NCBI RefSeq assembly: GCF_030123505.1
Contig: NZ_CP126115.1
Span: 4,478,001 to 4,542,000, forward strand
Direction of reading: 5' to 3'
Length of the DNA stretch: 64,000 nucleotides
Source of the DNA: Neobacillus sp. YX16
GTDB lineage: Bacteria; Bacillota; Bacilli; Bacillales; Cytobacillaceae
Of this stretch, positions 1-64,000 are shown one piece after another. Position 1 is the first letter of the stretch. Each line of letters starts with the position of its first letter. The notes beneath the pieces are model-generated. The model did not search any database. It was not told the DNA's origin and was given only the letters and a program-made list of their open reading frames with translations. The position numbers and the translations under genes are program-made.

Positions 1-1385
<1,385 letters not shown>

Positions 1386-1411
1386 ATTTCACACCTATTA
1401 AAGGGAAAAGA

Positions 1412-1432
1412 CGCTGAATTATCCATTCAGCG
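1412..1432 (-). terminator. Hairpin between bcd and buk
   Basis: Perfect 8-bp stem CGCTGAAT/ATTCAGCG with a 5-base loop, followed on the minus strand by TCTTTTCCCTTT. An outer AAAGGG/CCCTTT pairing can extend it. It looks like an intrinsic terminator, probably leaky, inside the bkd cluster. Confidence 0.6.
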
Positions 1433-1452
1433 CTCTATCCCTTTTTATTTTC

Positions 1453-2547
1453 TTAGCGACGACTTAAAATATGGTGGCCATTTTGCAAGAATTGGCTGCG
1501 TGAATTACGCATTTTTTCAATTCTTTCTTCCGCCATTCTATCTGCTGCAACATAAGTTGGGATGCCGTCGCGCTTTGAAATTGCAATTACCTTTTCGATA
1601 CTTGCATAGATTTGATCAACTTTTTTCATTGCCCGTTCATGGTTATACCCATAAAGTTCATCTGCAACGTTGATAACACCGCCAGCATTAATGACGTAAT
1701 CAGGAGCATAAACAATACCCATTTCATGGATAAGATCTCCGTGACGAGTATCTTTTAACTGGTTATTGGCAGAACCCGCGATAACTTTAGCTTTAAGCTG
1801 TGGAATCGTATCATCATTAACGGTTGCACCTAGTGCACATGGAGCATAAATATCACATTCAACGCCATAAATTTCATTTGGTTCTACTGCACGAGCACCG
1901 AAATCCTCTACTGCACGCTGAACTGCTTCTTTATTAATATCGGTAACAATTAATTGTGCTCCTTCTTCATGCAGGTATTTACAAAGTGTGTAGGCAACAT
2001 TCCCAACGCCTTGAATCGCAACCACTTTTCCTTCTAAGGAATCAGTACCAAAAGCTTCTTTTGCAGCTGCTTTCATACCAACGTACACACCATATGCCGT
2101 TACAGGCGAAGGGTTGCCTGATGATCCGAAAGCAGGTGAAATACCAGTGACATAGTCTGTTTCTTCATGGATTAAATCCATATCTGCAACCGTTGTTCCT
2201 ACATCTTCTGCAGTAATATATCTTCCATTTAAACCTTGAATATAGCGTCCGAATGCACGGAATAACTCTTCACTCTTATCCTTACGAGGGTCACCAATAA
2301 TAACTGTTTTTCCTCCACCAAGGTTTAACCCTGCAGCTGCATTTTTGTAGGTCATACCTTTTGCTAATCTTAGCGCATCTTCAATTGCTGCTGCTTCAGA
2401 TTCATATGTCCACATACGAGTTCCTCCCAAAGCAGGGCCTAATGTGGTATCGTGTATCGCAATAATTGCTTTTAATCCAGATTGTTTATCTTGGCAAAAT
2501 ACAACTTGCTCGTAATCATATTGTTCTAAGTACTTGAAAATTTCCAT
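1453..2547 (-). CDS. bcd: Leucine dehydrogenase
   Basis: NAD-dependent Leu/Val/Ile dehydrogenase, 364 residues, of the Glu/Leu/Phe/Val dehydrogenase family. It deaminates branched-chain amino acids to the 2-oxo acids used by the Bkd complex and for iso/anteiso fatty acid primers. The substrate and catalytic region ([10 protein letters not shown], then [14 protein letters not shown] with the catalytic Lys) and the Rossmann segment [14 protein letters not shown] are visible. ATG 2547 has a strong GAGGAGGATGTTCAC leader. It lies 38 bases behind ptb in the same transcription unit. Confidence 0.97.
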
Positions 2548-2585
2548 GTGAACATCCTCCTCTAATTTGAAACCTGCACTAAATA

Positions 2586-3494
2586 CTATTTGGTTACAGA
2601 GCAGATGGCGAGTGCAAGTGAATATAGCTTACTTTCCGCCGAATCAGCTCTAGAAGTTAATACGATGGGAGCCTTTGCGCCTGCAATAACAGCCCCTACT
2701 TTTGCTTTTGCAAAATAAATTAATGACTTATATAAGACGTTTCCAACCTCAATAGTAGGAACTAATAAAATATCAGCTCTTCCGGCTACTTCACTTTGAA
2801 TTCCTTTGTGTTCAGCAGCTAAAGCAGAAACGGCATTATCTAATGCTAATGGACCATCTACAATACAGCCAGTGATCTGCCCTCGTTTATTCATAACACT
2901 TAATGCAGCAGCATCAATAGTCGCTTGCATGGCCGGATTTACTACTTCAACAGCAGCTATAGGAGCAACCTTTGGATATTCTATTCCAATTGCCCTAGCC
3001 AGGGCTGCAGCATTTTTTATCATTTGAGCTTTTTGCTCTAATTCAGGGGCAATGTTCATCCCTGCATCCGTAACGATGGTAAAACGATCGAAATCTGGAA
3101 CCTCAAAAACAGCCACGTGTGATAGAATATTTCCCGTCCTAAGACCGTACTCTTTATTTAGAACTGCTTTTAATAGGGAGCTTGTAGGGATATTCCCTTT
3201 CATTAATACGGTTGCTTCCTTCGTAGATACAGCCTTAACTGCCAGCTCTGCAGCCATCTCGTTTGAGTCTGCATGAACAATAGTAAGCTTCTTGTTACTT
3301 TTATGCTGGCCTTTGTTCTTAACGTTTACTATCATCTTAATTTTTTCTTTATCACCAAATAATATAAAATTGGCGAGATTCCGGTTTAATGCTTCGATAA
3401 CTGCTTCGATGACTTCTTCATCTTCTGCCACTGCAACTGCTACGGTGTTGCCCTCCAGCTGGGTTGCTTTGTATATCAGTGATTCAAGCAACAA
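2586..3494 (-). CDS. ptb: Phosphate butyryltransferase
   Basis: Converts butyryl- or branched acyl-CoA to acyl phosphate for Buk. It has 302 residues of the phosphate acetyl/butyryltransferase family, with conserved segments [20 protein letters not shown] and [15 protein letters not shown]. No ATG fits the N-terminus; the best start is TTG at 3494, followed by a second TTG. A GAGAAAGGG stretch lies about 12 bases upstream. It is the first gene of the bkd cluster and lies directly downstream of a sigma-54 promoter, so BkdR very likely controls it. Confidence 0.94.
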
Positions 3495-3541
3495 GTTGTC
3501 ATCAACCCTTTCTCTTCAACTGCAACTCCATTATTGTAATA

Positions 3542-3557
3542 TGCAAAATCCGTGCCA
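3542..3557 (-). promoter_or_regulatory. Sigma-54 (-24/-12) promoter of the ptb-bcd-buk-lpdV operon
   Basis: On the minus strand the sequence TGGCACGGATTTTGCA gives TGGCAC-N5-TTGCA, a perfect match to the sigma-54 consensus. It lies about 48 bases before the ptb start and immediately behind bkdR, the sigma-54 enhancer-binding activator known to switch on the bkd operon in Bacillus. Confidence 0.9.
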
Positions 3558-3624
3558 AGTTGAAATTACTGAAAACGCTTTACCGGCCGAAATAATACAT
3601 GCAATTTTCTTCGTACTGTGAAAT

Positions 3625-5700
3625 TTATTGCATGCTATTATTTTCAAGTTTATATTTTTCTAGCTTATAATAAAGATTCCTCACCGATAACCCTAGCGCC
3701 TTAGCTGTTGCCGTCTTATTACCATTATAACGGTGAAGCGTTTGCTGGATAATCTCTGCTTCATAATCTTCTATCATTGCATTTAAAGAGCGATCCTGTT
3801 GGATTGATTCACTATGATCTGTTACTAACGGTTCACTACTCTTTTTTTTAGGTCGCAGTTCTGGAAGGTGATGTACATTAATGAATGTTTCATAATAATT
3901 CATAAAGATTATCGCCCTGCCCAGAATATTCTCTAGTTCCCGCACATTCCCAGGCCAATCATAATTCACTAATTTAAGCAGAGCAGCTTGGGAAACCCCT
4001 TCAACATTTCTCCCGTAATCCAAATTAATTTTTTCAATAAGCCTTTCACACAGTACAGGAATTTCTTCTTTCCGATTTCGGAGTGGAGGTATATGTATTG
4101 GCATACGATTTAAACGATAGTATAAGTCTTCCCTAAAAGAACCTTTCGCAATTCCTTTTTCAAGATTCACATGGGTTGCCGCAATAATTCTAACATTTAT
4201 CGTAACTGGCTTTGTACCACCTACACGTGTGATTTCATTTTCTTGCAATACCCTGAGTAATTTCGCCTGAGTATTGGCAGAAAGTTCGCCTATTTCATCG
4301 AGGAAGATACTTCCGTTATTGGCCTCTTCAAAATAGCCCCGTTTCCCTCCTCTTTTTGCCCCTGAAAAAGCTCCTTCTTCATAACCAAATAATTCACTCT
4401 CCAGAAGGGACTCCGAAATTGCTGCACAATTAACGCGAATAAATTTGTTGTACTTACGATCACTTGCATTATGTATGGCGTGGGCAAATAATTCTTTTCC
4501 TGTACCGGATTCACCCCGTAACAGGACTGTCGCAGGTGTTTTTGCCCCTAGCTTAGCCTGTTCAATCGCTAGAGTCATTTCTTCAGAACTGCCGATAATA
4601 TCCTCGAAGGTGTACTTTGCTTCAAGAGTGCGAATGATTTGACGAGCACGGTTCAATTCTCTGTTTAGGGTTTTAATTTCTGACATGTCATGAATAACCC
4701 CAACGCTGCCTTTTAGTTTTCCTTTAACAATAATCGGGGCGACATTGACAATTACTTCACGTTTATTTGCACCTACTCGCATTGGTACCCCACGGACCGC
4801 TCTTCTTGTTTGGAGTACCTTCATATGCATACTTTCACCTTCGGATATATCTGCAGTCGCTGGTTGTCCAATAACCTGTTCTTGTGTAAGACCGGTAAGA
4901 CGTGTATATGCTGGATTAATAAGCAGACCTCTGCCATTTTCATCAACTACTGAAATAGCATCATCACTAGAATGAATGATTGCCTGCAGCATAGTTTGGA
5001 TTTCTTTTAAATCGGTAATTTCCTCTGCAAGATTCACTACTTCTGTGATATCTTTGAAAACAGCGAAAGCACCAATTAAGGTTCCATTTTCTTCGATGAT
5101 GGGAATACGTGTTGTAATTATTTTTCTCCCATTCCCCAGAACCATTTCTTGATTCGTTTCTGTTCTTCTTGTTTCCAGGATTAAAGGCAGTCTACTTTCC
5201 GGTATTACCTCAACCACGTATTTCCCAATTGCTTGGTCCCGTTTCACACCTGTCATTTCTTCGGCTCGGCGATTAAATAAAATCACGAACCCTTTTGCAT
5301 CAATCACCAGCATCCCATCATTTGTGGCATTAAAAATTAGTTCTTGCTGATAGGAGGCATTTTGATGTTTAACGATTAATTCTTCCTTTTCTTCAAGAAG
5401 CCTTGCAAGAAGAAATGCAACACTGCCAGGAATTAAAACGGTTTTCTTGTCCTTGGTGCTCCTTAACTCTTGAAACACATGTTCATTTCCTGTTACTTCA
5501 ATAATAATATCGATATTTTCACTTAAAAACGGCTTCCAATCAATTCCGATTTTAATACCCAAACTCTGCGCTAAAAAGATACCCGGTGCATCTAAATTTC
5601 TGTCAATGACAGCCTTAACCTGAAGGACTTCTGTTTCATTGAGCAGCTTAAGGACCGCTGTACCACCCTTACCGGCGCCAACAATCATAACATTTTGCAT
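3625..5700 (-). CDS. bkdR: Sigma-54-dependent transcriptional activator BkdR
   Basis: Enhancer-binding activator of 691 residues. Domains in order: an N-terminal Rossmann-like segment ([13 protein letters not shown]), two PAS domains (about 115-225 and 235-345), an AAA+ domain with Walker A GESGTGKE near residue 398 and the sigma-54 contact loop GAFSGA, and a C-terminal Fis-type helix-turn-helix ([18 protein letters not shown]). GAFSGA departs from the usual GAFTGA by one conservative change. In B. subtilis the orthologue responds to branched-chain amino acids. The ATG has AAAGGGGCGG upstream. Its target promoter lies just behind its stop codon. Confidence 0.95.
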
Positions 5701-5797
5701 TTTTCCGCCCCTTTATTATAAAAGAAGATTTTTTCATACAATCTAATCGAAAACATGCAATATTTTTCACTATCTATTCTATATTTTTTTAGTTATC

Positions 5798-5826
5798 TTG
5801 ACAAATTTTATCTTTGTACTAATATT
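5798..5826 (+). promoter_or_regulatory. Sigma-A-like promoter before the DUF2627 gene
   Basis: TTGACA at 5798-5803, a 17-base spacer and AATATT at 5821-5826. It lies about 50 bases before the start codon of the small membrane protein gene. A TATAAT-like hexamer slightly downstream could be an alternative -10. Confidence 0.5.
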
Positions 5827-5878
5827 TCCTTGAGGGTATAATTCTTACGACTTACTAAACAATTGGAAGGATTTAATT

Positions 5879-6112
5879 ATGAAGCGGATTATTGCTTTAC
5901 TTGTACTAGTTATTCCAGGCTTCTTAGCTGGCTTTGGGATTAAATTAATGCGTGATATGACATTTGGGATTCTTCAAAGCCCAATCCCTTTCTTATGGCT
6001 GCAATTTCTTTTAGGACTGATTCTATTCATTGGTGGTTTAGCATTTGTAGCAGGCTTCATTTTTCACCGTGACAGAAAAAGTAATAAGGTACAGGATCGA
6101 TTTAAAAAATAA
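5879..6112 (+). CDS. Small membrane protein, DUF2627 family (YqzF-like)
   Basis: A 77-residue protein with two predicted membrane helices (about residues 4-22 and 38-64) joined by a loop containing MRDMTFG and ending in a basic tail. Size, topology and location beside bkdR and the GDPD gene fit the uncharacterised DUF2627/YqzF family of Bacillus. Start ATG with GGAAGGATTTAATT upstream. It converges on the GDPD gene and shares a bidirectional terminator with it. Function unknown. Confidence 0.8.
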   Translation: MKRIIALLVLVIPGFLAGFGIKLMRDMTFGILQSPIPFLWLQFLLGLILFIGGLAFVAGFIFHRDRKSNKVQDRFKK

Positions 6113-6136
6113 AAAGAGGCCATTATGGTCTCTTTT
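6112..6136. terminator. Bidirectional terminator between the DUF2627 and GDPD genes
   Basis: Stem AAAAGAG-CC with ATTA loop and GG-CTCTTTT. A-rich and T-rich flanks let it work for both converging genes; it overlaps the stop codon of the first. Confidence 0.75.
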
Positions 6137-6851
6137 CATATTGTTTCTTAATTTTCAAAGCCTTTACCGGATCGTCTGTAATGATCGAAGTACAGTTTAG
6201 TTTGTAAAGCCTCTCCATATCAGTATCTTTATTAACAGTATAGGGTCTGACAGCTATTCCATTTTCAATTGCACCTTTGATAATTTCATCTGTTACTGAC
6301 GCTAACTTCGGATGAATCCCTTGAGCACGAATGGATTGAGCATAAACCCATGGCATATAGATTCGCTCATTAAATAGAGGAGCTGTCTCGATTTCAGGCG
6401 CTGACCGATAACTTAAGACAATACTGTAATGATTAAAAGAAGAAATGATAATCCGATTACTCAAATTAAATCTTCGAACAAGATGAATTACCTTTTCTTC
6501 CATTCCTTCATACGGAAATAGATTATTTTTCAACTCTATGTTACAAACAAGTTGATTGGATTGCATCCATTCAAGAACCTCAATCAATGAGGGGATAGGC
6601 TCTTTATTCACCCCTTTTTTATTGGCATTTAATTTTCTTATTTCTTTAAAGGTGAAATTTTTCACGAAACCCTTACCACTTGTTGTCCGATCAAGTTTTT
6701 CATCATGGATGACAACCACTTCACCGTCCTTTGTTAACTGGACATCCAGCTCTAAGCCGTCGGCTCCTGCCTTTTGTGCAGCAATAAATGCACTCATTGT
6801 ATTTTCAGCAAACGCTGAAGAATAACCTCGATGCGCAAAAATCTGTGTCAT
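6123..6851 (-). CDS. Glycerophosphodiester phosphodiesterase (YqiK-like)
   Basis: Cytosolic GDPD-family enzyme of 242 residues that cleaves glycerophosphodiesters to glycerol-3-phosphate and an alcohol. The family signatures are present: FAHRGYSSAFAENT with the catalytic His-Arg pair near residue 7, LELDVQLTKDGEVVVIHDE with the metal ligands and second His, and the C-terminal TVNKDTDMERL. No signal peptide is seen, so it probably acts on intracellular lipid-derived diesters. It corresponds in position to yqiK of B. subtilis. Confidence 0.93.
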   Translation of the reverse strand: MTQIFAHRGYSSAFAENTMSAFIAAQKAGADGLELDVQLTKDGEVVVIHDEKLDRTTSGKGFVKNFTFKEIRKLNANKKGVNKEPIPSLIEVLEWMQSNQLVCNIELKNNLFPYEGMEEKVIHLVRRFNLSNRIIISSFNHYSIVLSYRSAPEIETAPLFNERIYMPWVYAQSIRAQGIHPKLASVTDEIIKGAIENGIAVRPYTVNKDTDMERLYKLNCTSIITDDPVKALKIKKQYEKRP

Positions 6852-6887
6852 TTTTTCACTTCCTAACTAAATGAATGGAGGATCACA

Positions 6888-7022
6888 ATGAAACCTTTAC
6901 AATTATCACCTGAAACTGCCATTAAGCTTGCCGAAAAATTAAATGTTCCGTTAGAACAGCTTATGCATATGCCTCAGCATATACTTATTCAAAAATTAAT
7001 GGAACTAGAAAAAGAAAAATAA
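6888..7022 (+). CDS. YycC-like small protein
   Basis: A 44-residue frame with ATG at 6888 behind AATGGAGGATCACA. The product begins MKPLQLSPETAIKLAEKLNV and continues with PLEQLMHMPQHILIQKLME, which I recognise as the small uncharacterised YycC family of Bacillaceae. It is soluble and helical, with no membrane segment. It stands alone between the divergent GDPD gene and the convergent spo0A, ending at a shared terminator. Function unknown. Confidence 0.8.
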   Translation: MKPLQLSPETAIKLAEKLNVPLEQLMHMPQHILIQKLMELEKEK

Positions 7023-7039
7023 ATGAACTTAGGACATAA

Positions 7040-7070
7040 AAAAGCCTTCATTCCCGAGATGAAGGCTTTT
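7040..7070. terminator. Bidirectional terminator between yycC-like gene and spo0A
   Basis: AAAAGCCTTCAT, 7-base loop, ATGAAGGCTTTT with T-runs on both strands; a 12-bp perfect stem. Confidence 0.9.
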
Positions 7071-7092
7071 TTTCATTATATTATTGGTCTTT

Positions 7093-7884
7093 TCAAGAAG
7101 CCTTATGCTCTAAACGAAGCTTATCAGCAACCATAGCAATAAACTCGGAGTTTGTAGGCTTTGCCTTGGACATGCTTACTGTGTAACCAAACAAGGATGA
7201 AATGGAATCGATATTTCCACGACTCCACGCTACTTCGATGGCATGACGTATTGCACGCTCCACACGGCTTGCTGTGGTGTTATATTTCTTTGCAATATCA
7301 GGGTATAACACTTTCGTAATCGAGCCAAGTAATTCAATATCGTTATAAACCATTGAAATGGCTTCACGCAAGTATAAGTATCCTTTGATATGTGCTGGAA
7401 CACCAATTTCATGAATAATACTTGTAATGCTGGCATCTAGATTTCTCGGTTTATTTTCAGTGTGTGAACGATAATTTCCAGAAGCTGCCTTCCTGCTTAC
7501 CTGACTGGTTTTACCGCTTACTTGACGGATATGGTTGCCTAAATTCTCCATATCAAAAGGTTTCAAAATAAAATACGAAGCACCAAGCTCTACAGCCTTC
7601 TTCGTAACGTCTTCTTGTCCAAATGCAGTCAACATAATAACATTTGGAATTGCTCCCTTTTTGAGCTCTCTTAAGCGCTCTAGGACGGCTAAACCATCTA
7701 GGTGAGGCATAATAATATCTAAAACGAGTACATCCGTATCCGTTGATTCAAGAAGTTCTAAACAATCCTGACCATTATGAGCAATACCCGCAATTTCCAT
7801 ATCATCTTGGGAAGAAATATAGTCCTCTAATAATCCAACTAACTCCCTATTATCATCCACGACACAAACTTTAATCTTTTTCAC
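7093..7884 (-). CDS. spo0A: Sporulation master response regulator Spo0A
   Basis: Phosphorelay response regulator that switches the cell into sporulation. The receiver domain (about 1-125) has the acidic pair VVDDN, the phospho-acceptor Asp56 in [12 protein letters not shown] and the Lys in FILKPF. A variable linker leads to the DNA-binding effector domain with the strongly conserved [20 protein letters not shown]. The preferred start is GTG 7884: the GGAGGA ribosome site lies 7 bases before it but only 1 base before the upstream ATG at 7890, and GTG gives the B. subtilis numbering (Asp56). The upstream region has a sigma-H promoter and 0A boxes. Confidence 0.97.
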
Positions 7885-7965
7885 TTTCATATCCTCCTCA
7901 AGTCCAAATGGTCATATCTCTATTTTACATTAATTTTTTATTCTCTTAATTCTATTCTAAATTAG

Positions 7966-7994
7966 AAATTCGACAATGCAACTAAAATTCCTCT
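7966..7994 (-). promoter_or_regulatory. Sigma-H promoter of spo0A overlapping a 0A box
   Basis: On the minus strand AGAGGAATT, a spacer of 11 bases, then GTCGAATTT fit the sigma-H consensus (AGGAWWW and GAAT). The -10 region contains TGTCGAA (7969-7975), the exact 0A box, so Spo0A-P can bind its own promoter, as in B. subtilis. Confidence 0.75.
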
Positions 7995-8098
7995 AGTTTT
8001 TTTAATATTTCTTAAAATAGTGAGAAAATCTCATCTTTTCTTTGTTTTCCTTTAAGTTTCGACTAAATTCGCACTTATGTCAGATTATTCCATGATTT

Positions 8099-8105
8099 TG
8101 TCGAA
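8099..8105. promoter_or_regulatory. Second 0A box upstream of spo0A
   Basis: TGTCGAA on the plus strand (TTCGACA on the minus strand), about 125 bases upstream of the sigma-H promoter. A weaker TTCGACT lies at about 8058. Confidence 0.55.
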
Positions 8106-8119
8106 ATAACTTTATGTAA

Positions 8120-8152
8120 AAACAAAATAGGCTTTTATCGCCTATTTTGTTT
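8120..8152 (-). terminator. Terminator of spoIVB
   Basis: AAACAAAATAGG, 9-base loop, CCTATTTTGTTT followed by further T-rich sequence on the minus strand, directly behind spoIVB. Confidence 0.85.
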
Positions 8153-8170
8153 GAATTACTGATTTTAGTT

Positions 8171-9460
8171 TTAGCTAGCCTTTTCTATAGGTTTTTCGTA
8201 TATGTTAATTCCTGCTTCATTTAACATCCATTCAATGTGTACTCCATAACCAGAAGTTGGATCATTGACAAAGACATGTGTTACTGCTCCAATTAGCTTT
8301 CCGTCCTGGATAATCGGACTTCCGCTCATCCCCTGAACGATTCCTCCAGTTTTTTCTAAAAGCTTTGGATCTGTTACTTTTAAAACCATGCCTTTTGTTG
8401 CTGGAAATTTCTGCGGGATCGTGCTGACAATTTCAATTTCAAATTCTTCTACCCTGTCATTATCTACCACTGTTAAAATTTTTGCTGGCCCTTCCTTCAC
8501 TTGGTGAGATAAAGCAATTGGAAGAGGTTTATCCAAAATTCCATTCTTTAACTCTTTATTTAATACTCCGAATATGCCAAATGGGCTGTTTTTTGTGATG
8601 TTTCCGACAATTTCACGGTCTGAAGAGAATCGTGCAAGCTTTTCTCCTGGGTCGCCATTACTGCCTTTTTCAATGGAGGTAACCGTAGACCGAACGATTT
8701 GACCATCTTCTACTACAATTGGCTTTTTCGTATCCATATCAGAAATGACATGCCCGAGGGCACCATATTTTTTTGATTGTGGATGAACAAATGTCATAGT
8801 TCCAATCCCTGCAGCTGAATCACGAATATATAATCCAAGCTTATAGGAGTTTTCTCCCTCATCTTTAAGGGGAGTTAGTTTCGTTGTGAACTTTCCGCTA
8901 TCCCTGCTAATAACCATATCTAATGCTTTTCCGCTTTGTCCTGCATTTTGTACAAAGGGAGCCACATCTGTCATTTTTTCAATTTTATTACCATTGATTT
9001 CTGTAATAATATCACCGATTTTGATACCTGCTATTTCACCAGGTGATTTTTTTCCATCTTCAGTATTAACTAAATGGTGACCTACGACCAATACGCCAAC
9101 CGTATTTAATTTAACACCTATGGATTGTCCGCCTGGCTGGACTCTGAAATCCTTTAAGACATTTACATCGACCTTTTTAACGGGTATCCCTGCAAACTCT
9201 AATAGCATTTCTTCTTTGCCTGAATCATTTGCTTTTAAGGATACATTGTTTTTATCTTGTTCAAGTGTGATATTTGAATTGAGAGATACTAAAGAGGCTG
9301 ATACCGGTACAGCCTTTTGAAAAGTATAATCTTGTCCTTCAAAGACTGTAATGGTCTTTGGTATATCAAGGTACTGCTGAAATGGCTGAAAATAAAGAAC
9401 GCTGATTAATGAAACAAGGAGAATTCCACCAATGATCTTTCTAATTATTTCTAACTTCAA
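8171..9460 (-). CDS. spoIVB: SpoIVB, sporulation signalling serine peptidase (S55)
   Basis: Forespore-made, secreted serine peptidase that signals across the intermembrane space to activate pro-sigma-K processing through SpoIVFA. It has an N-terminal membrane anchor, a PDZ domain (about 110-200, containing [20 protein letters not shown]) and the S55 peptidase domain with the active-site serine in [20 protein letters not shown]. The open frame runs up to GTG 9490, but the best start is TTG 9460: GAGGAG lies 10 bases upstream, and the product then begins with the short cytoplasmic tail [11 protein letters not shown] before the membrane helix. It sits between recN and spo0A as in B. subtilis. 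Confidence 0.95.
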
Positions 9461-9556
9461 AATCTTCACTCTCCTCGCTTTGCGTTTCACTCACATCGAA
9501 ATGGCTACATCTTTAATTTTGCCTCCATTAGCAGCATTTATAACCTGAGACAACAT

Positions 9557-9585
9557 AAAAAAGCTCCCCTAATTGGGAAGCTTTT
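9557..9585 (-). terminator. Terminator of recN
   Basis: Stem AAAAGCT(T)CCC, loop, GGGGAGCTTTTTT on the minus strand, overlapping the last codons of recN. Confidence 0.75.
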
Positions 9586-11269
9586 CAATTTTTTTATTTT
9601 CAGATGCTAAAAACAGCAATTCTTCAGCATGTTTTTTCGTTAAATCGGTAATTTCAACGCCAGAAATCATTCGGCCAATTTCCCTTATTTTTTCTTCTAC
9701 ACCGAGTGGACTGACCGAAGTTTTGGTTCGCCCGCCTTTTGTCACTTTAGAAATAAACAAATGAGTATCTGCCATTGCAGCTACTTGTGGCAAATGGGAA
9801 ATACATAATACCTGTGAATCGACAGCTACTTTATAAATTTTTTCAGCTATCGATTGTGCTACCCTGCCGCTTACGCCAGTATCCACCTCATCAAAAATAA
9901 TGGAAGTAACTCCTTGGTGTTTCGAAAAAATACTTTTAAGTGCTAGCATTATCCTCGATAGTTCACCGCCAGAGGCAATTTTTGATAATGGCTTTAAGGG
10001 TTCACCTGGATTTGTTGAAATAAAATACTCCACGTGATCCACACCGTTTTTTGTAAAATGTGGCAAGACAGATTCAAAGCGGATTTCAAAAACTGTTTTT
10101 GCCATGTATAGTTCTTTCAATTCATTATGAATTAATTTTGTCAGCTTCCCAGCCCAGCGTTTTCGGAGCTCCGTCAGCTGTTTGGCTTCAAGACTTAAAT
10201 CCTTTTTAATGGAGGCTAGTTGTTTCTCTAATTGCCCTATATGTGTTTCTTTATTTTGCAATGTTTCTATTTCTTCTTCAATTTTCGCTGCATATTCTAA
10301 AATTTCTTCAATTGTTTTTCCATACTTCCGTTTTAACTGATTAATTTCATTTAATCTTTCTTCGATTGCATTTAACCGCTGTGGATCATATTCTAACTCA
10401 TCTAATTCATTTCTCAATGTGCGGGAAGCATCTTCTAATAGATAAAAGCTATTCATGACGGATTCATATAATTCTTTATAGGCGGAATCCAAAGCTGCAG
10501 CGTCCTCCAGTTGTCCCATTACCATACTAATCCAATCTAGCCCCTTTTGTTCTCCAGTTAGGGCATTATAACTGGATTGAACAGCATCGAAAACACGCTC
10601 AAAATTCACAAGCTTTCTTTTTTCTTCAAAAAGCTGCTCATCTTCATTAAGCTTTAAATTTGCATTTTGAATCTCGTCAAATTGAAATTGAATTAAATCT
10701 AATCGATGTGCTGTTTTTTGCTCATTCTCACTTAAAGACTTAAGTTTATGAAAAGTCTGTTCATAGCGATGAAACACTTCTTGGTATTCTGCTTGAGAAC
10801 GCGAAATTTCCTCAAAGCCAAATTGGTCAAGTAATAGTAGATGCCTGCTCTCATCCATTAAATCTTGGTGTTCATGCTGACTATGTATATCAACTAAGGT
10901 AGAACCCACTTCCCGTAGAGTTGAAATGGTCACAAGCTTACCATTGATTCTACAAACACTTTTGCCAGTCCGCGAAATATCCCTTCGTAAAACAACCATT
11001 CCCTCTTCAATTTCTATTCCGAACTCAAATGCTTTTGAAAACACCGGATGGTGCTCATCTATTTGAAATAGACCCTCAATTTCTGCCTTATCTTCCCCAT
11101 GTCTGACAAACTCAGCAGAGCCTCGGCCTCCTACCAGCAGATGAATTGCGTCAATAATTATTGATTTTCCTGCACCCGTTTCTCCTGTTAAAACAGTCAA
11201 GCCCTTGTCAAACGAAATGGCAAGGGCCTCAATAATGGCAAAGTTCTTAATCGATAATTCTGATAACAT
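9569..11269 (-). CDS. recN: DNA repair protein RecN
   Basis: SMC-like ATPase of 566 residues that helps gather and process double-strand breaks. The Walker A GETGAGKSIIIDAI lies near the N-terminus, a long coiled coil occupies about 155-365, and the C-terminal half has the ABC signature SGGELSRIMLAL and Walker B IIFDEVDTGVSG. It directly follows argR, separated by about 15 bases, as in B. subtilis. Start ATG 11269 with GGGGGGAAAGG-type sequence upstream. Confidence 0.97.
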   Translation of the reverse strand: MLSELSIKNFAIIEALAISFDKGLTVLTGETGAGKSIIIDAIHLLVGGRGSAEFVRHGEDKAEIEGLFQIDEHHPVFSKAFEFGIEIEEGMVVLRRDISRTGKSVCRINGKLVTISTLREVGSTLVDIHSQHEHQDLMDESRHLLLLDQFGFEEISRSQAEYQEVFHRYEQTFHKLKSLSENEQKTAHRLDLIQFQFDEIQNANLKLNEDEQLFEEKRKLVNFERVFDAVQSSYNALTGEQKGLDWISMVMGQLEDAAALDSAYKELYESVMNSFYLLEDASRTLRNELDELEYDPQRLNAIEERLNEINQLKRKYGKTIEEILEYAAKIEEEIETLQNKETHIGQLEKQLASIKKDLSLEAKQLTELRKRWAGKLTKLIHNELKELYMAKTVFEIRFESVLPHFTKNGVDHVEYFISTNPGEPLKPLSKIASGGELSRIMLALKSIFSKHQGVTSIIFDEVDTGVSGRVAQSIAEKIYKVAVDSQVLCISHLPQVAAMADTHLFISKVTKGGRTKTSVSPLGVEEKIREIGRMISGVEITDLTKKHAEELLFLASENKKIEKLPN

Positions 11270-11284
11270 GGTCCTTTCCCCCCA

Positions 11285-11734
11285 TTACAGCATGTCAAGG
11301 AAACGATTTGTGATCGTCTCTGTATCTTCAGGTGTACGACAGATGATTAAAATCGTATCGTCCCCACAGATGGTTCCTAATATTTCTTCCCAGTCAAGAT
11401 TATCAAGTAATGCACCGATTGCCATCGCATTTCCAGGCAGACATTTCATTACTAGTAAATGTCCAGCAGAATCTATACGAACAAATGCATCCATTAACGA
11501 CCTTTTTAATTTTTGCAATGGATTAAATCGTTGGTCTGCTGGAAGGCTATATTTGTATCTGCCATCTAACAATGGGACTTTAACCAAGTGCAGCTCTTTA
11601 ATATCCCTTGATACAGTTGCCTGCGTTACATTAAACCCAGCACTTTTTAACTCGTCAACAAGTTCATCCTGTGTTTCAATATCATTATTGGTGATAATTT
11701 CTCTAATTTTTATATGACGTTGACCTTTATTCAA
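11285..11734 (-). CDS. argR: Arginine repressor/activator ArgR (AhrC)
   Basis: Arginine-sensing hexameric regulator, 149 residues, the same length as B. subtilis AhrC. The N-terminal winged helix holds [15 protein letters not shown] and the C-terminal oligomerisation/arginine domain holds [20 protein letters not shown]. The frame is open 15 codons further, but TTG 11734 is preferred: GGGGTGA lies just upstream and the product then begins [13 protein letters not shown] like the B. subtilis protein. It is co-oriented with recN directly downstream. Confidence 0.96.
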
Positions 11735-11881
11735 ATCATTCACCCCGTAATCATCAGAACATTTAGGTATTTTGTACAAAAATGTCGCTTATACCAATAT
11801 GTTAGCCCATTTTGCCTAGGATGTACAATGATTATTCAAGAGAAAAACTTGTCAAATTAAAAAGGAAGGATAAGCATATGC

Positions 11882-12721
11882 TCATCCCTCTACATCTTGT
11901 TTGGATTTAAATTCTAGATGGGAGTCTTTCACTATTTGCGAAGGCTCGAAAGGTAATTGATTTTGTCCTTTATCTTGCTCCCCTATCCATCTGAGGTGAA
12001 GAAGAAACTCGATATTCCCGTCTCCCCCTGTGATAGGAGAAAAGGATAAATTAACCACATTAAATCCTTGTTCAAGAGCAAAATCGACAATTTTATTAAC
12101 AACCTGTAAATGTACTTTTTCCTCGCGAACGATACCTTTTTTTCCCACCTGCTCACGACCTGCTTCAAATTGCGGTTTAACAAGTGCAACAATATCACTG
12201 TCAGGAACAAGAAGTATTTTTAATACAGGTAAAATTAACTTTAAGGAAATAAAAGAAACATCGATGGTTGCAAAATTGGGCATTTCGCCAGCCAAATCTT
12301 TTGCTGTTACATACCGGAAGTTGGTTCTTTCCATAACCACTACACGTTCATCCTGACGCAGCTTCCATGCAAGCTGATTATATCCTACATCCAAGGCATA
12401 GGACATTTTGGCACCATTTTGCAGTGCGCAGTCAGTAAATCCTCCCGTAGAAGCACCAATATCCAGCATAATTTTATCCTTGACTGTCACCTCAAAGACC
12501 TTCAACGCCTTCTCAAGCTTAAGACCGCCGCGACTGACATAAGGGAGCACTTTTCCTTTTATTATCAGCGGAATATCTACTTTTACTTTTTCTCCAGGTT
12601 TATCTAAACGCTCCTCGTTTGAATAAACCAGCCCAGCCATAATAGAACGCTTCGCCTTCTCCCGAGTTTCAGCTAATCCTCTTTCAACTAATAAAACATC
12701 TAAACGCTCTTTGTTTTTCAT
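11882..12721 (-). CDS. TlyA-family rRNA methyltransferase (YqxC)
   Basis: A 279-residue protein with an N-terminal S4 RNA-binding domain (about 1-62; RLDVLLVERGLAETREKA) and an FtsJ-like methyltransferase domain with the SAM loop MLDIGASTGGFTDCAL. Members such as mycobacterial TlyA make 2'-O-methyl cytidine in rRNA; older annotations call them hemolysins. It begins three bases after the dxs stop codon, so it is co-transcribed with the isoprenoid genes. Confidence 0.93.
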   Translation of the reverse strand: MKNKERLDVLLVERGLAETREKAKRSIMAGLVYSNEERLDKPGEKVKVDIPLIIKGKVLPYVSRGGLKLEKALKVFEVTVKDKIMLDIGASTGGFTDCALQNGAKMSYALDVGYNQLAWKLRQDERVVVMERTNFRYVTAKDLAGEMPNFATIDVSFISLKLILPVLKILLVPDSDIVALVKPQFEAGREQVGKKGIVREEKVHLQVVNKIVDFALEQGFNVVNLSFSPITGGDGNIEFLLHLRWIGEQDKGQNQLPFEPSQIVKDSHLEFKSKQDVEG

Positions 12722-12724
12722 TAC

Positions 12725-14638
12725 TTATGCCCTTTGTTGTTTTTTTCGCGCAAGTATAGTCATTCTTTTAACAACCTCAGAAGTAGTCATCCCTATTTCC
12801 TCTAATAGCGAATTAACATCTCCATGCTCTATAAATTTGTCCGGTATCCCCATTCGGTCTATTACTTGATGATAAAAACCTTGATCATGTGCGCATTCTA
12901 ATACATAGCTTCCAAATCCGCCCTGGAGAATTGCTTCTTCTATGGTTAGGATAGGGGTGTTCTTTGAGAATAACTGATTGAGCATTTTTTCATCTAATGG
13001 CTTTATGAACCGCGCATTAACTACCTTTACTGAAATTCCTTGTTTCTCTAGAACTTCTGCTGCCTCCATTGCCATTGGGATTGTGGTACCAAAGGTTAAG
13101 ATAGCACCGTCTTCGCCTTCCTTCAAGACCTCCCAGGTGCCAATTGGAATGCTCTTGAATTCTTCATCCATTGGAACACCTAAGCCATTTCCTCGAGGGA
13201 ATCTCATTGCAATTGGACCATCATCATACTTTAGAGCAGTATAAACCATATGCTGCCCTTCATTTTCATCCTTGGGCATCATTAACACGATATTAGGCAC
13301 ATGTCTTAAAAAGGCAATATCAAATACGCCCTGATGGGTTTCACCGTCTGCTCCTACTAACCCAGCCCGATCAATTCCGATGAAAACATTAAGATTCTGA
13401 CGGCAAATGTCATGAACAACTTGATCATATGCCCGTTGTAAAAATGTCGAATAGATGGCTAAAAATGGCTTCATATTTTGGGTTGCTAATCCAGCAGCTA
13501 CAGTAGCAGCATGCTGTTCAGCTATCCCAACATCGTACATTCTCTCTGGAAATTCACTTGCAAAGCCCTCTAGTTTAGACCCAACAGGCATTGCAGGGGT
13601 AATCGCCACAATTCGCTCATCCTCGCGTGCAAGCTTGCGAACTGTTTCACTAACTAGGCTGCTCCATGCTGGAGGGGCTTTATCAGACTTAACAAAGGCA
13701 CCGGTATCCATCTTATATGGCCCTGTACCATGCCATGTACCTTTTGTATCACTTTCAGCCGGGTGAAAACCTTTTCCTTTTTTCGTGATCACGTGTAGAA
13801 GAACTGGCCCTTCCGTTTTTTTGGCATAGCGGAAGTTTTCAAATAATGCTTCAAAATCATGCCCATCCACTGGACCTAAGTACGTAAAGCCCATTTCCTC
13901 AAAAAACATACCTGAAACAAATAAATATTTTAGACTGTCTTTAACACGTTCAGCAGTTGCTGCGAGTTTTCCTCCGACAGCTGGAACCTTCTTTAAGAAT
14001 AATTCTAACTCATCTTTAACCCACTGATATTTACCAGCTGTGCGTAATTGGCCAAGGATATTATGAAGAGCACCAACATTAGGAGCAATTGACATTTCAT
14101 TGTCGTTCAGTATGACCATCATATTCTTCTTTTCATGACCAATATGGTTTAATGCTTCTAACGCCATTCCACCTGTTAATGCACCATCTCCAATAATCGG
14201 CACAATAAAGGATTTCTCTTTTCTCAAGTCTCTGGCAATGACCATTCCCATCGCAGCGGAAAGGGATGTTGAGCTATGTCCCGTTTCCCAAACATCATGC
14301 TCACTTTCAATTCTTTTCGGAAAGCCGCACAGTCCTTTATATTGACGCAATGTATCAAATTCGCTAGCCCTGCCTGTCAGTATTTTATGAACATAGGACT
14401 GATGTCCTACATCCCAAATAAATTTGTCTTTGGGGCTGTCAAAACATTTATGCAAGGCAATTGTTAATTCGACAACACCTAAATTCGGTCCAATATGGCC
14501 TCCAGTTACAGACAGCTTTTCAATCAAGAATTTGCGTACCTCTTGACTTAAAGCCTCTAATTCTTGATTTGACATCCCTTTTAAAAAGGAAGGGTCTTTT
14601 ATTGATAACAGATCCATTTTAGGACCACTCACTTTCAT
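12725..14638 (-). CDS. dxs: 1-deoxy-D-xylulose-5-phosphate synthase
   Basis: First enzyme of the MEP isoprenoid pathway; it condenses pyruvate and glyceraldehyde-3-phosphate. 637 residues with transketolase architecture: the thiamine diphosphate motif [15 protein letters not shown] in the N-terminal domain, the pyrimidine-binding domain with [18 protein letters not shown], and the C-terminal transketolase domain. Start ATG 14638. A promoter and a terminator-like hairpin lie in its leader, so it may be expressed partly independently of ispA. ispA, which uses its products, is the next gene upstream. Confidence 0.97.
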
Positions 14639-14669
14639 ACTTTTTCTTTCAGTCTACTATTTAAAAATA

Positions 14670-14696
14670 GCCGCTAACACTAATAGTGGTAACGGC
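14670..14696 (-). terminator. Terminator-like hairpin in the dxs leader
   Basis: GCCGTTACCAC, loop TATTA, GTGTTAGCGGC: an 11-bp stem with one mismatch and one G-U pair, then TATTTTTA. It lies between the promoter at 14725-14752 and the dxs start, so it could attenuate dxs or end the ispA transcript. Confidence 0.5.
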
Positions 14697-14724
14697 ATTA
14701 ACAACGTTTTCTACATTGACAACA

Positions 14725-14752
14725 ATTATAACACAATTACTTTGTTGTTCAA
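14725..14752 (-). promoter_or_regulatory. Promoter of dxs
   Basis: On the minus strand TTGAAC, 16-base spacer, TATAAT (perfect -10). It is located in the ispA-dxs gap, upstream of the leader hairpin. Confidence 0.6.
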
Positions 14753-14764
14753 ATACCAGTTATA

Positions 14765-15658
14765 TTAGTGGTCTCTAGATGCCACAAGGTCTGCAATTTC
14801 ACTAAGAAGATTGATATTAAGTCCAGTCTTTTCTAAGTATTGTTTGGACAAATTTAATTGCTTTTGTAACTCTTCCTTCGCACCCTCCATCGTTAATAGC
14901 TGTGGATAGGTACTCTTATCATTAGTGGTGTCACTTCCAACAGGTTTACCAAGTAACTCTGGATTGCCTTCTAAGTCTAAAATGTCATCCTGTATTTGAA
15001 AAGCAATCCCAAGATGATGGGCAAAAGAAGAAAGGTTTTCTAGTTGCTCCTGATTTGCCCCGCCTAACAACGCACCTGCAATGACACTAAATCTTAAGAG
15101 TCTTCCTGTTTTATGTATATGTATATACTCAAGCTCTTCAATGGTTAGAGTTTTTCCCTCTCCTTCCATATCCGCTACCTGACCGCCAACCATTCCTTCA
15201 CTGCCTGCAGCTTTGGCCATTTCGGTTACCAGTCGTAGTTTCGTCTCACTCGAAGCATTTTCGTTTGGAATCTGTCCAATTACCTCGAAACTGAAGGTTA
15301 ATAAAGCATCGCCGGCTAGAATGGCAATTGCATCGCCAAACACTTTGTGATTCGTTGGTTTCCCTCTTCTAAGGTCATCATTATCCATACTTGGCAGGTC
15401 ATCATGGATTAATGAATAAGTATGAATCATTTCTATTGCTGAAGCAGCTAACAGCCCAATTTTAGGATCTTTTCCAAAAGCAGCAATGGTAGCAAATACT
15501 AGTAAAGGACGAATTCTTTTACCGCCTGCTTCAAGAGAATAATGCATGGCTTCTTTAATAATAGGAGGTGCCTTTAGCTTTTGCACCAAGGTTCGAAGCT
15601 CTGATTCAAGCAGTTGTTTATGTTCTTGTGTAAAAGCATCTAGAACTTTAGTACTCAA
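14765..15658 (-). CDS. ispA: Farnesyl diphosphate synthase (polyprenyl synthetase family)
   Basis: Makes farnesyl diphosphate from IPP and DMAPP; 297 residues. The two aspartate-rich motifs are present: LIHDDLPSMDNDDLRRG (first) and AFQIQDDILDLEG (second). Start TTG 15658 sits right behind the xseB stop codon, with the ribosome site GAGGAGGAA inside the xseB C-terminal Glu codons, so it is translationally close to xseB in the xseA-xseB-ispA operon. Confidence 0.96.
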   Translation of the reverse strand: MSTKVLDAFTQEHKQLLESELRTLVQKLKAPPIIKEAMHYSLEAGGKRIRPLLVFATIAAFGKDPKIGLLAASAIEMIHTYSLIHDDLPSMDNDDLRRGKPTNHKVFGDAIAILAGDALLTFSFEVIGQIPNENASSETKLRLVTEMAKAAGSEGMVGGQVADMEGEGKTLTIEELEYIHIHKTGRLLRFSVIAGALLGGANQEQLENLSSFAHHLGIAFQIQDDILDLEGNPELLGKPVGSDTTNDKSTYPQLLTMEGAKEELQKQLNLSKQYLEKTGLNINLLSEIADLVASRDH

Positions 15659-15661
15659 AGC

Positions 15662-15895
15662 CTATTCCTCCTCTTCGATCGTAAAGTTTTGTTTCCGTCC
15701 GTCCTCCGTAATAATCTGTGTTAATTGTTCTTCAACACTTTTAAGCTTATCATGACATAGCTTGGATAGTTCCATCCCTTCTTTATAAAAGATAATTGCT
15801 TCTTCTAAAGGGACATCTCCTTCTTCAAGCTTATCCACAATTTGTTCAAGCTTATTCATTGCTTCCTCAAAGGAAATCTTTTGTTCATTACTCAC
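15662..15895 (-). CDS. xseB: Exodeoxyribonuclease VII small subunit
   Basis: A 77-residue helical subunit that binds XseA to form exonuclease VII, which degrades single-stranded DNA from either end. Contains the typical [19 protein letters not shown] and a very acidic tail ending IEEEE. GTG start overlaps the last 8 bases of xseA. Confidence 0.96.
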
Positions 15896-17243
15896 GGTTT
15901 TCGCTCTCCTTTATATTCTGTACATTACAGAGAAGGCTGCCATCTGTTAATTGAATTTGAAGTGGTTCGTTCTCTTTAACTTGTTTAATACTTTTTATTA
16001 ATTCATTATCATTTGAATAGACGAGGCTGTACCCACGTTCCATTATTTTTAACGGACTTAATGCCTGAAGGGTTGAAATAACCCTATCGAATTCTGTTTG
16101 TTTCTTTAAGAGAATTTTCTCCATTGCCCGTCCGATATCTTTTTGTGAGCGGTCAAACCTGCCCGCTGCATCGCGTAAAGCTACTCTTGGATGGTTTCGT
16201 ATCAGACGATTGTGTACTGTTTGATGCTGTGACCTTTTGACGTCTGACAATCGAGAGGCACCGCGAACAAGCAGTTCTGTTAATTTATCTACCTGCTCAA
16301 GCTTTTGCTCGTAAAGACGCTGTGGGTACCGAAAAGCATAGGATTTTTGAACTCTGTCTAACCGTTGCTTCTCGTATCGGTATAGGCTATTCATCGACTG
16401 GAGCAAACGGGTTTTCCGCTGCAACAGTCTTTCCATTAATTCATCTATATGTGGTACAGCTAACTCAGCAGCAGCAGTCGGCGTTGGAGCACGCATATCA
16501 GCAACAAAATCTGCAATTGTAAAATCTGTTTCATGTCCAACAGCAGAAATGATAGGAACTTCAGATTGAAATATAGCCCTAGCAACTAATTCCTCATTAA
16601 AAGCCCATAATTCTTCAATTGAACCGCCTCCACGCCCAACTATAAGCACATCAAGGTTATCCAGCTTATTTGCCTTCTCAATAGCTTTAGCGATAGAAGG
16701 AGCGGCATTTTCACCTTGTACGAGCGCTGGTAATACGAGAATATTTGCAATCGGATAACGTCTTTTGATCGTTGTGATAATATCTCTTATTGCCGCCCCT
16801 GTTGGGGAAGTAATGACGCCTACCGTCTTCGGATAACTCGGAATTGACTTCTTACGTTCTAACGAGAATAAGCCTTCCGCTTCGAGTCTTTTTCTTAACT
16901 GTTCATAAGCTAAAAATAACTCGCCAATTCCATCCGGCTGCATTTCTTTTATATATATTTGATATTGACCACTTGGTTCATAGACAGAAATATCTCCTTT
17001 TACAACCACTTTCATGCCGTTTTCTGGCGAAAACTTCATTGTCCGTGATTGGCTGGAGAACATAACTGCAAGAATGCGTGCTTTTTCATCCTTTAAGGTA
17101 AAATACATATGCCCGCTCGAATGCTGTTTAAAGTTTGATATTTCACCTCTTACATGGACATCCTGCAAATGGGGATCAGCATCAAACTTTCTTTTTATGT
17201 ATTTTGTTAATGCCAATACAGATAAATACTTTTTTTCCTGCAT
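15888..17243 (-). CDS. xseA: Exodeoxyribonuclease VII large subunit
   Basis: Catalytic subunit of exonuclease VII, 451 residues. An N-terminal OB-fold (about 1-105; [20 protein letters not shown]) binds single-stranded DNA, the catalytic domain holds [14 protein letters not shown] and [16 protein letters not shown], and the long helical C-terminal part assembles XseB. ATG 17243 has AAAAAGGAGTTCGTA upstream. The gene lies 13 bases behind folD. Confidence 0.97.
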
Positions 17244-17256
17244 TACGAACTCCTTT

Positions 17257-18111
17257 TTAGGACCGCAGCGTATTTTTTGCTGATTTAAGTGTGTTATACA
17301 TGAGCATCGTAATGGTCATAGGACCTACACCCTTTGGAACTGGAGTAATATAACCGGCTTTTTCGACAACTTCATTAAAGTCAACATCTCCGCAAAGCTT
17401 TCCAGCTTCATTTCGGTTTATCCCAACGTCAATAACGACTGCACCTTCTTTTACATGATCGGCTTTAATAAAATTAGCGATACCAACTGCTGCAACGAGT
17501 ATATCAGCCTGTGATGTTTGAGCCTGTAAATCCTTTGTCCGTGAATGACAGTACGTTACAGTTGCATGCTGATTAAGAAATAACTGACCCACTGGCTTTC
17601 CAACAATATTACTTCTCCCTACAACTACTACATGTTTGCCAGCAACAGATATACCAGTCTCCTCTATGAGCACCATGATTCCAAAAGGGGTACATGGTAA
17701 GAACGCATCTTGACCGGTCATCATCCTTCCGATATTAATGGGATGGAATCCGTCAACATCTTTTAAAGGTGAAATAGCTTCTATTATTTTAATTTCATCA
17801 ATATGCTTTGGCAGTGGCAGTTGAACAAGGATACCGTGGATTGCTGTATCTCCATTCAACTCCTCGATTTTCAACAGTAGTTCTTCCTGTGAAACCTCTT
17901 CAGGTAACTCAATAAGTACAGAGTGCATGCCAAGTTCTAGACAAGTTTTTTCTTTATTTGTTACATATGTTCTGGATGCATGATTATTCCCTACGAGAAT
18001 GACAGCAAGTCCTGGTGTTACCCCTTGGTCCTTTAGCTTTTTTACTTCCTCAGCGATTTCTACCTTTTTCTTTGCGGCTATTTCCTTACCATCAATAATT
18101 GTTGCAGTCAT
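17257..18111 (-). CDS. folD: Bifunctional methylene-THF dehydrogenase/cyclohydrolase
   Basis: Interconverts 5,10-methylene- and 10-formyl-tetrahydrofolate using NADP; 284 residues. The signatures [17 protein letters not shown] and [17 protein letters not shown] are intact, as is the C-terminal [14 protein letters not shown]. It stands between nusB and xseA as in B. subtilis, with GGAGGGG before the ATG. Confidence 0.97.
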
Positions 18112-18141
18112 AATGTTTCCCCTCCAGTAATACCAATCTAT

Positions 18142-18540
18142 TTATTCGCTAATCAGCTGCTGTTTTACTTTTGATAATACACCATTAATAAATCGGCTTG
18201 ATTGTTCATCTCCGTAGATTTTAGCAATTTCTATTGCTTCATCTAAAATAACATTTTCAGGTGTTTCATTTCTGAAATACTTTAATTCATAAATGGCTAA
18301 TCTTAATAAGTTTCTGTCTACAGTTGCTAAACGGTCCATCGTCCATTTTTCAAGGTTTACTATGATTAATGGATCAATTTCATTTTTATGTTCAACCACT
18401 CCTAACACAAGCTTAGTTAGGTAGTCATCTCCTGACTCCCCTTCTAAAACATGTTCAATTGCAGAAGCTGGCTCTGTATTACTTACATCGATTTGAAAAA
18501 GAGCTTGTAGCGCCTTTTCCCTTGCAGTTCTTCTTTTCAT
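18142..18540 (-). CDS. nusB: Transcription antitermination factor NusB
   Basis: RNA-binding partner of NusE (S10) in rRNA antitermination; 132 residues, all-helical, with KRRTAREKALQALFQID at the start and DEAIEIAKIYGDEQSSRFIN near the end. The frame is open 32 codons further upstream, but ATG 18540 has AAAGGAG before it and gives the normal family N-terminus. It begins a nusB-folD-xseA-xseB-ispA series. Confidence 0.95.
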   Translation of the reverse strand: MKRRTAREKALQALFQIDVSNTEPASAIEHVLEGESGDDYLTKLVLGVVEHKNEIDPLIIVNLEKWTMDRLATVDRNLLRLAIYELKYFRNETPENVILDEAIEIAKIYGDEQSSRFINGVLSKVKQQLISE

Positions 18541-18711
18541 TATACCGTTAACTCCTTTAGAGATAATAATTAATTTTTGTCTAATTTCATACAACAAATG
18601 CATGATATTGTTTTGTACATAAAAAGATAATAGCATAACTAAAATTGATTCGCACTGTAATACCTTATTTTTACCTAGAAGCAGAATACTAATAACCGTA
18701 AAAAAAGAAAA

Positions 18712-18738
18712 AAACCAAAGGATTTTCTCCTTTGGTTT
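18712..18738 (-). terminator. Terminator of the accB-accC-asp23 unit
   Basis: AAACCAAAGGA, 5-base loop, TCCTTTGGTTT followed by a T-rich tract on the minus strand. It lies between the MITE-like repeat and nusB. Confidence 0.85.
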
Positions 18739-18739
18739 G

Positions 18740-18924
18740 GGCTGTTTTTAAATGGTCTGTTGATTTCCGTTCCAGTCACTTCGCTTTCCGCGGGCGGTCC
18801 GGGGAGCCTCCTCGGCGCTTTAGCGCCTGCGGGGTCTCCCCTGCCCCGTCCTCCCGCAGGAGTCTTCGTGCCTGGAACGAAAATCAACGAGTTAACTAAA
18901 TCACTAATTAACTTTAAAACAGCC
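18740..18924. repeat. MITE-like GC-rich intergenic repeat (copy A, 185 bp)
   Basis: Bounded by imperfect terminal inverted repeats GGCTGTTTTTAA and TTTAAAACAGCC. A second inner pair (TGTTGATTT-CGTTCCAG and CTGGAACG-AAATCAAC) follows. The core is GC-rich (GGCGCTTTAGCGCC and neighbours) in an AT-rich genome. No reading frame with a credible product. A related, larger copy lies at 44272-44695. It fills the gap between the Asp23 gene and its terminator. With the terminator it accounts for most of the 397-base gap before nusB. Confidence 0.75.
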
Positions 18925-18937
18925 TTTGTATTATTTA

Positions 18938-19345
18938 TTAAATCTCTTCTTCTACTTCGGGCTCTGGTTTTTGGGTTTCGAATGAGATTCCTACAACGTG
19001 TATGTTTACGGCTTCAGCCTCTAGAGCTGTCATGTTGAGTAATGCTTGACGAATGTTATCCTGTATTTTCCCTGCTACAGTTGGGATAGATACCCCAAAT
19101 TTCATTAAGCAGTATACGTCAACTGTAATTCCTTCTTCTGATAATTCCACCTTAACACCTTTACCGTGGTTTTTCTTCCCGAGCCGTTCAACTACACCTG
19201 TTGCAAAGTTTCCACGCATTTGTGCAACTCCCTCGACCTCGGAAGCAGCAATACCTGCAATGACTTCAATGACTTCTGGTGCAATTTCAACTTTACCGTG
19301 GCCGCTATTACCTTGATTCATTTCCAGTACATTATACTCGCTCAT
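18938..19345 (-). CDS. Asp23/Gls24 family protein (YqhY)
   Basis: A 135-residue alkaline-shock-protein-23 family member (KVEIAPEVIEVIAGIAASEV, then KVELSEEGITVDVYCLMKFG). In B. subtilis yqhY follows accBC and affects acetyl-CoA carboxylase activity; the same order here, 17 bases behind accC, supports a role in fatty acid synthesis control. ATG 19345 (MSEYNV) is preferred over the ATG three codons upstream because GGAGGTG lies 7 bases before it. The C-terminal tail is Glu-rich. Confidence 0.92.
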   Translation of the reverse strand: MSEYNVLEMNQGNSGHGKVEIAPEVIEVIAGIAASEVEGVAQMRGNFATGVVERLGKKNHGKGVKVELSEEGITVDVYCLMKFGVSIPTVAGKIQDNIRQALLNMTALEAEAVNIHVVGISFETQKPEPEVEEEI

Positions 19346-19362
19346 AAAGTACACCTCCAGAT

Positions 19363-20718
19363 TTAGATAGACTTCATCACATCATGTAACTCAAGAAATT
19401 TCGTATTGAACTGTCCCTCTACGAAGTTTTCATGCTCAAGCAATTTTAAATGGAACGGAATGGTAGTGTGAACACCCTCAATCACAAATTCACTTAACGC
19501 ACGTTTCATTCGTGAGATTGCTTCTTCCCTGCTATTACCATATGTGATGACCTTTGCAATCATAGAATCATAATAAGGTGGAATCGTATAACCAGGGTAT
19601 GCAGCTGAATCAATTCGTACACCAAAACCGCCAGGTGGCAGGTACATATTTATTTTTCCTGCTGAAGGCATGAAGTTCTTCTCAGGGTTCTCTGCATTGA
19701 TTCGGCATTCTATTGCCCAGCCTGTAAACGTAACATCCTGTTGCTTTACTGTTAATTTTTCTCCAGAAGCAACTCGAATTTGCTCCTTAATAAGATCAAT
19801 ACCTGTAACCATTTCAGTAACTGGGTGCTCCACCTGTATCCTTGTATTCATTTCCATAAAGTAATATTTACGATTGCGGTAGTCATATATAAATTCTACC
19901 GTTCCTGCCCCTGAATAATCAACCGCTTTTGCCGCTTTTACTGCAGCATTTCCCATTTCTTCACGAATTTCTCCATCTAATGCTGGTGAAGGAGACTCTT
20001 CTAAAAGTTTTTGCAGCCTCCGTTGAATCGTACAGTCCCTTTCTCCTAAATGGACAGTATTTCCATAGGAATCTGCCAGAACTTGTATTTCAACATGGCG
20101 GAAATCCTCAATATACTTTTCTATGTACACTCCAGGATTACCAAAAGCGGTTAGAGCTTCTTGCTGTGTGATATTAATACCCTTAACGAGTTCCTGCTCA
20201 TTTTTTGCAACACGGATACCTTTACCGCCTCCGCCAGCAGTTGCTTTGATGATTACCGGGTATTGTATTCTTTTTACAAGCTCGAGTGCTTCATCGATAT
20301 CATTTATTATTCCGGTTGAACCCGGTACAATCGGAACCCCTGCTTCACGCATGGTTTCCCTTGCAATATCTTTCGTACCCATTTTGGTAATTGCTTCAGG
20401 ACTAGGTCCCACGAAGGTAATATTACATTCACGGCAAAGTTCTGCGAAATCGGCGTTTTCAGCTAGAAAACCATATCCTGGATGGATAGCGTCACAAGCT
20501 GTTAATTTTGCTACACTAATTAAATTTGTTACATTTAAGTAACTATCTTTTGATAATGTCGGTCCTATGCAATAGGCTTCGTCTGCAAGCTGTACATGAA
20601 GAGCTTCACGGTCTGCCTCGGAGAAAACGGCAACAGATTCAATGCCCATTTCCCTGCAAGCACGAATAATTCTGACAGCTATTTCTCCTCTATTTGCAAT
20701 TAACAGTTTCTTTATCAT
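19363..20718 (-). CDS. accC: Acetyl-CoA carboxylase, biotin carboxylase subunit
   Basis: Carboxylates the biotin on AccB with ATP and bicarbonate, the first half-reaction of malonyl-CoA formation. 451 residues: biotin carboxylase N-domain ([20 protein letters not shown]), ATP-grasp domain with the glycine-rich [14 protein letters not shown] and the active-site segment [19 protein letters not shown], and the C-domain. Start ATG with AAGGAGCGA upstream; it lies 14 bases behind accB. Confidence 0.97.
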
Positions 20719-20732
20719 CCTGTTATCGCTCC

Positions 20733-21236
20733 TTATTCCGGCTTTACTAAAAATAATGGCTGCCCATATTCTACTAATTGGCCATTTTTCACTAAAACTT
20801 CAACGATTTCACCATTAACTTCAGCTTCAATTTCATTAAATAATTTCATTGCTTCAACAATACATACGATAGAATCCTTCGTAACAACTGAACCTGCTTT
20901 TACATATGAATCTGCTTCCGGTGTTGGTGAGCCATAAAAAGTCCCTACCATAGGGGAAGTGATTTTGTGTAAATTTGATGTATCAGCTGGAGTCGCTGCA
21001 CTATTGTTTGCTGCTTCCTGCTGTTCTACTTGCACAGGTGCTACGGAAACTGCAGCTGGTTGAGTTACAGGGACAACCTCAACTGATGCTTGTGGTAATG
21101 ATTGTACAGCAGTTACTGTTGTTCCAGTATTCTTTTTCATTTTTATTTTGGAACCTTCATTTTCATAAACGAATTCATCAATACTGGACTGGTCAACTAA
21201 TTTTATTAATTCACGAATTTCTTGTACTTTTAACAA
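20733..21236 (-). CDS. accB: Acetyl-CoA carboxylase biotin carboxyl carrier protein
   Basis: Carries the biotin cofactor of acetyl-CoA carboxylase. The C-terminal biotinyl domain has the acceptor lysine in [19 protein letters not shown]; a flexible Ala/Pro/Val-rich linker joins it to an N-terminal helical segment ([20 protein letters not shown]). The open frame reaches GTG 21245, but TTG 21236 is the better start, with GGGAG 8 bases upstream. It heads the accB-accC-asp23 unit. Confidence 0.95.
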
Positions 21237-21333
21237 TCTGAACACTCCCTGTCCTACAAAAATTAAGACTAACTACTAATACTATACGCTAATTCCTTGT
21301 TGAAGTTCAATATTCTTCTTATCAATCCTCAAA

Positions 21334-21360
21334 AAAAGGAAAGCCGCCGGCTTTCCTTTT
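21334..21360 (-). terminator. Terminator of the spoIIIA operon
   Basis: AAAAGGAAAGCC, loop, GGCTTTCCTTTT then TTGAGG on the minus strand, directly behind spoIIIAH. Confidence 0.85.
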
Positions 21361-21368
21361 TGTTTGGT

Positions 21369-21923
21369 TTATTTAGTTGGCTGGAATTCTACCGCTACAA
21401 AATTAGTTTCACCAATTTCTTTCTTAACCATTTGAATAATCGCATTTGCTTCTGATTTAGAAGACTCTTTCTTAGACTTCACAATAATTTTAACCGTTGT
21501 ACCATCTGCTCTCACTAATGCGTCTTCATAATCCATGGCTTTAATTAATGTTTCAAGCATTTCTTCTTTTTTTGCAATTTCAGATAGCTTTTGCATTTGG
21601 TCAACCGCCTCACTTCTTTCATCAGCAGGCAGATCAGTTGTTGCTACCACGGTGTTTAAATGTTCTTTTAATTCACTGCGCTCATCTTGAAGTTGCAAAC
21701 GAAGTGCTTCAAATTCTTCGTCACCTGCAACTTGTGAAATAATGGTATCGGCATCCTTGGCTTCAGTATCTGTTTTTGTTTCTTTTTGGTCAGCTTTTTC
21801 CTCCTGCTTTACTGCTGCAAGTTCGTTGCTTTTTTGTTCAGGAGAGGTAATGTAATAAACGGATAATACAACCACCAAACTTAACATTGTTAATAACCAA
21901 ACTGTTTGTTTTTTCAATAGCAT
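21369..21923 (-). CDS. spoIIIAH: Stage III sporulation protein AH (SpoIIIAH)
   Basis: Mother-cell bitopic protein that pairs with forespore SpoIIQ across the two membranes to form the feeding-tube channel. 184 residues: an N-terminal membrane helix (about 8-27), a charged Lys/Glu linker, and a C-terminal extracellular domain of the EscJ/PrgK ring-forming fold (GTTVKIIVKSKKESSKSEAN). It is the last gene of the sigma-E-controlled spoIIIA operon. Confidence 0.95.
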   Translation of the reverse strand: MLLKKQTVWLLTMLSLVVVLSVYYITSPEQKSNELAAVKQEEKADQKETKTDTEAKDADTIISQVAGDEEFEALRLQLQDERSELKEHLNTVVATTDLPADERSEAVDQMQKLSEIAKKEEMLETLIKAMDYEDALVRADGTTVKIIVKSKKESSKSEANAIIQMVKKEIGETNFVAVEFQPTK

Positions 21924-21938
21924 TCGTAAATCCCCCTT

Positions 21939-22589
21939 TTATTTTTTAGGCATAACGGCAACGCGATGACTAGGTACGTCAAGCGCTCTTGTTACTGCCT
22001 CAATAATCCATTTTTTCACTTGAATATTTTCTGCACCTTTAGCAACTACTAGCACTCCACGAATGGCTGGTTTTTGATATTCAACCACGATTGGTACCTC
22101 TTTCTCGCCTTCACGAATAATGACTAATTGCTCATCGGTGGAGGTATCCTGTACTTTCCGCTCTCCACCCTCGTTGTCTTTTTCCTCTGTTGTCTGAGAT
22201 TTTGTTACTGTGTTTTTCTCAAGCACCTTCTTGTCAGTTGAATCAATATTCACCACTACCATTACATCGTCTACACCCAGCATTTCTTCCAGTGCATTCT
22301 TAAGCTGTTTCTCATATTCTTCTTCGTAACCAGAAATTGTTTTATTATTTGAATCTTTCTTTAGGCTAAAAGCCTCAACCTCTGACGTTTCTGCCTGGCT
22401 CGTGGTTACTGCCTTACTGTCAAGAGGCGCTGATTTATCCGAGAATAGTACATTACCAACAATCATGAAGGCAGCACCGATACATAGTACCAGAATCATA
22501 TATTGATATTTCCCAGACTTTTTATCAGAAGTTTCACCCTTTGAGACTAGGTTTTTAAGCCATGAAAATGGTCCCTTATTATTTTCCAT
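21939..22589 (-). CDS. spoIIIAG: Stage III sporulation protein AG (SpoIIIAG)
   Basis: 216-residue bitopic mother-cell membrane protein that forms a large ring in the SpoIIIA-SpoIIQ channel. One membrane helix at about 30-48 is followed by an extracellular ring-building motif domain interrupted by a Glu/Asn/Gly-rich segment (about 135-150), as in the family. Fits between AF and AH in the conserved operon order. Confidence 0.94.
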   Translation of the reverse strand: MENNKGPFSWLKNLVSKGETSDKKSGKYQYMILVLCIGAAFMIVGNVLFSDKSAPLDSKAVTTSQAETSEVEAFSLKKDSNNKTISGYEEEYEKQLKNALEEMLGVDDVMVVVNIDSTDKKVLEKNTVTKSQTTEEKDNEGGERKVQDTSTDEQLVIIREGEKEVPIVVEYQKPAIRGVLVVAKGAENIQVKKWIIEAVTRALDVPSHRVAVMPKK

Positions 22590-22593
22590 TCTG

Positions 22594-23211
22594 CTATTTC
22601 ATCCCCCCTTCAACCGAGACTTCAATTACTTTTTCGGTTACATTCCATTGTTGCGAAAGAAATGCGGCGACTTTTTCTGATTCCTCTGTTTGATCTTTAG
22701 ATGGAAGAGGCGTTTCTGTATCAATGCTTACTGGTTGAACGGCTTCGACAGTGGTATCTTTTGTTTCAGGCTGCTTTAAGCGAACTGTAACCATTTCGAG
22801 GTTTTCAGGGAATGATTCTTGACTATCATCCTTGGTTGTTAGTTCTATTTTTGAGATTTCCAAACCAAATTGTTCCATCAACTCCTCTTCTACTCCCTTT
22901 TCAAGCTGGACAGCCATTGTTTCTAAAATATATGCATGATTGGAGGCTTGTATTTCTTTTTTCTGCAATTCTATTAAATTTTCCATATTTTTTTCGCCTG
23001 GACCCTGGAAAGAGGGAATCTGAGCCATTGCTGTTTCAAAATCCTTAGAGATTAACTTAAAAATAGGTGTAAGAATTATGGCTATTAGCAGAAGCCCTGT
23101 AACCATTTTTGTATATTTTTGCATACTTGTATTTGGAAGCAGCATATCAATAACGGTTGCCAAGAGGATAAAAAGAATAATATTCGTTACCCATTCTATT
23201 AAAAATTCCAT
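22594..23211 (-). CDS. spoIIIAF: Stage III sporulation protein AF (SpoIIIAF)
   Basis: 205 residues with two N-terminal membrane helices (about 5-25 and 34-52) and a soluble C-terminal domain, the known SpoIIIAF layout. The segment QQWNVTEKVIEVSVEGGMK closes the protein. Part of the engulfment-stage transport channel; lies 4 bases before spoIIIAG. Confidence 0.94.
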   Translation of the reverse strand: MEFLIEWVTNIILFILLATVIDMLLPNTSMQKYTKMVTGLLLIAIILTPIFKLISKDFETAMAQIPSFQGPGEKNMENLIELQKKEIQASNHAYILETMAVQLEKGVEEELMEQFGLEISKIELTTKDDSQESFPENLEMVTVRLKQPETKDTTVEAVQPVSIDTETPLPSKDQTEESEKVAAFLSQQWNVTEKVIEVSVEGGMK

Positions 23212-23222
23212 AACATTCTCCC

Positions 23223-24425
23223 CTATCTCATCATCATCGTTAGATTCCCTGCTGCAACAATAACGGTAATACTTAAAAAGAACATGAGAGAGACGATACC
23301 TAATGCAGCAAAAACATATATAACGCTTTTGCTAATAATATCTAAACATTTAATAACGGGTCCCCCGCCTAATGGCTGTAAAATAGCAGCAGCAAATTTA
23401 TAAATAAAAGCGATCATTAAGATTTTAATAGCCGGGAAAGCAACAATGATGAGTAGGATGCCGACACCCGCTATTCCAACAGAATTCTTCAACAATCCTG
23501 AGGCACTCACTACTGTGTCCGCCGCATCAGTAAAGATTCTGCCAATGACAGGAATAAAGTTACCTGTCACAAATTTTGCCGTACGAATGGCCACTCCATC
23601 TGTTATTGCTGTGGATGCACCCTGTACGGAAATGACCCCAAGAAAAACAGTTAAGAAAAGCCCCATTAAGCCAATACTCCAGTTTCTTAGCAGCTGCGCA
23701 AGCTGCGTCACCTTATACTGGTCGGACATTGTACTTACGATACTCAAAAGAGTAGCTAAAAAAAGAAGTGGAAGAATGACATATTGCATGAACATCCCAC
23801 TGATATTCATTAAAAACAAAATAACAGGATGGAAGAAAGCTGCTGAGATGATTCCGCCCGATGAAGCAATCAAGGCTAACAAGAGCGGTATTAGCGCAAG
23901 CACAAAGGAAATCATGCTTCCAATCGCCTCATTGGTATACTCTATGACGATATGAAAACTATTAAGGGCAATAATTACTAGGACCATATAGACAATGGAG
24001 TAGGCAACTTTACTAATCGTGCTGCTTTCAAACGCATTTTGCATAGATTGGAGAAACATACTGAATATGGTAAGAAGAATCAAAGAACCAAGTAATTTTC
24101 CATTTACAACAAATTCATGAAATAGGAATTTTAGAACTCCTTGTGTCCAATCCTTGAAGGAGAACTTCTTATCTCCTTTTACAAAATCATACAAACTGCC
24201 TTTCTGGCTTTCTGGGAGGAAGCCGCCGTATTCACTTTGAATATCCTCCCAATATTGTTTAAGCTCTGTTAAGTCCATGGTTTTAAGCTGTGCATCTACT
24301 AATTCTTGTGGAGAGAGAGGTGTCGAGGCATCTTTTTCTACTTCGTTAGCTTGTACACTTGTTGAGGTAAATAAAAATAATAATAGAATCATAATGGGAA
24401 TAATCTGCAGCTTTTGCTTCATCAT
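23223..24425 (-). CDS. spoIIIAE: Stage III sporulation protein AE (SpoIIIAE)
   Basis: 400-residue polytopic membrane protein, the largest integral part of the SpoIIIA complex. It has a cleavable-looking signal sequence (up to about residue 26), a soluble stretch, then about seven hydrophobic helices; the segment FIPVIGRIFTDAADTVVSAS is typical. RBS GAGGTGAAAA precedes two tandem ATGs. Confidence 0.95.
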   Translation of the reverse strand: MMKQKLQIIPIMILLLFLFTSTSVQANEVEKDASTPLSPQELVDAQLKTMDLTELKQYWEDIQSEYGGFLPESQKGSLYDFVKGDKKFSFKDWTQGVLKFLFHEFVVNGKLLGSLILLTIFSMFLQSMQNAFESSTISKVAYSIVYMVLVIIALNSFHIVIEYTNEAIGSMISFVLALIPLLLALIASSGGIISAAFFHPVILFLMNISGMFMQYVILPLLFLATLLSIVSTMSDQYKVTQLAQLLRNWSIGLMGLFLTVFLGVISVQGASTAITDGVAIRTAKFVTGNFIPVIGRIFTDAADTVVSASGLLKNSVGIAGVGILLIIVAFPAIKILMIAFIYKFAAAILQPLGGGPVIKCLDIISKSVIYVFAALGIVSLMFFLSITVIVAAGNLTMMMR

Positions 24426-24459
24426 TTTTCACCTCTAATTTTCAAAGAAAATGACCCTT

Positions 24460-24849
24460 CTAGCTTGGAATCAACTTGATTATGGTTTCGATCATGACCG
24501 TTAAAATTGGGATTGCCATCGCAAGAATTAACACCTTTCCAGCAAGTTCGATTTTTGAAGCTACTGCACCCTGACCTGCGTCCTTTGTAATTTGAGAGGC
24601 AAACTCCGCAATATAGGCAATTCCAATAATCTTAAGTATGGTCTCTACGTAAACTAAATTCACATTTGCATTCACTGCCAGCTTTTCAAGCATATGGATA
24701 ATTTCATAGATTTTATCGACTAAAAACAGGAAAATGCTGCAGCCAACAAATACGATTAACAGAAAGGCGAAATTAGGTTTTTGCTCTTTTATTATTAAGG
24801 CAAGGAAGGTTGCGACAAGAGCCACTCCAACTATTTTAATAATCTCAAT
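24460..24849 (-). CDS. spoIIIAD: Stage III sporulation protein AD (SpoIIIAD), probable ATT start
   Basis: Small polytopic protein of the SpoIIIA complex, about 129 residues, with three to four membrane helices and the conserved VYVETILKIIGIAYIAEFA. The longest frame with a usual start begins at GTG 24825, but this lacks a ribosome site and cuts off the conserved N-terminus. Eight codons upstream, ATT at 24849 has AAAGGAGG 9 bases before it and yields EIIKIVGVALVATFLAL, matching the family start. I therefore propose ATT initiation; a sequencing error in that codon is the alternative. Confidence 0.85.
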   Translation of the reverse strand: MEIIKIVGVALVATFLALIIKEQKPNFAFLLIVFVGCSIFLFLVDKIYEIIHMLEKLAVNANVNLVYVETILKIIGIAYIAEFASQITKDAGQGAVASKIELAGKVLILAMAIPILTVMIETIIKLIPS

Positions 24850-24865
24850 GGCAAAGCCCTCCTTT

Positions 24866-25069
24866 CTATTGAAACAAGAAGACAGATTTTATTTTCTGGA
24901 AGAGATCATCTACAATTGAAGCAACTTGAAACAAAATGTAAATAAAGCCGAATAAAGTAACCCACTGGGCATATTCCTTTTTCCCAACCTGATCAAGAAC
25001 TGTATGCAAGAATGCAACGACTATTCCCACACCGGCAATTTTAAAAATAATATCCACTTCTAAGCCCAT
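24866..25069 (-). CDS. spoIIIAC: Stage III sporulation protein AC (SpoIIIAC)
   Basis: 67-residue protein with two membrane helices (about 8-25 and 36-56) and the family start GLEVDIIFKIAGVGIVVAFL. Core membrane part of the SpoIIIA channel; lies between AB and AD in the operon. Confidence 0.94.
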   Translation of the reverse strand: MGLEVDIIFKIAGVGIVVAFLHTVLDQVGKKEYAQWVTLFGFIYILFQVASIVDDLFQKIKSVFLFQ

Positions 25070-25080
25070 TGCTTTTCCCC

Positions 25081-25596
25081 CTAAATTAATAAAATAATCA
25101 GTAATAATCCTGAAAAGAAACCTAAACTCTTCACCATCTTTTCGTATTTCGCTTGGCTTTCAACTGCGTCCGCTTCTTCTCTTTCGAGATGGGAAAGAGT
25201 TAGCATAATATGTTTTTGCTGGGAAAAGCGATCATGCCGACCTAGGGTTTCCCCAAATTGTTTCATAATCTCAAATTCACCTTGTTTAAAAGCTGTCTGT
25301 TTCCAAACCTCCTTCAAGCTGTCTTCCCAGGCATCCTTGACTGTGGTTTCAGTATCTGTGAGTTTCTTTGCAAACCCTTCAAAGAAGGATGATAATGGCT
25401 TTGATAATTGCGCTGCCAATCTCCTTGCAGCCTCATGCAAAGGTGTATGACCATACATGATTTCAGCTTCAAGTGATTGAAGCGCAGATCTTAATTGTCT
25501 AAGCTGTCTGGGACGTTCGCTTAAATGTTTGGCAACTTCAAATCCTGTCCAAGTAGTAGCAAGAATAATAAAAATGGCGCCAATTATTTTAACCAT
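25081..25596 (-). CDS. spoIIIAB: Stage III sporulation protein AB (SpoIIIAB)
   Basis: 171 residues with membrane helices at both ends and a central helical domain of GspF-like type (RPRQLRQLRSALQSLEAEIM). Probably anchors the SpoIIIAA ATPase to the channel. It starts one base after the spoIIIAA stop codon. Confidence 0.94.
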   Translation of the reverse strand: MVKIIGAIFIILATTWTGFEVAKHLSERPRQLRQLRSALQSLEAEIMYGHTPLHEAARRLAAQLSKPLSSFFEGFAKKLTDTETTVKDAWEDSLKEVWKQTAFKQGEFEIMKQFGETLGRHDRFSQQKHIMLTLSHLEREEADAVESQAKYEKMVKSLGFFSGLLLIILLI

Positions 25597-26520
25597 TTAC
25601 GTCACTCTCACTTTTTGACTGAGTTCTTTTCCATTACCGTCTAAAATATGTGTAATCGTTCCCGGTCCGTGAGCCCTGCTTAGGACAATAAATCGCTGGA
25701 AAATGTTTTGGTCTATAATAGACTTTAGTGACGGTCTATTTTTCGCTTCTTCCAGGCTTGTGCCATGAGTGGTCATGATTAATTTTATGCCTGCATGAAC
25801 AGCTTCTTGAATTGCTTCCGCGTCCTCCATTCGACCAATCTCATCTACAACCAACACGTCGGGACTCATTGAACGAATCATCATCATCATCCCCTCAGCT
25901 TTTGGGCAGGCGTCAAGCACGTCTAACCGGTGCCCAAACGTCATTTGAGGAATTCCATGTACACAACCTGCTATTTCCGAGCGTTCATCAACAATTCCTA
26001 CCTTATATGCGTGTACCCCTTTTTCTTGGTTTCCAGATGAAATAATTCTAGCAATATCCCGTAACAATGTTGTTTTTCCGGTTTGTGGCGGACCAACAAT
26101 CATCGTATGCATCCATGAATGATTGAAAATAAAAGGGATAATCTTCTCTGCGATACCAATCTTTTCCTTGGCAATCCGAATGTTAAAAGAAGCAATATCC
26201 CTTATCGCTTTTACCTTTCCTTCTTCAAGGATGACCTTTCCTGCAAGTCCAATTCTATGGCCGCCTGAAACCGTTATATACCCCCGTTTTAACTCTTCCT
26301 CAAGTGTATAAATTGAGAATTGGCTGATTTTATTCAATAAGTTGAAAGCATCCTCTTGCCGAATAATGTACGATAGAAACATTGGAGCTCCTTTCATCGT
26401 AATTTCTATTGGGCGGTCGATGCGAATTCTGATTTCTTCCAATTCATCTTTTTGACTAGGAGGGATTTTACTGATTTGGTCTGCAATGTTTTTTGGTAAG
26501 AATTTTAGGATTGTTTCCAC
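25597..26520 (-). CDS. spoIIIAA: Stage III sporulation protein AA (SpoIIIAA ATPase)
   Basis: Secretion-type AAA ATPase (VirB11/GspE-like) that powers the mother cell to forespore channel. 307 residues with Walker A GPPQTGKTTLLRDIAR, Walker B VLVVDEIGRMEDAEAI and a C-terminal cap. GTG start with AAGGAGGAAGAT upstream. First gene of the spoIIIA operon, behind a clear sigma-E promoter. Confidence 0.96.
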   Translation of the reverse strand: METILKFLPKNIADQISKIPPSQKDELEEIRIRIDRPIEITMKGAPMFLSYIIRQEDAFNLLNKISQFSIYTLEEELKRGYITVSGGHRIGLAGKVILEEGKVKAIRDIASFNIRIAKEKIGIAEKIIPFIFNHSWMHTMIVGPPQTGKTTLLRDIARIISSGNQEKGVHAYKVGIVDERSEIAGCVHGIPQMTFGHRLDVLDACPKAEGMMMMIRSMSPDVLVVDEIGRMEDAEAIQEAVHAGIKLIMTTHGTSLEEAKNRPSLKSIIDQNIFQRFIVLSRAHGPGTITHILDGNGKELSQKVRVT

Positions 26521-26559
26521 ATATCTTCCTCCTTGCGAGTTGCTTGTCTCATTATTTAA

Positions 26560-26587
26560 AATGTATGCCTTTCGATGCGCAATATGA
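26560..26587 (-). promoter_or_regulatory. Sigma-E promoter of the spoIIIA operon
   Basis: On the minus strand TCATATT, 13-base spacer, CATACATT: an excellent fit to the mother-cell sigma-E consensus (KMATATT-N13/14-CATACANT), about 40 bases before spoIIIAA. Confidence 0.85.
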
Positions 26588-26661
26588 CTAGATTGCTAGG
26601 AATACTTCATAAAGTAAAACGTAATTTATGTAGTATGGAATATAATTGAGGGGGAAAATTC

Positions 26662-27336
26662 ATGTACATTCAGAACCCTGGGGACCGGAATACACTATCT
26701 CTAAGGAACAACCTAATAAAAGTGCAGGGTGAAGGAGAAATTGCCGTACAGCCAGATACAGCCACCGTTAATTTAGGTGTAATAACTGAAAGCAAAGAAC
26801 TCATTAGTGCACAGCAGCAAAATTCAATTGTTGGGAACAAGGTGATTGATTCTCTCATTGCTTTAGGTATTGATAGAAATCAAATTCAAACGTTTGATTA
26901 TCGAATTGAACCCAACTATGACTATGATCAAGGAAAACAAATATTTCGAGGATATAAAGTAACACATATCTTAGAGGTAAAAATCGATGATTTATCTATT
27001 ATAGGAAAAGTAGTAGATACTGCGGTTCAGAACGGAGCAAACCATGTTGCTAATGTTCAATTTACAACGAGATACAAGGATTCTTATTACCAACAAGCAC
27101 TTGTCATGGCATTAAACAATGCAAGCAGCAAAGCAAAAACCATAGCCAATACCTTAAGAGTAACACTCAATCCCACGCCCATTCTGGTGACAGAAGGCAC
27201 AGACGTGATTCAGCCCTTTGAGAGCCAACACATTGCGTTTGCAAAAGGAGTCAGTTCAACACAAATTCTACCGGGACAGCTTCTAATTAAAGCAAGTGTA
27301 TCAGCTGATTATAAATATCATCCTATTAGTGGATAA
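26662..27336 (+). CDS. SIMPL domain protein (DUF541)
   Basis: A 224-residue protein of the SIMPL/DUF541 family (IKVQGEGEIAVQPDTATVNL, then IDRNQIQTFDYRIEPNYDYD and HILEVKIDD). Many relatives are exported, but no signal peptide or membrane helix is visible here, so it is probably cytoplasmic. RBS GAGGGGG precedes the ATG. It is the only plus-strand gene in this stretch, divergent from spoIIIAA and convergent with the ccm operon. Molecular function is unknown. Confidence 0.85.
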   Translation: MYIQNPGDRNTLSLRNNLIKVQGEGEIAVQPDTATVNLGVITESKELISAQQQNSIVGNKVIDSLIALGIDRNQIQTFDYRIEPNYDYDQGKQIFRGYKVTHILEVKIDDLSIIGKVVDTAVQNGANHVANVQFTTRYKDSYYQQALVMALNNASSKAKTIANTLRVTLNPTPILVTEGTDVIQPFESQHIAFAKGVSSTQILPGQLLIKASVSADYKYHPISG

Positions 27337-27376
27337 AAAAAGGATTGAATCACTGTAAAGTGGTTCAATCCTTTTT
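27336..27376. terminator. Bidirectional terminator, SIMPL gene / ccm operon
   Basis: AAAAAGGATTGA-CAC and GTG-TCAATCCTTTTT around a short loop; long A and T tracts on both sides serve both converging units. Confidence 0.88.
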
Positions 27377-27384
27377 TAAAACTA

Positions 27385-27897
27385 TTATTGATCGTACTTC
27401 TTTACCATTCCATATAATTGGGCTGATGTAACCGGACCATTGTAATGCTCTCTTATTACTCCTTGTCTATCGATGACAAACGTTTCTGGCTGCCCTGTAA
27501 CATTATACTTTTTTGCAATTTTGGAATTGTAATCAAATACATAGACGGCAGGCGTGTTATATTTTTCGAGGAACTTTTTCACTCGGTCCATTGTTTCGCC
27601 CTTGTTAATCATAATTAATCGGTATTGATCGCCGTAGTCCTTTGCAAATGCCTCAAGTTCAGGAGCTTCATCCACACATGGTTTACACCAAGATGCAAAA
27701 TAATTTAAGATGATTATTTCGCCTTTGTAATCAGAGAGCTTCGTATTGGTTCCATCTAAATTTGGTAATTCGAAATTATAGGCTTGGTCACCGACATCGG
27801 TATTGTCACCTTTACTAGCCAAACTATACCCAAAAAAGCCAAACATTCCAATTAATAGAAACAATACGAGTAAGTTTATGACTCGTCTGCTCATCAT
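27385..27897 (-). CDS. Membrane-anchored thiol-disulfide oxidoreductase, CcmG/ResA-like
   Basis: Thioredoxin-fold protein of about 170 residues with one N-terminal membrane anchor, so the catalytic domain faces outward. The active site WCKPC follows ILNYFAS, and the cis-Pro loop is TGQPETFVID. It should keep the CxxCH cysteines of apocytochrome c reduced for heme attachment, as CcmG and ResA do. The open frame starts at TTG 27912, but ATG 27897 follows TTAGGAGGAAGC and is better. It is the last gene of the ccm operon, which argues for a CcmG role. Confidence 0.92.
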   Translation of the reverse strand: MMSRRVINLLVLFLLIGMFGFFGYSLASKGDNTDVGDQAYNFELPNLDGTNTKLSDYKGEIIILNYFASWCKPCVDEAPELEAFAKDYGDQYRLIMINKGETMDRVKKFLEKYNTPAVYVFDYNSKIAKKYNVTGQPETFVIDRQGVIREHYNGPVTSAQLYGMVKKYDQ

Positions 27898-27915
27898 GCT
27901 TCCTCCTAACAACCC

Positions 27916-28041
27916 CTATTTATCTAGTTGTTTTAAAAACTCAATATCTTTTTTCAGGCTGCTATGACGCTTTGCAATGAGAAGCATATAACCAAAAATA
28001 ACTAACCAAACAACTGAATAGGCTCCATACATGAATTCCAT
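27916..28041 (-). CDS. ccmD: CcmD-like small membrane protein
   Basis: A 41-codon gene: ATG 28041 with AGGAGGAATTTATT upstream, stop TAG at 27916. The product starts MEFMYGAYSVVWLVIFGYML, a single membrane helix with aromatic residues at its outer end, and has a basic cytoplasmic tail (AKRHSSLKKDIEFLKQ). Size, topology and position directly behind ccmC fit CcmD, the small protein that helps release heme-loaded CcmE from the CcmABC complex. Confidence 0.85.
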   Translation of the reverse strand: MEFMYGAYSVVWLVIFGYMLLIAKRHSSLKKDIEFLKQLDK

Positions 28042-28053
28042 AATAAATTCCTC

Positions 28054-28815
28054 CTAGTTTTCAAGTCTTTCACGTAATTTTTCTTTGTACTGGTCAACTT
28101 TAACTTTCATATTTTCAAAGGATACACCCTTATGAAGAAGGTAGGCATAAAGGAAAGTAAAGGCCGTAATCGTTACCAATAAAGCAACGAGCATACTAGG
28201 TGCTATTCCACCGCCTTGTTGTGATGGACCATCTCCAAATACGATTGGATGGAATTTAGATTGCCACCAGCGAATCGCAAAGAAAACGATGGGAACATCC
28301 GCAAATCCGATAATTCCAAATACTGCAGCTAATCTAGCTTTCTTATCCCAAACACCATCCATCTGTCGAACCATTAAATATGCTACAAAAAGGAAGAAAA
28401 GGATTAGTGTAGTTGTTAGGCGTGGCTCCCAAGCCCACCATGTATTCCATGAAGACTTTGCCCAAATAGGACCTGTCGTTAATACAATGATTGTAAATAC
28501 AACACCAATTTCAGCAGATACATAGGCGTATGTATCATAAATTCGTTTGCGTTTTATTAGAAATAAAATACTGAAGACAAATGTTACAAAGAAAGCTAAA
28601 AATGCTACCCATGCTGATGGAACATGCATATAAAATATCTTTTGTACGGCTCCCATTGTCTTTTCTATTTCTGCATAAAGGAAAATAAAGTAGAATGCCG
28701 CCAACATGGTAGCTACCATACCGCCATATAATATTTTGGTAAGCAGCGAACTTTTTATAGGTGCCAAATCTGTCACCTCTAGTGGCGCCTTTTCTCTTTC
28801 AAGATTCATACTCAT
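28054..28815 (-). CDS. ccmC: Heme handling protein CcmC
   Basis: 253-residue polytopic membrane protein (six helices) of the heme-handling protein family. It carries the tryptophan-rich loop WNTWWAWEPRLTTTLIL, where the usual Asp is Glu, and the flanking His in FYMHVPSAW that ligands heme. In system I it loads heme onto CcmE together with the CcmAB ABC transporter. It starts four bases after the ccmB stop codon. Many cytoplasmic Lys/Arg residues mark the C-terminal tail. Confidence 0.94.
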   Translation of the reverse strand: MSMNLEREKAPLEVTDLAPIKSSLLTKILYGGMVATMLAAFYFIFLYAEIEKTMGAVQKIFYMHVPSAWVAFLAFFVTFVFSILFLIKRKRIYDTYAYVSAEIGVVFTIIVLTTGPIWAKSSWNTWWAWEPRLTTTLILFFLFVAYLMVRQMDGVWDKKARLAAVFGIIGFADVPIVFFAIRWWQSKFHPIVFGDGPSQQGGGIAPSMLVALLVTITAFTFLYAYLLHKGVSFENMKVKVDQYKEKLRERLEN

Positions 28816-28818
28816 CTA

Positions 28819-29493
28819 TTAAACCTCCAGAACGTACTCAATTAGTAAAAAGCATAGTACAAAGAAAATTACATCATAGGCGGCGACCAATTGCAGCCAA
28901 GCAATAGCACTTGGTAATTTCTCCATATTAGTAAGAATGATTTTTGTTGCTTGGGTAACACCGATTAATACCGGGCTTGTCATTGGGAAGAGCAAAAGCG
29001 GTAATAACATCTCACTGCTCTTGGAATTGGAAGCTAATGCAGCCAAGAAAGTTCCAATTGCAATGAATCCAAAACTCCCAACAAACAACACTAAGATAAA
29101 ATATAAAATACTGCCATTCACTTTAAAATCAAATAATAAAAATAGGAAGGGAACCGCGACAATTTCTACAATTAATATCATCGAGAAGTTTGCCATGAAT
29201 TTGCCTAAATAAATACTAGAGGCTTCCATTGGTGCAACCAATAAACCATGCATAGTATCATTTCGCTGCTCAGAAACTAACGAGCGATTAAGGCCTAAAA
29301 TTCCCGAAAATACAATGATTATCCAGACAGCACCTGGAATCACTGCTTTTGTCGTATTGTTTGCTGGATCAAAAGCAAAGCTTAGGACTAAGATGACTAG
29401 CCCAGCAAATATAATCATCGTACCCAAAACTTGTTTTGTTCTGAGTTCAGAATAGATATCTTTTTTTGCAATTGTGAGGGCTGCTCTAAACAT
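28819..29493 (-). CDS. ccmB: Heme exporter/ABC permease CcmB
   Basis: 224 residues with six membrane helices; the family segment SLVSEQRNDTMHGLLVAPME is present. Permease half of the CcmAB ABC transporter needed to release holo-CcmE. Its ATG overlaps the ccmA stop codon (TAATG), which implies coupled translation. Confidence 0.95.
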   Translation of the reverse strand: MFRAALTIAKKDIYSELRTKQVLGTMIIFAGLVILVLSFAFDPANNTTKAVIPGAVWIIIVFSGILGLNRSLVSEQRNDTMHGLLVAPMEASSIYLGKFMANFSMILIVEIVAVPFLFLLFDFKVNGSILYFILVLFVGSFGFIAIGTFLAALASNSKSSEMLLPLLLFPMTSPVLIGVTQATKIILTNMEKLPSAIAWLQLVAAYDVIFFVLCFLLIEYVLEV

Positions 29494-30200
29494 TATGATA
29501 CTCCCTCCACTAACACCTGGTATTTTTCAGAAACTAAACCTAATGATTTATTATTGATGCTAAAATCATCAGCTATCTTTCCGTTCTTCACAATAATAAT
29601 TCGATCACAGATTTCAGCTGCTTGTTTGAAATCGTGAGTAACCATTAATGTGGTACATCCCTTTTCTTTCATGGAAAGAATAACATTATTTAGAATCGTA
29701 ATCGCACCTTGATCCAATCCTGTATGAGGTTCGTCTAGAAGCATGATTTTCGGCTCATGGATAATGGCCCTTGCTATCGCAATCCTTTGGATCATTCCAC
29801 GCGAGAAATTCTTTACTGGTTCATTAATGAAGAATGACAAGCCTACCTCTTTTACCAATTGTCTTGCTCTATTTTCAACATCCTTGACACCATATAACTC
29901 GCCAAAAAACAGTAAATTTTCTAGTGGTGTGTAATGATCGTAAAGCAAGCTGGAATGCGGTAAATATCCAAACAGTTTTTTCACTTCTATATGATCCTTT
30001 TTAAGATCCAATCCGTTAATTTTCACAAGGCCTGAAGTAGGCTTTATTAATGTTGCCAGCACTTTTAAAAGTGTACTTTTTCCCGCTCCATTTGGACCAA
30101 GAATAGCAACTGTTTCACCTTGTTTGACGGATAGGTCAACACCTCGAAGAATTAACTTATTGTCGGCTTGCTTTGTAAGCTTCTTTATTTCAATCATCAA
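29493..30200 (-). CDS. ccmA: Heme ABC exporter ATP-binding subunit CcmA
   Basis: 235-residue ABC ATPase: Walker A GPNGAGKSTLLKVLA, signature FSRGMIQRIAIARAI, Walker B IMLLDEPHTGLD and the switch His in MVTHDFKQAAEI. The signature is FSRGM rather than the common LSxGQ, as in known CcmA proteins. It energises release of heme-loaded CcmE with CcmB. Start codon choice between two adjacent ATGs is open. Confidence 0.95.
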   Translation of the reverse strand: MMIEIKKLTKQADNKLILRGVDLSVKQGETVAILGPNGAGKSTLLKVLATLIKPTSGLVKINGLDLKKDHIEVKKLFGYLPHSSLLYDHYTPLENLLFFGELYGVKDVENRARQLVKEVGLSFFINEPVKNFSRGMIQRIAIARAIIHEPKIMLLDEPHTGLDQGAITILNNVILSMKEKGCTTLMVTHDFKQAAEICDRIIIVKNGKIADDFSINNKSLGLVSEKYQVLVEGVS

Positions 30201-30220
30201 GTATCCCTCGCATTCCGACG

Positions 30221-31216
30221 TTACTCTACAAATTGGCGTAAATTCATCTTAACTTGTACTAAATGCTGCTTATATGCAGAAAGTTTGGCTTGATAATCCT
30301 CTTCTGTCATATTTCCATCATCGAAATTTTCTTCTAATTCAAGGATTTTATCCATAATTGCTTTTTGCTTAGCCATTAAATTCTTAAATGCATTTTCTTC
30401 CGTGTCAGCACCAAGTCTCTTCTCTTCTGCTCTTGCCTTCATTCTAAAGTAAGCAAAATAGGAGAGCGCTGCGATAATAATGGCAGCCATTACAATTAAG
30501 AAAACATGTGGATCCCAACTTCTCAGCGGAGATTGTGACCACATACGAAGATGACCAGGGTTATGGAAGGCCGGTGCTGTTTTTGTTACATTCCCACTAG
30601 TTTCACTGACACCTTGTTCTGTAGAACCTTGGGCTTCACTTGTTGATGGCTGTTTATCTTTGTCATAAATCATTGTAAAGGCTTGTTTTGCTTGGATGCC
30701 TTCAACACTGTATCCCTGATAATTTTGATCATCCATCTTGAATAGCCCTTGATTGGTGGCAGTAATGTTCTTAAATTCAATACTACCCATTCCCTCAGGA
30801 ACAAGAATTTGCACCATTTGAACAGGATAGTTGAAGCTTAGGTTAATTTCCTCACCCTTTGAGATTCTGTAGCTATATGGCAAAACAACGGTCTGATTGG
30901 CTGGGATAGGATCTGTTGTGATGAAGCCTGTATCAACCTGTTTTTGAGCAATTTTGTTATCTAAAAAGGTAAATCCTGTTGCTCCTGTCGGAATAGTGAC
31001 ATTTAGTACTGCTTCATCCTTGCCGTCACCTTTAATTTCCTCTGCTGAAGTATTGGTATAGTTCACCATATTCATCATATTAGTTGACCCATCTTCTGCA
31101 GGGCTGACGACTAGGTAGTGCATATCAACGGATATCGCTGATTCCCCTGCCGCCATTCCATTTAATGGAATGATCAGCAGCAGTCCGAGGAGGAAAACGG
31201 TGACTTTCTTAATCAC
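30221..31216 (-). CDS. Unrecognised secreted, membrane-anchored protein of the ccm operon
   Basis: 331 residues: signal peptide (to about 22), an extracellular beta-rich domain (about 25-185), a low-complexity Ser/Thr/Glu linker, a membrane helix at about 243-262, and a cytoplasmic helical tail containing DDGNMTEEDYQAKLSAYKQ. I do not recognise the extracellular domain. Its layout (secreted domain, helix, short cytoplasmic tail with a G-x-(I/M)-T-x-E-x-Y element) is the same as that of the protein at 34585-35655. Its ATG overlaps the ccmI-like stop (ATGA), so it belongs to the operon. A role in apocytochrome or heme handling is inference only. Confidence 0.8.
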   Translation of the reverse strand: MIKKVTVFLLGLLLIIPLNGMAAGESAISVDMHYLVVSPAEDGSTNMMNMVNYTNTSAEEIKGDGKDEAVLNVTIPTGATGFTFLDNKIAQKQVDTGFITTDPIPANQTVVLPYSYRISKGEEINLSFNYPVQMVQILVPEGMGSIEFKNITATNQGLFKMDDQNYQGYSVEGIQAKQAFTMIYDKDKQPSTSEAQGSTEQGVSETSGNVTKTAPAFHNPGHLRMWSQSPLRSWDPHVFLIVMAAIIIAALSYFAYFRMKARAEEKRLGADTEENAFKNLMAKQKAIMDKILELEENFDDGNMTEEDYQAKLSAYKQHLVQVKMNLRQFVE

Positions 31217-31599
31217 TTTCCTCCCCCCTTATTATTCTTATGACTCTTCATTGTCTCTTCAATTTCACTTTCTATTTCAGCCATTAAATCCTTGTCAACT
31301 GATTGAGATGTTATTTGCTCTTCTTCTTCCTTCATAATGCTGACAACTTGGGATTCATATTGCTTCTTTAGATTTTTGTAATCTACGTGGGAAATTTTAT
31401 CCATCTTATATTCAAACTCTAGTTCATTCAGTGTGGATAAAAGCACTTCTTTATTGGAAGCAGAATCCTGACCCTTATTCGCAAAACTTAAATATGAATT
31501 CCATGAAAAGAAGGGTGCAAGAACAAGTAATAAACAAATGAGCACAAGAGCTGCGGTAAATATCATTGTAATGATCGAGATTTCTTGCATTATGTTCAC
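31213..31599 (-). CDS. CcmI-like N-terminal membrane protein
   Basis: 128 residues: an N-terminal membrane helix (about 9-29) and a charged cytoplasmic part with LLSTLNELEFEYKMDKISHV followed by DYKNLKKQYESQ. That segment matches the signature of the short CcmI-type proteins (L-x-E-L-E-x-D-x-x-x-G-K-I-x-x-x-D-Y). The TPR region of proteobacterial CcmI, which binds the apocytochrome tail, is absent. Lies between ccmH and the unrecognised anchored protein. Confidence 0.7.
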   Translation of the reverse strand: MNIMQEISIITMIFTAALVLICLLLVLAPFFSWNSYLSFANKGQDSASNKEVLLSTLNELEFEYKMDKISHVDYKNLKKQYESQVVSIMKEEEEQITSQSVDKDLMAEIESEIEETMKSHKNNKGGGK

Positions 31600-31602
31600 A
31601 TC

Positions 31603-32106
31603 CTAAAGATACTTTTTGCGTTCTTCTTCAATCATAGATGAGAGAATTTCTTCTTCCACCTCATCCTTTTCGATTTCATTGTCCAGGGTTAATTCATCCG
31701 TTCCTTTTTTCTTCACCCATTTACGAATGATGAAGTATACTGCCACACCTGCTATAGCCAAAGCCGCAAAAGGCATTATCCAAGCAACTAAACTGAACCC
31801 GCTTTTTTCTGGGGCAGTTAAAATTTCTTCACCGTAAATATTGACATAGTATTCACGAATCTTGTCTTTATCCCAGCCCTTATTCATCATTCCAACGATG
31901 TCTTCCTTAAACCCAATTGTAAGATTACAAGTCTTAGGATCGCATTCAAAATGGTCTTGACCACAGCCGCAGGTACACATGAATTGAGACGCAGCTGCTT
32001 CGAATTCCTTAGATTTGTAATCGAACTCTTTTGCCTCTACTTGAAAAATCGATGCCTGAAAAATAAAGGCTATTAGAAGGAGTCCAATATAAATTTTATT
32101 TTTCAC
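31603..32106 (-). CDS. ccmH: CcmH-like cytochrome c maturation protein
   Basis: 167 residues: signal sequence (to about 25), a small outward-facing domain, one membrane helix (about 103-122) and an acidic cytoplasmic tail. The thiol site is the unusual cluster MCTCGCGQDHFECDPKTC (Cys44, 46, 48, 55, 60) instead of the usual LRCxxC; the following helical hairpin ends MMNKGWDKDKIREYYVNIYG, typical of CcmH/NrfF. GTG 32106 is preferred over earlier codons in the frame, because GAGGTG lies 8 bases upstream and the signal peptide then starts correctly. It begins one base after the ccmF stop. Confidence 0.88.
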   Translation of the reverse strand: MKNKIYIGLLLIAFIFQASIFQVEAKEFDYKSKEFEAAASQFMCTCGCGQDHFECDPKTCNLTIGFKEDIVGMMNKGWDKDKIREYYVNIYGEEILTAPEKSGFSLVAWIMPFAALAIAGVAVYFIIRKWVKKKGTDELTLDNEIEKDEVEEEILSSMIEEERKKYL

Positions 32107-32107
32107 A

Positions 32108-34090
32108 TTAAGACACCTCTTTGCGTACTCCCGTGTATCTTGGAGTAATATTTTGATATTTTCCATTCCACACTGCAAACAGTGATCCGATAACAATCAT
32201 AAAGGATCCAATCCATAGCCAAGCAATCATTGGATTAACTTTTACAATAAAGGTTGCTTTTCCATCATCTTCCCAATCACTTAATACAACGTATAAATCC
32301 TCTTTTAAGGATGTGATTAGTCCAACTTCTGATGATGGCTGGTCCCAGTTGCCATAGAATACTTTTTCAGGCTGGATATTTCCAATACGTTTACCGTTTT
32401 TGAAAACTGTCATTTCCGCATAAACGATATCATTAATACCTTCCTTTTTTTGATCAAGACGCTCGTAATTAATACGGTAATCCTTCAATTCAATGGAATC
32501 CCCTAAGTTTACTGTTTTCATAGTTTGTACATCATAGTTTTGCGAACCGATAATACCCATTGCGATAAACGCTATACCAATATGGACAATGTAACCCCCA
32601 TAGCGCCTGCGGTTTTTTGTCATCAAGCGATAAAGTGAAAGATAAACTTTTTCACTTGTCATTTTCCTTCTTGCTTTAACTCCACGATAAAACTCAAGGA
32701 AGTGAGTAATGAAGAGAAGAACAATAACTCCAAAGCCAATAACTGCCCAAGCTTTTTGTATTCCAAGTACAACCATTAAAGCCATTGCTGCAACGGCAAG
32801 AATTGCTGGAATAAGGAAGTTTTTCTTTAAGTTTTTTAATGATGACCTTTGCCATGCAAGTAATGGACATACCGCCATTAAAAACATCATAGATAATAGA
32901 ATTGGAGCTTGAACGGTATTAAAGAATGGCATCCCTACTGTAACCTTTGTACCGCGTACAGCTTCTGATACTAATGGGAATACTGTTCCCCAGAACACAC
33001 CAAACGCCGCTCCCACCAACAATAGGTTATTAATTAAGAAACTGCTTTCTTTTGAAATATAGGAATTGAACTCACCTGCACTACGTTTAAGCAGATTGTA
33101 CCGGCTCATTAAGACATACAATGCCCCAATAACCATTACACCCATAAAGATTAGGAAGTATAATCCTAGATTTGAGTTGGCAAATGCGTGAACCGATGTA
33201 AGAACACCACTTCGTACAAGGAATGTTCCAAATAATGTTAATGCATAAGAAGTAATGATTAAGCTTATGTTCCAAATCTTTAACATGTTTTTCCGTTCTT
33301 GAATCATAACTGAGTGTAAGAACGCAGTTGCTGTTAACCATGGCATGAAGGATGCATTTTCAACTGGATCCCATGCCCAGTAACCGCCCCAGCCAAGCTC
33401 GATATAAGCCCACTGGCCGCCAAATATATTACCTAGACTTAAAAACAACCAAGCAATAATAGTCCAGCGTCTAGTCATTTTAATCCAGAAGTCATCCACG
33501 TTTTTCAATAAAAGTGCTGCCATTGCAAAGGCAAATGGTATGGCGAGACCTACATAACCAAGGTAAAGTGTAACAGGATGGATAATCATTCCCGGGTTTT
33601 GCAGCATTGGGTTTAAACCATGACCTTCAATCGGAATTTGATCCAACAGTATAAATGGTTTTGCAACAAATCCAAGGATTAAAAAGAAGAATACGATATT
33701 TCCTAATAGAATGGCGGAAATATACGGAACCATTGGATTTCCTCTCATTTTGCGCGAGAAGGAAATCATTACAGTGTAAAGAACTAGGAAGAAAGTCCAT
33801 AATAGCAATGAGCCTGAATTCCCCGCCCAGAGTGCTGTGAGTTTGTAAATAATCGGAAGCTCACTGCTAGTGTAATCAGTAACATATTCATATTGAAATT
33901 GTGATGTAGCTAGCAAATAAAATAAGGACAGCATTGCCATAGAGGCGCAAACTAGGATAGCGATTACTCCACCCTTACCGCTATTAATTAATTTTTGATT
34001 TTTAGTGCTAATCCCCAGCGTGATGATGAGGAGTGAATAGATTGCAAGCGCTAGGCCTACATAAATTGTTGCATTAGCAAATAAGTACAT
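32108..34090 (-). CDS. ccmF: Cytochrome c heme lyase subunit CcmF
   Basis: 660-residue polytopic protein (about 15 helices). The WWD heme-binding segment WGGYWAWDPVENASFMPWL is intact, with conserved His residues around it, and the large C-terminal extracellular loop holds NPMIAWLWIGSFMIVIGSLF. CcmF ligates heme from CcmE to the CxxCH thiols. It is the largest gene of the operon, 15 bases behind ccmE. Confidence 0.96.
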   Translation of the reverse strand: MYLFANATIYVGLALAIYSLLIITLGISTKNQKLINSGKGGVIAILVCASMAMLSLFYLLATSQFQYEYVTDYTSSELPIIYKLTALWAGNSGSLLLWTFFLVLYTVMISFSRKMRGNPMVPYISAILLGNIVFFFLILGFVAKPFILLDQIPIEGHGLNPMLQNPGMIIHPVTLYLGYVGLAIPFAFAMAALLLKNVDDFWIKMTRRWTIIAWLFLSLGNIFGGQWAYIELGWGGYWAWDPVENASFMPWLTATAFLHSVMIQERKNMLKIWNISLIITSYALTLFGTFLVRSGVLTSVHAFANSNLGLYFLIFMGVMVIGALYVLMSRYNLLKRSAGEFNSYISKESSFLINNLLLVGAAFGVFWGTVFPLVSEAVRGTKVTVGMPFFNTVQAPILLSMMFLMAVCPLLAWQRSSLKNLKKNFLIPAILAVAAMALMVVLGIQKAWAVIGFGVIVLLFITHFLEFYRGVKARRKMTSEKVYLSLYRLMTKNRRRYGGYIVHIGIAFIAMGIIGSQNYDVQTMKTVNLGDSIELKDYRINYERLDQKKEGINDIVYAEMTVFKNGKRIGNIQPEKVFYGNWDQPSSEVGLITSLKEDLYVVLSDWEDDGKATFIVKVNPMIAWLWIGSFMIVIGSLFAVWNGKYQNITPRYTGVRKEVS

Positions 34091-34105
34091 ATCGTCACCT
34101 TCTTA

Positions 34106-34576
34106 TTATTTTGCCGTTTCTGGTTCTGTTGGTGGCTGATCTAATAACTTTTTATGCGCTTCTGGATCATAGTTTTCAACATCTTCACCCTCATATTTAG
34201 AAGGACATCTTGTTTTAACTGTTTCAGCGACAAATGTATTTTTCTTAGTAGGTGCGCCTTGGAGAATAACAATGACACCTTTAGAGAAGTTATCTGGCCT
34301 TGTGCCGTTATGGATAACATGCATTAGGTTTCCTTCGTTATCTTCTAAATCAAACTTCAATTCGATTTTATCTGGGTTCCATTTAATAGATTCTTCGATT
34401 AAAAGACCTTCTACCGTTACAAAATCATCTTTATGTTTTTCTTGGTTAGCCAAAAGCTCTTTCATCGTTAATTCGATGCCGCTTGATCCTGGTGTAGCTG
34501 CCATAAGTAAGAAAACGATTGCCCCTGCGATAATAAATCCACCTAGCATAACGATTGTGTTCTTTTTCACACCCAT
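34106..34576 (-). CDS. ccmE: Heme chaperone CcmE, Cys type (CxxxY)
   Basis: 156 residues: N-terminal membrane anchor (about 8-26) and an OB-fold domain (EGLLIEESIKWNPDKIEL, then IVILQGAPTKKNTFVAETV). At the position where classical CcmE has HxxxY the sequence is CPSKY (Cys124 to Tyr128), the rare CxxxY variant known from Desulfovibrio and archaea, where the Cys binds heme covalently. The C-terminal tail continues with PEAHKKLLDQPPTEPETAK. It lies between an unrecognised anchored protein and ccmF. Confidence 0.94.
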   Translation of the reverse strand: MGVKKNTIVMLGGFIIAGAIVFLLMAATPGSSGIELTMKELLANQEKHKDDFVTVEGLLIEESIKWNPDKIELKFDLEDNEGNLMHVIHNGTRPDNFSKGVIVILQGAPTKKNTFVAETVKTRCPSKYEGEDVENYDPEAHKKLLDQPPTEPETAK

Positions 34577-34584
34577 TCACCCCA

Positions 34585-35655
34585 TTAAATTAATTTTTTC
34601 ATTTCTTCATCGTAGGTTTCTTGATCAATCTTTCCAGTTAGAAGCTTTTTACGTAATTCCTTTTTATCGTCAACACTAATTGACTTCGTTTCTTTTTTAC
34701 CTTGTTGCTTTTTTGGGTGTTGAATCGCTGCTTTAGAACTAGGTGCTTTAGGTGCAGAATATGATTTTCCTTTTAACCCCAAGTAAATAAACACACCAGC
34801 TATGATGATGGCGATTCCAATTACGACTGCACCCCCAATTCCTATTATTGGCCTGTCAGAGTTACTGCCTGTTGTTGTGCTGCCGCTCTTACCATTAGTA
34901 AGTTGATCTGTTGCTGTACCATTAACACCAGTATGATTTTCATCATTGGGTGGTTGTTTCTCATTTATAGCGTCTAGAGTAGATTTGAAACCATCTTTTT
35001 GATAGGAAAATGAATATTTATAGCTTTCTCCTACTTTTACATTTTTGTATTGGTAATAGAACAGCTCTTCACCATATTCACTTTTCGTATTGTTTGGCGC
35101 CTTCGGCTCTAATGTAATCTCTTTTGCCTCCATTGGAGCATAGAAGATTACATCTAATGTTCCAATCTCTGTTGGGTTACTATATTCGTATGTAAAGCTT
35201 CTTTTATCCTTTACATCTACTGCGCTCGTATAATACTCGACAACGAATCTATATGATTCATTATTCTTAATTGCTTTTGAAGGTTTCCAAGAAATAGTTC
35301 CCTTTTCCTTATCTACATCAAATGGCCGTTGTACTTCGGGCTTATTGTCTTCAGGAAATTCAGCAACTAAGTACGCTTGGAAGCCTTTTTCACTAGCTGG
35401 AACAGCCAATTCAACTTTCCCATCAAAATCTTGCCCGCTTTTGTTTGTAAAAGTTCCATATTGTCCCACTAGTAAAGATGGGGTATCTTTTTCCCAACCT
35501 TCAGGATAATCAAACTCTGGCATTACCTGAATTTGCATCTCCGTATAGGGAAACTTCTCTGGCTGAAAGGTTGTTTCGGCCATAGCGTTTGAAATGATAA
35601 AACTTGATAAGAATGAGGTAATTACAAATAAAGCCAACAACTTTTTTTTAAGCAT
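34585..35655 (-). CDS. Unrecognised secreted, membrane-anchored protein heading the ccm operon
   Basis: 356 residues: signal peptide (to about 26), a beta-rich extracellular domain (about 28-215) with repeated aromatic segments such as EEYYTS-like VVEYYTSAVDVKDKRSF, a Gly/Ser/Thr linker, a membrane helix (about 270-292), and a basic tail ending in a SHOCT-like KKELRKKLLTGKIDQETYDE. I cannot name the extracellular domain. Its architecture mirrors the protein at 30221-31216. It starts the ccm operon, 8 bases before ccmE, so a role in cytochrome maturation is likely but inferred. Confidence 0.8.
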   Translation of the reverse strand: MLKKKLLALFVITSFLSSFIISNAMAETTFQPEKFPYTEMQIQVMPEFDYPEGWEKDTPSLLVGQYGTFTNKSGQDFDGKVELAVPASEKGFQAYLVAEFPEDNKPEVQRPFDVDKEKGTISWKPSKAIKNNESYRFVVEYYTSAVDVKDKRSFTYEYSNPTEIGTLDVIFYAPMEAKEITLEPKAPNNTKSEYGEELFYYQYKNVKVGESYKYSFSYQKDGFKSTLDAINEKQPPNDENHTGVNGTATDQLTNGKSGSTTTGSNSDRPIIGIGGAVVIGIAIIIAGVFIYLGLKGKSYSAPKAPSSKAAIQHPKKQQGKKETKSISVDDKKELRKKLLTGKIDQETYDEEMKKLI

Positions 35656-35820
35656 GTTAATCCTCCTTGAGCTCCTATAAAAAGCTATTTTTCACTATAG
35701 CCCTCTTTGAAATAAATATAATATTAATCATCTGTGGATAGTTGATTCACTTATGAACATTTTGTAAAAGGGTTATAAACGTTACGTTTTTGTCAAAAAA
35801 TGCCCACAGAATGTTCACAT

Positions 35821-35848
35821 TTATCACCCTGCCATAGTTATCACCCTG
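35821..35848. repeat. Direct repeat TTATCACCCTG x2 before the ccm operon
   Basis: TTATCACCCTG occurs at 35821-35831 and again at 35838-35848, a period of 17 bases. It lies in the 317-base gap between the ccm operon start and the cytochrome c terminator. The minus strand of the gap also has ResD-like stretches (AATGTGAAC, TAAGTGAAT). No gene is seen in this gap. Confidence 0.4.
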
Positions 35849-35938
35849 TTTTTATATATCCCAACTAGTACTATAACCCCAAACCCATTTACCTAATTGG
35901 CATGAAAATGAACGTTTTGTTAATTAATTTGCATACTA

Positions 35939-35969
35939 AAAAACCCTGAATCCGAAGATCCAGGGTTTT
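35939..35969 (-). terminator. Terminator behind the cytochrome c gene
   Basis: On the minus strand AAAACCCTG-GATC, loop TTCG, GAT-CAGGGTTTTTT. It separates the selenoprotein-cytochrome unit from the ccm operon. Confidence 0.88.
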
Positions 35970-35972
35970 CCG

Positions 35973-36626
35973 TTATTTTCCTTCTAATGAACGGATATAG
36001 GTTACAATATCCGTAATTTCTTCTTTCTCAAGCTGTCTTACTCCATCAAGACCCTTTAATGACGCTGCCATTCTAGTATCGTCGCGGCCATATGCTGTAC
36101 CAATCCAAATTTGCTTATCCGTAGTAAATTTCAAGAATTGTGGATTTGATAGAGCTGTTCCCATCTTTAATTTACCGCTGCCTGCTTCGCCATGACAGTT
36201 AATGCAATATAAATTATATAATTTTTCACCATTAACAATATTACCTGCAATTGTTTTAGGAACCTCAAAATCGATTTCTTCAGACTGCCAATTCCTAATA
36301 TAAGCAACAACATTATTTAATTCATCCTCTGAAAGTCTTGGTCCATAGCTTGGCATTCCTGTACCTTCTCTGCCAACTTTTACACTATTGAAAATGTCTT
36401 TGTTACTAACAGCATTTAAATACTGTTGATTATTAATGGCCGTGCCCGCATTTTTACCTTCACCTTTTCCATTTTCACCATGGCAAATCAGGCACTGCTT
36501 GTTATAAATCTTTTCACCTGCGGCAATAGCTTCACCATTCTTGCTGTTAAAAATATCACTATTAACGATACAAATAATAATGCCTATAAAGATAATGATG
36601 TAAAGGCCATAAAGTATTTTTTTCAT
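35973..36626 (-). CDS. Membrane-anchored diheme cytochrome c
   Basis: 217 residues: an uncleaved N-terminal membrane helix (about 4-21) and two class I cytochrome c domains. Heme sites are CLICH (about 45-49) and CINCH (about 141-145), with likely axial methionines in EGTGMPSYGP and DDTRMAASLKG. It is an electron carrier on the outer face of the membrane and an obvious client of the Ccm system. ATG 36626 lies 10 bases behind the stop of the selenoprotein frame, so the two are probably one transcript. Its partner oxidase or reductase is not in this window. Confidence 0.94.
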   Translation of the reverse strand: MKKILYGLYIIIFIGIIICIVNSDIFNSKNGEAIAAGEKIYNKQCLICHGENGKGEGKNAGTAINNQQYLNAVSNKDIFNSVKVGREGTGMPSYGPRLSEDELNNVVAYIRNWQSEEIDFEVPKTIAGNIVNGEKLYNLYCINCHGEAGSGKLKMGTALSNPQFLKFTTDKQIWIGTAYGRDDTRMAASLKGLDGVRQLEKEEITDIVTYIRSLEGK

Positions 36627-36636
36627 AGGTTATCCC

Positions 36637-37086
36637 TTACTTAGGTTCTGGCGTCGGAGTTGGCTCCCCAAAATCTTGATACTTCGTAGTGATTAAGTCA
36701 TATATTTTCTTAGGGCTTTTACCGTCTAAATGCATCTCTACCGCCTCCCGGGCGATATCTATACAGACGTCTCAGGATATACTCATTGAATCCCAGCCGG
36801 TAACGGCATTGTCTTCTCCAAATGAATCAATATAGCAATCCAGATTACTTTCATGCCCATCTTGTGCATAACAGCCGCAATAACAAGGAACACCTGCTAC
36901 TACTTCTGGGTAGTTCGATACCATAGCGTACGTTTCCTGAATTAAATCAGAAGAGTTTAAAACATAATCTGGTAATGGTAAATGCTTTTTATCTAAAGTC
37001 ACATCCGTCTCCTTGGAGTTACCGCAGGCTGCAATTAGTAGACCAATAGCCGTACAGAGAAACAAGAGAGAGAGAATTTTTTTCAT
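36637..37086 (-). CDS. PCYCGC-motif lipoprotein, probable selenoprotein (in-frame UGA)
   Basis: A 149-residue lipoprotein if UGA at 36774-36772 is read as selenocysteine (residue 105). Residues 1-20 are a lipoprotein signal with LIAAC (Cys21). The family motif VPCYCGC (Cys68, 70, 72) is followed by QDGHESNLDC (Cys84). The frame reaches WDSMSIS, then UGA, then DVCIDIAREAVEMHLDGKSP and a further 24 codons ending TPTPEPK-stop. In PCYCGC proteins I recall, a Cys occupies the UGA position, so the site reads UxxC instead of CxxC. A SECIS-like hairpin lies 21 bases after the UGA, and the extended frame ends 10 bases before the cytochrome gene. Simple truncation after residue 104 is the alternative. 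Confidence 0.85.
36731..36765 (-). promoter_or_regulatory. Bacterial SECIS-like hairpin
   Basis: Read on the minus strand: a 5-bp lower stem TGTAT/ATGCA, a symmetric AGA/GAG internal loop, a 7-bp upper stem TATCGCC/GGCGGTA and the apical loop CGGGA. The loop begins 21 bases after the UGA and has G at position 2, which fits the bacterial SECIS rules (distance roughly 16-37 bases, G early in a small loop). Confidence 0.75.
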
Positions 37087-37178
37087 TGCTGTGTCACCCC
37101 TTTTGTTTATATGTTTGTAATTCTACTTAATTTTAGCAAAAACTAATCAGCTAAATAGAAACTAATTATTACTATTTA

Positions 37179-37191
37179 GTGAAGTTTTCAC
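37179..37191. promoter_or_regulatory. Palindrome GTGAA-GTT-TTCAC upstream of the selenoprotein gene
   Basis: Perfect 5-bp inverted repeat about 95 bases before the start codon. On the minus strand it reads TTGTGAAAACTTCACT, resembling FNR sites (TGTGA-N6-TCACA, here one base short) or ResD half-sites (TTGTGAA). An oxygen- or respiration-linked regulator is inferred. Confidence 0.35.
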
Positions 37192-37230
37192 AATAGGGAA
37201 AGTAATAAACTTTTCACCATAAATAAACAA

Positions 37231-37267
37231 AAAAAACTAAGGCCATCCATTCAGGCCTTAGTTTTTT
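37231..37267 (-). terminator. Terminator of efp
   Basis: AAAAACTAAGGCC, 9-base loop, GGCCTTAGTTTTTT on the minus strand, directly behind efp. Confidence 0.9.
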
Positions 37268-37277
37268 GGGAACTATT

Positions 37278-37841
37278 TTATTGTGCACGAGAAACATAAG
37301 ATGCTTCAGTTGTATTGATAATTAATTTATCACCTTGATTAACAAAGAAAGGAACTTGAACTGTAAGTCCTGTTTCAAGGGTTGCAGACTTGGTTCCACC
37401 TGAAGAAGTATCACCTTTTATGCCTGGCTCTGTTTCAGTAACTTCAAGCACAACAGTATTTGGCAGTTCTACACCAAGTGTTTCATAGTTAAACATCATG
37501 ATGTGGACTTCCATGTTCTCTTTTAAAAACTTTAATTCATATTCGATATTGTTTGCTGGCAGCTCAACCTGCTCGTATGATTCCATATCCATAAAAATAT
37601 GCTGATCGCCGCTTGCATATAGATACTGCATTTTACGATTATCAATTTGTGCTTTTTCAACTTTCTCACCAGCACGGAACGTTTTTTCTTGAATCGCACC
37701 ATTACGAAGGTTACGAAGCTTAGAGCGAACAAACGCCGCTCCTTTACCTGGTTTTACATGTTGGAAATCAAGAACGCGCCAAAGACCGCCATCCACTTCA
37801 ATTGTCAATCCTGTTTTAAAATCATTAACAGAAATACTCAT
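37278..37841 (-). CDS. efp: Elongation factor P
   Basis: Rescues ribosomes stalled at polyproline; 187 residues in three beta-barrel domains. The tip loop [18 protein letters not shown] holds the lysine that is modified in Bacillus. The C-terminal signature [18 protein letters not shown] is intact. ATG 37841 has AGGAGGATAAAAC upstream. It follows pepQ by 20 bases, as in B. subtilis (yqhT-efp). Confidence 0.97.
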
Positions 37842-37861
37842 GTTTTATCCTCCTATGTCTA

Positions 37862-38923
37862 TTACAAAATGATAAGTTCTTTTGTAGAATGAGTAAAAGC
37901 TTCGTTATGGTCTTTCGTAATGAGAGTATCATCCTCAATCCGGACCCCGCCAAGACCTGGTATGTAGATACCTGGTTCAACAGTAACAATCATGCCTGGT
38001 TCTAGAACCATATCTGAACGCATAGAAAGCGTTGGACCTTCATGGACTTCAAGACCAATCCCGTGACCGGTTGAATGACCAAAGTATTCTCCATAACCCT
38101 TTTCTGTTATGTAATCTCTGGTAAGTGCATCTGCCTCTTTACCTGTCATTCCAGGCTTTATACCAGCCATTCCTCTAACCTGCGCTTCTAGAACAACGTC
38201 GTATATCTCCTTCAGCTTTGCCTCAGGTTCTCCCACTGATACCGTTCTTGTAATATCAGATACATAACCGTTATAATAGGCACCAAAGTCCAAAGTTACA
38301 AAATCTCCTTTTTCAATGACTTTGTCACTTGCAACTCCATGTGGAAGAGCTGAACGATAACCTGACGCAACAATAATATCGAAAGAAGAAGATGTTGCTC
38401 CTGCTTTTCTCATAAAGAACTCTAATTCATTGGATACTTCAAGCTCCGTTTTTCCTGGTCGAATAACATCCAATATATGCTTAAATGCAGCGTCGGCAAT
38501 ATCCGCTGCTACCTTTAATATCTTAATCTCTGGTTCTGTCTTAATCAAGCGTAACTTTTCAATTACACCTGAAACAGGAACAAGTTCTGCTTCAACTTCT
38601 TTTTCATAAGCTTTATAGGTAGCAAATGATAAATGATCCTCTTCAAACCCAAGTTTTTTTATCCCAAGTATTTTTGCTTGCTTTGCAACCTCATCAACAA
38701 GTGTTCCGGTCATTTTAACAATCTCATAACCTTCGCATTGGTTTGAAGCTTGTTCAACATAACGGAAGTCCGTAATAAATTGTGCTTTGTCAGCACTAAT
38801 AAGAACTACCCCAGCCGAACCAGTAAAGTTTGTCATATAGCGACGGTTGAATTGACTTGCAATTAAAAAACCATCAATTCCATATGTAGAAAAACTTGAT
38901 CTTAATTTATCTATTTTTCCCAT
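37862..38923 (-). CDS. Xaa-Pro aminopeptidase/dipeptidase (YqhT)
   Basis: Metallopeptidase M24B of 353 residues, releasing residues next to proline. N-terminal creatinase-like domain (1-125) and pita-bread catalytic domain with metal ligands in VTLDFGAYYNGYVSDITRT, GHSTGHGIGLEVHEGP and IVTVEPGIYIPG. Directly upstream of efp, a conserved arrangement in Bacilli. Confidence 0.95.
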   Translation of the reverse strand: MGKIDKLRSSFSTYGIDGFLIASQFNRRYMTNFTGSAGVVLISADKAQFITDFRYVEQASNQCEGYEIVKMTGTLVDEVAKQAKILGIKKLGFEEDHLSFATYKAYEKEVEAELVPVSGVIEKLRLIKTEPEIKILKVAADIADAAFKHILDVIRPGKTELEVSNELEFFMRKAGATSSSFDIIVASGYRSALPHGVASDKVIEKGDFVTLDFGAYYNGYVSDITRTVSVGEPEAKLKEIYDVVLEAQVRGMAGIKPGMTGKEADALTRDYITEKGYGEYFGHSTGHGIGLEVHEGPTLSMRSDMVLEPGMIVTVEPGIYIPGLGGVRIEDDTLITKDHNEAFTHSTKELIIL

Positions 38924-39025
38924 CTTCTCCCACTCTCCCGTATGTAATCCAGTAACAAATATTGCTTTGTTCTATAATATCAAAAATATTTTAACACATC
39001 TCAGTCCATAAAGACTAATAAAGCG

Positions 39026-39523
39026 TTAAGAGGCTGTCTCATTTTCCTCCATTTGATTAATTTCATACTCATAGTTAATGGAATAACCAATAAATAAGCC
39101 ATAAACCAAATATAAACAAATCGAAGTAATGACCGTATCACGACTCAAGTCTAAAAACGGCTTCATTTCTGAAAAAATGGGATTCAACACTAAGTACACG
39201 ATTATGAAAAGTGCAATACCATATCCTAAGCCCAACCAAATACCATTAAATTTTTTTAGTGCAATAGAATAAACAAAAGCAGCACCAACCGATAAAATCC
39301 CAAGTAAAATAATAGATATGACAGTCCCCAGCCATTCATTTTTCCAATCCCCTAATGCCCATGGACCTAGTATGATATTAGGACGAATTTCAGTGAAATT
39401 GAAGTAGTATGCAAAAAAACCAATCGTCCCCCAAAATAGACCTCCAAACAAGCCCGTCCAAAATACGACAGTAACAAAAGACATTGGTTTTGGATAATTT
39501 GACTTTTCAGGCCTTTTAGCCAT
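39026..39523 (-). CDS. YqhR-like membrane protein
   Basis: 165 residues with four membrane helices (about 17-40, 63-87, 93-112 and 121-145) and short charged termini. It occupies the yqhR position, upstream of the pepQ-efp pair, and has the family's size and FWGTIGFFAYYFNFTEIRPN segment. Function unknown. ATG with ACAGGAGGTATTTA upstream. In B. subtilis aroQ and yqhQ also lie here; they are absent from this window. Confidence 0.85.
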   Translation of the reverse strand: MAKRPEKSNYPKPMSFVTVVFWTGLFGGLFWGTIGFFAYYFNFTEIRPNIILGPWALGDWKNEWLGTVISIILLGILSVGAAFVYSIALKKFNGIWLGLGYGIALFIIVYLVLNPIFSEMKPFLDLSRDTVITSICLYLVYGLFIGYSINYEYEINQMEENETAS

Positions 39524-39723
39524 ATTAAATACCTCCTGTTAAATTAGTGCCTTACCTGATATGTAATCAACCTTATTATGCCCTTCCCACCTCAATCACT
39601 TGCATAGAATAAATTTTTTAATTGGAAATATTATGTCATCCTAGAGGTTTTTTCATATATGAAGTAGAATTAAATTAAGTACATACCATTTTTCATATCT
39701 CTTTCAAATTAAAATATCTCTTA

Positions 39724-39745
39724 CTTTTGTAATGCAATACAAAAG
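39724..39745. repeat. Inverted repeat CTTTTGTA-N6-TACAAAAG
   Basis: Perfect 8-bp arms around ATGCAA in the 332-base AT-rich gap between the divergent yqhR- and yqhP-like genes. There is no T-tract, so it is more likely an operator than a terminator. Nothing else is recognised in the gap. Confidence 0.4.
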
Positions 39746-39864
39746 AACTAATTGAAGATTGTTTATATTACAGCTTAAAGCTGAATAAAATATTAAAAAC
39801 ATTATTAATTTTGAGTTTAAAAAATTAAGAAAATGATTAAGATGCTGTTAGGGAGGTGGCTTTC

Positions 39865-40248
39865 TTGAAAAATCGGATTTCCGTTCCTTTGGTTGGTAGT
39901 GTTATTGTTTTAGGAATAATTGGCATTATTGCAGCATTTACAAGTGACCCTATTGGTTTTCTTAAGAATATCGTAGTGTTCGCATTGGTTGGTTTAGCCA
40001 TTTATTTTGTTTTCAAACTAATTCGCAGGTCAAATCCTAGGAATAAAGAGCAGCAGGCCTTTATCAAAGCAGCTAAGAAGTCAAAAAGGCGTTTACAGAC
40101 TAAAGGCGGCGAACAGTCTACAAAAGGTACATCTTTTGGTTCACTAACTTCTTTAAAGAGAAGCAAAATGACTAAAAAGAAATCCCCTGTTCACTTAACA
40201 GTTATCGATGGTAAAAAAGGCAAAAAGAAAAATCGAGCGTCTTTATAA
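39865..40248 (+). CDS. YqhP-like (SA1362 family) small membrane protein
   Basis: 127 residues: two membrane helices (about 6-25 and 32-52) followed by a strongly basic tail rich in Lys, Ser and Arg (KKSKRRLQTKGG, then RSKMTKKKSPVHL). The frame is open to GTG 39856, but TTG 39865 has GGGAGG 8 bases upstream. Layout and position match the uncharacterised YqhP/SA1362 family. Function unknown. Confidence 0.8.
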   Translation: MKNRISVPLVGSVIVLGIIGIIAAFTSDPIGFLKNIVVFALVGLAIYFVFKLIRRSNPRNKEQQAFIKAAKKSKRRLQTKGGEQSTKGTSFGSLTSLKRSKMTKKKSPVHLTVIDGKKGKKKNRASL

Positions 40249-40263
40249 GCGCTCGATTTTTTT
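40231..40263 (+). terminator. Terminator of the yqhP-like gene
   Basis: AATCGAGCG, 10-base loop, CGCTCGATT then TTTTT; the stop codon lies in the loop. Confidence 0.85.
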
Positions 40264-40284
40264 CAATTTTAAAGAAGTACAAGC

Positions 40285-41169
40285 TTAATAACACCAAGAC
40301 TTAAAAAACTTTTGTGCTGAATTTCTACCTAGCTGAAACAGCTCCTGTTTCTTTTCCTCCGTCAAATGGAACTCCATTGCCAACGCACCCTCCGAAGGGA
40401 TAAATATGATATTCTTTTCATGCTTTCTAGAAATATAACGTGAATCATGCGCATCCTTCATTGTTTCAAACAAAGCTCCAAATAATTGAATAGCATTCTT
40501 GATCTGATGTTTTTCATGCTCATATTCATTTGCGCTTAATTTAATCCCAATTACTGGCCTTACTTTTTGAAGATTTTCCCGGTCGAAGAGCCACATCGGG
40601 AAATTGCTTAATACCCCGCCATCCACTATTACATTTACACCATCCATCGATTTCAATTTCACTGGTTCAAAAAAATATGGAATACTGCAGCTCATTCTTA
40701 CAGCTTTTGCAATGGAGAAGGATCCAGGAGCAATACCATATTTAACTAAATCATCAGGTAAAACAACCAACCTGCCATTTGAAAGGTCAGATGCTATAAT
40801 CCTTAAGTTTTGAGGGTGCAAGTCTGAAAAGGTTCTAATACCCTTTGCTGCTAATTTTTCTTCAATCCATTTTTCTAACTCGTTCCCTTTATATAACCCC
40901 AACTTCCAATAAACAAACAACCATTTAGCAAGTGGAAAAGGAATAATCATTTTACGAGCATCAAGAAACTTGGTTAAATCCAACTCATCAAGAAGTTGCT
41001 CCATTTCACTACTGCGATAACCAGCTGCAATAAATGCAGCGACAATTGACCCTGCACTGGTTCCTGCAACTCTTTCGAATTGAAAACCTCTTTTTTCAAT
41101 TTCTTGAATGGCCCCAATAAGGGCAAACCCTTTTATTCCTCCTCCAGAAAAAACACCGTCTATTTTCAT
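40285..41169 (-). CDS. Patatin-like phospholipase (YqhO)
   Basis: A 294-residue patatin-family serine acylhydrolase. The oxyanion loop VFSGGGIKGFALIG, nucleophile elbow GTSAGS and the catalytic Asp in IVDGGVLSNFP are all present, so it should be active. No signal peptide. ATG 41169 (MKIDGVF) follows AGGAGTGGCTGCC and is preferred over the ATG three codons earlier. Position matches yqhO of B. subtilis. Substrate unknown. Confidence 0.92.
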   Translation of the reverse strand: MKIDGVFSGGGIKGFALIGAIQEIEKRGFQFERVAGTSAGSIVAAFIAAGYRSSEMEQLLDELDLTKFLDARKMIIPFPLAKWLFVYWKLGLYKGNELEKWIEEKLAAKGIRTFSDLHPQNLRIIASDLSNGRLVVLPDDLVKYGIAPGSFSIAKAVRMSCSIPYFFEPVKLKSMDGVNVIVDGGVLSNFPMWLFDRENLQKVRPVIGIKLSANEYEHEKHQIKNAIQLFGALFETMKDAHDSRYISRKHEKNIIFIPSEGALAMEFHLTEEKKQELFQLGRNSAQKFFKSWCY

Positions 41170-41258
41170 GGCAGCCACTCCTAAAGGTAACTCATTGTTA
41201 CATCTTTAAGCAGAAGGTTCACGAAATAGTACGGTGTACAAGTTAAAAAATATTTTTT

Positions 41259-42284
41259 TTAAGTAAAATATTCAACAACTGCATTTGGAAAATATTCATT
41301 TATATATTGGCGAATGGTGGTTTCTAATTCATTTGCTTCTTCTGTTGGGTAAACGTATTTTCCAATTCCATAACGTCCCCATTTATATTTTCGCTTTTCC
41401 TCATCCATTTCAAGTTTTGTTTTCGGGTACCTTTTTGCAATTACATTCTTTGCCGGCTTTGTAAAGCGATGCTGAATGAGTTCGAACGTTAAATTGGGTA
41501 TTTCTATGCCTGAAAGCTCGTCACTTAACCTCTCAAACAATTCACGATAGCCTTCCTTCCAATCTTCATGCAAATAAATGGGGGCGATAATAAACCCTAA
41601 TGGGTAATTCGCCTTCGCAACCTTCCTTGCTGCTGACAACCGATCTTCAAAAGATGATGTACCTGGTTCAAAATTCTTTATCACATATCGCGAATTCACA
41701 CTAAAACGAAACCTTGTCTTTCCATTATGATTGGCATCTAGAAGATGGTCTACATGATGGAATTTCGTTACAAATCGGAGAAGCCCAAATTCTGATTGTC
41801 CAATGAATTCAATCGTCTTCTTAAGTGAATGTGTTAAATGATCTAGTCCCACAATGTCTGAGGTACAAGCGGCTTCAAACCGGGTTATCTCAGGCTTACG
41901 CTCATCCATGTATTTTTGAGCTTGTTCAAAGATATCCTCTAGATTTACATAGGTTCTAATATATGGTTTGCTTCCAAGTGTTGTTTGTAAATAGCAATAA
42001 TGGCAATGCCCCATGCAGCCAGTGGCTAAAGGAATAGCATATTCTGCCGAAGGCTTAGAAGTATCAAATTTCAATGTCTTTCTGATTCCTACTACAAGGG
42101 TTGATTTTGCATTACGGTATTTTTGATTTTCATTATCACCCGGCAAATCACGAATCTGATTATGAGAGGTAGTCTCACGAATTTCAAGATTCAGTTTTTC
42201 AAATTTCTCTTTTAGTTCTCTTCCAAGAGGGTATTCCAATGCTCTAGGTTCAAAGTATACTAATTGAGGCATAAAAGGTTCCAA
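41259..42284 (-). CDS. splB: Spore photoproduct lyase
   Basis: Radical SAM enzyme that reverses the spore photoproduct (5-thyminyl-5,6-dihydrothymine) during germination. 341 residues with the cluster motif GCMGHCHYCYLQT and the catalytic cysteine in EAACTSDIVGLDH; the C-terminal KRKYKWGRYGIGKYVY is typical. TTG 42284 gives EPFMPQLVYFEPRALEYP, the family start, with AAAAGAGG upstream. CATACTA about 30 bases upstream (42314-42320) may be a sigma-G -10. No splA is seen. Confidence 0.95.
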   Translation of the reverse strand: MEPFMPQLVYFEPRALEYPLGRELKEKFEKLNLEIRETTSHNQIRDLPGDNENQKYRNAKSTLVVGIRKTLKFDTSKPSAEYAIPLATGCMGHCHYCYLQTTLGSKPYIRTYVNLEDIFEQAQKYMDERKPEITRFEAACTSDIVGLDHLTHSLKKTIEFIGQSEFGLLRFVTKFHHVDHLLDANHNGKTRFRFSVNSRYVIKNFEPGTSSFEDRLSAARKVAKANYPLGFIIAPIYLHEDWKEGYRELFERLSDELSGIEIPNLTFELIQHRFTKPAKNVIAKRYPKTKLEMDEEKRKYKWGRYGIGKYVYPTEEANELETTIRQYINEYFPNAVVEYFT

Positions 42285-42479
42285 GTTGTTTCCTCTTTTC
42301 AAGCTGTTTTTTATAGTATGAACATTTAGTAATGATTAACATAGTTCAAAATTTGGATATTTTTTGTCTACAAATTGTTCACTTCCATACTCTCTTTCTT
42401 CATATCATCAACACAAAAATTCTCTATACTTTACCTATCATTTAGTTGGTTTCATTAATTAGTAAAGGTAGGGAACTTT

Positions 42480-44270
42480 ATGAGTAAAATAAGAGAACGT
42501 ATAAAGGTATATGAAATGACCTGTACTTCTTGTGAGAAACGGGTTGAGAGGACTGTGAAAAAATTAGATGGTGTCCTCGGTGTAAAAGCTAGTTTTAGCG
42601 GTCAATTTGCGGAAATTGAATATGATGATCATTTTTGCGATGTAAAAAAAATTAAAAATGCTATTGAAAGTGTAGGTTATAGTACTGAAAGCCCTAAAGA
42701 CTTTAAGTTTATTGGCATTATGATTGCAGTAGCAGCCGTTGTATTACTTGGAATCAACTCAGGGAATTACGATATGGAATCACAACTAAATAATGCTTCT
42801 TATGCTGTATTATTTGTAGTTGGAGTGATTACTTCTATCCATTGTGTAGGTATGTGCGGGGGAATCATGCTTTCTCAAAGTATTGGAAAAGAAAGCAAGA
42901 ACAAATTTGAAGCCATAAAGCCAGCACTTTTATATAACGCCGGTAGAGTGGTTGCATACACGGTATTAGGTGGGGTCATTGGTGCTATTGGTTCAGTTTT
43001 CGCCTTGTCCCTAACTGCTAAAGCAGGTTTGCAGTTATTTGCTGGTGTTTTCATGATTATGATGGGCTTTAATATGGCTGGTTTTAAGGCCTTTAGAAAA
43101 TTCCAAATTAAATTGCCAAATGTGGCTTGTAGGGCAATGAGTAAACCAAGAGCACCATTTTTTGTCGGACTTCTCAATGGATTAATGCCATGTGGTCCTC
43201 TACAAACCATGCAAATATTTGCACTAGGGACAGGCAGTGCTGTAGCAGGCGCCTTATCGATGTTTATGTTCTCTACTGGAACAGTCCCGCTCATGCTGAC
43301 ATTTGGAGCATTATCGGGGTTGTTGACCAAAGGGTACACAAAAAAAATACTAAAGTTTAGCGGTGTGTTAATCATTATGCTCGGCCTTATTATGAGTAAC
43401 AGGGGGCTTGCCTTGGCAGGCATGAATATCAGTCCAATGGCTATTATGTCTAGTGTGGGAGCCTTCGGTGATGCAAACGCCTCATCATCCTCATCCGATG
43501 AGATTAAAGCAACAATTAAAGATGGGGTTCAGATCTTGAATATGACTGCTAATGTTTATGGCTATACTCCAAAAACTCTTTATGTCCAAAAGGGAATGCC
43601 TCTTAAATGGGTTATTAAGGGTGAAGAAATTACTGGCTGTAATAATACGATTGTCGTGCCAGGTATGGAAATTCAACAGAAGCTGCAAAGTGGAAATAAT
43701 CTAATTGAATTCACACCAGGGAGTGAAGATCTTAATTTTAGCTGCTGGATGGGAATGAAGCGTGGAGTAATTAAAGTTGTAGATGATTTAGAAGCTATCA
43801 CGGCTTCAGACAGTGACGGAGACGGGATTGATTCTGCTGTTACTGCACCGCCAGCGGAACCTGCTCAGTCTAGTATCTACGGTGACGATTTTAGTAAGGT
43901 AGCGACAGAACGTTTAGTTAAAAAAGCAGAAGTGGCTGCTAACGAGCAGACAATTACAATAAAAGGAACTGGATATGAGTTTGAGCCGCTTATTATAGTG
44001 GTTAATAAAGGTGTCAATACAAAAATGGCTTTAGACCTATCAGCCTTTGATAATGCAGAAGGGTACTTTATGATTCTGAATTCATCAACAATGCAAATTG
44101 TTACCGATTTTACCGGTACAAAGGGGATCAATAATATTGAATTTACTATTAGTAATAGTGGTTCATATGGTATCTACCTAAATGAAACAGAATTACTTGG
44201 AATGATAGAAGTGGTTAATGATATAAATATAGTCGACCTAGAGGAAATTAGAGCTAAATACCTAAAATAA
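42480..44270 (+). CDS. HMA - SafE/TauE - cupredoxin fusion membrane protein
   Basis: 596 residues in a mosaic order: an N-terminal heavy-metal-associated domain (1-68, MTCTSCEKRVER), a six-helix sulfite-exporter/UreH-like membrane unit (about 78-310) with paired Cys motifs IHCVGMCGGIM and NGLMPCGPLQT, then two outward cupredoxin-like domains (about 345-440 and 490-580). The first keeps a likely copper site in LNFSCWMGMKRG; the second lacks the Cys. Between them lies a DSDGDGID acidic stretch. RBS GGTAGGG. Probably moves or inserts copper; the exact role is inferred from parts and from the neighbouring copper genes. Confidence 0.85.
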   Translation: MSKIRERIKVYEMTCTSCEKRVERTVKKLDGVLGVKASFSGQFAEIEYDDHFCDVKKIKNAIESVGYSTESPKDFKFIGIMIAVAAVVLLGINSGNYDMESQLNNASYAVLFVVGVITSIHCVGMCGGIMLSQSIGKESKNKFEAIKPALLYNAGRVVAYTVLGGVIGAIGSVFALSLTAKAGLQLFAGVFMIMMGFNMAGFKAFRKFQIKLPNVACRAMSKPRAPFFVGLLNGLMPCGPLQTMQIFALGTGSAVAGALSMFMFSTGTVPLMLTFGALSGLLTKGYTKKILKFSGVLIIMLGLIMSNRGLALAGMNISPMAIMSSVGAFGDANASSSSSDEIKATIKDGVQILNMTANVYGYTPKTLYVQKGMPLKWVIKGEEITGCNNTIVVPGMEIQQKLQSGNNLIEFTPGSEDLNFSCWMGMKRGVIKVVDDLEAITASDSDGDGIDSAVTAPPAEPAQSSIYGDDFSKVATERLVKKAEVAANEQTITIKGTGYEFEPLIIVVNKGVNTKMALDLSAFDNAEGYFMILNSSTMQIVTDFTGTKGINNIEFTISNSGSYGIYLNETELLGMIEVVNDINIVDLEEIRAKYLK

Positions 44271-44271
44271 T

Positions 44272-44695
44272 GGCTGTGTTAAAGGTAACTGATGATTTTA
44301 GAACTCTGTTGATTTGTGCGGAAGGCGCGAGACTCCTCGAAAATGCTATCGCAATTTCTTCGTGCGTGGGCAGATTCGAGGAAGTAAATCAATGTCCTGC
44401 AGGAGGACGGGACAAGGGAGACCCCGCTCATCTCTTAGCGCCGAGGAGTAGGAAAAGCGGAAGCGCCTTGTACAGCCCCGACAAGCGTTGGAGGGCCCAA
44501 CGATGAAGTCGTTCTTTGACTTCATCGTTGGGACCGAAGCGTCGAGGGGCTAGGCGCTGCAGCTAGACAGGCTTCCCGAACCGCCTGCGGAAAGCGAAGC
44601 GCCTCGGAACAGGCAGAGACCGCCTGTTCCTGCGGTGATTATTCGAAGAAGCATTCCTTAGTGGAGCACAAATCAACAGCCCAATTTACACAGCC
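44272..44695. repeat. MITE-like GC-rich repeat with a nested second repeat (copy B, 424 bp)
   Basis: Terminal inverted repeats GGCTGTGTTAAA and TTTACACAGCC; an inner pair CTGTTGATTTGTGC and GCACAAATCAACAG. Part of its core (CCTGCAGGAGGACGGG and TTAGCGCCGAGGAG) is the reverse complement of the core of copy A at 18740. A second GC-rich unit sits inside at about 44457-44575, with the perfect 14-bp hairpin CCAACGATGAAGTC (44497-44510). No credible gene is seen in this interval. Confidence 0.8.
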
Positions 44696-44707
44696 TAAAT
44701 AAAATTA

Positions 44708-44750
44708 AAAAGAGCTTTGATAATCAATTTGATTACCAAAGCTCTTTTTA
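44708..44750. terminator. Bidirectional terminator behind copA (first)
   Basis: AAAAGAGCTTTG-TAATC and GATTA-CAAAGCTCTTTTT; a long stem with one mismatch and T-tracts on both strands. Confidence 0.88.
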
Positions 44751-44751
44751 T

Positions 44752-47208
44752 TTACCTAGCTGGTTTAAAGCCTTTTAATCTTAATGCATTTAATAATACT
44801 GAAACGGAGCTTAAACTCATGGCAGCGGCTGCGATGATTGGGTTTAACAGCGGTCCTCCAAATAAGTAGAGTACTCCCATCGCTATTGGTATTCCTAATG
44901 TGTTGTAACCAAATGCCCAAAATAAGTTTTGTTTTATGTTTGAGATTGTTTTTTTACTTAATTGAATGGCAGTTGGTACATCCAGTAGGTCACTTCTCAT
45001 AAGAACAATATCTGCAGATTCCATTGCAACATCTGTACCAGAACCAATTGCAATTCCGATATCTGCCTGTGCAAGCGCAGGAGCATCGTTTATACCATCG
45101 CCCACCATCGCTACTTTTCTACCTTCTGCTTGAATCTTTTTAACCTCGTTTGCTTTGTCTTCTGGCAGGACTTCCGCTAACACTCTATCAATCCCAACCT
45201 GTTTTGCTATCGCTTCTGCCGTCCTTCTGTTATCGCCAGTAATCATGGCAACTTCAATGCCCATCTTATGAAGCTGTTCAATTGCTTTTTTACTATTTTC
45301 TTTAACAGTATCTGCTACTGCGATAATTCCAGCCATACGACCATCTATTGCCACATACATTGGAGTTTTACCCTCGCCAGCAAGCCTATCAGATGTAACC
45401 TCTAGGTCTTTTAGCGAAATCTCCCTTTCAACCATAAGCTTTCGATTTCCGAGTAAAATGTTCTTACCATCCATTTTAACCTCAATTCCATGACCAGGAA
45501 TTGCTTTGAAGAAGTCTAAGTTTTTAAATTCTATACCTCTTTCCTCAGCATCTTTCACAATTGCCTCCCCTAATGGATGCTCTGATCCTTTTTCAGCAGA
45601 AGCAGCCAATTGAAGCAGGTATTCCTCCGTAATTTCACTCGTAACAACAACATCTGTAACCTTTGGTTTGCCCTCAGTAATTGTCCCAGTCTTATCAAAG
45701 ACAATGGTTTTAATTTTGTGAGCAGTCTCTAAGGCAACACCGCTTTTAATTAGTACCCCATATTCAGCACCTTTTCCTGTACCTACCATAATAGCTGTTG
45801 GGGTTGCCAAGCCTAAAGCACATGGGCAAGCGATAACAAGAACAGATATAAAAATGGTTAAAGAGAATACTCCCGTTTCACCTGCAAAGAAATACCAAGC
45901 CAACGCTCCCGCAATTGCGATCCCAATTACCACAGGAACAAAATATCCAGAAATAATATCTGCCATCTTTGCAATCGGAGCCTTTGAACCTTGCGCATCT
46001 TCTACTAGTTTAATAATCTGTGCTAAAGCAGTATCTTTTCCAACTCTAGTAGCCTTATATTTGATCAATCCATTTTTATTGATACTTGCTCCGATAATTG
46101 CATCGCCTATATTTTTTTCTACTGGCAAACTTTCACCAGTCAGCATTGATTCATCAACAGAAGTCATCCCTTCGATTACTTCACCATCTACAGGCATCTT
46201 TTCTCCTGGTTTAACAACAATGATATCACCGACTTCTACTTCTTCGATTGCTATTTCTACTTCTTTACCATTACGAATAATCATCGCTGTTTTGGGGGCT
46301 AGTCCCATTAGTTTCTTTATTGCCTCAGAGGTCTTTCCTTTTGTAACGGCTTCTAAATATTTACCTAGCAGGATTAAGGTTATAATAACGCCGGCAGCTT
46401 CAAAATATAAATCGTAGGCATAATCGATGTTCCCGCCATATATCTGAAAGATAGCAAAGATTCCGTAAAGGAATGCTGCAGAAGTACCCATAGCAATTAA
46501 AGAGTCCATATTGGGGCTTCTACTAATCAGAGAGCTAAAGCCAACCGTAAAGAACTTATTGCCAGCAAATAACACTGGAAGTACCAATAATAATTGAATT
46601 AAACCAAAGTATAGTGGATTCACCATTGGATCAATAATCGCTGGAAGTATAAAACCAAGCGGTTCAAAAAACATATGACCCATTGTGATAACAAGCAGCG
46701 GCACGGTAAATAAAGCAGAAATCACAAACTTCTTCCATAGCAGCTTGATTTCTTTTTCTTTTCTCTCTTTATCACTATCAACTGTCGTTGCCTCTTCTAT
46801 TGCTTTATATCCTGCCTTCTCGATTGCTTGTTTAATATCTGAAACTCTCACCTTAGAAGGCTCAAAGCCTATTGATAATTTTTCGGTTGCATAATTTACA
46901 CTTGATTCCAGCACTCCATCAAGCTTACTAGTTACCTTTTCAATTCTTTTCGCACAGGCAGCACAGGTCATTCCTTCTATTTGCAGTACCCTCTTTGCCG
47001 ACTCAATAATGGCCTCATACCCTGCCTTCTCAATCGTTGCACGAATAGCTGGGAGTGATACGACGGATTCATCATATTGAATACTTAATTTCTCGGTTGC
47101 ATAATTCACGCTCGAATCTTGAACTCCCTCAAGCTTTTTTGTTACTTTTTCAATTCGATTAGCACATGCTGCACAGGTCATTCCACCTATTTGAATAATC
47201 TGTTCCAA
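44752..47208 (-). CDS. copA: Copper-translocating P-type ATPase (first copy)
   Basis: P1B-type ATPase of about 818 residues that exports Cu(I). Two N-terminal HMA domains (both GMTCAACA), eight membrane helices with the ion site [12 protein letters not shown], the phosphorylation motif [13 protein letters not shown] in [10 protein letters not shown] and the hinge [18 protein letters not shown]. The open frame reaches TTG 47235, but TTG 47208 has GAGGTGAGTGGG upstream and yields [15 protein letters not shown]. It lies 66 bases behind a duplicated lipoprotein gene. It is clearly distinct in sequence from the second CopA at 50261-52675. Confidence 0.94.
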
Positions 47209-47242
47209 CCCACTCACCTCAATCTTTTCTATCAAATATGAT

Positions 47243-47268
47243 AACCACCCAAGATATCAGGGGTGGTT
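47243..47268. other. Hairpin between the lipoprotein gene and copA
   Basis: AACCACCC, 10-base loop, GGGTGGTT. There is no U-tract on the minus strand, so it may be an RNA structure or processing site in the leader of copA rather than a strong terminator. Confidence 0.4.
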
Positions 47269-47274
47269 TATTTA

Positions 47275-47988
47275 TTATTTTTTAATATCATAGATTTTAA
47301 CGATTTGATCTGGACTTGCTCCCATTCCCATATCATTATCACTTGCTTCTTTAAAGACCCAACCGCTGTCTTCAAGCTTATTGATATCTAGTCCTGCTTC
47401 TACAAGGGGCTCCGCATTTAACACAAAGATCATATCGGCATTATTTGTACCAAGCTTTTCTGTCCACTGAACTTGGTTACCCTCTCCAAGGCTAAGACCA
47501 AAATGTTGTACATCCTTATGATACTTCACATTGTCTGTATCAGCCTTTAAGAGTCTTCTCATGGAATCTTCAGACCCATTAGAAGCTTGTTTCTTATCTG
47601 ATACATTGTAGGGTTTAATAAGACGAATAGGTAAATCATTCCCTTTATCGTCCTTAGCAGCAGGTTCATAAAGCCACTCGTTTTCATCAAGCTTACTAAT
47701 ATCTAGTCCTGCTTCTACAAGAGGATCCGCCAGCATAACCATAGCAAAATCCGCCTTATTAGCTGACATATCTTTACTCCATTCAAACTTTTCACCTGTT
47801 GGCAGCTCAAAGCCCCAATGTTTTAGAGCTTCATGGAACCCTTTTTTATCAGGATAGGCCTTTACAATTTTATTAAAGGCAAAAAGAGCATTATCTGCCT
47901 CTTTATCTCCTGTTACTGGTCTGCTGCAACCCGTGAAGGCTGCTAATATTGCGCTCGAAACTAGCAAGGTGACTATTTTCTTTTTCAT
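47275..47988 (-). CDS. Unrecognised lipoprotein with two internal repeats
   Basis: 237 residues: lipoprotein signal with AAFTGC (Cys21), then two copies of a roughly 90-residue unit (about 35-130 and 140-235). Matching segments are FEWSKDMSANKADFAMVMLA with QWTEKLGTNNADMIFVLNA, and DPLVEAGLDISKLDENEWLY with EPLVEAGLDINKLEDSGWVF. No Cys or Met-rich copper motif is present outside the lipobox. It lies between a sensor kinase pair and copA, all on one strand, so a periplasmic-side role in metal sensing or binding is possible but inferred. RBS TTAGGAGTTG. Confidence 0.85.
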   Translation of the reverse strand: MKKKIVTLLVSSAILAAFTGCSRPVTGDKEADNALFAFNKIVKAYPDKKGFHEALKHWGFELPTGEKFEWSKDMSANKADFAMVMLADPLVEAGLDISKLDENEWLYEPAAKDDKGNDLPIRLIKPYNVSDKKQASNGSEDSMRRLLKADTDNVKYHKDVQHFGLSLGEGNQVQWTEKLGTNNADMIFVLNAEPLVEAGLDINKLEDSGWVFKEASDNDMGMGASPDQIVKIYDIKK

Positions 47989-48092
47989 CTCTACAACTCC
48001 TAATGTGTAATGCTTACAACATTAGAATAGTGAAGTGTTATGAAGACAGTATGAAGAAAATAGGAGTGTCAAATTTTGGTCACAGATTTGCG

Positions 48093-49460
48093 TTAATTTG
48101 TTGAATTAAAATAGACCCGTACTGTAGTTCCTAATCCTTCTTCACTCTCTACCTCAATCATCGCATTGTGAAGCTCAAGGATATTCTTAACAATCGTTAA
48201 ACCAATACCATTTCCTTTAATTTGACTCCTACTCCTATCTCCTCTATAAAGCCTTTCAAAAATAAATGGTAAATCTTCCTGCTTAATACCAATGCCGTTA
48301 TCTATCAATTCCATAATAATGAACTTTTTTTCTTTATAAAGTTTAATCAAAATCTTCCCATTACTTTCAGAAAATTTTAGTGCGTTTGATATTAAATTTA
48401 TTACTACTTGTTTCATTTTGTCCTTATCTGCAATGATTTGGTAATCTTCAGGGACAATATCATATTGAATCATACTATTATTATTTTCAGCAGCCCTATA
48501 GAAATCCTTACAAATCTCTGAAATCAATTGATCAAGGAAAATAGCTTCATAATTAAGCTTGATACTTTCTGATTCAAACTCTTTTAACAAATTTAAGTCA
48601 TTTATTAAATTCCCAAACCGAATTACTTCCTCATTTAAATAATGTAATCCCTCATTTGTTACAGGAATTACACCATCAATCATTGCCTCAAGATTATTTT
48701 GTAACACGTTTAAAGGCGTTCTAATCTCATGCGTTATATCTGATACTAATCTTTTTCTGAGAGTGTCCTGGTACTTTAATTTTCCTGCAAGGATATTCAC
48801 ACTTTTTCTTAAATCCTCTAACTCTGCAATATTACTTTTTATATTCGATACCGTATCAAAGTTTCCTTGAGATAGACTGACAGACATTTTTGCCACCGCT
48901 CGAATTGGAGTAGAAAATTGTTTTGAAAAATACAGACTCAAGCTAATGATGATAATTAGAGCAAGGGCACCACTGGCTATAATGCTTTTGTTTATGGAAG
49001 ACTTAAAGGTTAAATCTTCTTCTGATAGAAGCACCGACGAATATTGTCCGATATCGATAAACCCAACTATTTTACCATTCTCTTTAATCTCAAACGTTTT
49101 TGTAGTATAAACACCACTTTCATGCCCTGGCATTTCTCCGATATGGATTTGAGTTTGTAAGTCCTCAGGATCCATTCCCCAGACTGCCTGTTTGCTGCTA
49201 TCTAACAGTGTCAAACAATAATTTCCCATATATGCCTCATGCATTAATTCTACACCTGTATCAGAGGACCATTTACCTTCCCGTTTATGGGCTTCTTCAA
49301 AATAGGTAACAATTCTTTCATACCTCTTGTTCTGGATTTCAATCATGTATTCGTTAAATTTATTGGAAACAGTCATATTAACAAAAATAGTAACCAGCAG
49401 GATGGCAGCCACCGCTGATAATACCAATAAAATGCTTAATCTTCTGCTGATTGATTGCAC
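48093..49460 (-). CDS. Sensor histidine kinase
   Basis: 455 residues: membrane helix (about 12-32), outward sensor domain (about 33-158), second helix (about 160-180), HAMP linker, dimerisation domain with the phospho-His in VSDITHEIRTPLNVLQNN, and ATPase domain with N box QVVINLISNALKFSESNG, G1 ELIDNGIGIKQEDLPFIFER and GIGLTIVK. GTG 49460 follows the response regulator stop directly. Ligand unknown; the copper neighbourhood suggests a metal or envelope-stress signal. Confidence 0.93.
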   Translation of the reverse strand: MQSISRRLSILLVLSAVAAILLVTIFVNMTVSNKFNEYMIEIQNKRYERIVTYFEEAHKREGKWSSDTGVELMHEAYMGNYCLTLLDSSKQAVWGMDPEDLQTQIHIGEMPGHESGVYTTKTFEIKENGKIVGFIDIGQYSSVLLSEEDLTFKSSINKSIIASGALALIIIISLSLYFSKQFSTPIRAVAKMSVSLSQGNFDTVSNIKSNIAELEDLRKSVNILAGKLKYQDTLRKRLVSDITHEIRTPLNVLQNNLEAMIDGVIPVTNEGLHYLNEEVIRFGNLINDLNLLKEFESESIKLNYEAIFLDQLISEICKDFYRAAENNNSMIQYDIVPEDYQIIADKDKMKQVVINLISNALKFSESNGKILIKLYKEKKFIIMELIDNGIGIKQEDLPFIFERLYRGDRSRSQIKGNGIGLTIVKNILELHNAMIEVESEEGLGTTVRVYFNSTN

Positions 49461-50147
49461 TTACTTCTCACCACCAAACTTATATCCTGCTTTCATAACC
49501 GTAAGGACAAATTTGGGGTTCTTCGTGTCTATTTCTATCTTTTTACGAATATTTTTTATATGCACATCAATGGTCCGATCATAGCCGCTAAAATCTACGC
49601 CGAAGATTTTATCAATCAGCTGTTCTCTCGATAACACACTTCCTTTTGCTGAAACAAGTGCACAAATAATATCAAACTCATTAGGTGTAAAAGGGACCTC
49701 TTGCTTCAAAATTTGGACTGTTCTTTTATCACAATCAATCGATAAATAACCGTCGTCAAAAATAACCTTGGAAGAAGGAAATTTGGAGCTTATTCTCCTA
49801 AATAAAGCATTTACTCTTGCAGTTAATTCTCTTGGGCTGAATGGTTTTATTAAATACTCATCAGCACCGATATTTAATCCCTCTATTTTGTCATTTAATG
49901 AGCCTTTTGCTGTCAGCATAAAGATATGCACATCAGATGATTGACGAATAATCTTGCAAACTTCTTCTCCGCTAATATCAGGCAGCATTAAATCCAATAT
50001 AATTAATTTAAAATCCGCTATTTTTAAAAAATCCAACCCTTTTAAGCCAGTGGCTGCACAATGAACGGTATAACCTTCTTTTTCTAAATAACCTTTTATG
50101 ACAGTTGAAACACTTTCCTCATCTTCAATTAGTAAAATTTGATTCAT
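49461..50147 (-). CDS. OmpR-family response regulator
   Basis: 228 residues: receiver domain with the acidic pair EDEE, phospho-Asp in LIILDLMLPDISG and Lys in YLIKPFSPREL, then a winged-helix DNA-binding domain (SREQLIDKIFGVDFSGYDRT and VRK-type end KAGYKFGGEK). It forms an operon with the kinase, whose GTG follows its stop directly. Its target genes are likely local but no binding site was identified. Confidence 0.94.
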   Translation of the reverse strand: MNQILLIEDEESVSTVIKGYLEKEGYTVHCAATGLKGLDFLKIADFKLIILDLMLPDISGEEVCKIIRQSSDVHIFMLTAKGSLNDKIEGLNIGADEYLIKPFSPRELTARVNALFRRISSKFPSSKVIFDDGYLSIDCDKRTVQILKQEVPFTPNEFDIICALVSAKGSVLSREQLIDKIFGVDFSGYDRTIDVHIKNIRKKIEIDTKNPKFVLTVMKAGYKFGGEK

Positions 50148-50220
50148 ACGATTTCACCCGGCTAATTAAATTTGCTTCCTTGTAAAATAAGTATAATAGT
50201 TAAAGATAGTGAAAAATGTG

Positions 50221-50252
50221 AAAAAGGCTGACAATTATGTGTCAGCCTTTTT
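50221..50252 (-). terminator. Terminator of copA (second)
   Basis: AAAAAGGCTGACA, short loop, TGTCAGCCTTTTT, directly behind the second CopA gene. Confidence 0.9.
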
Positions 50253-50260
50253 GTAGTTCA

Positions 50261-52675
50261 CTATAGTTTTACTTTTTGTAATCGTAAAGCATTAAGGACA
50301 ACGGATACAGAACTGAATGCCATAGCTGCGCCTGCAAGCCAAGGGGCTAAGAAACCGAGTGCTGCAAATGGTATTCCCAGTGAATTATAAGCAAGTGCCC
50401 AGAAAAGGTTTTGCTTTATGTTCGTTATTGTCTTCTTACTCATGAAAATAGCGTCTGCTATACTATTTAAATCCCCGCGAATAAGAGTAATGTCGGCTGC
50501 TTCCATTGCCACATCTGTACCGGTTCCAATCGCCATCCCAATATCAGCAACTGCCAACGCCGGAGCATCGTTAATCCCATCGCCCACCATTGCTACTTTC
50601 TTGCCTTGCGCCTGTAATTGCTTAATTTCAGATGCCTTGCCCTCCGGAAGGACTTCTGCAATCACATTTTCAATTCCAGTCTGTTTTGCGATTGCTAAGG
50701 CAGTCTGCTGATTATCACCTGTAATCATAATGACTTCCAGCCCCATGTCTTTCAGTCGCTTGATGGCACTTTTTGATGTTTCCTTAATCGTATCAGCAAC
50801 AGCAACGGTACCTGCAAATTGTCCGTTTATGGCTGTAAGCATCGCTGTCTTTCCTGCCCTTTCTAATTCATTCATTTTTTCAAAAGCAGAAGCTGCCTCC
50901 ACGTTGTACTTATTCATTAATTTCCTTGTACCAATTAATAATTCTTTCCCATCAACCACAGCTTTGATTCCAAAACCAGGAATCGCTTCGAATTCGGTAA
51001 CATCTTTAAAGTGGATTCCTTTATCCTTAATACCCTGGACAATCGCTTGTGCTAAGGGGTGCTCCGATTGCTTTTCAGCCGAGCCAATCAATGATAATAA
51101 TTCTTCCTCGTCGAACGTTTGGGTTGTGATGACATCCGTTAGTACAGGTGTACCGTTAGTTACTGTTCCGGTCTTATCCAATACAACAGTGGTAATCCGG
51201 TGGGTCATTTCTAAGTGTTCTCCACCCTTAAACAGAATTCCATACTCTGCAGCCCGGCCTGAGCCAGCCATGATTGAAGTTGGAGTTGCCAGTCCTAGTG
51301 CACATGGGCAGGCAATAACAAGGACGGCTATCATTTTTTCTAAGCTTTCCGCAAAATCACCAGGAGCTGCCCATACAAACCAAATAATAAAAGTAAGAAC
51401 TGCGATTCCAACCACAATTGGTACGAATACCCCAGAAATTTTATCTGCAAGTCGTTGAATCGGAGCCTTAGAACCCTGTGCTTCTTCCACTACTTTAATA
51501 ATTTGTGCTAAGGCTGTATCCTTTCCAACCTTTTTTGCTTCCACTTTTAAAAAGCCGTTTTTGTTAAGCGTTGCACCTATAACATCTTCTCCAATTGTCT
51601 TATCAACAGGAACACTTTCACCGGTAAGCATGGACTCATCAATGGCTGAATTACCTTCAATGATTTTTCCATCAACAGGTATTTTTTCGCCTGGTTTTAT
51701 ATATAGGATATCTCCTACGACAACCTCTTCAAGTGGAATTACCAGTTCTTGACCATTTCTTTCAACTACCGCCGTCTTAGCTTGAAGCCCCATTAATTTC
51801 TTAATCGCCTCTGAGGAGCGCCCTTTAGCTTTTGCCTCAAAAAGCTTCCCTAAAATAATTAAGGTAATTAATATGGAACTTGTTTCATAATAAAGTTCCA
51901 CTCCATGTGCTTCTTCCATAAGGGACATAATCGATAAATACAGACTATAAAAATAAGCTGCTGATGTCCCAAGGGCAACCAGTACATCCATATTAGCACT
52001 TTTATTTTTTAGCGCCTTATAGGCTCCAATGTAAAACTGGGAACCAATAATAAACTGAACAGGTGTAGCCAAAGCTAGCTGCACCCATGGATTCATAAAA
52101 GCTTCAGGAACCCAAATAAAAGATGTAAATGAAAAGTGTCCAACCATTGCCCACAATAATGGAAGGGAAAGAATGGCTGAAAAAATAAACTTGCCTGTTT
52201 GCTTACTAATCTCCTTTTGACGATGGTCACTTGTTTCTTTTACATTCTCCTTCAAACGAGCCCCATAGCCAAGCTTTTCAACCTTATTAATAATGTCACT
52301 TGGTGTTAAGACAGACTCGTTGTATTCCACCGTAGCTTTTTCAAGTGCCAGATTCACATTCGCCTTAACGACCCCATCTAATTTATTCAAACCCTTCTCT
52401 ATTCTCGTTGAGCATGCCGCACAAGTCATCCCGGTAATATCAAATTCTGCTTTTTCGGTAACCACGTCATAACCAAGGTCTCTAATTTTTTTTTCAATAT
52501 CTTCGACCTTTAGTTTTTGTGGATCATATTTTATAGCAGATCTTTCTAATGCAAGATTAACGGTTGCTGTTTCTACACCTTCTAATTTATTTAAACCCTT
52601 TTCTATCCTTAAGGCACAAGCAGCACAAGTCATTCCGGAAATTTGTAAATTGGTTTCATTTAAAACTTGAGACAT
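50261..52675 (-). CDS. copA: Copper-translocating P-type ATPase (second copy)
   Basis: P1B-type Cu(I) exporter of about 804 residues with two HMA domains ([14 protein letters not shown] and GMTCAACSTRIEKG), [33 protein letters not shown] and [21 protein letters not shown] 52675 (MSQVLNE) has GGGAGTGGATTCT upstream and is preferred over the GTG three codons earlier. A CsoR-type operator lies 15 bases before the start. Together with copZ this is the canonical Bacillus copZA locus; the first CopA at 44752 is an additional pump. Confidence 0.96.
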   Translation of the reverse strand: MSQVLNETNLQISGMTCAACALRIEKGLNKLEGVETATVNLALERSAIKYDPQKLKVEDIEKKIRDLGYDVVTEKAEFDITGMTCAACSTRIEKGLNKLDGVVKANVNLALEKATVEYNESVLTPSDIINKVEKLGYGARLKENVKETSDHRQKEISKQTGKFIFSAILSLPLLWAMVGHFSFTSFIWVPEAFMNPWVQLALATPVQFIIGSQFYIGAYKALKNKSANMDVLVALGTSAAYFYSLYLSIMSLMEEAHGVELYYETSSILITLIILGKLFEAKAKGRSSEAIKKLMGLQAKTAVVERNGQELVIPLEEVVVGDILYIKPGEKIPVDGKIIEGNSAIDESMLTGESVPVDKTIGEDVIGATLNKNGFLKVEAKKVGKDTALAQIIKVVEEAQGSKAPIQRLADKISGVFVPIVVGIAVLTFIIWFVWAAPGDFAESLEKMIAVLVIACPCALGLATPTSIMAGSGRAAEYGILFKGGEHLEMTHRITTVVLDKTGTVTNGTPVLTDVITTQTFDEEELLSLIGSAEKQSEHPLAQAIVQGIKDKGIHFKDVTEFEAIPGFGIKAVVDGKELLIGTRKLMNKYNVEAASAFEKMNELERAGKTAMLTAINGQFAGTVAVADTIKETSKSAIKRLKDMGLEVIMITGDNQQTALAIAKQTGIENVIAEVLPEGKASEIKQLQAQGKKVAMVGDGINDAPALAVADIGMAIGTGTDVAMEAADITLIRGDLNSIADAIFMSKKTITNIKQNLFWALAYNSLGIPFAALGFLAPWLAGAAMAFSSVSVVLNALRLQKVKL

Positions 52676-52689
52676 AGAATCCACTCCCT

Positions 52690-52708
52690 TATACCCCTTA
52701 TGGGTATA
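52690..52708. promoter_or_regulatory. CsoR-type copper operator before copA
   Basis: TATACCC-CTTAT-GGGTATA: perfect 7-bp inverted repeat with the central G/C tracts typical of the copper-sensing repressor CsoR. A similar site lies at 56743-56759. Confidence 0.75.
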
Positions 52709-52724
52709 TTTTATTTTAAAAAGA

Positions 52725-52744
52725 ACGTGCTATTTATAGCACGT
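52725..52744 (-). terminator. Hairpin between copZ and copA
   Basis: ACGTGCTAT-TT-ATAGCACGT followed by TCTTTTT on the minus strand. It probably ends or attenuates the copZ transcript; copA then has its own operator. The same stem (CGTGCTA/TAGCACG) recurs at 56779-56797. Confidence 0.65.
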
Positions 52745-52758
52745 GTCTTTTCCTATTT

Positions 52759-52965
52759 TTACTCTACGTCGTAACCTTGATCATCAATTGTTTCTTTGAT
52801 TTTATCTAATGTTACCTCTTGGTTGTTATATTCCACATCTACTGTATTGGCCTTTAAGTTAACTTTTACAGAGCTTACTCCGTTTAGTTCACCAACACTG
52901 CCTTCAACTGCTTTTACACAGTGATCGCATGACATTCCTTGTACGTTTAAAGTAATCTTTTCCAT
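52759..52965 (-). CDS. copZ: Copper chaperone CopZ
   Basis: 68-residue HMA-domain chaperone delivering Cu(I) to CopA. The metal site is GMSCDHCVKAVEG near residue 10-22; the fold ends DQGYDVE. It precedes copA on the same strand, with the hairpin and CsoR operator between them. RBS AAAGGATGAA. Confidence 0.95.
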   Translation of the reverse strand: MEKITLNVQGMSCDHCVKAVEGSVGELNGVSSVKVNLKANTVDVEYNNQEVTLDKIKETIDDQGYDVE

Positions 52966-53125
52966 TATATATTCATCCTTTCTTAATTAGCACTAATATA
53001 ACCTTGTAAAAGAGGTTATGTTTTAATTTTATTTAACCATACCCCCCTACCCTATGTAAAGTGTTTTTTATACGTTTTTTCCAACTTTCACATTTTGTTC
53101 ATTCATCCTTACTTTTATCCACGAG

Positions 53126-53860
53126 TTACAGAGACCAATAGGTAACGGAGTCAAATATTCCTAATAGTATAATCAATATTCCTGAAACTCTTTGTATGGA
53201 AGTCCCAAACTTTCTTCCCTTTTTCATCAGTACTCCTCCCCCGCCTAAGTACCAAATAATCAAAATAAAAAGGATTAGCGGCAAAGCTGTTCCTAATGCA
53301 AATACAGAAGGCAGGATAAACCCGTATGTGCTGGACAAAACAATCGGCATTAAGGTAACAAAGAATAGGATAAACATAGTTGGACAAAAAGCCAGTGAAA
53401 AACTGAACCCTAACATAAAGGAACCAAATGGTGTTTCCCGTTTGTACTCTTTAGACCCTTTAAATAATTTGATTGTTCCTTCTAGTTTTATTAATCCAAT
53501 CATATATAACCCAACAATGATAAGTAATGGTCCCATAATTTTGCGAATCCAAGGAAAATATGAAATTAGGCTTTCTTGAATTTCTCTTCCTAATATCCAT
53601 ACAAGTCCTCCTAATAAAGAGAAAGCAGCTACTTTTCCTAATGTAAAAAAGAGAACATCCTTCCACACAATTTTCTGTTGAAAGGAGCGGTTACCGTAAA
53701 GCGTTAATGCACTGATATTTCCAGTAAGCTGACAGGGTGCCAGAGCTCCCACTATTCCTAAGAGTAAGGCAAAAACGGATGGCCAAGATTCCAAGTTGTT
53801 GGCGATGATAAAAAACGGTTTGCTTACAAATGAACTAAATTGACTCATGAGATTGTACAT
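53126..53860 (-). CDS. CcdA/DsbD-type membrane protein
   Basis: 244-residue integral membrane protein with six or seven helices of the CcdA/DsbD/SafE superfamily. Two cysteines lie in matching helix positions, ALAPCQLTGN and LAFCPTMFILF, as in CcdA, which passes electrons from thioredoxin across the membrane. It could supply reductant to outward thioredoxins such as the CcmG-like protein of this window, or serve copper handling next to copZ. Sequence alone does not decide. Annotation as a sulfite exporter family member is the common alternative. Confidence 0.78.
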   Translation of the reverse strand: MYNLMSQFSSFVSKPFFIIANNLESWPSVFALLLGIVGALAPCQLTGNISALTLYGNRSFQQKIVWKDVLFFTLGKVAAFSLLGGLVWILGREIQESLISYFPWIRKIMGPLLIIVGLYMIGLIKLEGTIKLFKGSKEYKRETPFGSFMLGFSFSLAFCPTMFILFFVTLMPIVLSSTYGFILPSVFALGTALPLILFILIIWYLGGGGVLMKKGRKFGTSIQRVSGILIILLGIFDSVTYWSL

Positions 53861-53985
53861 AGAATCACCTTATTTTTCTTGGATGATAAAAAGGACTGCT
53901 TTACTAAGTTAATACTATAACAATAGTAGTCACATTTTATGAAGAACGTATGAAGAGTTTTTGACATTTCTGGGACAATTATCAA

Positions 53986-55871
53986 ATCGAGTAGGAGGGG
54001 GTGACTAACCCCCGACCTCTCACACCACCGTACGTACCGTTCGGTATACGGCGGTTCTATTAAGATTGACGTAAAGTTTCATAACGGTTATATAGACTTT
54101 TCAACCCTCGTTGACTCCAATATGAGTTATCGAGGGTTTTGTGTAATATTGGGCTACAGGCGATTCTCCAGTATTTCTTTCTGGAGTTGCCCCATTCGTG
54201 CGCCTTGTAACCAGGGACGCCTAAACCAATCAGTTTTCTAACTCTAGTTTTAGATTTCTTCCACTGTTTCCATTCGCACATTCTTAGCCTTCTTCTTATC
54301 CATTCATCAAATTCTTTGAATTTGCTTGGAGTGTCCGCTAAAGCGAAGTACCCGCACCATCCTGTAAGATAGCGGTTTAACATTTCAATTCTTACCTCAA
54401 GTGGGATAGGTTTTGACCGAGAGGTAATTTCTCGAATCTTCGTCTTAAAGCGTTTAATGCTTTGTTTCGCTATTCGCACCTTCGGTTCTTTATTAAATGT
54501 GAAACTGAAACCAAGAAATTTCCGTTTCCACGGACGGTCGATTGCCGACTTATCCCTGTTTACCTTCAATTTTAGTTTCTGCTCAATAATCGTCGTAATG
54601 GATTCCATCACACGTTCCCCTGCTTTTAATGACTTAACATAAATGTTGCAGTCATCCGCATAACGGACAAACTTATGCCCTCTGGCTTCCAATTCTTTAT
54701 CTAATTTATCAAGAATTATGTTTGAAAGTAGTGGACTGAGAGGTCCCCCTTGCGGAGTACCTTCCTCCGTTGATTGTACGACCCCATTAAGCATTACACC
54801 TGATTGAAGGTATTTCCTGATTAGTTTGAGAAGAATGCGGTCTTCAATTCTCTTAGCGAGTATTCCCATCAGTATGTCATGATTAACCTTATCAAAGAAT
54901 TTCTCTAAGTCCATATCAATTACCCAGCGGTAACCTTCTTTGATATAACCCTTTGCCTTTCTTACCGCATTATGGGCGCTCCTGTTAGGTCGGAAACCAT
55001 AGCTGTTTTCAGAAAATGTTGGATCAAAGATTGAGGTTAATACTTGGGCGATTGCCTGTTGGATGAAACGGTCTGTCACAGTCGGTATGCCTAAAAGCCT
55101 TATCCCTCCGCCTGGTTTCGGGATTTCGACACGGCGAACAGGAGAAGGTTGATAGTTACCTGTTCTCAAAGTTTCCCGAAGGGAATCCCAGTTTTCATAG
55201 AGATGTCGTCGTAGGAATTTTACGGACATTCCATCTATGCCGTGACTTCCTTTGTTCTGCTCTACCCTTTTTAGGGCAGTTAAGAGATTTTCCCGTGATA
55301 GAATTAGTTCCATTAACATGATGTTATCCTTTCTACGTGAATGAAGGTTCTGTTTATGCCGACTTTTGCTCCACCCTCCTAGAGTCCCCAACGGATTCAC
55401 CGCTTCCTCCTTTAGGTAGGTCCTTTCGGATTGTCTGTGTTCAATGCAATCACCGAATGTGCAGACTTCATTCTTTCTTAATAGTTCAGTCCTTCCCATT
55501 CTTTCTCGAGTAAGAATGGTACTATGACTTCTGCTGACTTCTGATTGTTCAGCTATCCATTGCTAGATAGTTTACCAAGTGTACTTGGCTTATCAATCAG
55601 ATCTCCCCGGGTAAGAGTACAGTCTTTCCCTCCATCTATCTGCTTCATTTACTCTGTACCACCTTCGGCAGTAAGGACTTTGTTTTGTGTTGCAAACTCA
55701 TCCAATGATACCTAGCCTTATATGAAGTTCGTGTTCCTCAGACCGGAGGTTTGCCGCTCGCTTCCTTCAGATTCCGCGTCACCGCGGACACCCTTGCGTT
55801 AGGCTAACCATTACTACTGCCTTCATGGTTCGGGACTTTCACCCTAGAGACTGCACCCATGCCGGGCGCAC
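53986..55871 (-). mobile_element. Class C group II intron (1886 bp)
   Basis: The 5' end is GTGCGCCCGGCATGGGTG at 55871, the class C start, following TTCTGTT. The 3' end is CTACTCGAT at 53986, preceded by the domain V-like CCGTATACCGAACGG and ACGTACGGTGG. It encodes its own maturase. It sits directly behind the hairpin of the His-rich protein gene (55878-55903); insertion after terminators is the known habit of class C introns. Domains I-IV fill the non-coding part (55320-55871 and 53986-54059). Both ends and the maturase are complete, so it could still be active. Confidence 0.9.
54060..55319 (-). CDS. ltrA: Group II intron reverse transcriptase/maturase
   Basis: 419-residue intron-encoded protein: reverse transcriptase domains with IPKPGGGIRLLGIPTV, GTPQGGPLSPLLSNIIL and the catalytic KFVRYADDCNIYV, then the maturase X domain; there is no endonuclease domain, as in class C. 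The frame is open 60 codons further upstream into intron RNA, but ATG 55319 (MLMELILSREN) with GAAAGGATAACATC before it gives the standard start. Needed for splicing and retrohoming. Confidence 0.94.
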   Translation of the reverse strand: MLMELILSRENLLTALKRVEQNKGSHGIDGMSVKFLRRHLYENWDSLRETLRTGNYQPSPVRRVEIPKPGGGIRLLGIPTVTDRFIQQAIAQVLTSIFDPTFSENSYGFRPNRSAHNAVRKAKGYIKEGYRWVIDMDLEKFFDKVNHDILMGILAKRIEDRILLKLIRKYLQSGVMLNGVVQSTEEGTPQGGPLSPLLSNIILDKLDKELEARGHKFVRYADDCNIYVKSLKAGERVMESITTIIEQKLKLKVNRDKSAIDRPWKRKFLGFSFTFNKEPKVRIAKQSIKRFKTKIREITSRSKPIPLEVRIEMLNRYLTGWCGYFALADTPSKFKEFDEWIRRRLRMCEWKQWKKSKTRVRKLIGLGVPGYKAHEWGNSRKKYWRIACSPILHKTLDNSYWSQRGLKSLYNRYETLRQS

Positions 55872-55877
55872 AACAGA

Positions 55878-55903
55878 AAAGCATCGGGAAGTACCGATGC
55901 TTT
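55878..55903 (-). terminator. Terminator of the His-rich protein gene and intron target
   Basis: AAAGCATCGG, loop, CCGATGCTTT then TCTGTT. The group II intron begins seven bases beyond it. Confidence 0.9.
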
Positions 55904-55910
55904 CTAGAGT

Positions 55911-56726
55911 CTATTTAATTTCTACAACGTACGGATATACGAATACTTGGCCACTAAACTTAAACTCTGCCCATATCTTATAAACCCCAGGTTCTGTAAA
56001 TTTTGTAGCAAACACAGGCTCATTTCCTTCTAGTGGATGAACGTGAATGTAATTTTCTCCTTTTTGATCAAGTATAACGACATGTCCTAATGCTCCAAGA
56101 TACTGCTCTGGGGTATCTCCAGATAAATCAAATGTAAGTTGAATGTCCTCCTTTACTTTTAATGAACTTGGAAGCAGTTTTACTGTACGACCGCCAGCTT
56201 CCTTTGTTAATTCGGTGTCAACGGTTAGAGAATCTTCCTCATGTTCATTATGGTTTTCTCCTACCATGAATGAAATAGGTGCAACCTCATAGGTCTTGCC
56301 TGTTGGTTTAATATCAACAAACGCTTTATACTCCCCTGCTTGTAATGAATGAGCTACTTTGAAGACTCCAGGCTCGTTTGTTTGAGGATGTAAATGCTTA
56401 TACTCTTTTAAATCTGTGCTGACAACAATCAAATGCAGCAGCTTTTCGTGATTCACCTCTAAATCTGATACAGGATTTCCCGCCAAATCTGTTAAGGTAA
56501 TAATCAATTCTCCATTTTCAACTTGAAGAGTAGGAATGACCTCACTTATACCGTCGTGATTTTCATCGTTTTCTTCATGCTCTTGACCATGGGAGGACTC
56601 TGCCTCTTGTTCGTGTGGTGACTTAGACTCATTATGAGATTCGGTTTCCACAAAAGAAGCATAGACATAATACCCTCCTACCACAACTAACAAGTATACA
56701 AGTGCAGTAATAGCCCATTTTTTCAC
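55911..56726 (-). CDS. His-rich membrane-anchored protein with two repeated domains
   Basis: 271 residues: N-terminal membrane helix (about 5-25), a His/Glu-rich segment (SHGQEHEENDENHDG), then two beta-rich domains with matching motifs: HLIVVSTDLKEYKHLHPQTN with HVVILDQKGENYIHVHPLEG, and GVFKVAHSLQAGEYKAFVDI with PVFATKFTEPGVYKIWAEF. The HLHP/HVHP pairs suggest metal binding. I do not recognise a named family; FixH/YtkA-like domains are the nearest impression. A CsoR-type operator lies directly upstream, so copper-responsive expression is likely. Confidence 0.82.
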   Translation of the reverse strand: MKKWAITALVYLLVVVGGYYVYASFVETESHNESKSPHEQEAESSHGQEHEENDENHDGISEVIPTLQVENGELIITLTDLAGNPVSDLEVNHEKLLHLIVVSTDLKEYKHLHPQTNEPGVFKVAHSLQAGEYKAFVDIKPTGKTYEVAPISFMVGENHNEHEEDSLTVDTELTKEAGGRTVKLLPSSLKVKEDIQLTFDLSGDTPEQYLGALGHVVILDQKGENYIHVHPLEGNEPVFATKFTEPGVYKIWAEFKFSGQVFVYPYVVEIK

Positions 56727-56742
56727 TTAATCTCACTCCTTA

Positions 56743-56759
56743 ATACCCATATAGGGTAT
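56743..56759. promoter_or_regulatory. CsoR-type operator before the His-rich protein gene
   Basis: ATACCC-ATATA-GGGTAT: perfect 6-bp inverted repeat, the same layout as the site before copA, 16 bases before the coding start. Confidence 0.72.
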
Positions 56760-56778
56760 ATTTTTTTGAAAAATAGAG

Positions 56779-56797
56779 CGTGCTAATCGATAGCACG
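56779..56797 (-). terminator. Hairpin upstream of the His-rich gene
   Basis: CGTGCTA-ATCGA-TAGCACG followed by CTCTATTTTT on the minus strand. It has the same stem and the same distance to a CsoR site as the hairpin at 52725, so the two regions are copies of one control cassette. Confidence 0.5.
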
Positions 56798-56881
56798 TTT
56801 CTTGACAATTTTCTTTTTATATTTAGGCAAATTAACTAACATGAAAATGTTGTAAATTATCTAGTAAAAAGATTATATTAT

Positions 56882-56895
56882 ACCCCGGTATAGTA
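56882..56895. promoter_or_regulatory. Possible operator in the chrA promoter region
   Basis: TATACC-CC-GGTATA, a near-palindrome next to a TTGTAA/TTATAT promoter-like pair, about 110 bases before chrA. It resembles CsoR-family sites without the 5-base spacer. Coordinates are approximate to a few bases. Confidence 0.3.
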
Positions 56896-57006
56896 TGTAA
56901 AGAGGGTTTACATATTTTTAACATTTTATGGAGGCAATTTTCAATGATTATTTCGAAACATACTGATAAACTTATCTTAATACACTTGTACTTAAAAGGG
57001 GGATTT

Positions 57007-58200
57007 ATGAAACAAAGTAAACTTTCTTTACTTCTTGAAATTCTAATCGTTTCAGCAAAACTTGGATTAACTTCATTTGGCGGCCCTATAGCACATTTAG
57101 GATATTTTCACGCTGAGTATGTTCGCAGAAGAAAATGGCTGGATGAACAAGCATACGCCAATCTTGTAGCTCTGTGCCAGTTTTTACCTGGTCCGGCCAG
57201 CAGTCAGGTTGGAATCGGGATTGGCGTAATGCGCGGCGGTTTGTTAGGTGGAATCTTAGCATTTGTTGGTTTTACAACGCCTTCAGTTGTTATAGTGATC
57301 CTTTTTGCCCTAATTCTTAAGGGAATGGATATTGGAAATGCTGGATGGATTCACGGGTTAAAAATTGTAGCGGTTGCCGTTGTGGCTCATGCTATATGGG
57401 GGATGGCACAAAAGTTAACGCCTGATTTATCCCGTAAATTAATTGCTTTACTCGTTTTAATATGTACCTTGTTATGGCAAACAGCATATACACAGGTAAG
57501 TGTAATCCTAATCGCAGCTGTTGCTGGTTTTATTATCTATAAGGGGCAAAGGGAAGAGTTCCCCTCTACTATTCAGGTCCCACTTTCTCGAAGATTTGCA
57601 TTCATTTGTTTAGGTTTATTTTTCGGATTATTGATTGTCCTTCCTATTTTAAGAGAGTTGACTACTTCTAGCTGGGTGGCGATGTTTGATAGCTTTTATC
57701 GGTCTGGCTCGCTGGTCTTTGGCGGCGGGCATGTGGTTTTACCGTTATTGGAACGTGAATTTGTTCCGAATGGATGGCTCAGTAAAGAAGCCTTCCTAGC
57801 TGGATATGGTGCTGCCCAGGCTGTACCTGGACCATTGTTTACTTTTGCTGCATATATAGGTGCCGTAATGGGTGGATGGGCAGGCGGATTGTTGGCAACC
57901 ATTGCTATCTTTCTCCCTGCGTTTTTGCTAGTCTTAGGTACATTACCGTTTTGGAATAGATTAAGCCGTAATCCAAAAATAAAAGGAGCATTAATGGGCG
58001 TAAATGCAGCCGTTGTGGGTATATTAATCTCTGCTTTTTATGATCCGATATGGACTAGTTCAATAATGGCACCTATTGACTTTGCTTTTGCAGCCCTATT
58101 GTTCAGCATGCTTGCCTATTGGAAACTCCCACCTTGGGTGATTGTGGTTACTGGAATTATCGGAGGATACTTACTTAATTTAATCGGACAATTATTGTAG
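57007..58200 (+). CDS. Chromate transporter, ChrA-like, two-domain
   Basis: 397-residue membrane protein of the CHR superfamily with both homologous halves: N half FGGPIAHLGYFHAEYVRRRK and CQFLPGPASSQVGIGIG, C half FGGGHVVLPLLEREFV and AAQAVPGPLFTFAAYIGAV. About ten to twelve helices. Family members expel chromate, possibly with sulfate antiport. The frame is open to ATG 56944, but ATG 57007 follows AAAGGGGGATTT and starts the family N-terminus. It stands alone on the plus strand. Confidence 0.93.
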   Translation: MKQSKLSLLLEILIVSAKLGLTSFGGPIAHLGYFHAEYVRRRKWLDEQAYANLVALCQFLPGPASSQVGIGIGVMRGGLLGGILAFVGFTTPSVVIVILFALILKGMDIGNAGWIHGLKIVAVAVVAHAIWGMAQKLTPDLSRKLIALLVLICTLLWQTAYTQVSVILIAAVAGFIIYKGQREEFPSTIQVPLSRRFAFICLGLFFGLLIVLPILRELTTSSWVAMFDSFYRSGSLVFGGGHVVLPLLEREFVPNGWLSKEAFLAGYGAAQAVPGPLFTFAAYIGAVMGGWAGGLLATIAIFLPAFLLVLGTLPFWNRLSRNPKIKGALMGVNAAVVGILISAFYDPIWTSSIMAPIDFAFAALLFSMLAYWKLPPWVIVVTGIIGGYLLNLIGQLL

Positions 58201-58202
58201 AA

Positions 58203-58545
58203 AAATGAGGATGCCCCAAATAAAGGACAACCTCGTTTTTTGTTTATATGGACCACACTTAAGTTGTGAACACTGTTAGAACATGTATTACAGCTGCCAA
58301 TTTCTTTTACTTTTTTTATCTAGATTCTTGAACGATATCAGCCTCATTTCAATAAATTCCTCTAAATGTCTACTTCGGAAATAAATGAATAAGAAATAAG
58401 GTTCTAATTTTGCGGATACCCCAACCACCCAGTACTCAAATTTATTACACTCTAAAAGTCTTCATAGATGGCAGGCTTATTACTCTCCACTCAAAATGTA
58501 GCCAAATGAGTAAGATTATACATCAACCATATTTGAATGTCTTTT
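58203..58545 (-). pseudogene. Decayed duplicate of the nrdJ 3' end (intron end, exon 2, terminator)
   Basis: On the minus strand, 58545-58437 aligns with the last part of the nrdJ group I intron (ATATGGTTGATG onward). From 58436 it aligns with the second nrdJ exon (AGTACTGG, then TTAGAACCTTATTTCT and GGCTGATATCGTTCAAGAAT). About 390 bases of the middle are missing, and the alignment resumes with GTAAAAGAAAT and the end TGTAATACATGTTC. A degraded copy of the nrdJ terminator closes it at 58203-58241. Many substitutions and frame losses make it non-coding. Confidence 0.88.
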
Positions 58546-58557
58546 TCTTTGGCAAGG

Positions 58558-59337
58558 TTATTCACAAAGGCAAATCAAGTTATTTAGTACGTTCGCGTTT
58601 TCCCAGTCACCATTAAATTTGCGGAAAGGGATTATATGATGAACATAGAGTTCTTTCCCATAGTCCTTCTCTGTACTTCCGCAATCTTGGCAAGTAAATT
58701 GATCTCGTTTTCTAGCTAATCTTCTTTGATGTAGCCAGTTAGGTCCGTAGTAGTCAATATCTCCACCGTTCCAAGTTCCACTATTCTCGCCTGTAAACAT
58801 CTTACTTTCACTATAATAATCACCCATACAAGTAGTTGAACAAAAATTTAATTTACTTATGGTAGAAGGTTTCTTTTCAAATTCGGTTCCACATTTTTCA
58901 CACGAAATCAAGATTCTCTTTTTATATAATTCTTTCCCTCTTCTACCATTCTCTTTTCCAAGACATCCCTTAGAACAATATTTAGCTGAATGCTCTCTAT
59001 TTTTAGGAACACTAAAGCTCTTTCCACAATTAATGCAAATTTTTCCTACTTGATTTACTAGGTGCTGGTTTATTAAGTGACCGTGTTTTAACTGATATAA
59101 TTGTTTACATTTCAAATTACAGAAATTTTTATTAAAAATTGCGGATGGCTTCCTATTCATTTCTGTATAACAAAAATCACAACTGATTTTTTCTTTTTTA
59201 GAAAGTGTCTTTCAGAAATCAGGTGGATTCTTTTTTTGATAAAGAGTTTTGCAGTCACGAGAGCAAAACTTTTTTCTATCAAAATGACTTGGTTTAACCT
59301 TAATGTGCTCCCCACAATTTAGACATTCCTTTATCAT
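58558..59337 (-). pseudogene. HNH endonuclease pseudogene, formerly intron-encoded
   Basis: The frame from ATG 59337 reads four zinc-finger-like CxxC...CxxxC units (ECLNCGEH, ISCDFCYTEM, KICINCGKSF, ISCEKCGTEF) and an HNH domain (FTCQDCGSTEKDYGK, then ELYVHHIIPFRKFNGDWENA). It is broken twice. An in-frame TGA at 59214-59212 follows codon 41, and a TAA replaces the middle of the final LCxxC, leaving LICLCE. The remaining open part runs 59160-58558. Its 3' end abuts a remnant of the nrdJ group I intron at the P8 loop, the usual kind of site for a homing endonuclease gene. Confidence 0.82.
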
Positions 59338-59372
59338 TGGAATCGCCACCCTGTTTTCTTTTATCATACACC

Positions 59373-59386
59373 AGAACAAACGTTCT
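59373..59386. promoter_or_regulatory. SOS (LexA/DinR) box
   Basis: AGAACAAACGTTCT contains GAAC-N4-GTTC, the Bacillus LexA box, about 37 bases before the HNH pseudogene start. Confidence 0.5.
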
Positions 59387-59439
59387 TACAGATTTTGCAA
59401 CAAGATTTTTTTGCTTTTGCATTCCCTCTGTAAGAATAA

Positions 59440-59474
59440 AAAAACGAGGATACCCTAAGAGGCATCCTCGTTTT
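59440..59474 (-). terminator. Terminator of nrdJ
   Basis: AAAACGAGGAT, loop, ATCCTCGTTTTTTTATTC on the minus strand, directly behind nrdJ. A decayed copy lies at 58203-58241. Confidence 0.88.
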
Positions 59475-59480
59475 ATCTTT

Positions 59481-60074
59481 TTATAAACCACACTTAAGCT
59501 GTGTACCACAGTTTGAACATGTATTACAGCCGCCGATTTCTTTTACTTGTCCTTTACGGCAGACTGGGCATGTGTTGCCTATTTCAGAACCTATGGTCAC
59601 ATCTGTTGAACGAAGGTCATTAATGGTATCAACAAGTACCACGTGCTGTTTCGTTTTTTCTTTGAATGTTGGAATCTCGTTTTCCTCTGCTTTAAGTGTC
59701 AGGACTTGTGAATCACGTGATCCATCTACGTATACAGTACCACCCTTAGCTCCGCCCTTGTATAGGCGCTCATATACTTTTTCAACTTGTTCAACACTAT
59801 ACCCTTGTGGGGCATTAACCGTTTTACTAATAGAACTGTCAATCCATCGTTGAATGATACATTGAACATCAGCATGTGCTTCTGGTGCCAGTTCCATTGC
59901 TGCAACAAACCAGTTTGGAAGATTATCAGCATCTGCTTCTGGGTGACTATCTAGGTATTCTTGAACGATATCAGCCTTAACTTCGATAAATTTTCCTAGT
60001 CGTCCACTTCGGAAATAAGAGAATGAGAAATAAGGTTCTAATCCAGTTGAAACGCCAACCATTGTTCCAGTACT
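59481..60074 (-). CDS. nrdJ: B12-dependent ribonucleotide reductase NrdJ, exon 2
   Basis: C-terminal 197 codons of class II ribonucleotide reductase. The exon starts at AGT (60074) directly after the intron, giving STGTMVGVSTGLEPYFSFSY, which continues the APTG at the end of exon 1 in frame. The C-terminus carries the zinc/redox cysteines NTCPVCRKGQ and GCNTCSNCGTQLKCGL. An internal ATG (60062) lies in the frame, but this part has no good ribosome site of its own; it needs splicing to be made as part of NrdJ. Exons 1 and 2 together give about 849 residues, the family length. Confidence 0.93.
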   Translation of the reverse strand, partial: STGTMVGVSTGLEPYFSFSYFRSGRLGKFIEVKADIVQEYLDSHPEADADNLPNWFVAAMELAPEAHADVQCIIQRWIDSSISKTVNAPQGYSVEQVEKVYERLYKGGAKGGTVYVDGSRDSQVLTLKAEENEIPTFKEKTKQHVVLVDTINDLRSTDVTIGSEIGNTCPVCRKGQVKEIGGCNTCSNCGTQLKCGL

Positions 60075-60374
60075 CACTTTTGTTACTCTCTATAAATCAT
60101 TATAGAGGGCGGGAATATTAGTACCCGCTCCATATCTCGCAATATGGGTCAGACTCTATCATCAACCATAATATATATGGTTGCTCAGCGTATAGTCGTT
60201 GAAGGGTCAGCCACGACTTCCCTGCGGATTGTCTGGTAGGCTATTAAGCCAACACTCTTACATTTTTACCTAATTACTTGTTGGCAAGACAAAGGTAGTA
60301 AGAGATACGCCAGGGTTTCCCGCATATAGCTAAGTTTACGCAGCGCTCTTACGAACACTGGGGGCAATTATTTT
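60075..60374 (-). ncRNA. Group I intron in nrdJ (300 nt, no ORF)
   Basis: It interrupts nrdJ between GGT and AGT codons of the conserved APTG-STGTMV. Exon 1 ends in U (GGGT) and the intron ends in G (AAAAGTG), as group I splicing requires. Core elements on the minus strand are TTCAACGACTATACG (P3/P7 region), a hairpin AACCATA-TATAT-TATGGTT (P8) and AGAGTCTGACCC (P7 3' strand). The 5' end pairs GGG of the exon with CCC near AATTGCCCCC (P1). Removal restores one frame exactly. Unspliced, exon 1 runs only 12 codons further to a stop. Confidence 0.9.
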
Positions 60375-62330
60375 ACCCGTTGGAGCAACAGTTAGCAAAT
60401 GTGAATTTCTTATTCCATTTTCTAGTATAGATTGACGGACATCTTCAGGCATTTTTTTCATATATCCTGTATCGATGAATGCTTGTCTTAAACGGTTTGT
60501 TTCTTCGCGTGTTTCACCATTTAAGAATGGGAAGCTTCCCTTTTCCTGGGCTAATTCTACTGAAGTTTTGTAAGCTGTTGTTGCAATTACTTCAAAAACT
60601 TGATCAACAAGTTTATTTCCTTGTTCTGAACCGTACACTGTTTCACAGTAAATTAGCATATCGTGTAAGCCCATTACTCCAAGACCTACGCGGCGCTCAC
60701 CTAGAGCCTGCTTCTTATTTTCTTCAAGGAAATATGGTGTAGCATTAATAACGTTATCTTGCATTCTAACGCCTATTGCTACAGTCTTCTTTAACTTTTC
60801 AAAATCAACTGTTTTTGTTTCCTTATCAGCCATTTCAGCTAGGTTAACAGCAGCAAGGTTACAAACAGAAAATGGTGCGAGAGGCTGTTCTCCACATGGG
60901 TTAGTTGCCACGACCTGTTGACCATATGCTTTTGCATTTGTCATGTCGTTGGCATTATCGATGAAAAATATTCCTGGTTCTGCTGAGTAAGTTGCACAAA
61001 TGTTAATTAGATTCCAAAGTTCTTTTGCTTTGATTTTCTTATAAACCCGTACTTTGTGACCGAGTCTCTCCCATTCGCGTACGTCTCCAACATTATGCCA
61101 TTCTTCATTGTAAATTTTCATTTCCTCTTTACTATAATGTTCAACATATGGGAAACGAAGCTCATACTCACTATCTTTTTCAACCGCGTCCATAAATTCC
61201 TTCGTTAAACATATTGAGATGTTCGCTCCTGTTAAGAATTCCGAATTATGAACAGTGTAGTTACCACCAGTTTGAAGCTTCTCTTCCGCCTCAGCAATGA
61301 TTTCTTCACCAAAACCACCAGTACCTGGAATATGTTTATAATTAACAATTCCCTGATACATTGCCTTTTCCTGTGCAGTTAATGGAGTGAATTTAAGTTT
61401 GTCCTTAGCATGTTTCTTAATTGTTTCATCATTTGTATTTTCTATCAAAAACCGTAGAATTCTAGGGTTTTGCATTTTTGAAATAATAAATTCAATAACG
61501 TCTGGATGCCAGTCGGCCAACATTATCATCTGAGCTCCGCGTCTTGACCCACCTTGTTCAACCAAATGCGTTAATTTCGCAATATCATCTAACCACGATA
61601 CCGAACCAGATGATTTTCCATTCACGCCTCTTGCCAAGGTGTTTCGAGGTCGTAATGTTGATCCATTTGTTCCTACACCGCCGCCACGGCTCATGATTTC
61701 CATAACTTGCTTACGGTGATCAGAAATGCCTTCACGTGAGTCTGGAACGAACGGCATTACGTAACAGTTAAAGAAAGTAACGTCAGTTTCTGCTCCTGCT
61801 CCATAAAGCACACGCCCTGCTGGAATGAAGTTCATCGATACTAGCTCATTGTAAAACTTCTCAAACCACTCAATTCGCTTCTCTTCTGTTTCTTCAACAG
61901 AAGCAAGACCAGTTGCATTTCGCTTAGCAATTTGTTCATAAAACAGTTCCAGGGGCTTTTCAATTACATCTAGAGATCGCCAAATCGCTCCTGTTTCACT
62001 TTCTACCGGGTCATCAAGAACACCTCTAAATTCCTCTTCCACTAAAACCTTTGCTTTTTTACTCTCCCAATCAATCTCCATGATGTATCCGAGACCACGT
62101 GCTGGGAATTTTGGATCTTCTTTTATAGTGAGAACAACAAAGTCGCCATTTGTTAGGGTGATTTTTGCAGTGTCTTTGAAGGTGTAACGGTCCAACATGA
62201 CCAATCGTGAAACACCCTTATGAGTTATTTTCATATCTGGGGTAACCGGGTGCACTTGGGGGAATAAGTGGATATCCTCATTCAACCTTTCAAAATCAAT
62301 ATTCATTTTTTGTCTAAAAACTACAGACAT
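60375..62330 (-). CDS. nrdJ: B12-dependent ribonucleotide reductase NrdJ, exon 1
   Basis: First 652 codons of adenosylcobalamin-dependent class II ribonucleotide reductase, which reduces ribonucleotides with or without oxygen. The start FRQKMNIDFERLNEDIHLFP is typical. Visible active-site parts are GVGTNGSTLRPRN, EQGGSRRGAQM and the radical/thiyl loop ATNPCGEQPLAPFSVCN. It ends at LLTVAPTG, where the group I intron begins. ATG 62330 has GAAGGAGTTGTTCTC upstream. Two NrdR boxes lie in the promoter region, so NrdR should repress it when dATP is ample. Confidence 0.95.
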
Positions 62331-62443
62331 GAGAACAACTCCTTCAAAATTTCTATATCTAGTGTGAAATTCTAGTAAGCAAGACTATATCTTGTATTCC
62401 TAGTTGACTTAATATAAATAAATTAACACAGATAGGACACACA

Positions 62444-62459
62444 AATCAATATATAGTAC
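62444..62459. promoter_or_regulatory. NrdR box 2 before nrdJ
   Basis: Minus strand GTACTATATATTGATT, close to the NrdR consensus (acaCwAtATaTwGtgt). A promoter-like TTGATT-N17-TTAATT overlaps it. Confidence 0.6.
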
Positions 62460-62476
62460 CGAAAATATTTTCGACA

Positions 62477-62492
62477 ATACTACATATTGTGT
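62477..62492. promoter_or_regulatory. NrdR box 1 before nrdJ
   Basis: Minus strand ACACAATATGTAGTAT. Its centre is 33 bases, about three helical turns, from box 2, the normal spacing for an NrdR box pair. Confidence 0.65.
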
Positions 62493-62652
62493 TTAGGCAG
62501 AAAACCACATGTTTGTCAAACTCAAAATAAACTAGAAACAAGAGAAAAGATAAGATATCACTTAGATTTCGGCATAAAACAAGATAATTTAACAAATTTC
62601 GCCGGTTGCGATTTTAAATTACAGGAAAAATCACGTAAAAAAAGGAGTTAAA

Positions 62653-62718
62653 TTGATTAACGAGAATATTAAAAAAGGTATACTTACATTAAGAGCCTTT
62701 TTAAGGGGGGAAAAATAA
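62653..62718 (+). CDS. Possible 21-codon leader peptide
   Basis: TTG 62653 with a perfect AAAAAAAGGAGTTAAA leader, then INENIKKGILTLRAFLRGEK and TAA. The stop is directly followed by the ATG of the SRPBCC gene (TAAATG), whose own ribosome site AAGGGGGG lies inside this small frame. That layout suggests translational coupling. No homology recognised; may be fortuitous. Confidence 0.4.
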   Translation: MINENIKKGILTLRAFLRGEK

Positions 62719-63198
62719 ATGTTAGCACGCATAGAAAAAGGAGAAACCGGATATTCTGCCACATATGAACGTCACCTTAACCATCCTGTAGAGGAGGTAT
62801 GGTCTTATTTAACCGATAACGAGAAACTCCCAAAATGGTTTGCAGAGCTTCGAGTTGATGAGCTTCGTGAAGGCGGGGTTATTAAGTTTGACATGGGGGA
62901 TGGTACCTTTGATGAGCTTTCTATCTTAGAACTAAAAATGAATTCTGTTTTGGAATTCTCCTGGTGGGTAGACACAGTCAGGTTCGAATTGTCCGAGGAA
63001 TCTGAGGGCTGCTTACTAAAGTTCATTGAAAAAATACATACCATAACTGACCATACTCCAAGAGACCTTGCCGGTTGGCATGTCTGTTTGGATGTCATAG
63101 AAGCATTGCTGGATGGCCGGACTATTGAACGTAAGGAAGAATGGAAAATCTGGTATGAAAGATATGTAAAGGAAATTCAAAAAGTCACCAAACAATAA
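62719..63198 (+). CDS. SRPBCC (AHSA1-like) domain protein
   Basis: 159-residue helix-grip protein of the START/Bet v1 superfamily, AHSA1 branch. Typical are the opening YERHLNHPVEEVWSYLTDNE, KWFAELRVDELREGGVIKFD and the C-terminal AGWHVCLDVIEALLDGR. Such proteins bind hydrophobic ligands or act as Hsp90 co-chaperones; the ligand is unknown. It is a lone plus-strand gene between nrdJ and lipM. RBS AAGGGGGG. Confidence 0.9.
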   Translation: MLARIEKGETGYSATYERHLNHPVEEVWSYLTDNEKLPKWFAELRVDELREGGVIKFDMGDGTFDELSILELKMNSVLEFSWWVDTVRFELSEESEGCLLKFIEKIHTITDHTPRDLAGWHVCLDVIEALLDGRTIERKEEWKIWYERYVKEIQKVTKQ

Positions 63199-63203
63199 CA
63201 AAA

Positions 63204-63234
63204 ACAGGCGAACCTCATAAATGGGTTCGCCTGT
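63204..63234. terminator. Bidirectional terminator, SRPBCC gene / lipM
   Basis: ACAGGCGAACC, 8-base loop, GGGTTCGCCTGT with a T-rich end toward the plus strand and T/A-rich flank on the other. Confidence 0.8.
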
Positions 63235-63240
63235 CTTATT

Positions 63241-64000
63241 TTATCTTTTGAAGTTCCATTCATCATTTTCATATCGGTCTTTTGCAATTTTATTAACGTA
63301 AGCTAGTTCTTCTTCTGTTAATTGATAGGATTCAAGTTCGATATTAAGCCCATCTGCAAAGCCTTTATAAAAAGCTTCTTTCGCTTCCTCTAAACTAATT
63401 CTTCTAGAACTAATTTCATTAATAGCAACTGCTTTATTTTTAAAAGAAGATTTCATCCGTTCCTTTACTCTCTCGTTTGGATATTTAAATAAACTGAACA
63501 GCTTATCCTCATCTAAATCTAATAGTATCGAACCATGTTGTAGGATGACTCCCTTTTGCCTTGTCTGTGCACTTCCTGCGACCTTACGACCTTCTACCAC
63601 GAGTTCATACCAGCTTGGGGCATCGAAGCAAACTGCTGAGCGTGGATCCTTCAGTGCACTCCGCTCTTCGTCTGTTTTTGGAACTGCAAAGTATGCTTCT
63701 AATCCAAGGTGATGGAATCCTTTTAAGATACCTTCTGAAATAACACGATAAGCCTCTGTTACCGTTTTAGGCATCTCTGGGTGATCCTCAGAAACAATGA
63801 CACTGTAAGTCAGCTCATGCTCATGCAGAACACCACGGCCGCCAGTAGGCCTTCTTACAAACCCTAATCCATGGGCTTTTACTGCCTCCAAGTCGATCTC
63901 CTTATCAACCTTTTGGAAATATCCTATTGATAGAGTCGCAGGTTTCCATCCATAAAATCTGATAACAGGCGGGATTTTTCCTTCACTATGCCAATCAAGC
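63241..64000 (-). CDS. lipM: Octanoyl-[GcvH]:protein N-octanoyltransferase/lipoate ligase family (LipM), 5' end missing
   Basis: Transfers octanoate from ACP to GcvH in lipoate synthesis. The frame runs to the window edge, so the N-terminus is missing; the visible part starts [20 protein letters not shown]. The catalytic Cys is in [13 protein letters not shown], with [19 protein letters not shown] before it and [20 protein letters not shown] after it. In B. subtilis this gene (yqhM) lies beside yqhO; here splB, the copper region and nrdJ separate them. A TTG at 63891 is internal and not the start. Confidence 0.92.

Follow-up and report, generated by a model that had tools for sequence, protein, structure and literature searches.

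In the DNA of Neobacillus sp. YX16 examined here (64,000 nucleotides, hereafter the window), the gene at 36637..37086 on the minus strand almost certainly encodes a selenoprotein of the PCYCGC/CYCXC family, in which UGA codon 105 is predicted to be decoded as selenocysteine (Sec) to give a 149-residue exported lipoprotein with a UxxC site. The full account that we favor, in which this Sec lipoprotein acts as a surface oxidoreductase in the service of cytochrome c maturation (ccm), is likely on the sequence evidence laid out below. The features of the gene are as follows.

36637..37086, minus strand: PCYCGC/CYCXC-family lipoprotein coding sequence, 149 residues with UGA105 as predicted Sec (translation, PF13798)
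37024..37086, minus strand: predicted signal peptide up to the lipobox LIAAC with Cys21 (translation; Cys21 invariant in 50 relatives)
36871..36888, minus strand: PCYCGC motif, residues 67-72 (translation)
36772..36774, minus strand: in-frame UGA, proposed Sec codon, forming UxxC with Cys108 (TGA or Cys codon in 82/82 loci of relatives)
36731..36765, minus strand: putative bSECIS hairpin (fold, covariation, published model, loss in Cys forms)
36765-36761/36735-36731, minus strand: lower stem of the hairpin (5 bp)
36757-36751/36745-36739, minus strand: apical stem of the hairpin (7 bp)
36750-36746, minus strand: loop CGGGA, 21 nt after the UGA

The reading frame starts with an ATG at 37086, meets the TGA at 36774-36772 and stays open for 44 codons to a TAA at 36639-36637, which leaves 10 bases before a cytochrome c gene starts (ATG at 36626); the coordinates of the frame had been given exactly in an earlier sequence-only reading of the window. 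When the UGA is read as U, the site around residue 105 becomes SISUDVC. A Pfam profile search places the Sec protein in PF13798 (100.2 bits against a cut-off of 25), and with the NCBIfam model NF041379, named "CYCXC family (seleno)protein", it scores 67.7 bits, which is below the equivalog cut-off of 90. An open run of 44 codons has a chance of about 12%, (61/64)^44, and is weak evidence alone; the case for the tail after the UGA is strong because of its conservation and not because of the length of the open frame. For the 44 post-UGA codons of 34 sequences pN/pS is 0.166; from PCYCGC to the UGA it is 0.203, and the two wrong frames give 1.4 and 2.2. Purifying selection acts on the post-UGA tail, whose codons had looked like real protein in the sequence-only reading, and the in-frame UGA is followed by conserved coding sequence as is looked for in a bacterial selenoprotein.

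A bacterial selenoprotein is also recognized by homologues that carry Cys at the same column. PF13798 was searched in 100 related genomes and the gene was found in 75. The column was counted in 82 loci, that is 83 rows minus one 41-residue fragment lacking the Sec column (G025:C1:329207); they include a Cys locus placed by hand outside the pattern match (L005) and, among the TGA loci, a decayed-looking copy (L100). The codon is TGA in 57, TGT or TGC in 25 and anything else in none, which confirms what had been proposed, namely that the UGA lies where other PCYCGC proteins have Cys. The Sec form occurs in 52 of the 100 genomes; within the genus the gene is present in 54 of 60 genomes, 47 of which have the Sec form. 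A phylum sample of 398 genomes holds the gene in 8, including the already counted G000 and G099, and adds TGA in three (G118, G193, G455) and Cys in three (G210, G366, G446). A Chloroflexota locus (L041) has UGA at the same column. A scan of named genomes gave 3 loci, too few to count, the nearest being from Bacillus sp. 7884-1 (98%) and another from N. rhizosphaerae (74%). The decayed-looking copy is a second one in the YX16 genome itself (G000:C1:850918-851217), with a UGA; it lacks a signal peptide and its end has diverged, and genes for a metal ATPase and a regulator of ArsR type lie close by, as judged by eye.

A quick tree of the 82 rows, which has few columns and many open forks and leaves out L039, L040 and L100, needs at least four switches between Sec and Cys, three of them forced by well-supported branches. 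One Cys row that has lost the hairpin (L066) is grouped with five Sec rows at 98% SH-aLRT, and from its sequence it appears to be a natural Sec-to-Cys replacement. Since 13 selA-bearing genomes keep the Cys form alone, Sec is not required for function.

The sequence-only reading had described a hairpin of 5+7 bp with loop CGGGA, 21 nt past the UGA, and likened it to bacterial SECIS geometry; both the hairpin and the likeness are upheld. The 57-nt stretch folds at -18.2 kcal/mol (z -3.0), and 0 of 200 shuffles are as stable. Over 44 distinct sequences 91.9% of pairing cells can pair, compared with 89.0% in shuffles, and 11 cells are changed on both sides compared with 1.5. Three pairs show such both-side change, a number matched by 5 of 500 shuffles, and the covariation score is matched by 0 of 500. 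Pair 18-30 is C-G in 34 sequences, A-U in 6, U-A in 3 and U-G in 1, and pairs 19-29 and 21-27 have one double change each, both from the Chloroflexota locus. The published bSECIS model asks for a loop of 3-9 nt, an upper stem of 4-16 bp, a G within the first two loop bases, a spacing of 16-37 nt and an energy of at most -7.5 (PMC13188914). With L039 and L040 left out of all SECIS counts, 56 of 58 Sec loci fit this model and the other two (L049 and L061) fail the energy limit only. For comparison, it is passed by 22 of the 230 distinct TGA codons that end long ORFs and, among sites following Cys codons, by 31 of 600. The model is loose, and some hairpin also passes it in 5 of the 7 Cys loci of the genus and in 6 of 25 Cys loci overall. 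All but one of the 58 Sec loci form the top five hairpin pairs, the exception (L092) being in a shifted register, whereas 0 of 25 Cys loci do so, and the codons flanking the loop are nearly frozen among 45 distinct cores (GCC 45, CGG 43, GAG 45, GCG 40).

The selenoprotein had been staked on the presence of sel genes in the same genome, and selA, selB, selC and selD are all there. In the single 6.23 Mb contig, selA scores 561 bits, selB 344, tRNA-Sec 62 (anticodon TCA) and selD 403, all above their cut-offs. The genome's SelD carries its own UGA (AGUGCK) and its FdhA has one UGA; these other probable selenoprotein genes, and an FdhA-like broken frame, are placed as follows.

L139 4470-5521: SelD with UGA
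G000:C1:4148864-4150885: FdhA with UGA
6115872-6116624: FdhA-like gene, broken frame with TGA

A selA above cut-off is present in 78 of the 100 related genomes, so the statement that selenoproteins are rare in Bacillaceae fails in the neighborhood of this genome. The selA-positive genomes comprise 50 with the Sec form only, 2 with Sec and Cys, 13 with Cys only and 13 without the gene; the 22 selA-negative genomes comprise 10 with Cys and 12 without the gene, and none with Sec. Among the 75 gene-bearing genomes the association of selA with the Sec form has a Fisher p of 1.4e-6, a value that overstates independence because of kinship. All 52 Sec-form genomes have selA and tRNA-Sec, and 51 have selB above cut-off, the exception (G043) being a draft of about 720 contigs. 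In the phylum sample selA is present in the three Sec genomes G118, G193 and G455; among the Cys genomes it is present in G210 and G446, and none is above cut-off in G099 and G366.

It is against these observations that other readings of the UGA have to be weighed. If it were a true stop, the mature product would have 104 residues and the tail would be read by accident or never; three database proteins of 103-105 residues (P0006, P0026, P0043) do end just short of the UGA, yet the selection on the tail, the Cys column, the SECIS hairpin and the sel genes leave this reading hardly credible, and in these public records, at least, the gene has been cut short. Even less credit is due to a UGA that, through reassignment or suppression, stands for a different amino acid, or that is a sequencing error. 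A metagenome homologue (P0032) has Trp at the Sec column, either a true TGG or a TGA called as Trp, but in these loci TGA is the stop codon of 230 distinct ORFs, each at least 120 codons long, and is thus a normal stop, and an identical UGA in 52 separate genomes argues against an error.

Downstream of the gene lies an operon of System I type, whose members and upstream elements are listed here.

35973..36626, minus strand: cytochrome c with two matched heme domains (PF13442, 2 stretches)
34585..35655, minus strand: p356, conserved operon protein (no Pfam or NCBIfam match; in 52/53 operon-type loci)
34106..34576, minus strand: CcmE (PF03100)
32108..34090, minus strand: CcmF (PF16327)
31603..32196, minus strand: CcmH (PF03918; the listed TTG start overlaps CcmF and the true start is probably later)
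31213..31599, minus strand: CcmI-like (TIGR03142, 24.9 bits against a cut-off of 29.3)
30221..31216, minus strand: p331, conserved operon protein (no Pfam or NCBIfam match; in 50/53 operon-type loci)
29493..30200, minus strand: CcmA-like ABC ATPase (PF00005; TIGR01189, 130.9 of 131.6 bits)
28819..29493, minus strand: CcmB (PF03379)
28054..28815, minus strand: CcmC-type cytochrome c assembly protein (PF01578; TIGR01191 below cut-off)
27385..27912, minus strand: thioredoxin-like protein in the CcmG position (PF00578)
37231..37267, minus strand: 14-nt perfect inverted repeat and T run after EF-P, probable terminator at the boundary of EF-P and the Sec operon
37169..37185, minus strand: conserved 17-nt upstream element ACTTCACTAAATAGTWA (one match within the window)

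A terminator consensus scan with loops up to 8 has no entry at the inverted repeat. Of 58 genus loci (L015 and L075b left out), 53 carry the element ACTTCACTAAATAGTWA upstream of the gene, 40 of them exactly, 10 at one mismatch and 3 at two; the five gene copies sited elsewhere in their genomes lack it, and it is possibly an operator or a promoter. A promoter scan gave 2 sites where 3.7 are expected, from which nothing is claimed, and a candidate Fnr-like site was dropped, being present in just 10 of 54 loci. A nitrous oxide reductase (nos) operon, guessed from ORF sizes, was ruled out by Pfam. Near the operon, at 42480-44270 of the window on the plus strand, a fusion gene joins a heavy-metal-associated domain to a DsbD-type membrane region and, on a weak match, a cupredoxin-like domain. 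The genome also holds ResB (System II) and NrfA. Two reviews assign System II to Bacillota and give Proteobacteria, Deinococci and archaea as the home of System I (PMC3884852, PMC9145763); ccm genes near Neobacillus have been noted before, since ccmBCEFGHZ is named as missing in Aliineobacillus hadale and present in two compared strains (PMC11767280).

The link between the gene and this operon extends across the genus. At the 53 operon-type loci cytochrome c is next in 52 and CcmF is present in 51, the gaps being a genome without the operon (G033) and a contig end (G056). Over the 60 genus genomes, 53 have both the gene and CcmF, 6 have neither, one (G033) has the gene alone and none has CcmF alone (Fisher p 1.4e-7), where one genome counted as lacking both (G047) holds a CcmF fragment below cut-off; part of this co-loss could be explained by linkage alone. 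The seven Cys-form loci of the genus have unchanged gene order and similar spacing, and the Cys-form relatives of other genera belong to genomes mostly without CcmF. Some genomes depart from the common arrangement. In one (G005) the operon copy of the gene is reduced to a fragment and a complete Sec copy is found elsewhere, and in G033 (L077 / L147) the ccm operon has been lost between the Sec gene and SpoIIIAA, although that gene and the element upstream of it are both kept. In three others (G043, G020 and G051; loci L098, L099 and L104) CcmH is gone between CcmF and CcmI, with the Sec gene kept and the rest of the operon kept as far as the stretches reach; short CcmH-like end pieces are left in L098 and L099. 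A title cited in PMC3884852 reports Ccm systems that naturally lack CcmH, so the loss of CcmH beside a retained Sec gene does not prove a replacement.

Resemblance to CcmH itself was followed in both fold and sequence. CcmH structures head the Foldseek lists of two predicted models, with weak fold scores in the range of common helical arrangements. Rows of similar Z, such as a designed zinc dimer (9k5h, 4.8, above CcmH in its list) and a coronavirus Nsp3 domain (4.0), were taken as common arrangements of this kind. The Sec protein gives no match to the PF03918 profile, which among 50 relatives is matched by one at E 0.049, and the family profile against PDB sequences has a best E of 0.44. The redox motif of CcmH, named as LRCxxC (PMC12285233), is absent from the Sec protein, which has PCYCGC and SxUxxC. 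In the Neobacillus CcmH (window 31603-32196, minus strand) CTCGCGQDHFECDPKTC replaces LRCxxC, and the CxCGC motif is also found in the Sec protein. Homology by sequence was rejected: hhalign gave 91.4% and 88.6% for CcmH versus at most 3.4% for 31 control profiles, but the signal collapses to 2.1% with CxCGC masked, to 5.2% with only the post-motif part and to 3.9% with all Cys masked, when the CcmE control, at 9.6%, is above CcmH. The match is not counted as proof because masking of Cys removes it. CcmH is the best, though weak, structural match of the two models and a companion in the operon; the Sec protein differs from it in having a lipoprotein anchor in place of a C-terminal membrane helix, and in lacking PF03918 and LRCxxC.

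UxxC, like CxxC, is usually a redox motif. The Sec protein is probably a selenol/thiol-disulfide oxidoreductase on the outer face of the membrane, by analogy, because its UxxC has CxxC orthologues. We give even chances to the proposal that in Neobacillus it serves the System I ccm operon, which draws on linkage, co-loss and the weak fold match; against it count the Sec gene of G033, whose genome has no CcmF, and the Cys forms of other genera, which mostly do without CcmF as well. In such a mechanism SelA, SelB, tRNA-Sec and SelD would decode UGA105 under the direction of the SECIS inside the coding sequence, and the membrane-anchored lipoprotein so produced would bear both a PCYCGC cluster and a UxxC site. 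Sec105, Cys108 and the PCYCGC cluster would then undergo redox cycling at the outer face of the membrane, where apocytochrome CXXCH thiols or an operon partner would be reduced, perhaps on a CcmH-like helical bundle.

The same selenoprotein might instead handle metal or heme, as a Cys/Sec-rich surface chaperone for thiophilic metals without a part in cytochrome c disulfide exchange. This we hold unlikely though worth keeping in view: Sec genes sited away from the operon have among their neighbors a CsoR-type repressor with a metal ATPase (L042), an ArsR-type repressor with a metal ATPase (L049), and SBF and LMWPc genes read as arsenic resistance (L044), and SCO1 is near L056 and a COX2/cupredoxin protein near L041. 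Against it speak the genus-wide co-occurrence of the gene with CcmF, the usual redox nature of the motif, and the neighbors of the Cys form, which by eye have no constant partner. Copies beside metal-efflux, SCO1 and COX2-like genes suggest from their setting that the role may extend more broadly to thiol or metal sites. That the Sec codon acts mainly as a selenium sensor, with an early stop when selenium is lacking and loss of coupling to the cytochrome c start, would suit the distance of just 10 bases between gene end and cytochrome c start; it is very improbable, for the seven Cys-form genus loci share the gene order at similar spacing, and the arrangement is therefore independent of Sec.

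Our account of a Sec lipoprotein tied to ccm can be set beside what is known of the family. A table in a 2026 review has the entry "CYCXC family protein (hypothetical protein OS_HP4), PF13798, UxxC, 1" (PMC13188914), a 2022 review also includes OS_HP4 with UxxC (PMC9312934), and a PCYCGC protein of Parageobacillus is presented as a lipoprotein of unknown function (PMC13068155). The sequence-only reading had called this a probable new selenoprotein and knew of no characterized one with the domain. The UxxC selenoprotein with its bSECIS is well backed by the sel genes, the Cys column and the hairpin, but novelty does not extend to the family, which is already tabulated as UxxC (PMC13188914) and modeled in NF041379. 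Compared by model and table entry, the present protein is like CYCXC/OS_HP4 in its Pfam family and its single Sec in UxxC, and differs in scoring 67.7 against 90 bits and in heading a Bacillaceae ccm operon. With the Cys PCYCGC (lipo)proteins of Bacillaceae (PF13798) it shares the lipobox, PCYCGC and the later conserved Cys, while those have Cys for Sec, no SECIS hairpin and no constant neighbor seen. Literature searches, whose coverage took in few subscription papers, returned nothing for Neobacillus with selenocysteine and only a rice study for selenoprotein, cytochrome c maturation and CcmH together; for CYCXC/OS_HP4 only unrelated plant papers came up beyond the two reviews, and the main text of deep-Sep (PMC12013277) does not mention OS_HP4, CYCXC or Neobacillus. 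On this modest evidence the ccm-linked Neobacillus branch of PF13798 selenoproteins appears to be so far undescribed.

Within a single Bacillaceae genus, 47 of the 60 genomes have a Sec-coding gene, which is shortened in at least some public records, and sister species in which Sec is swapped for Cys offer a natural test of why selenium is retained. A selenoprotein family of unknown function would also be tied to a concrete pathway, cytochrome c maturation. More tentatively, and with the odds against it, the Sec protein may be a CcmH-like lipid-anchored selenol oxidoreductase that stands in where CcmH is deleted, so that PCYCGC proteins would be CcmH-related surface redox proteins. If this is true, Neobacillus would have a selenium-dependent branch of cytochrome c maturation, with this oxidoreductase at the head of a Gram-positive System I operon.
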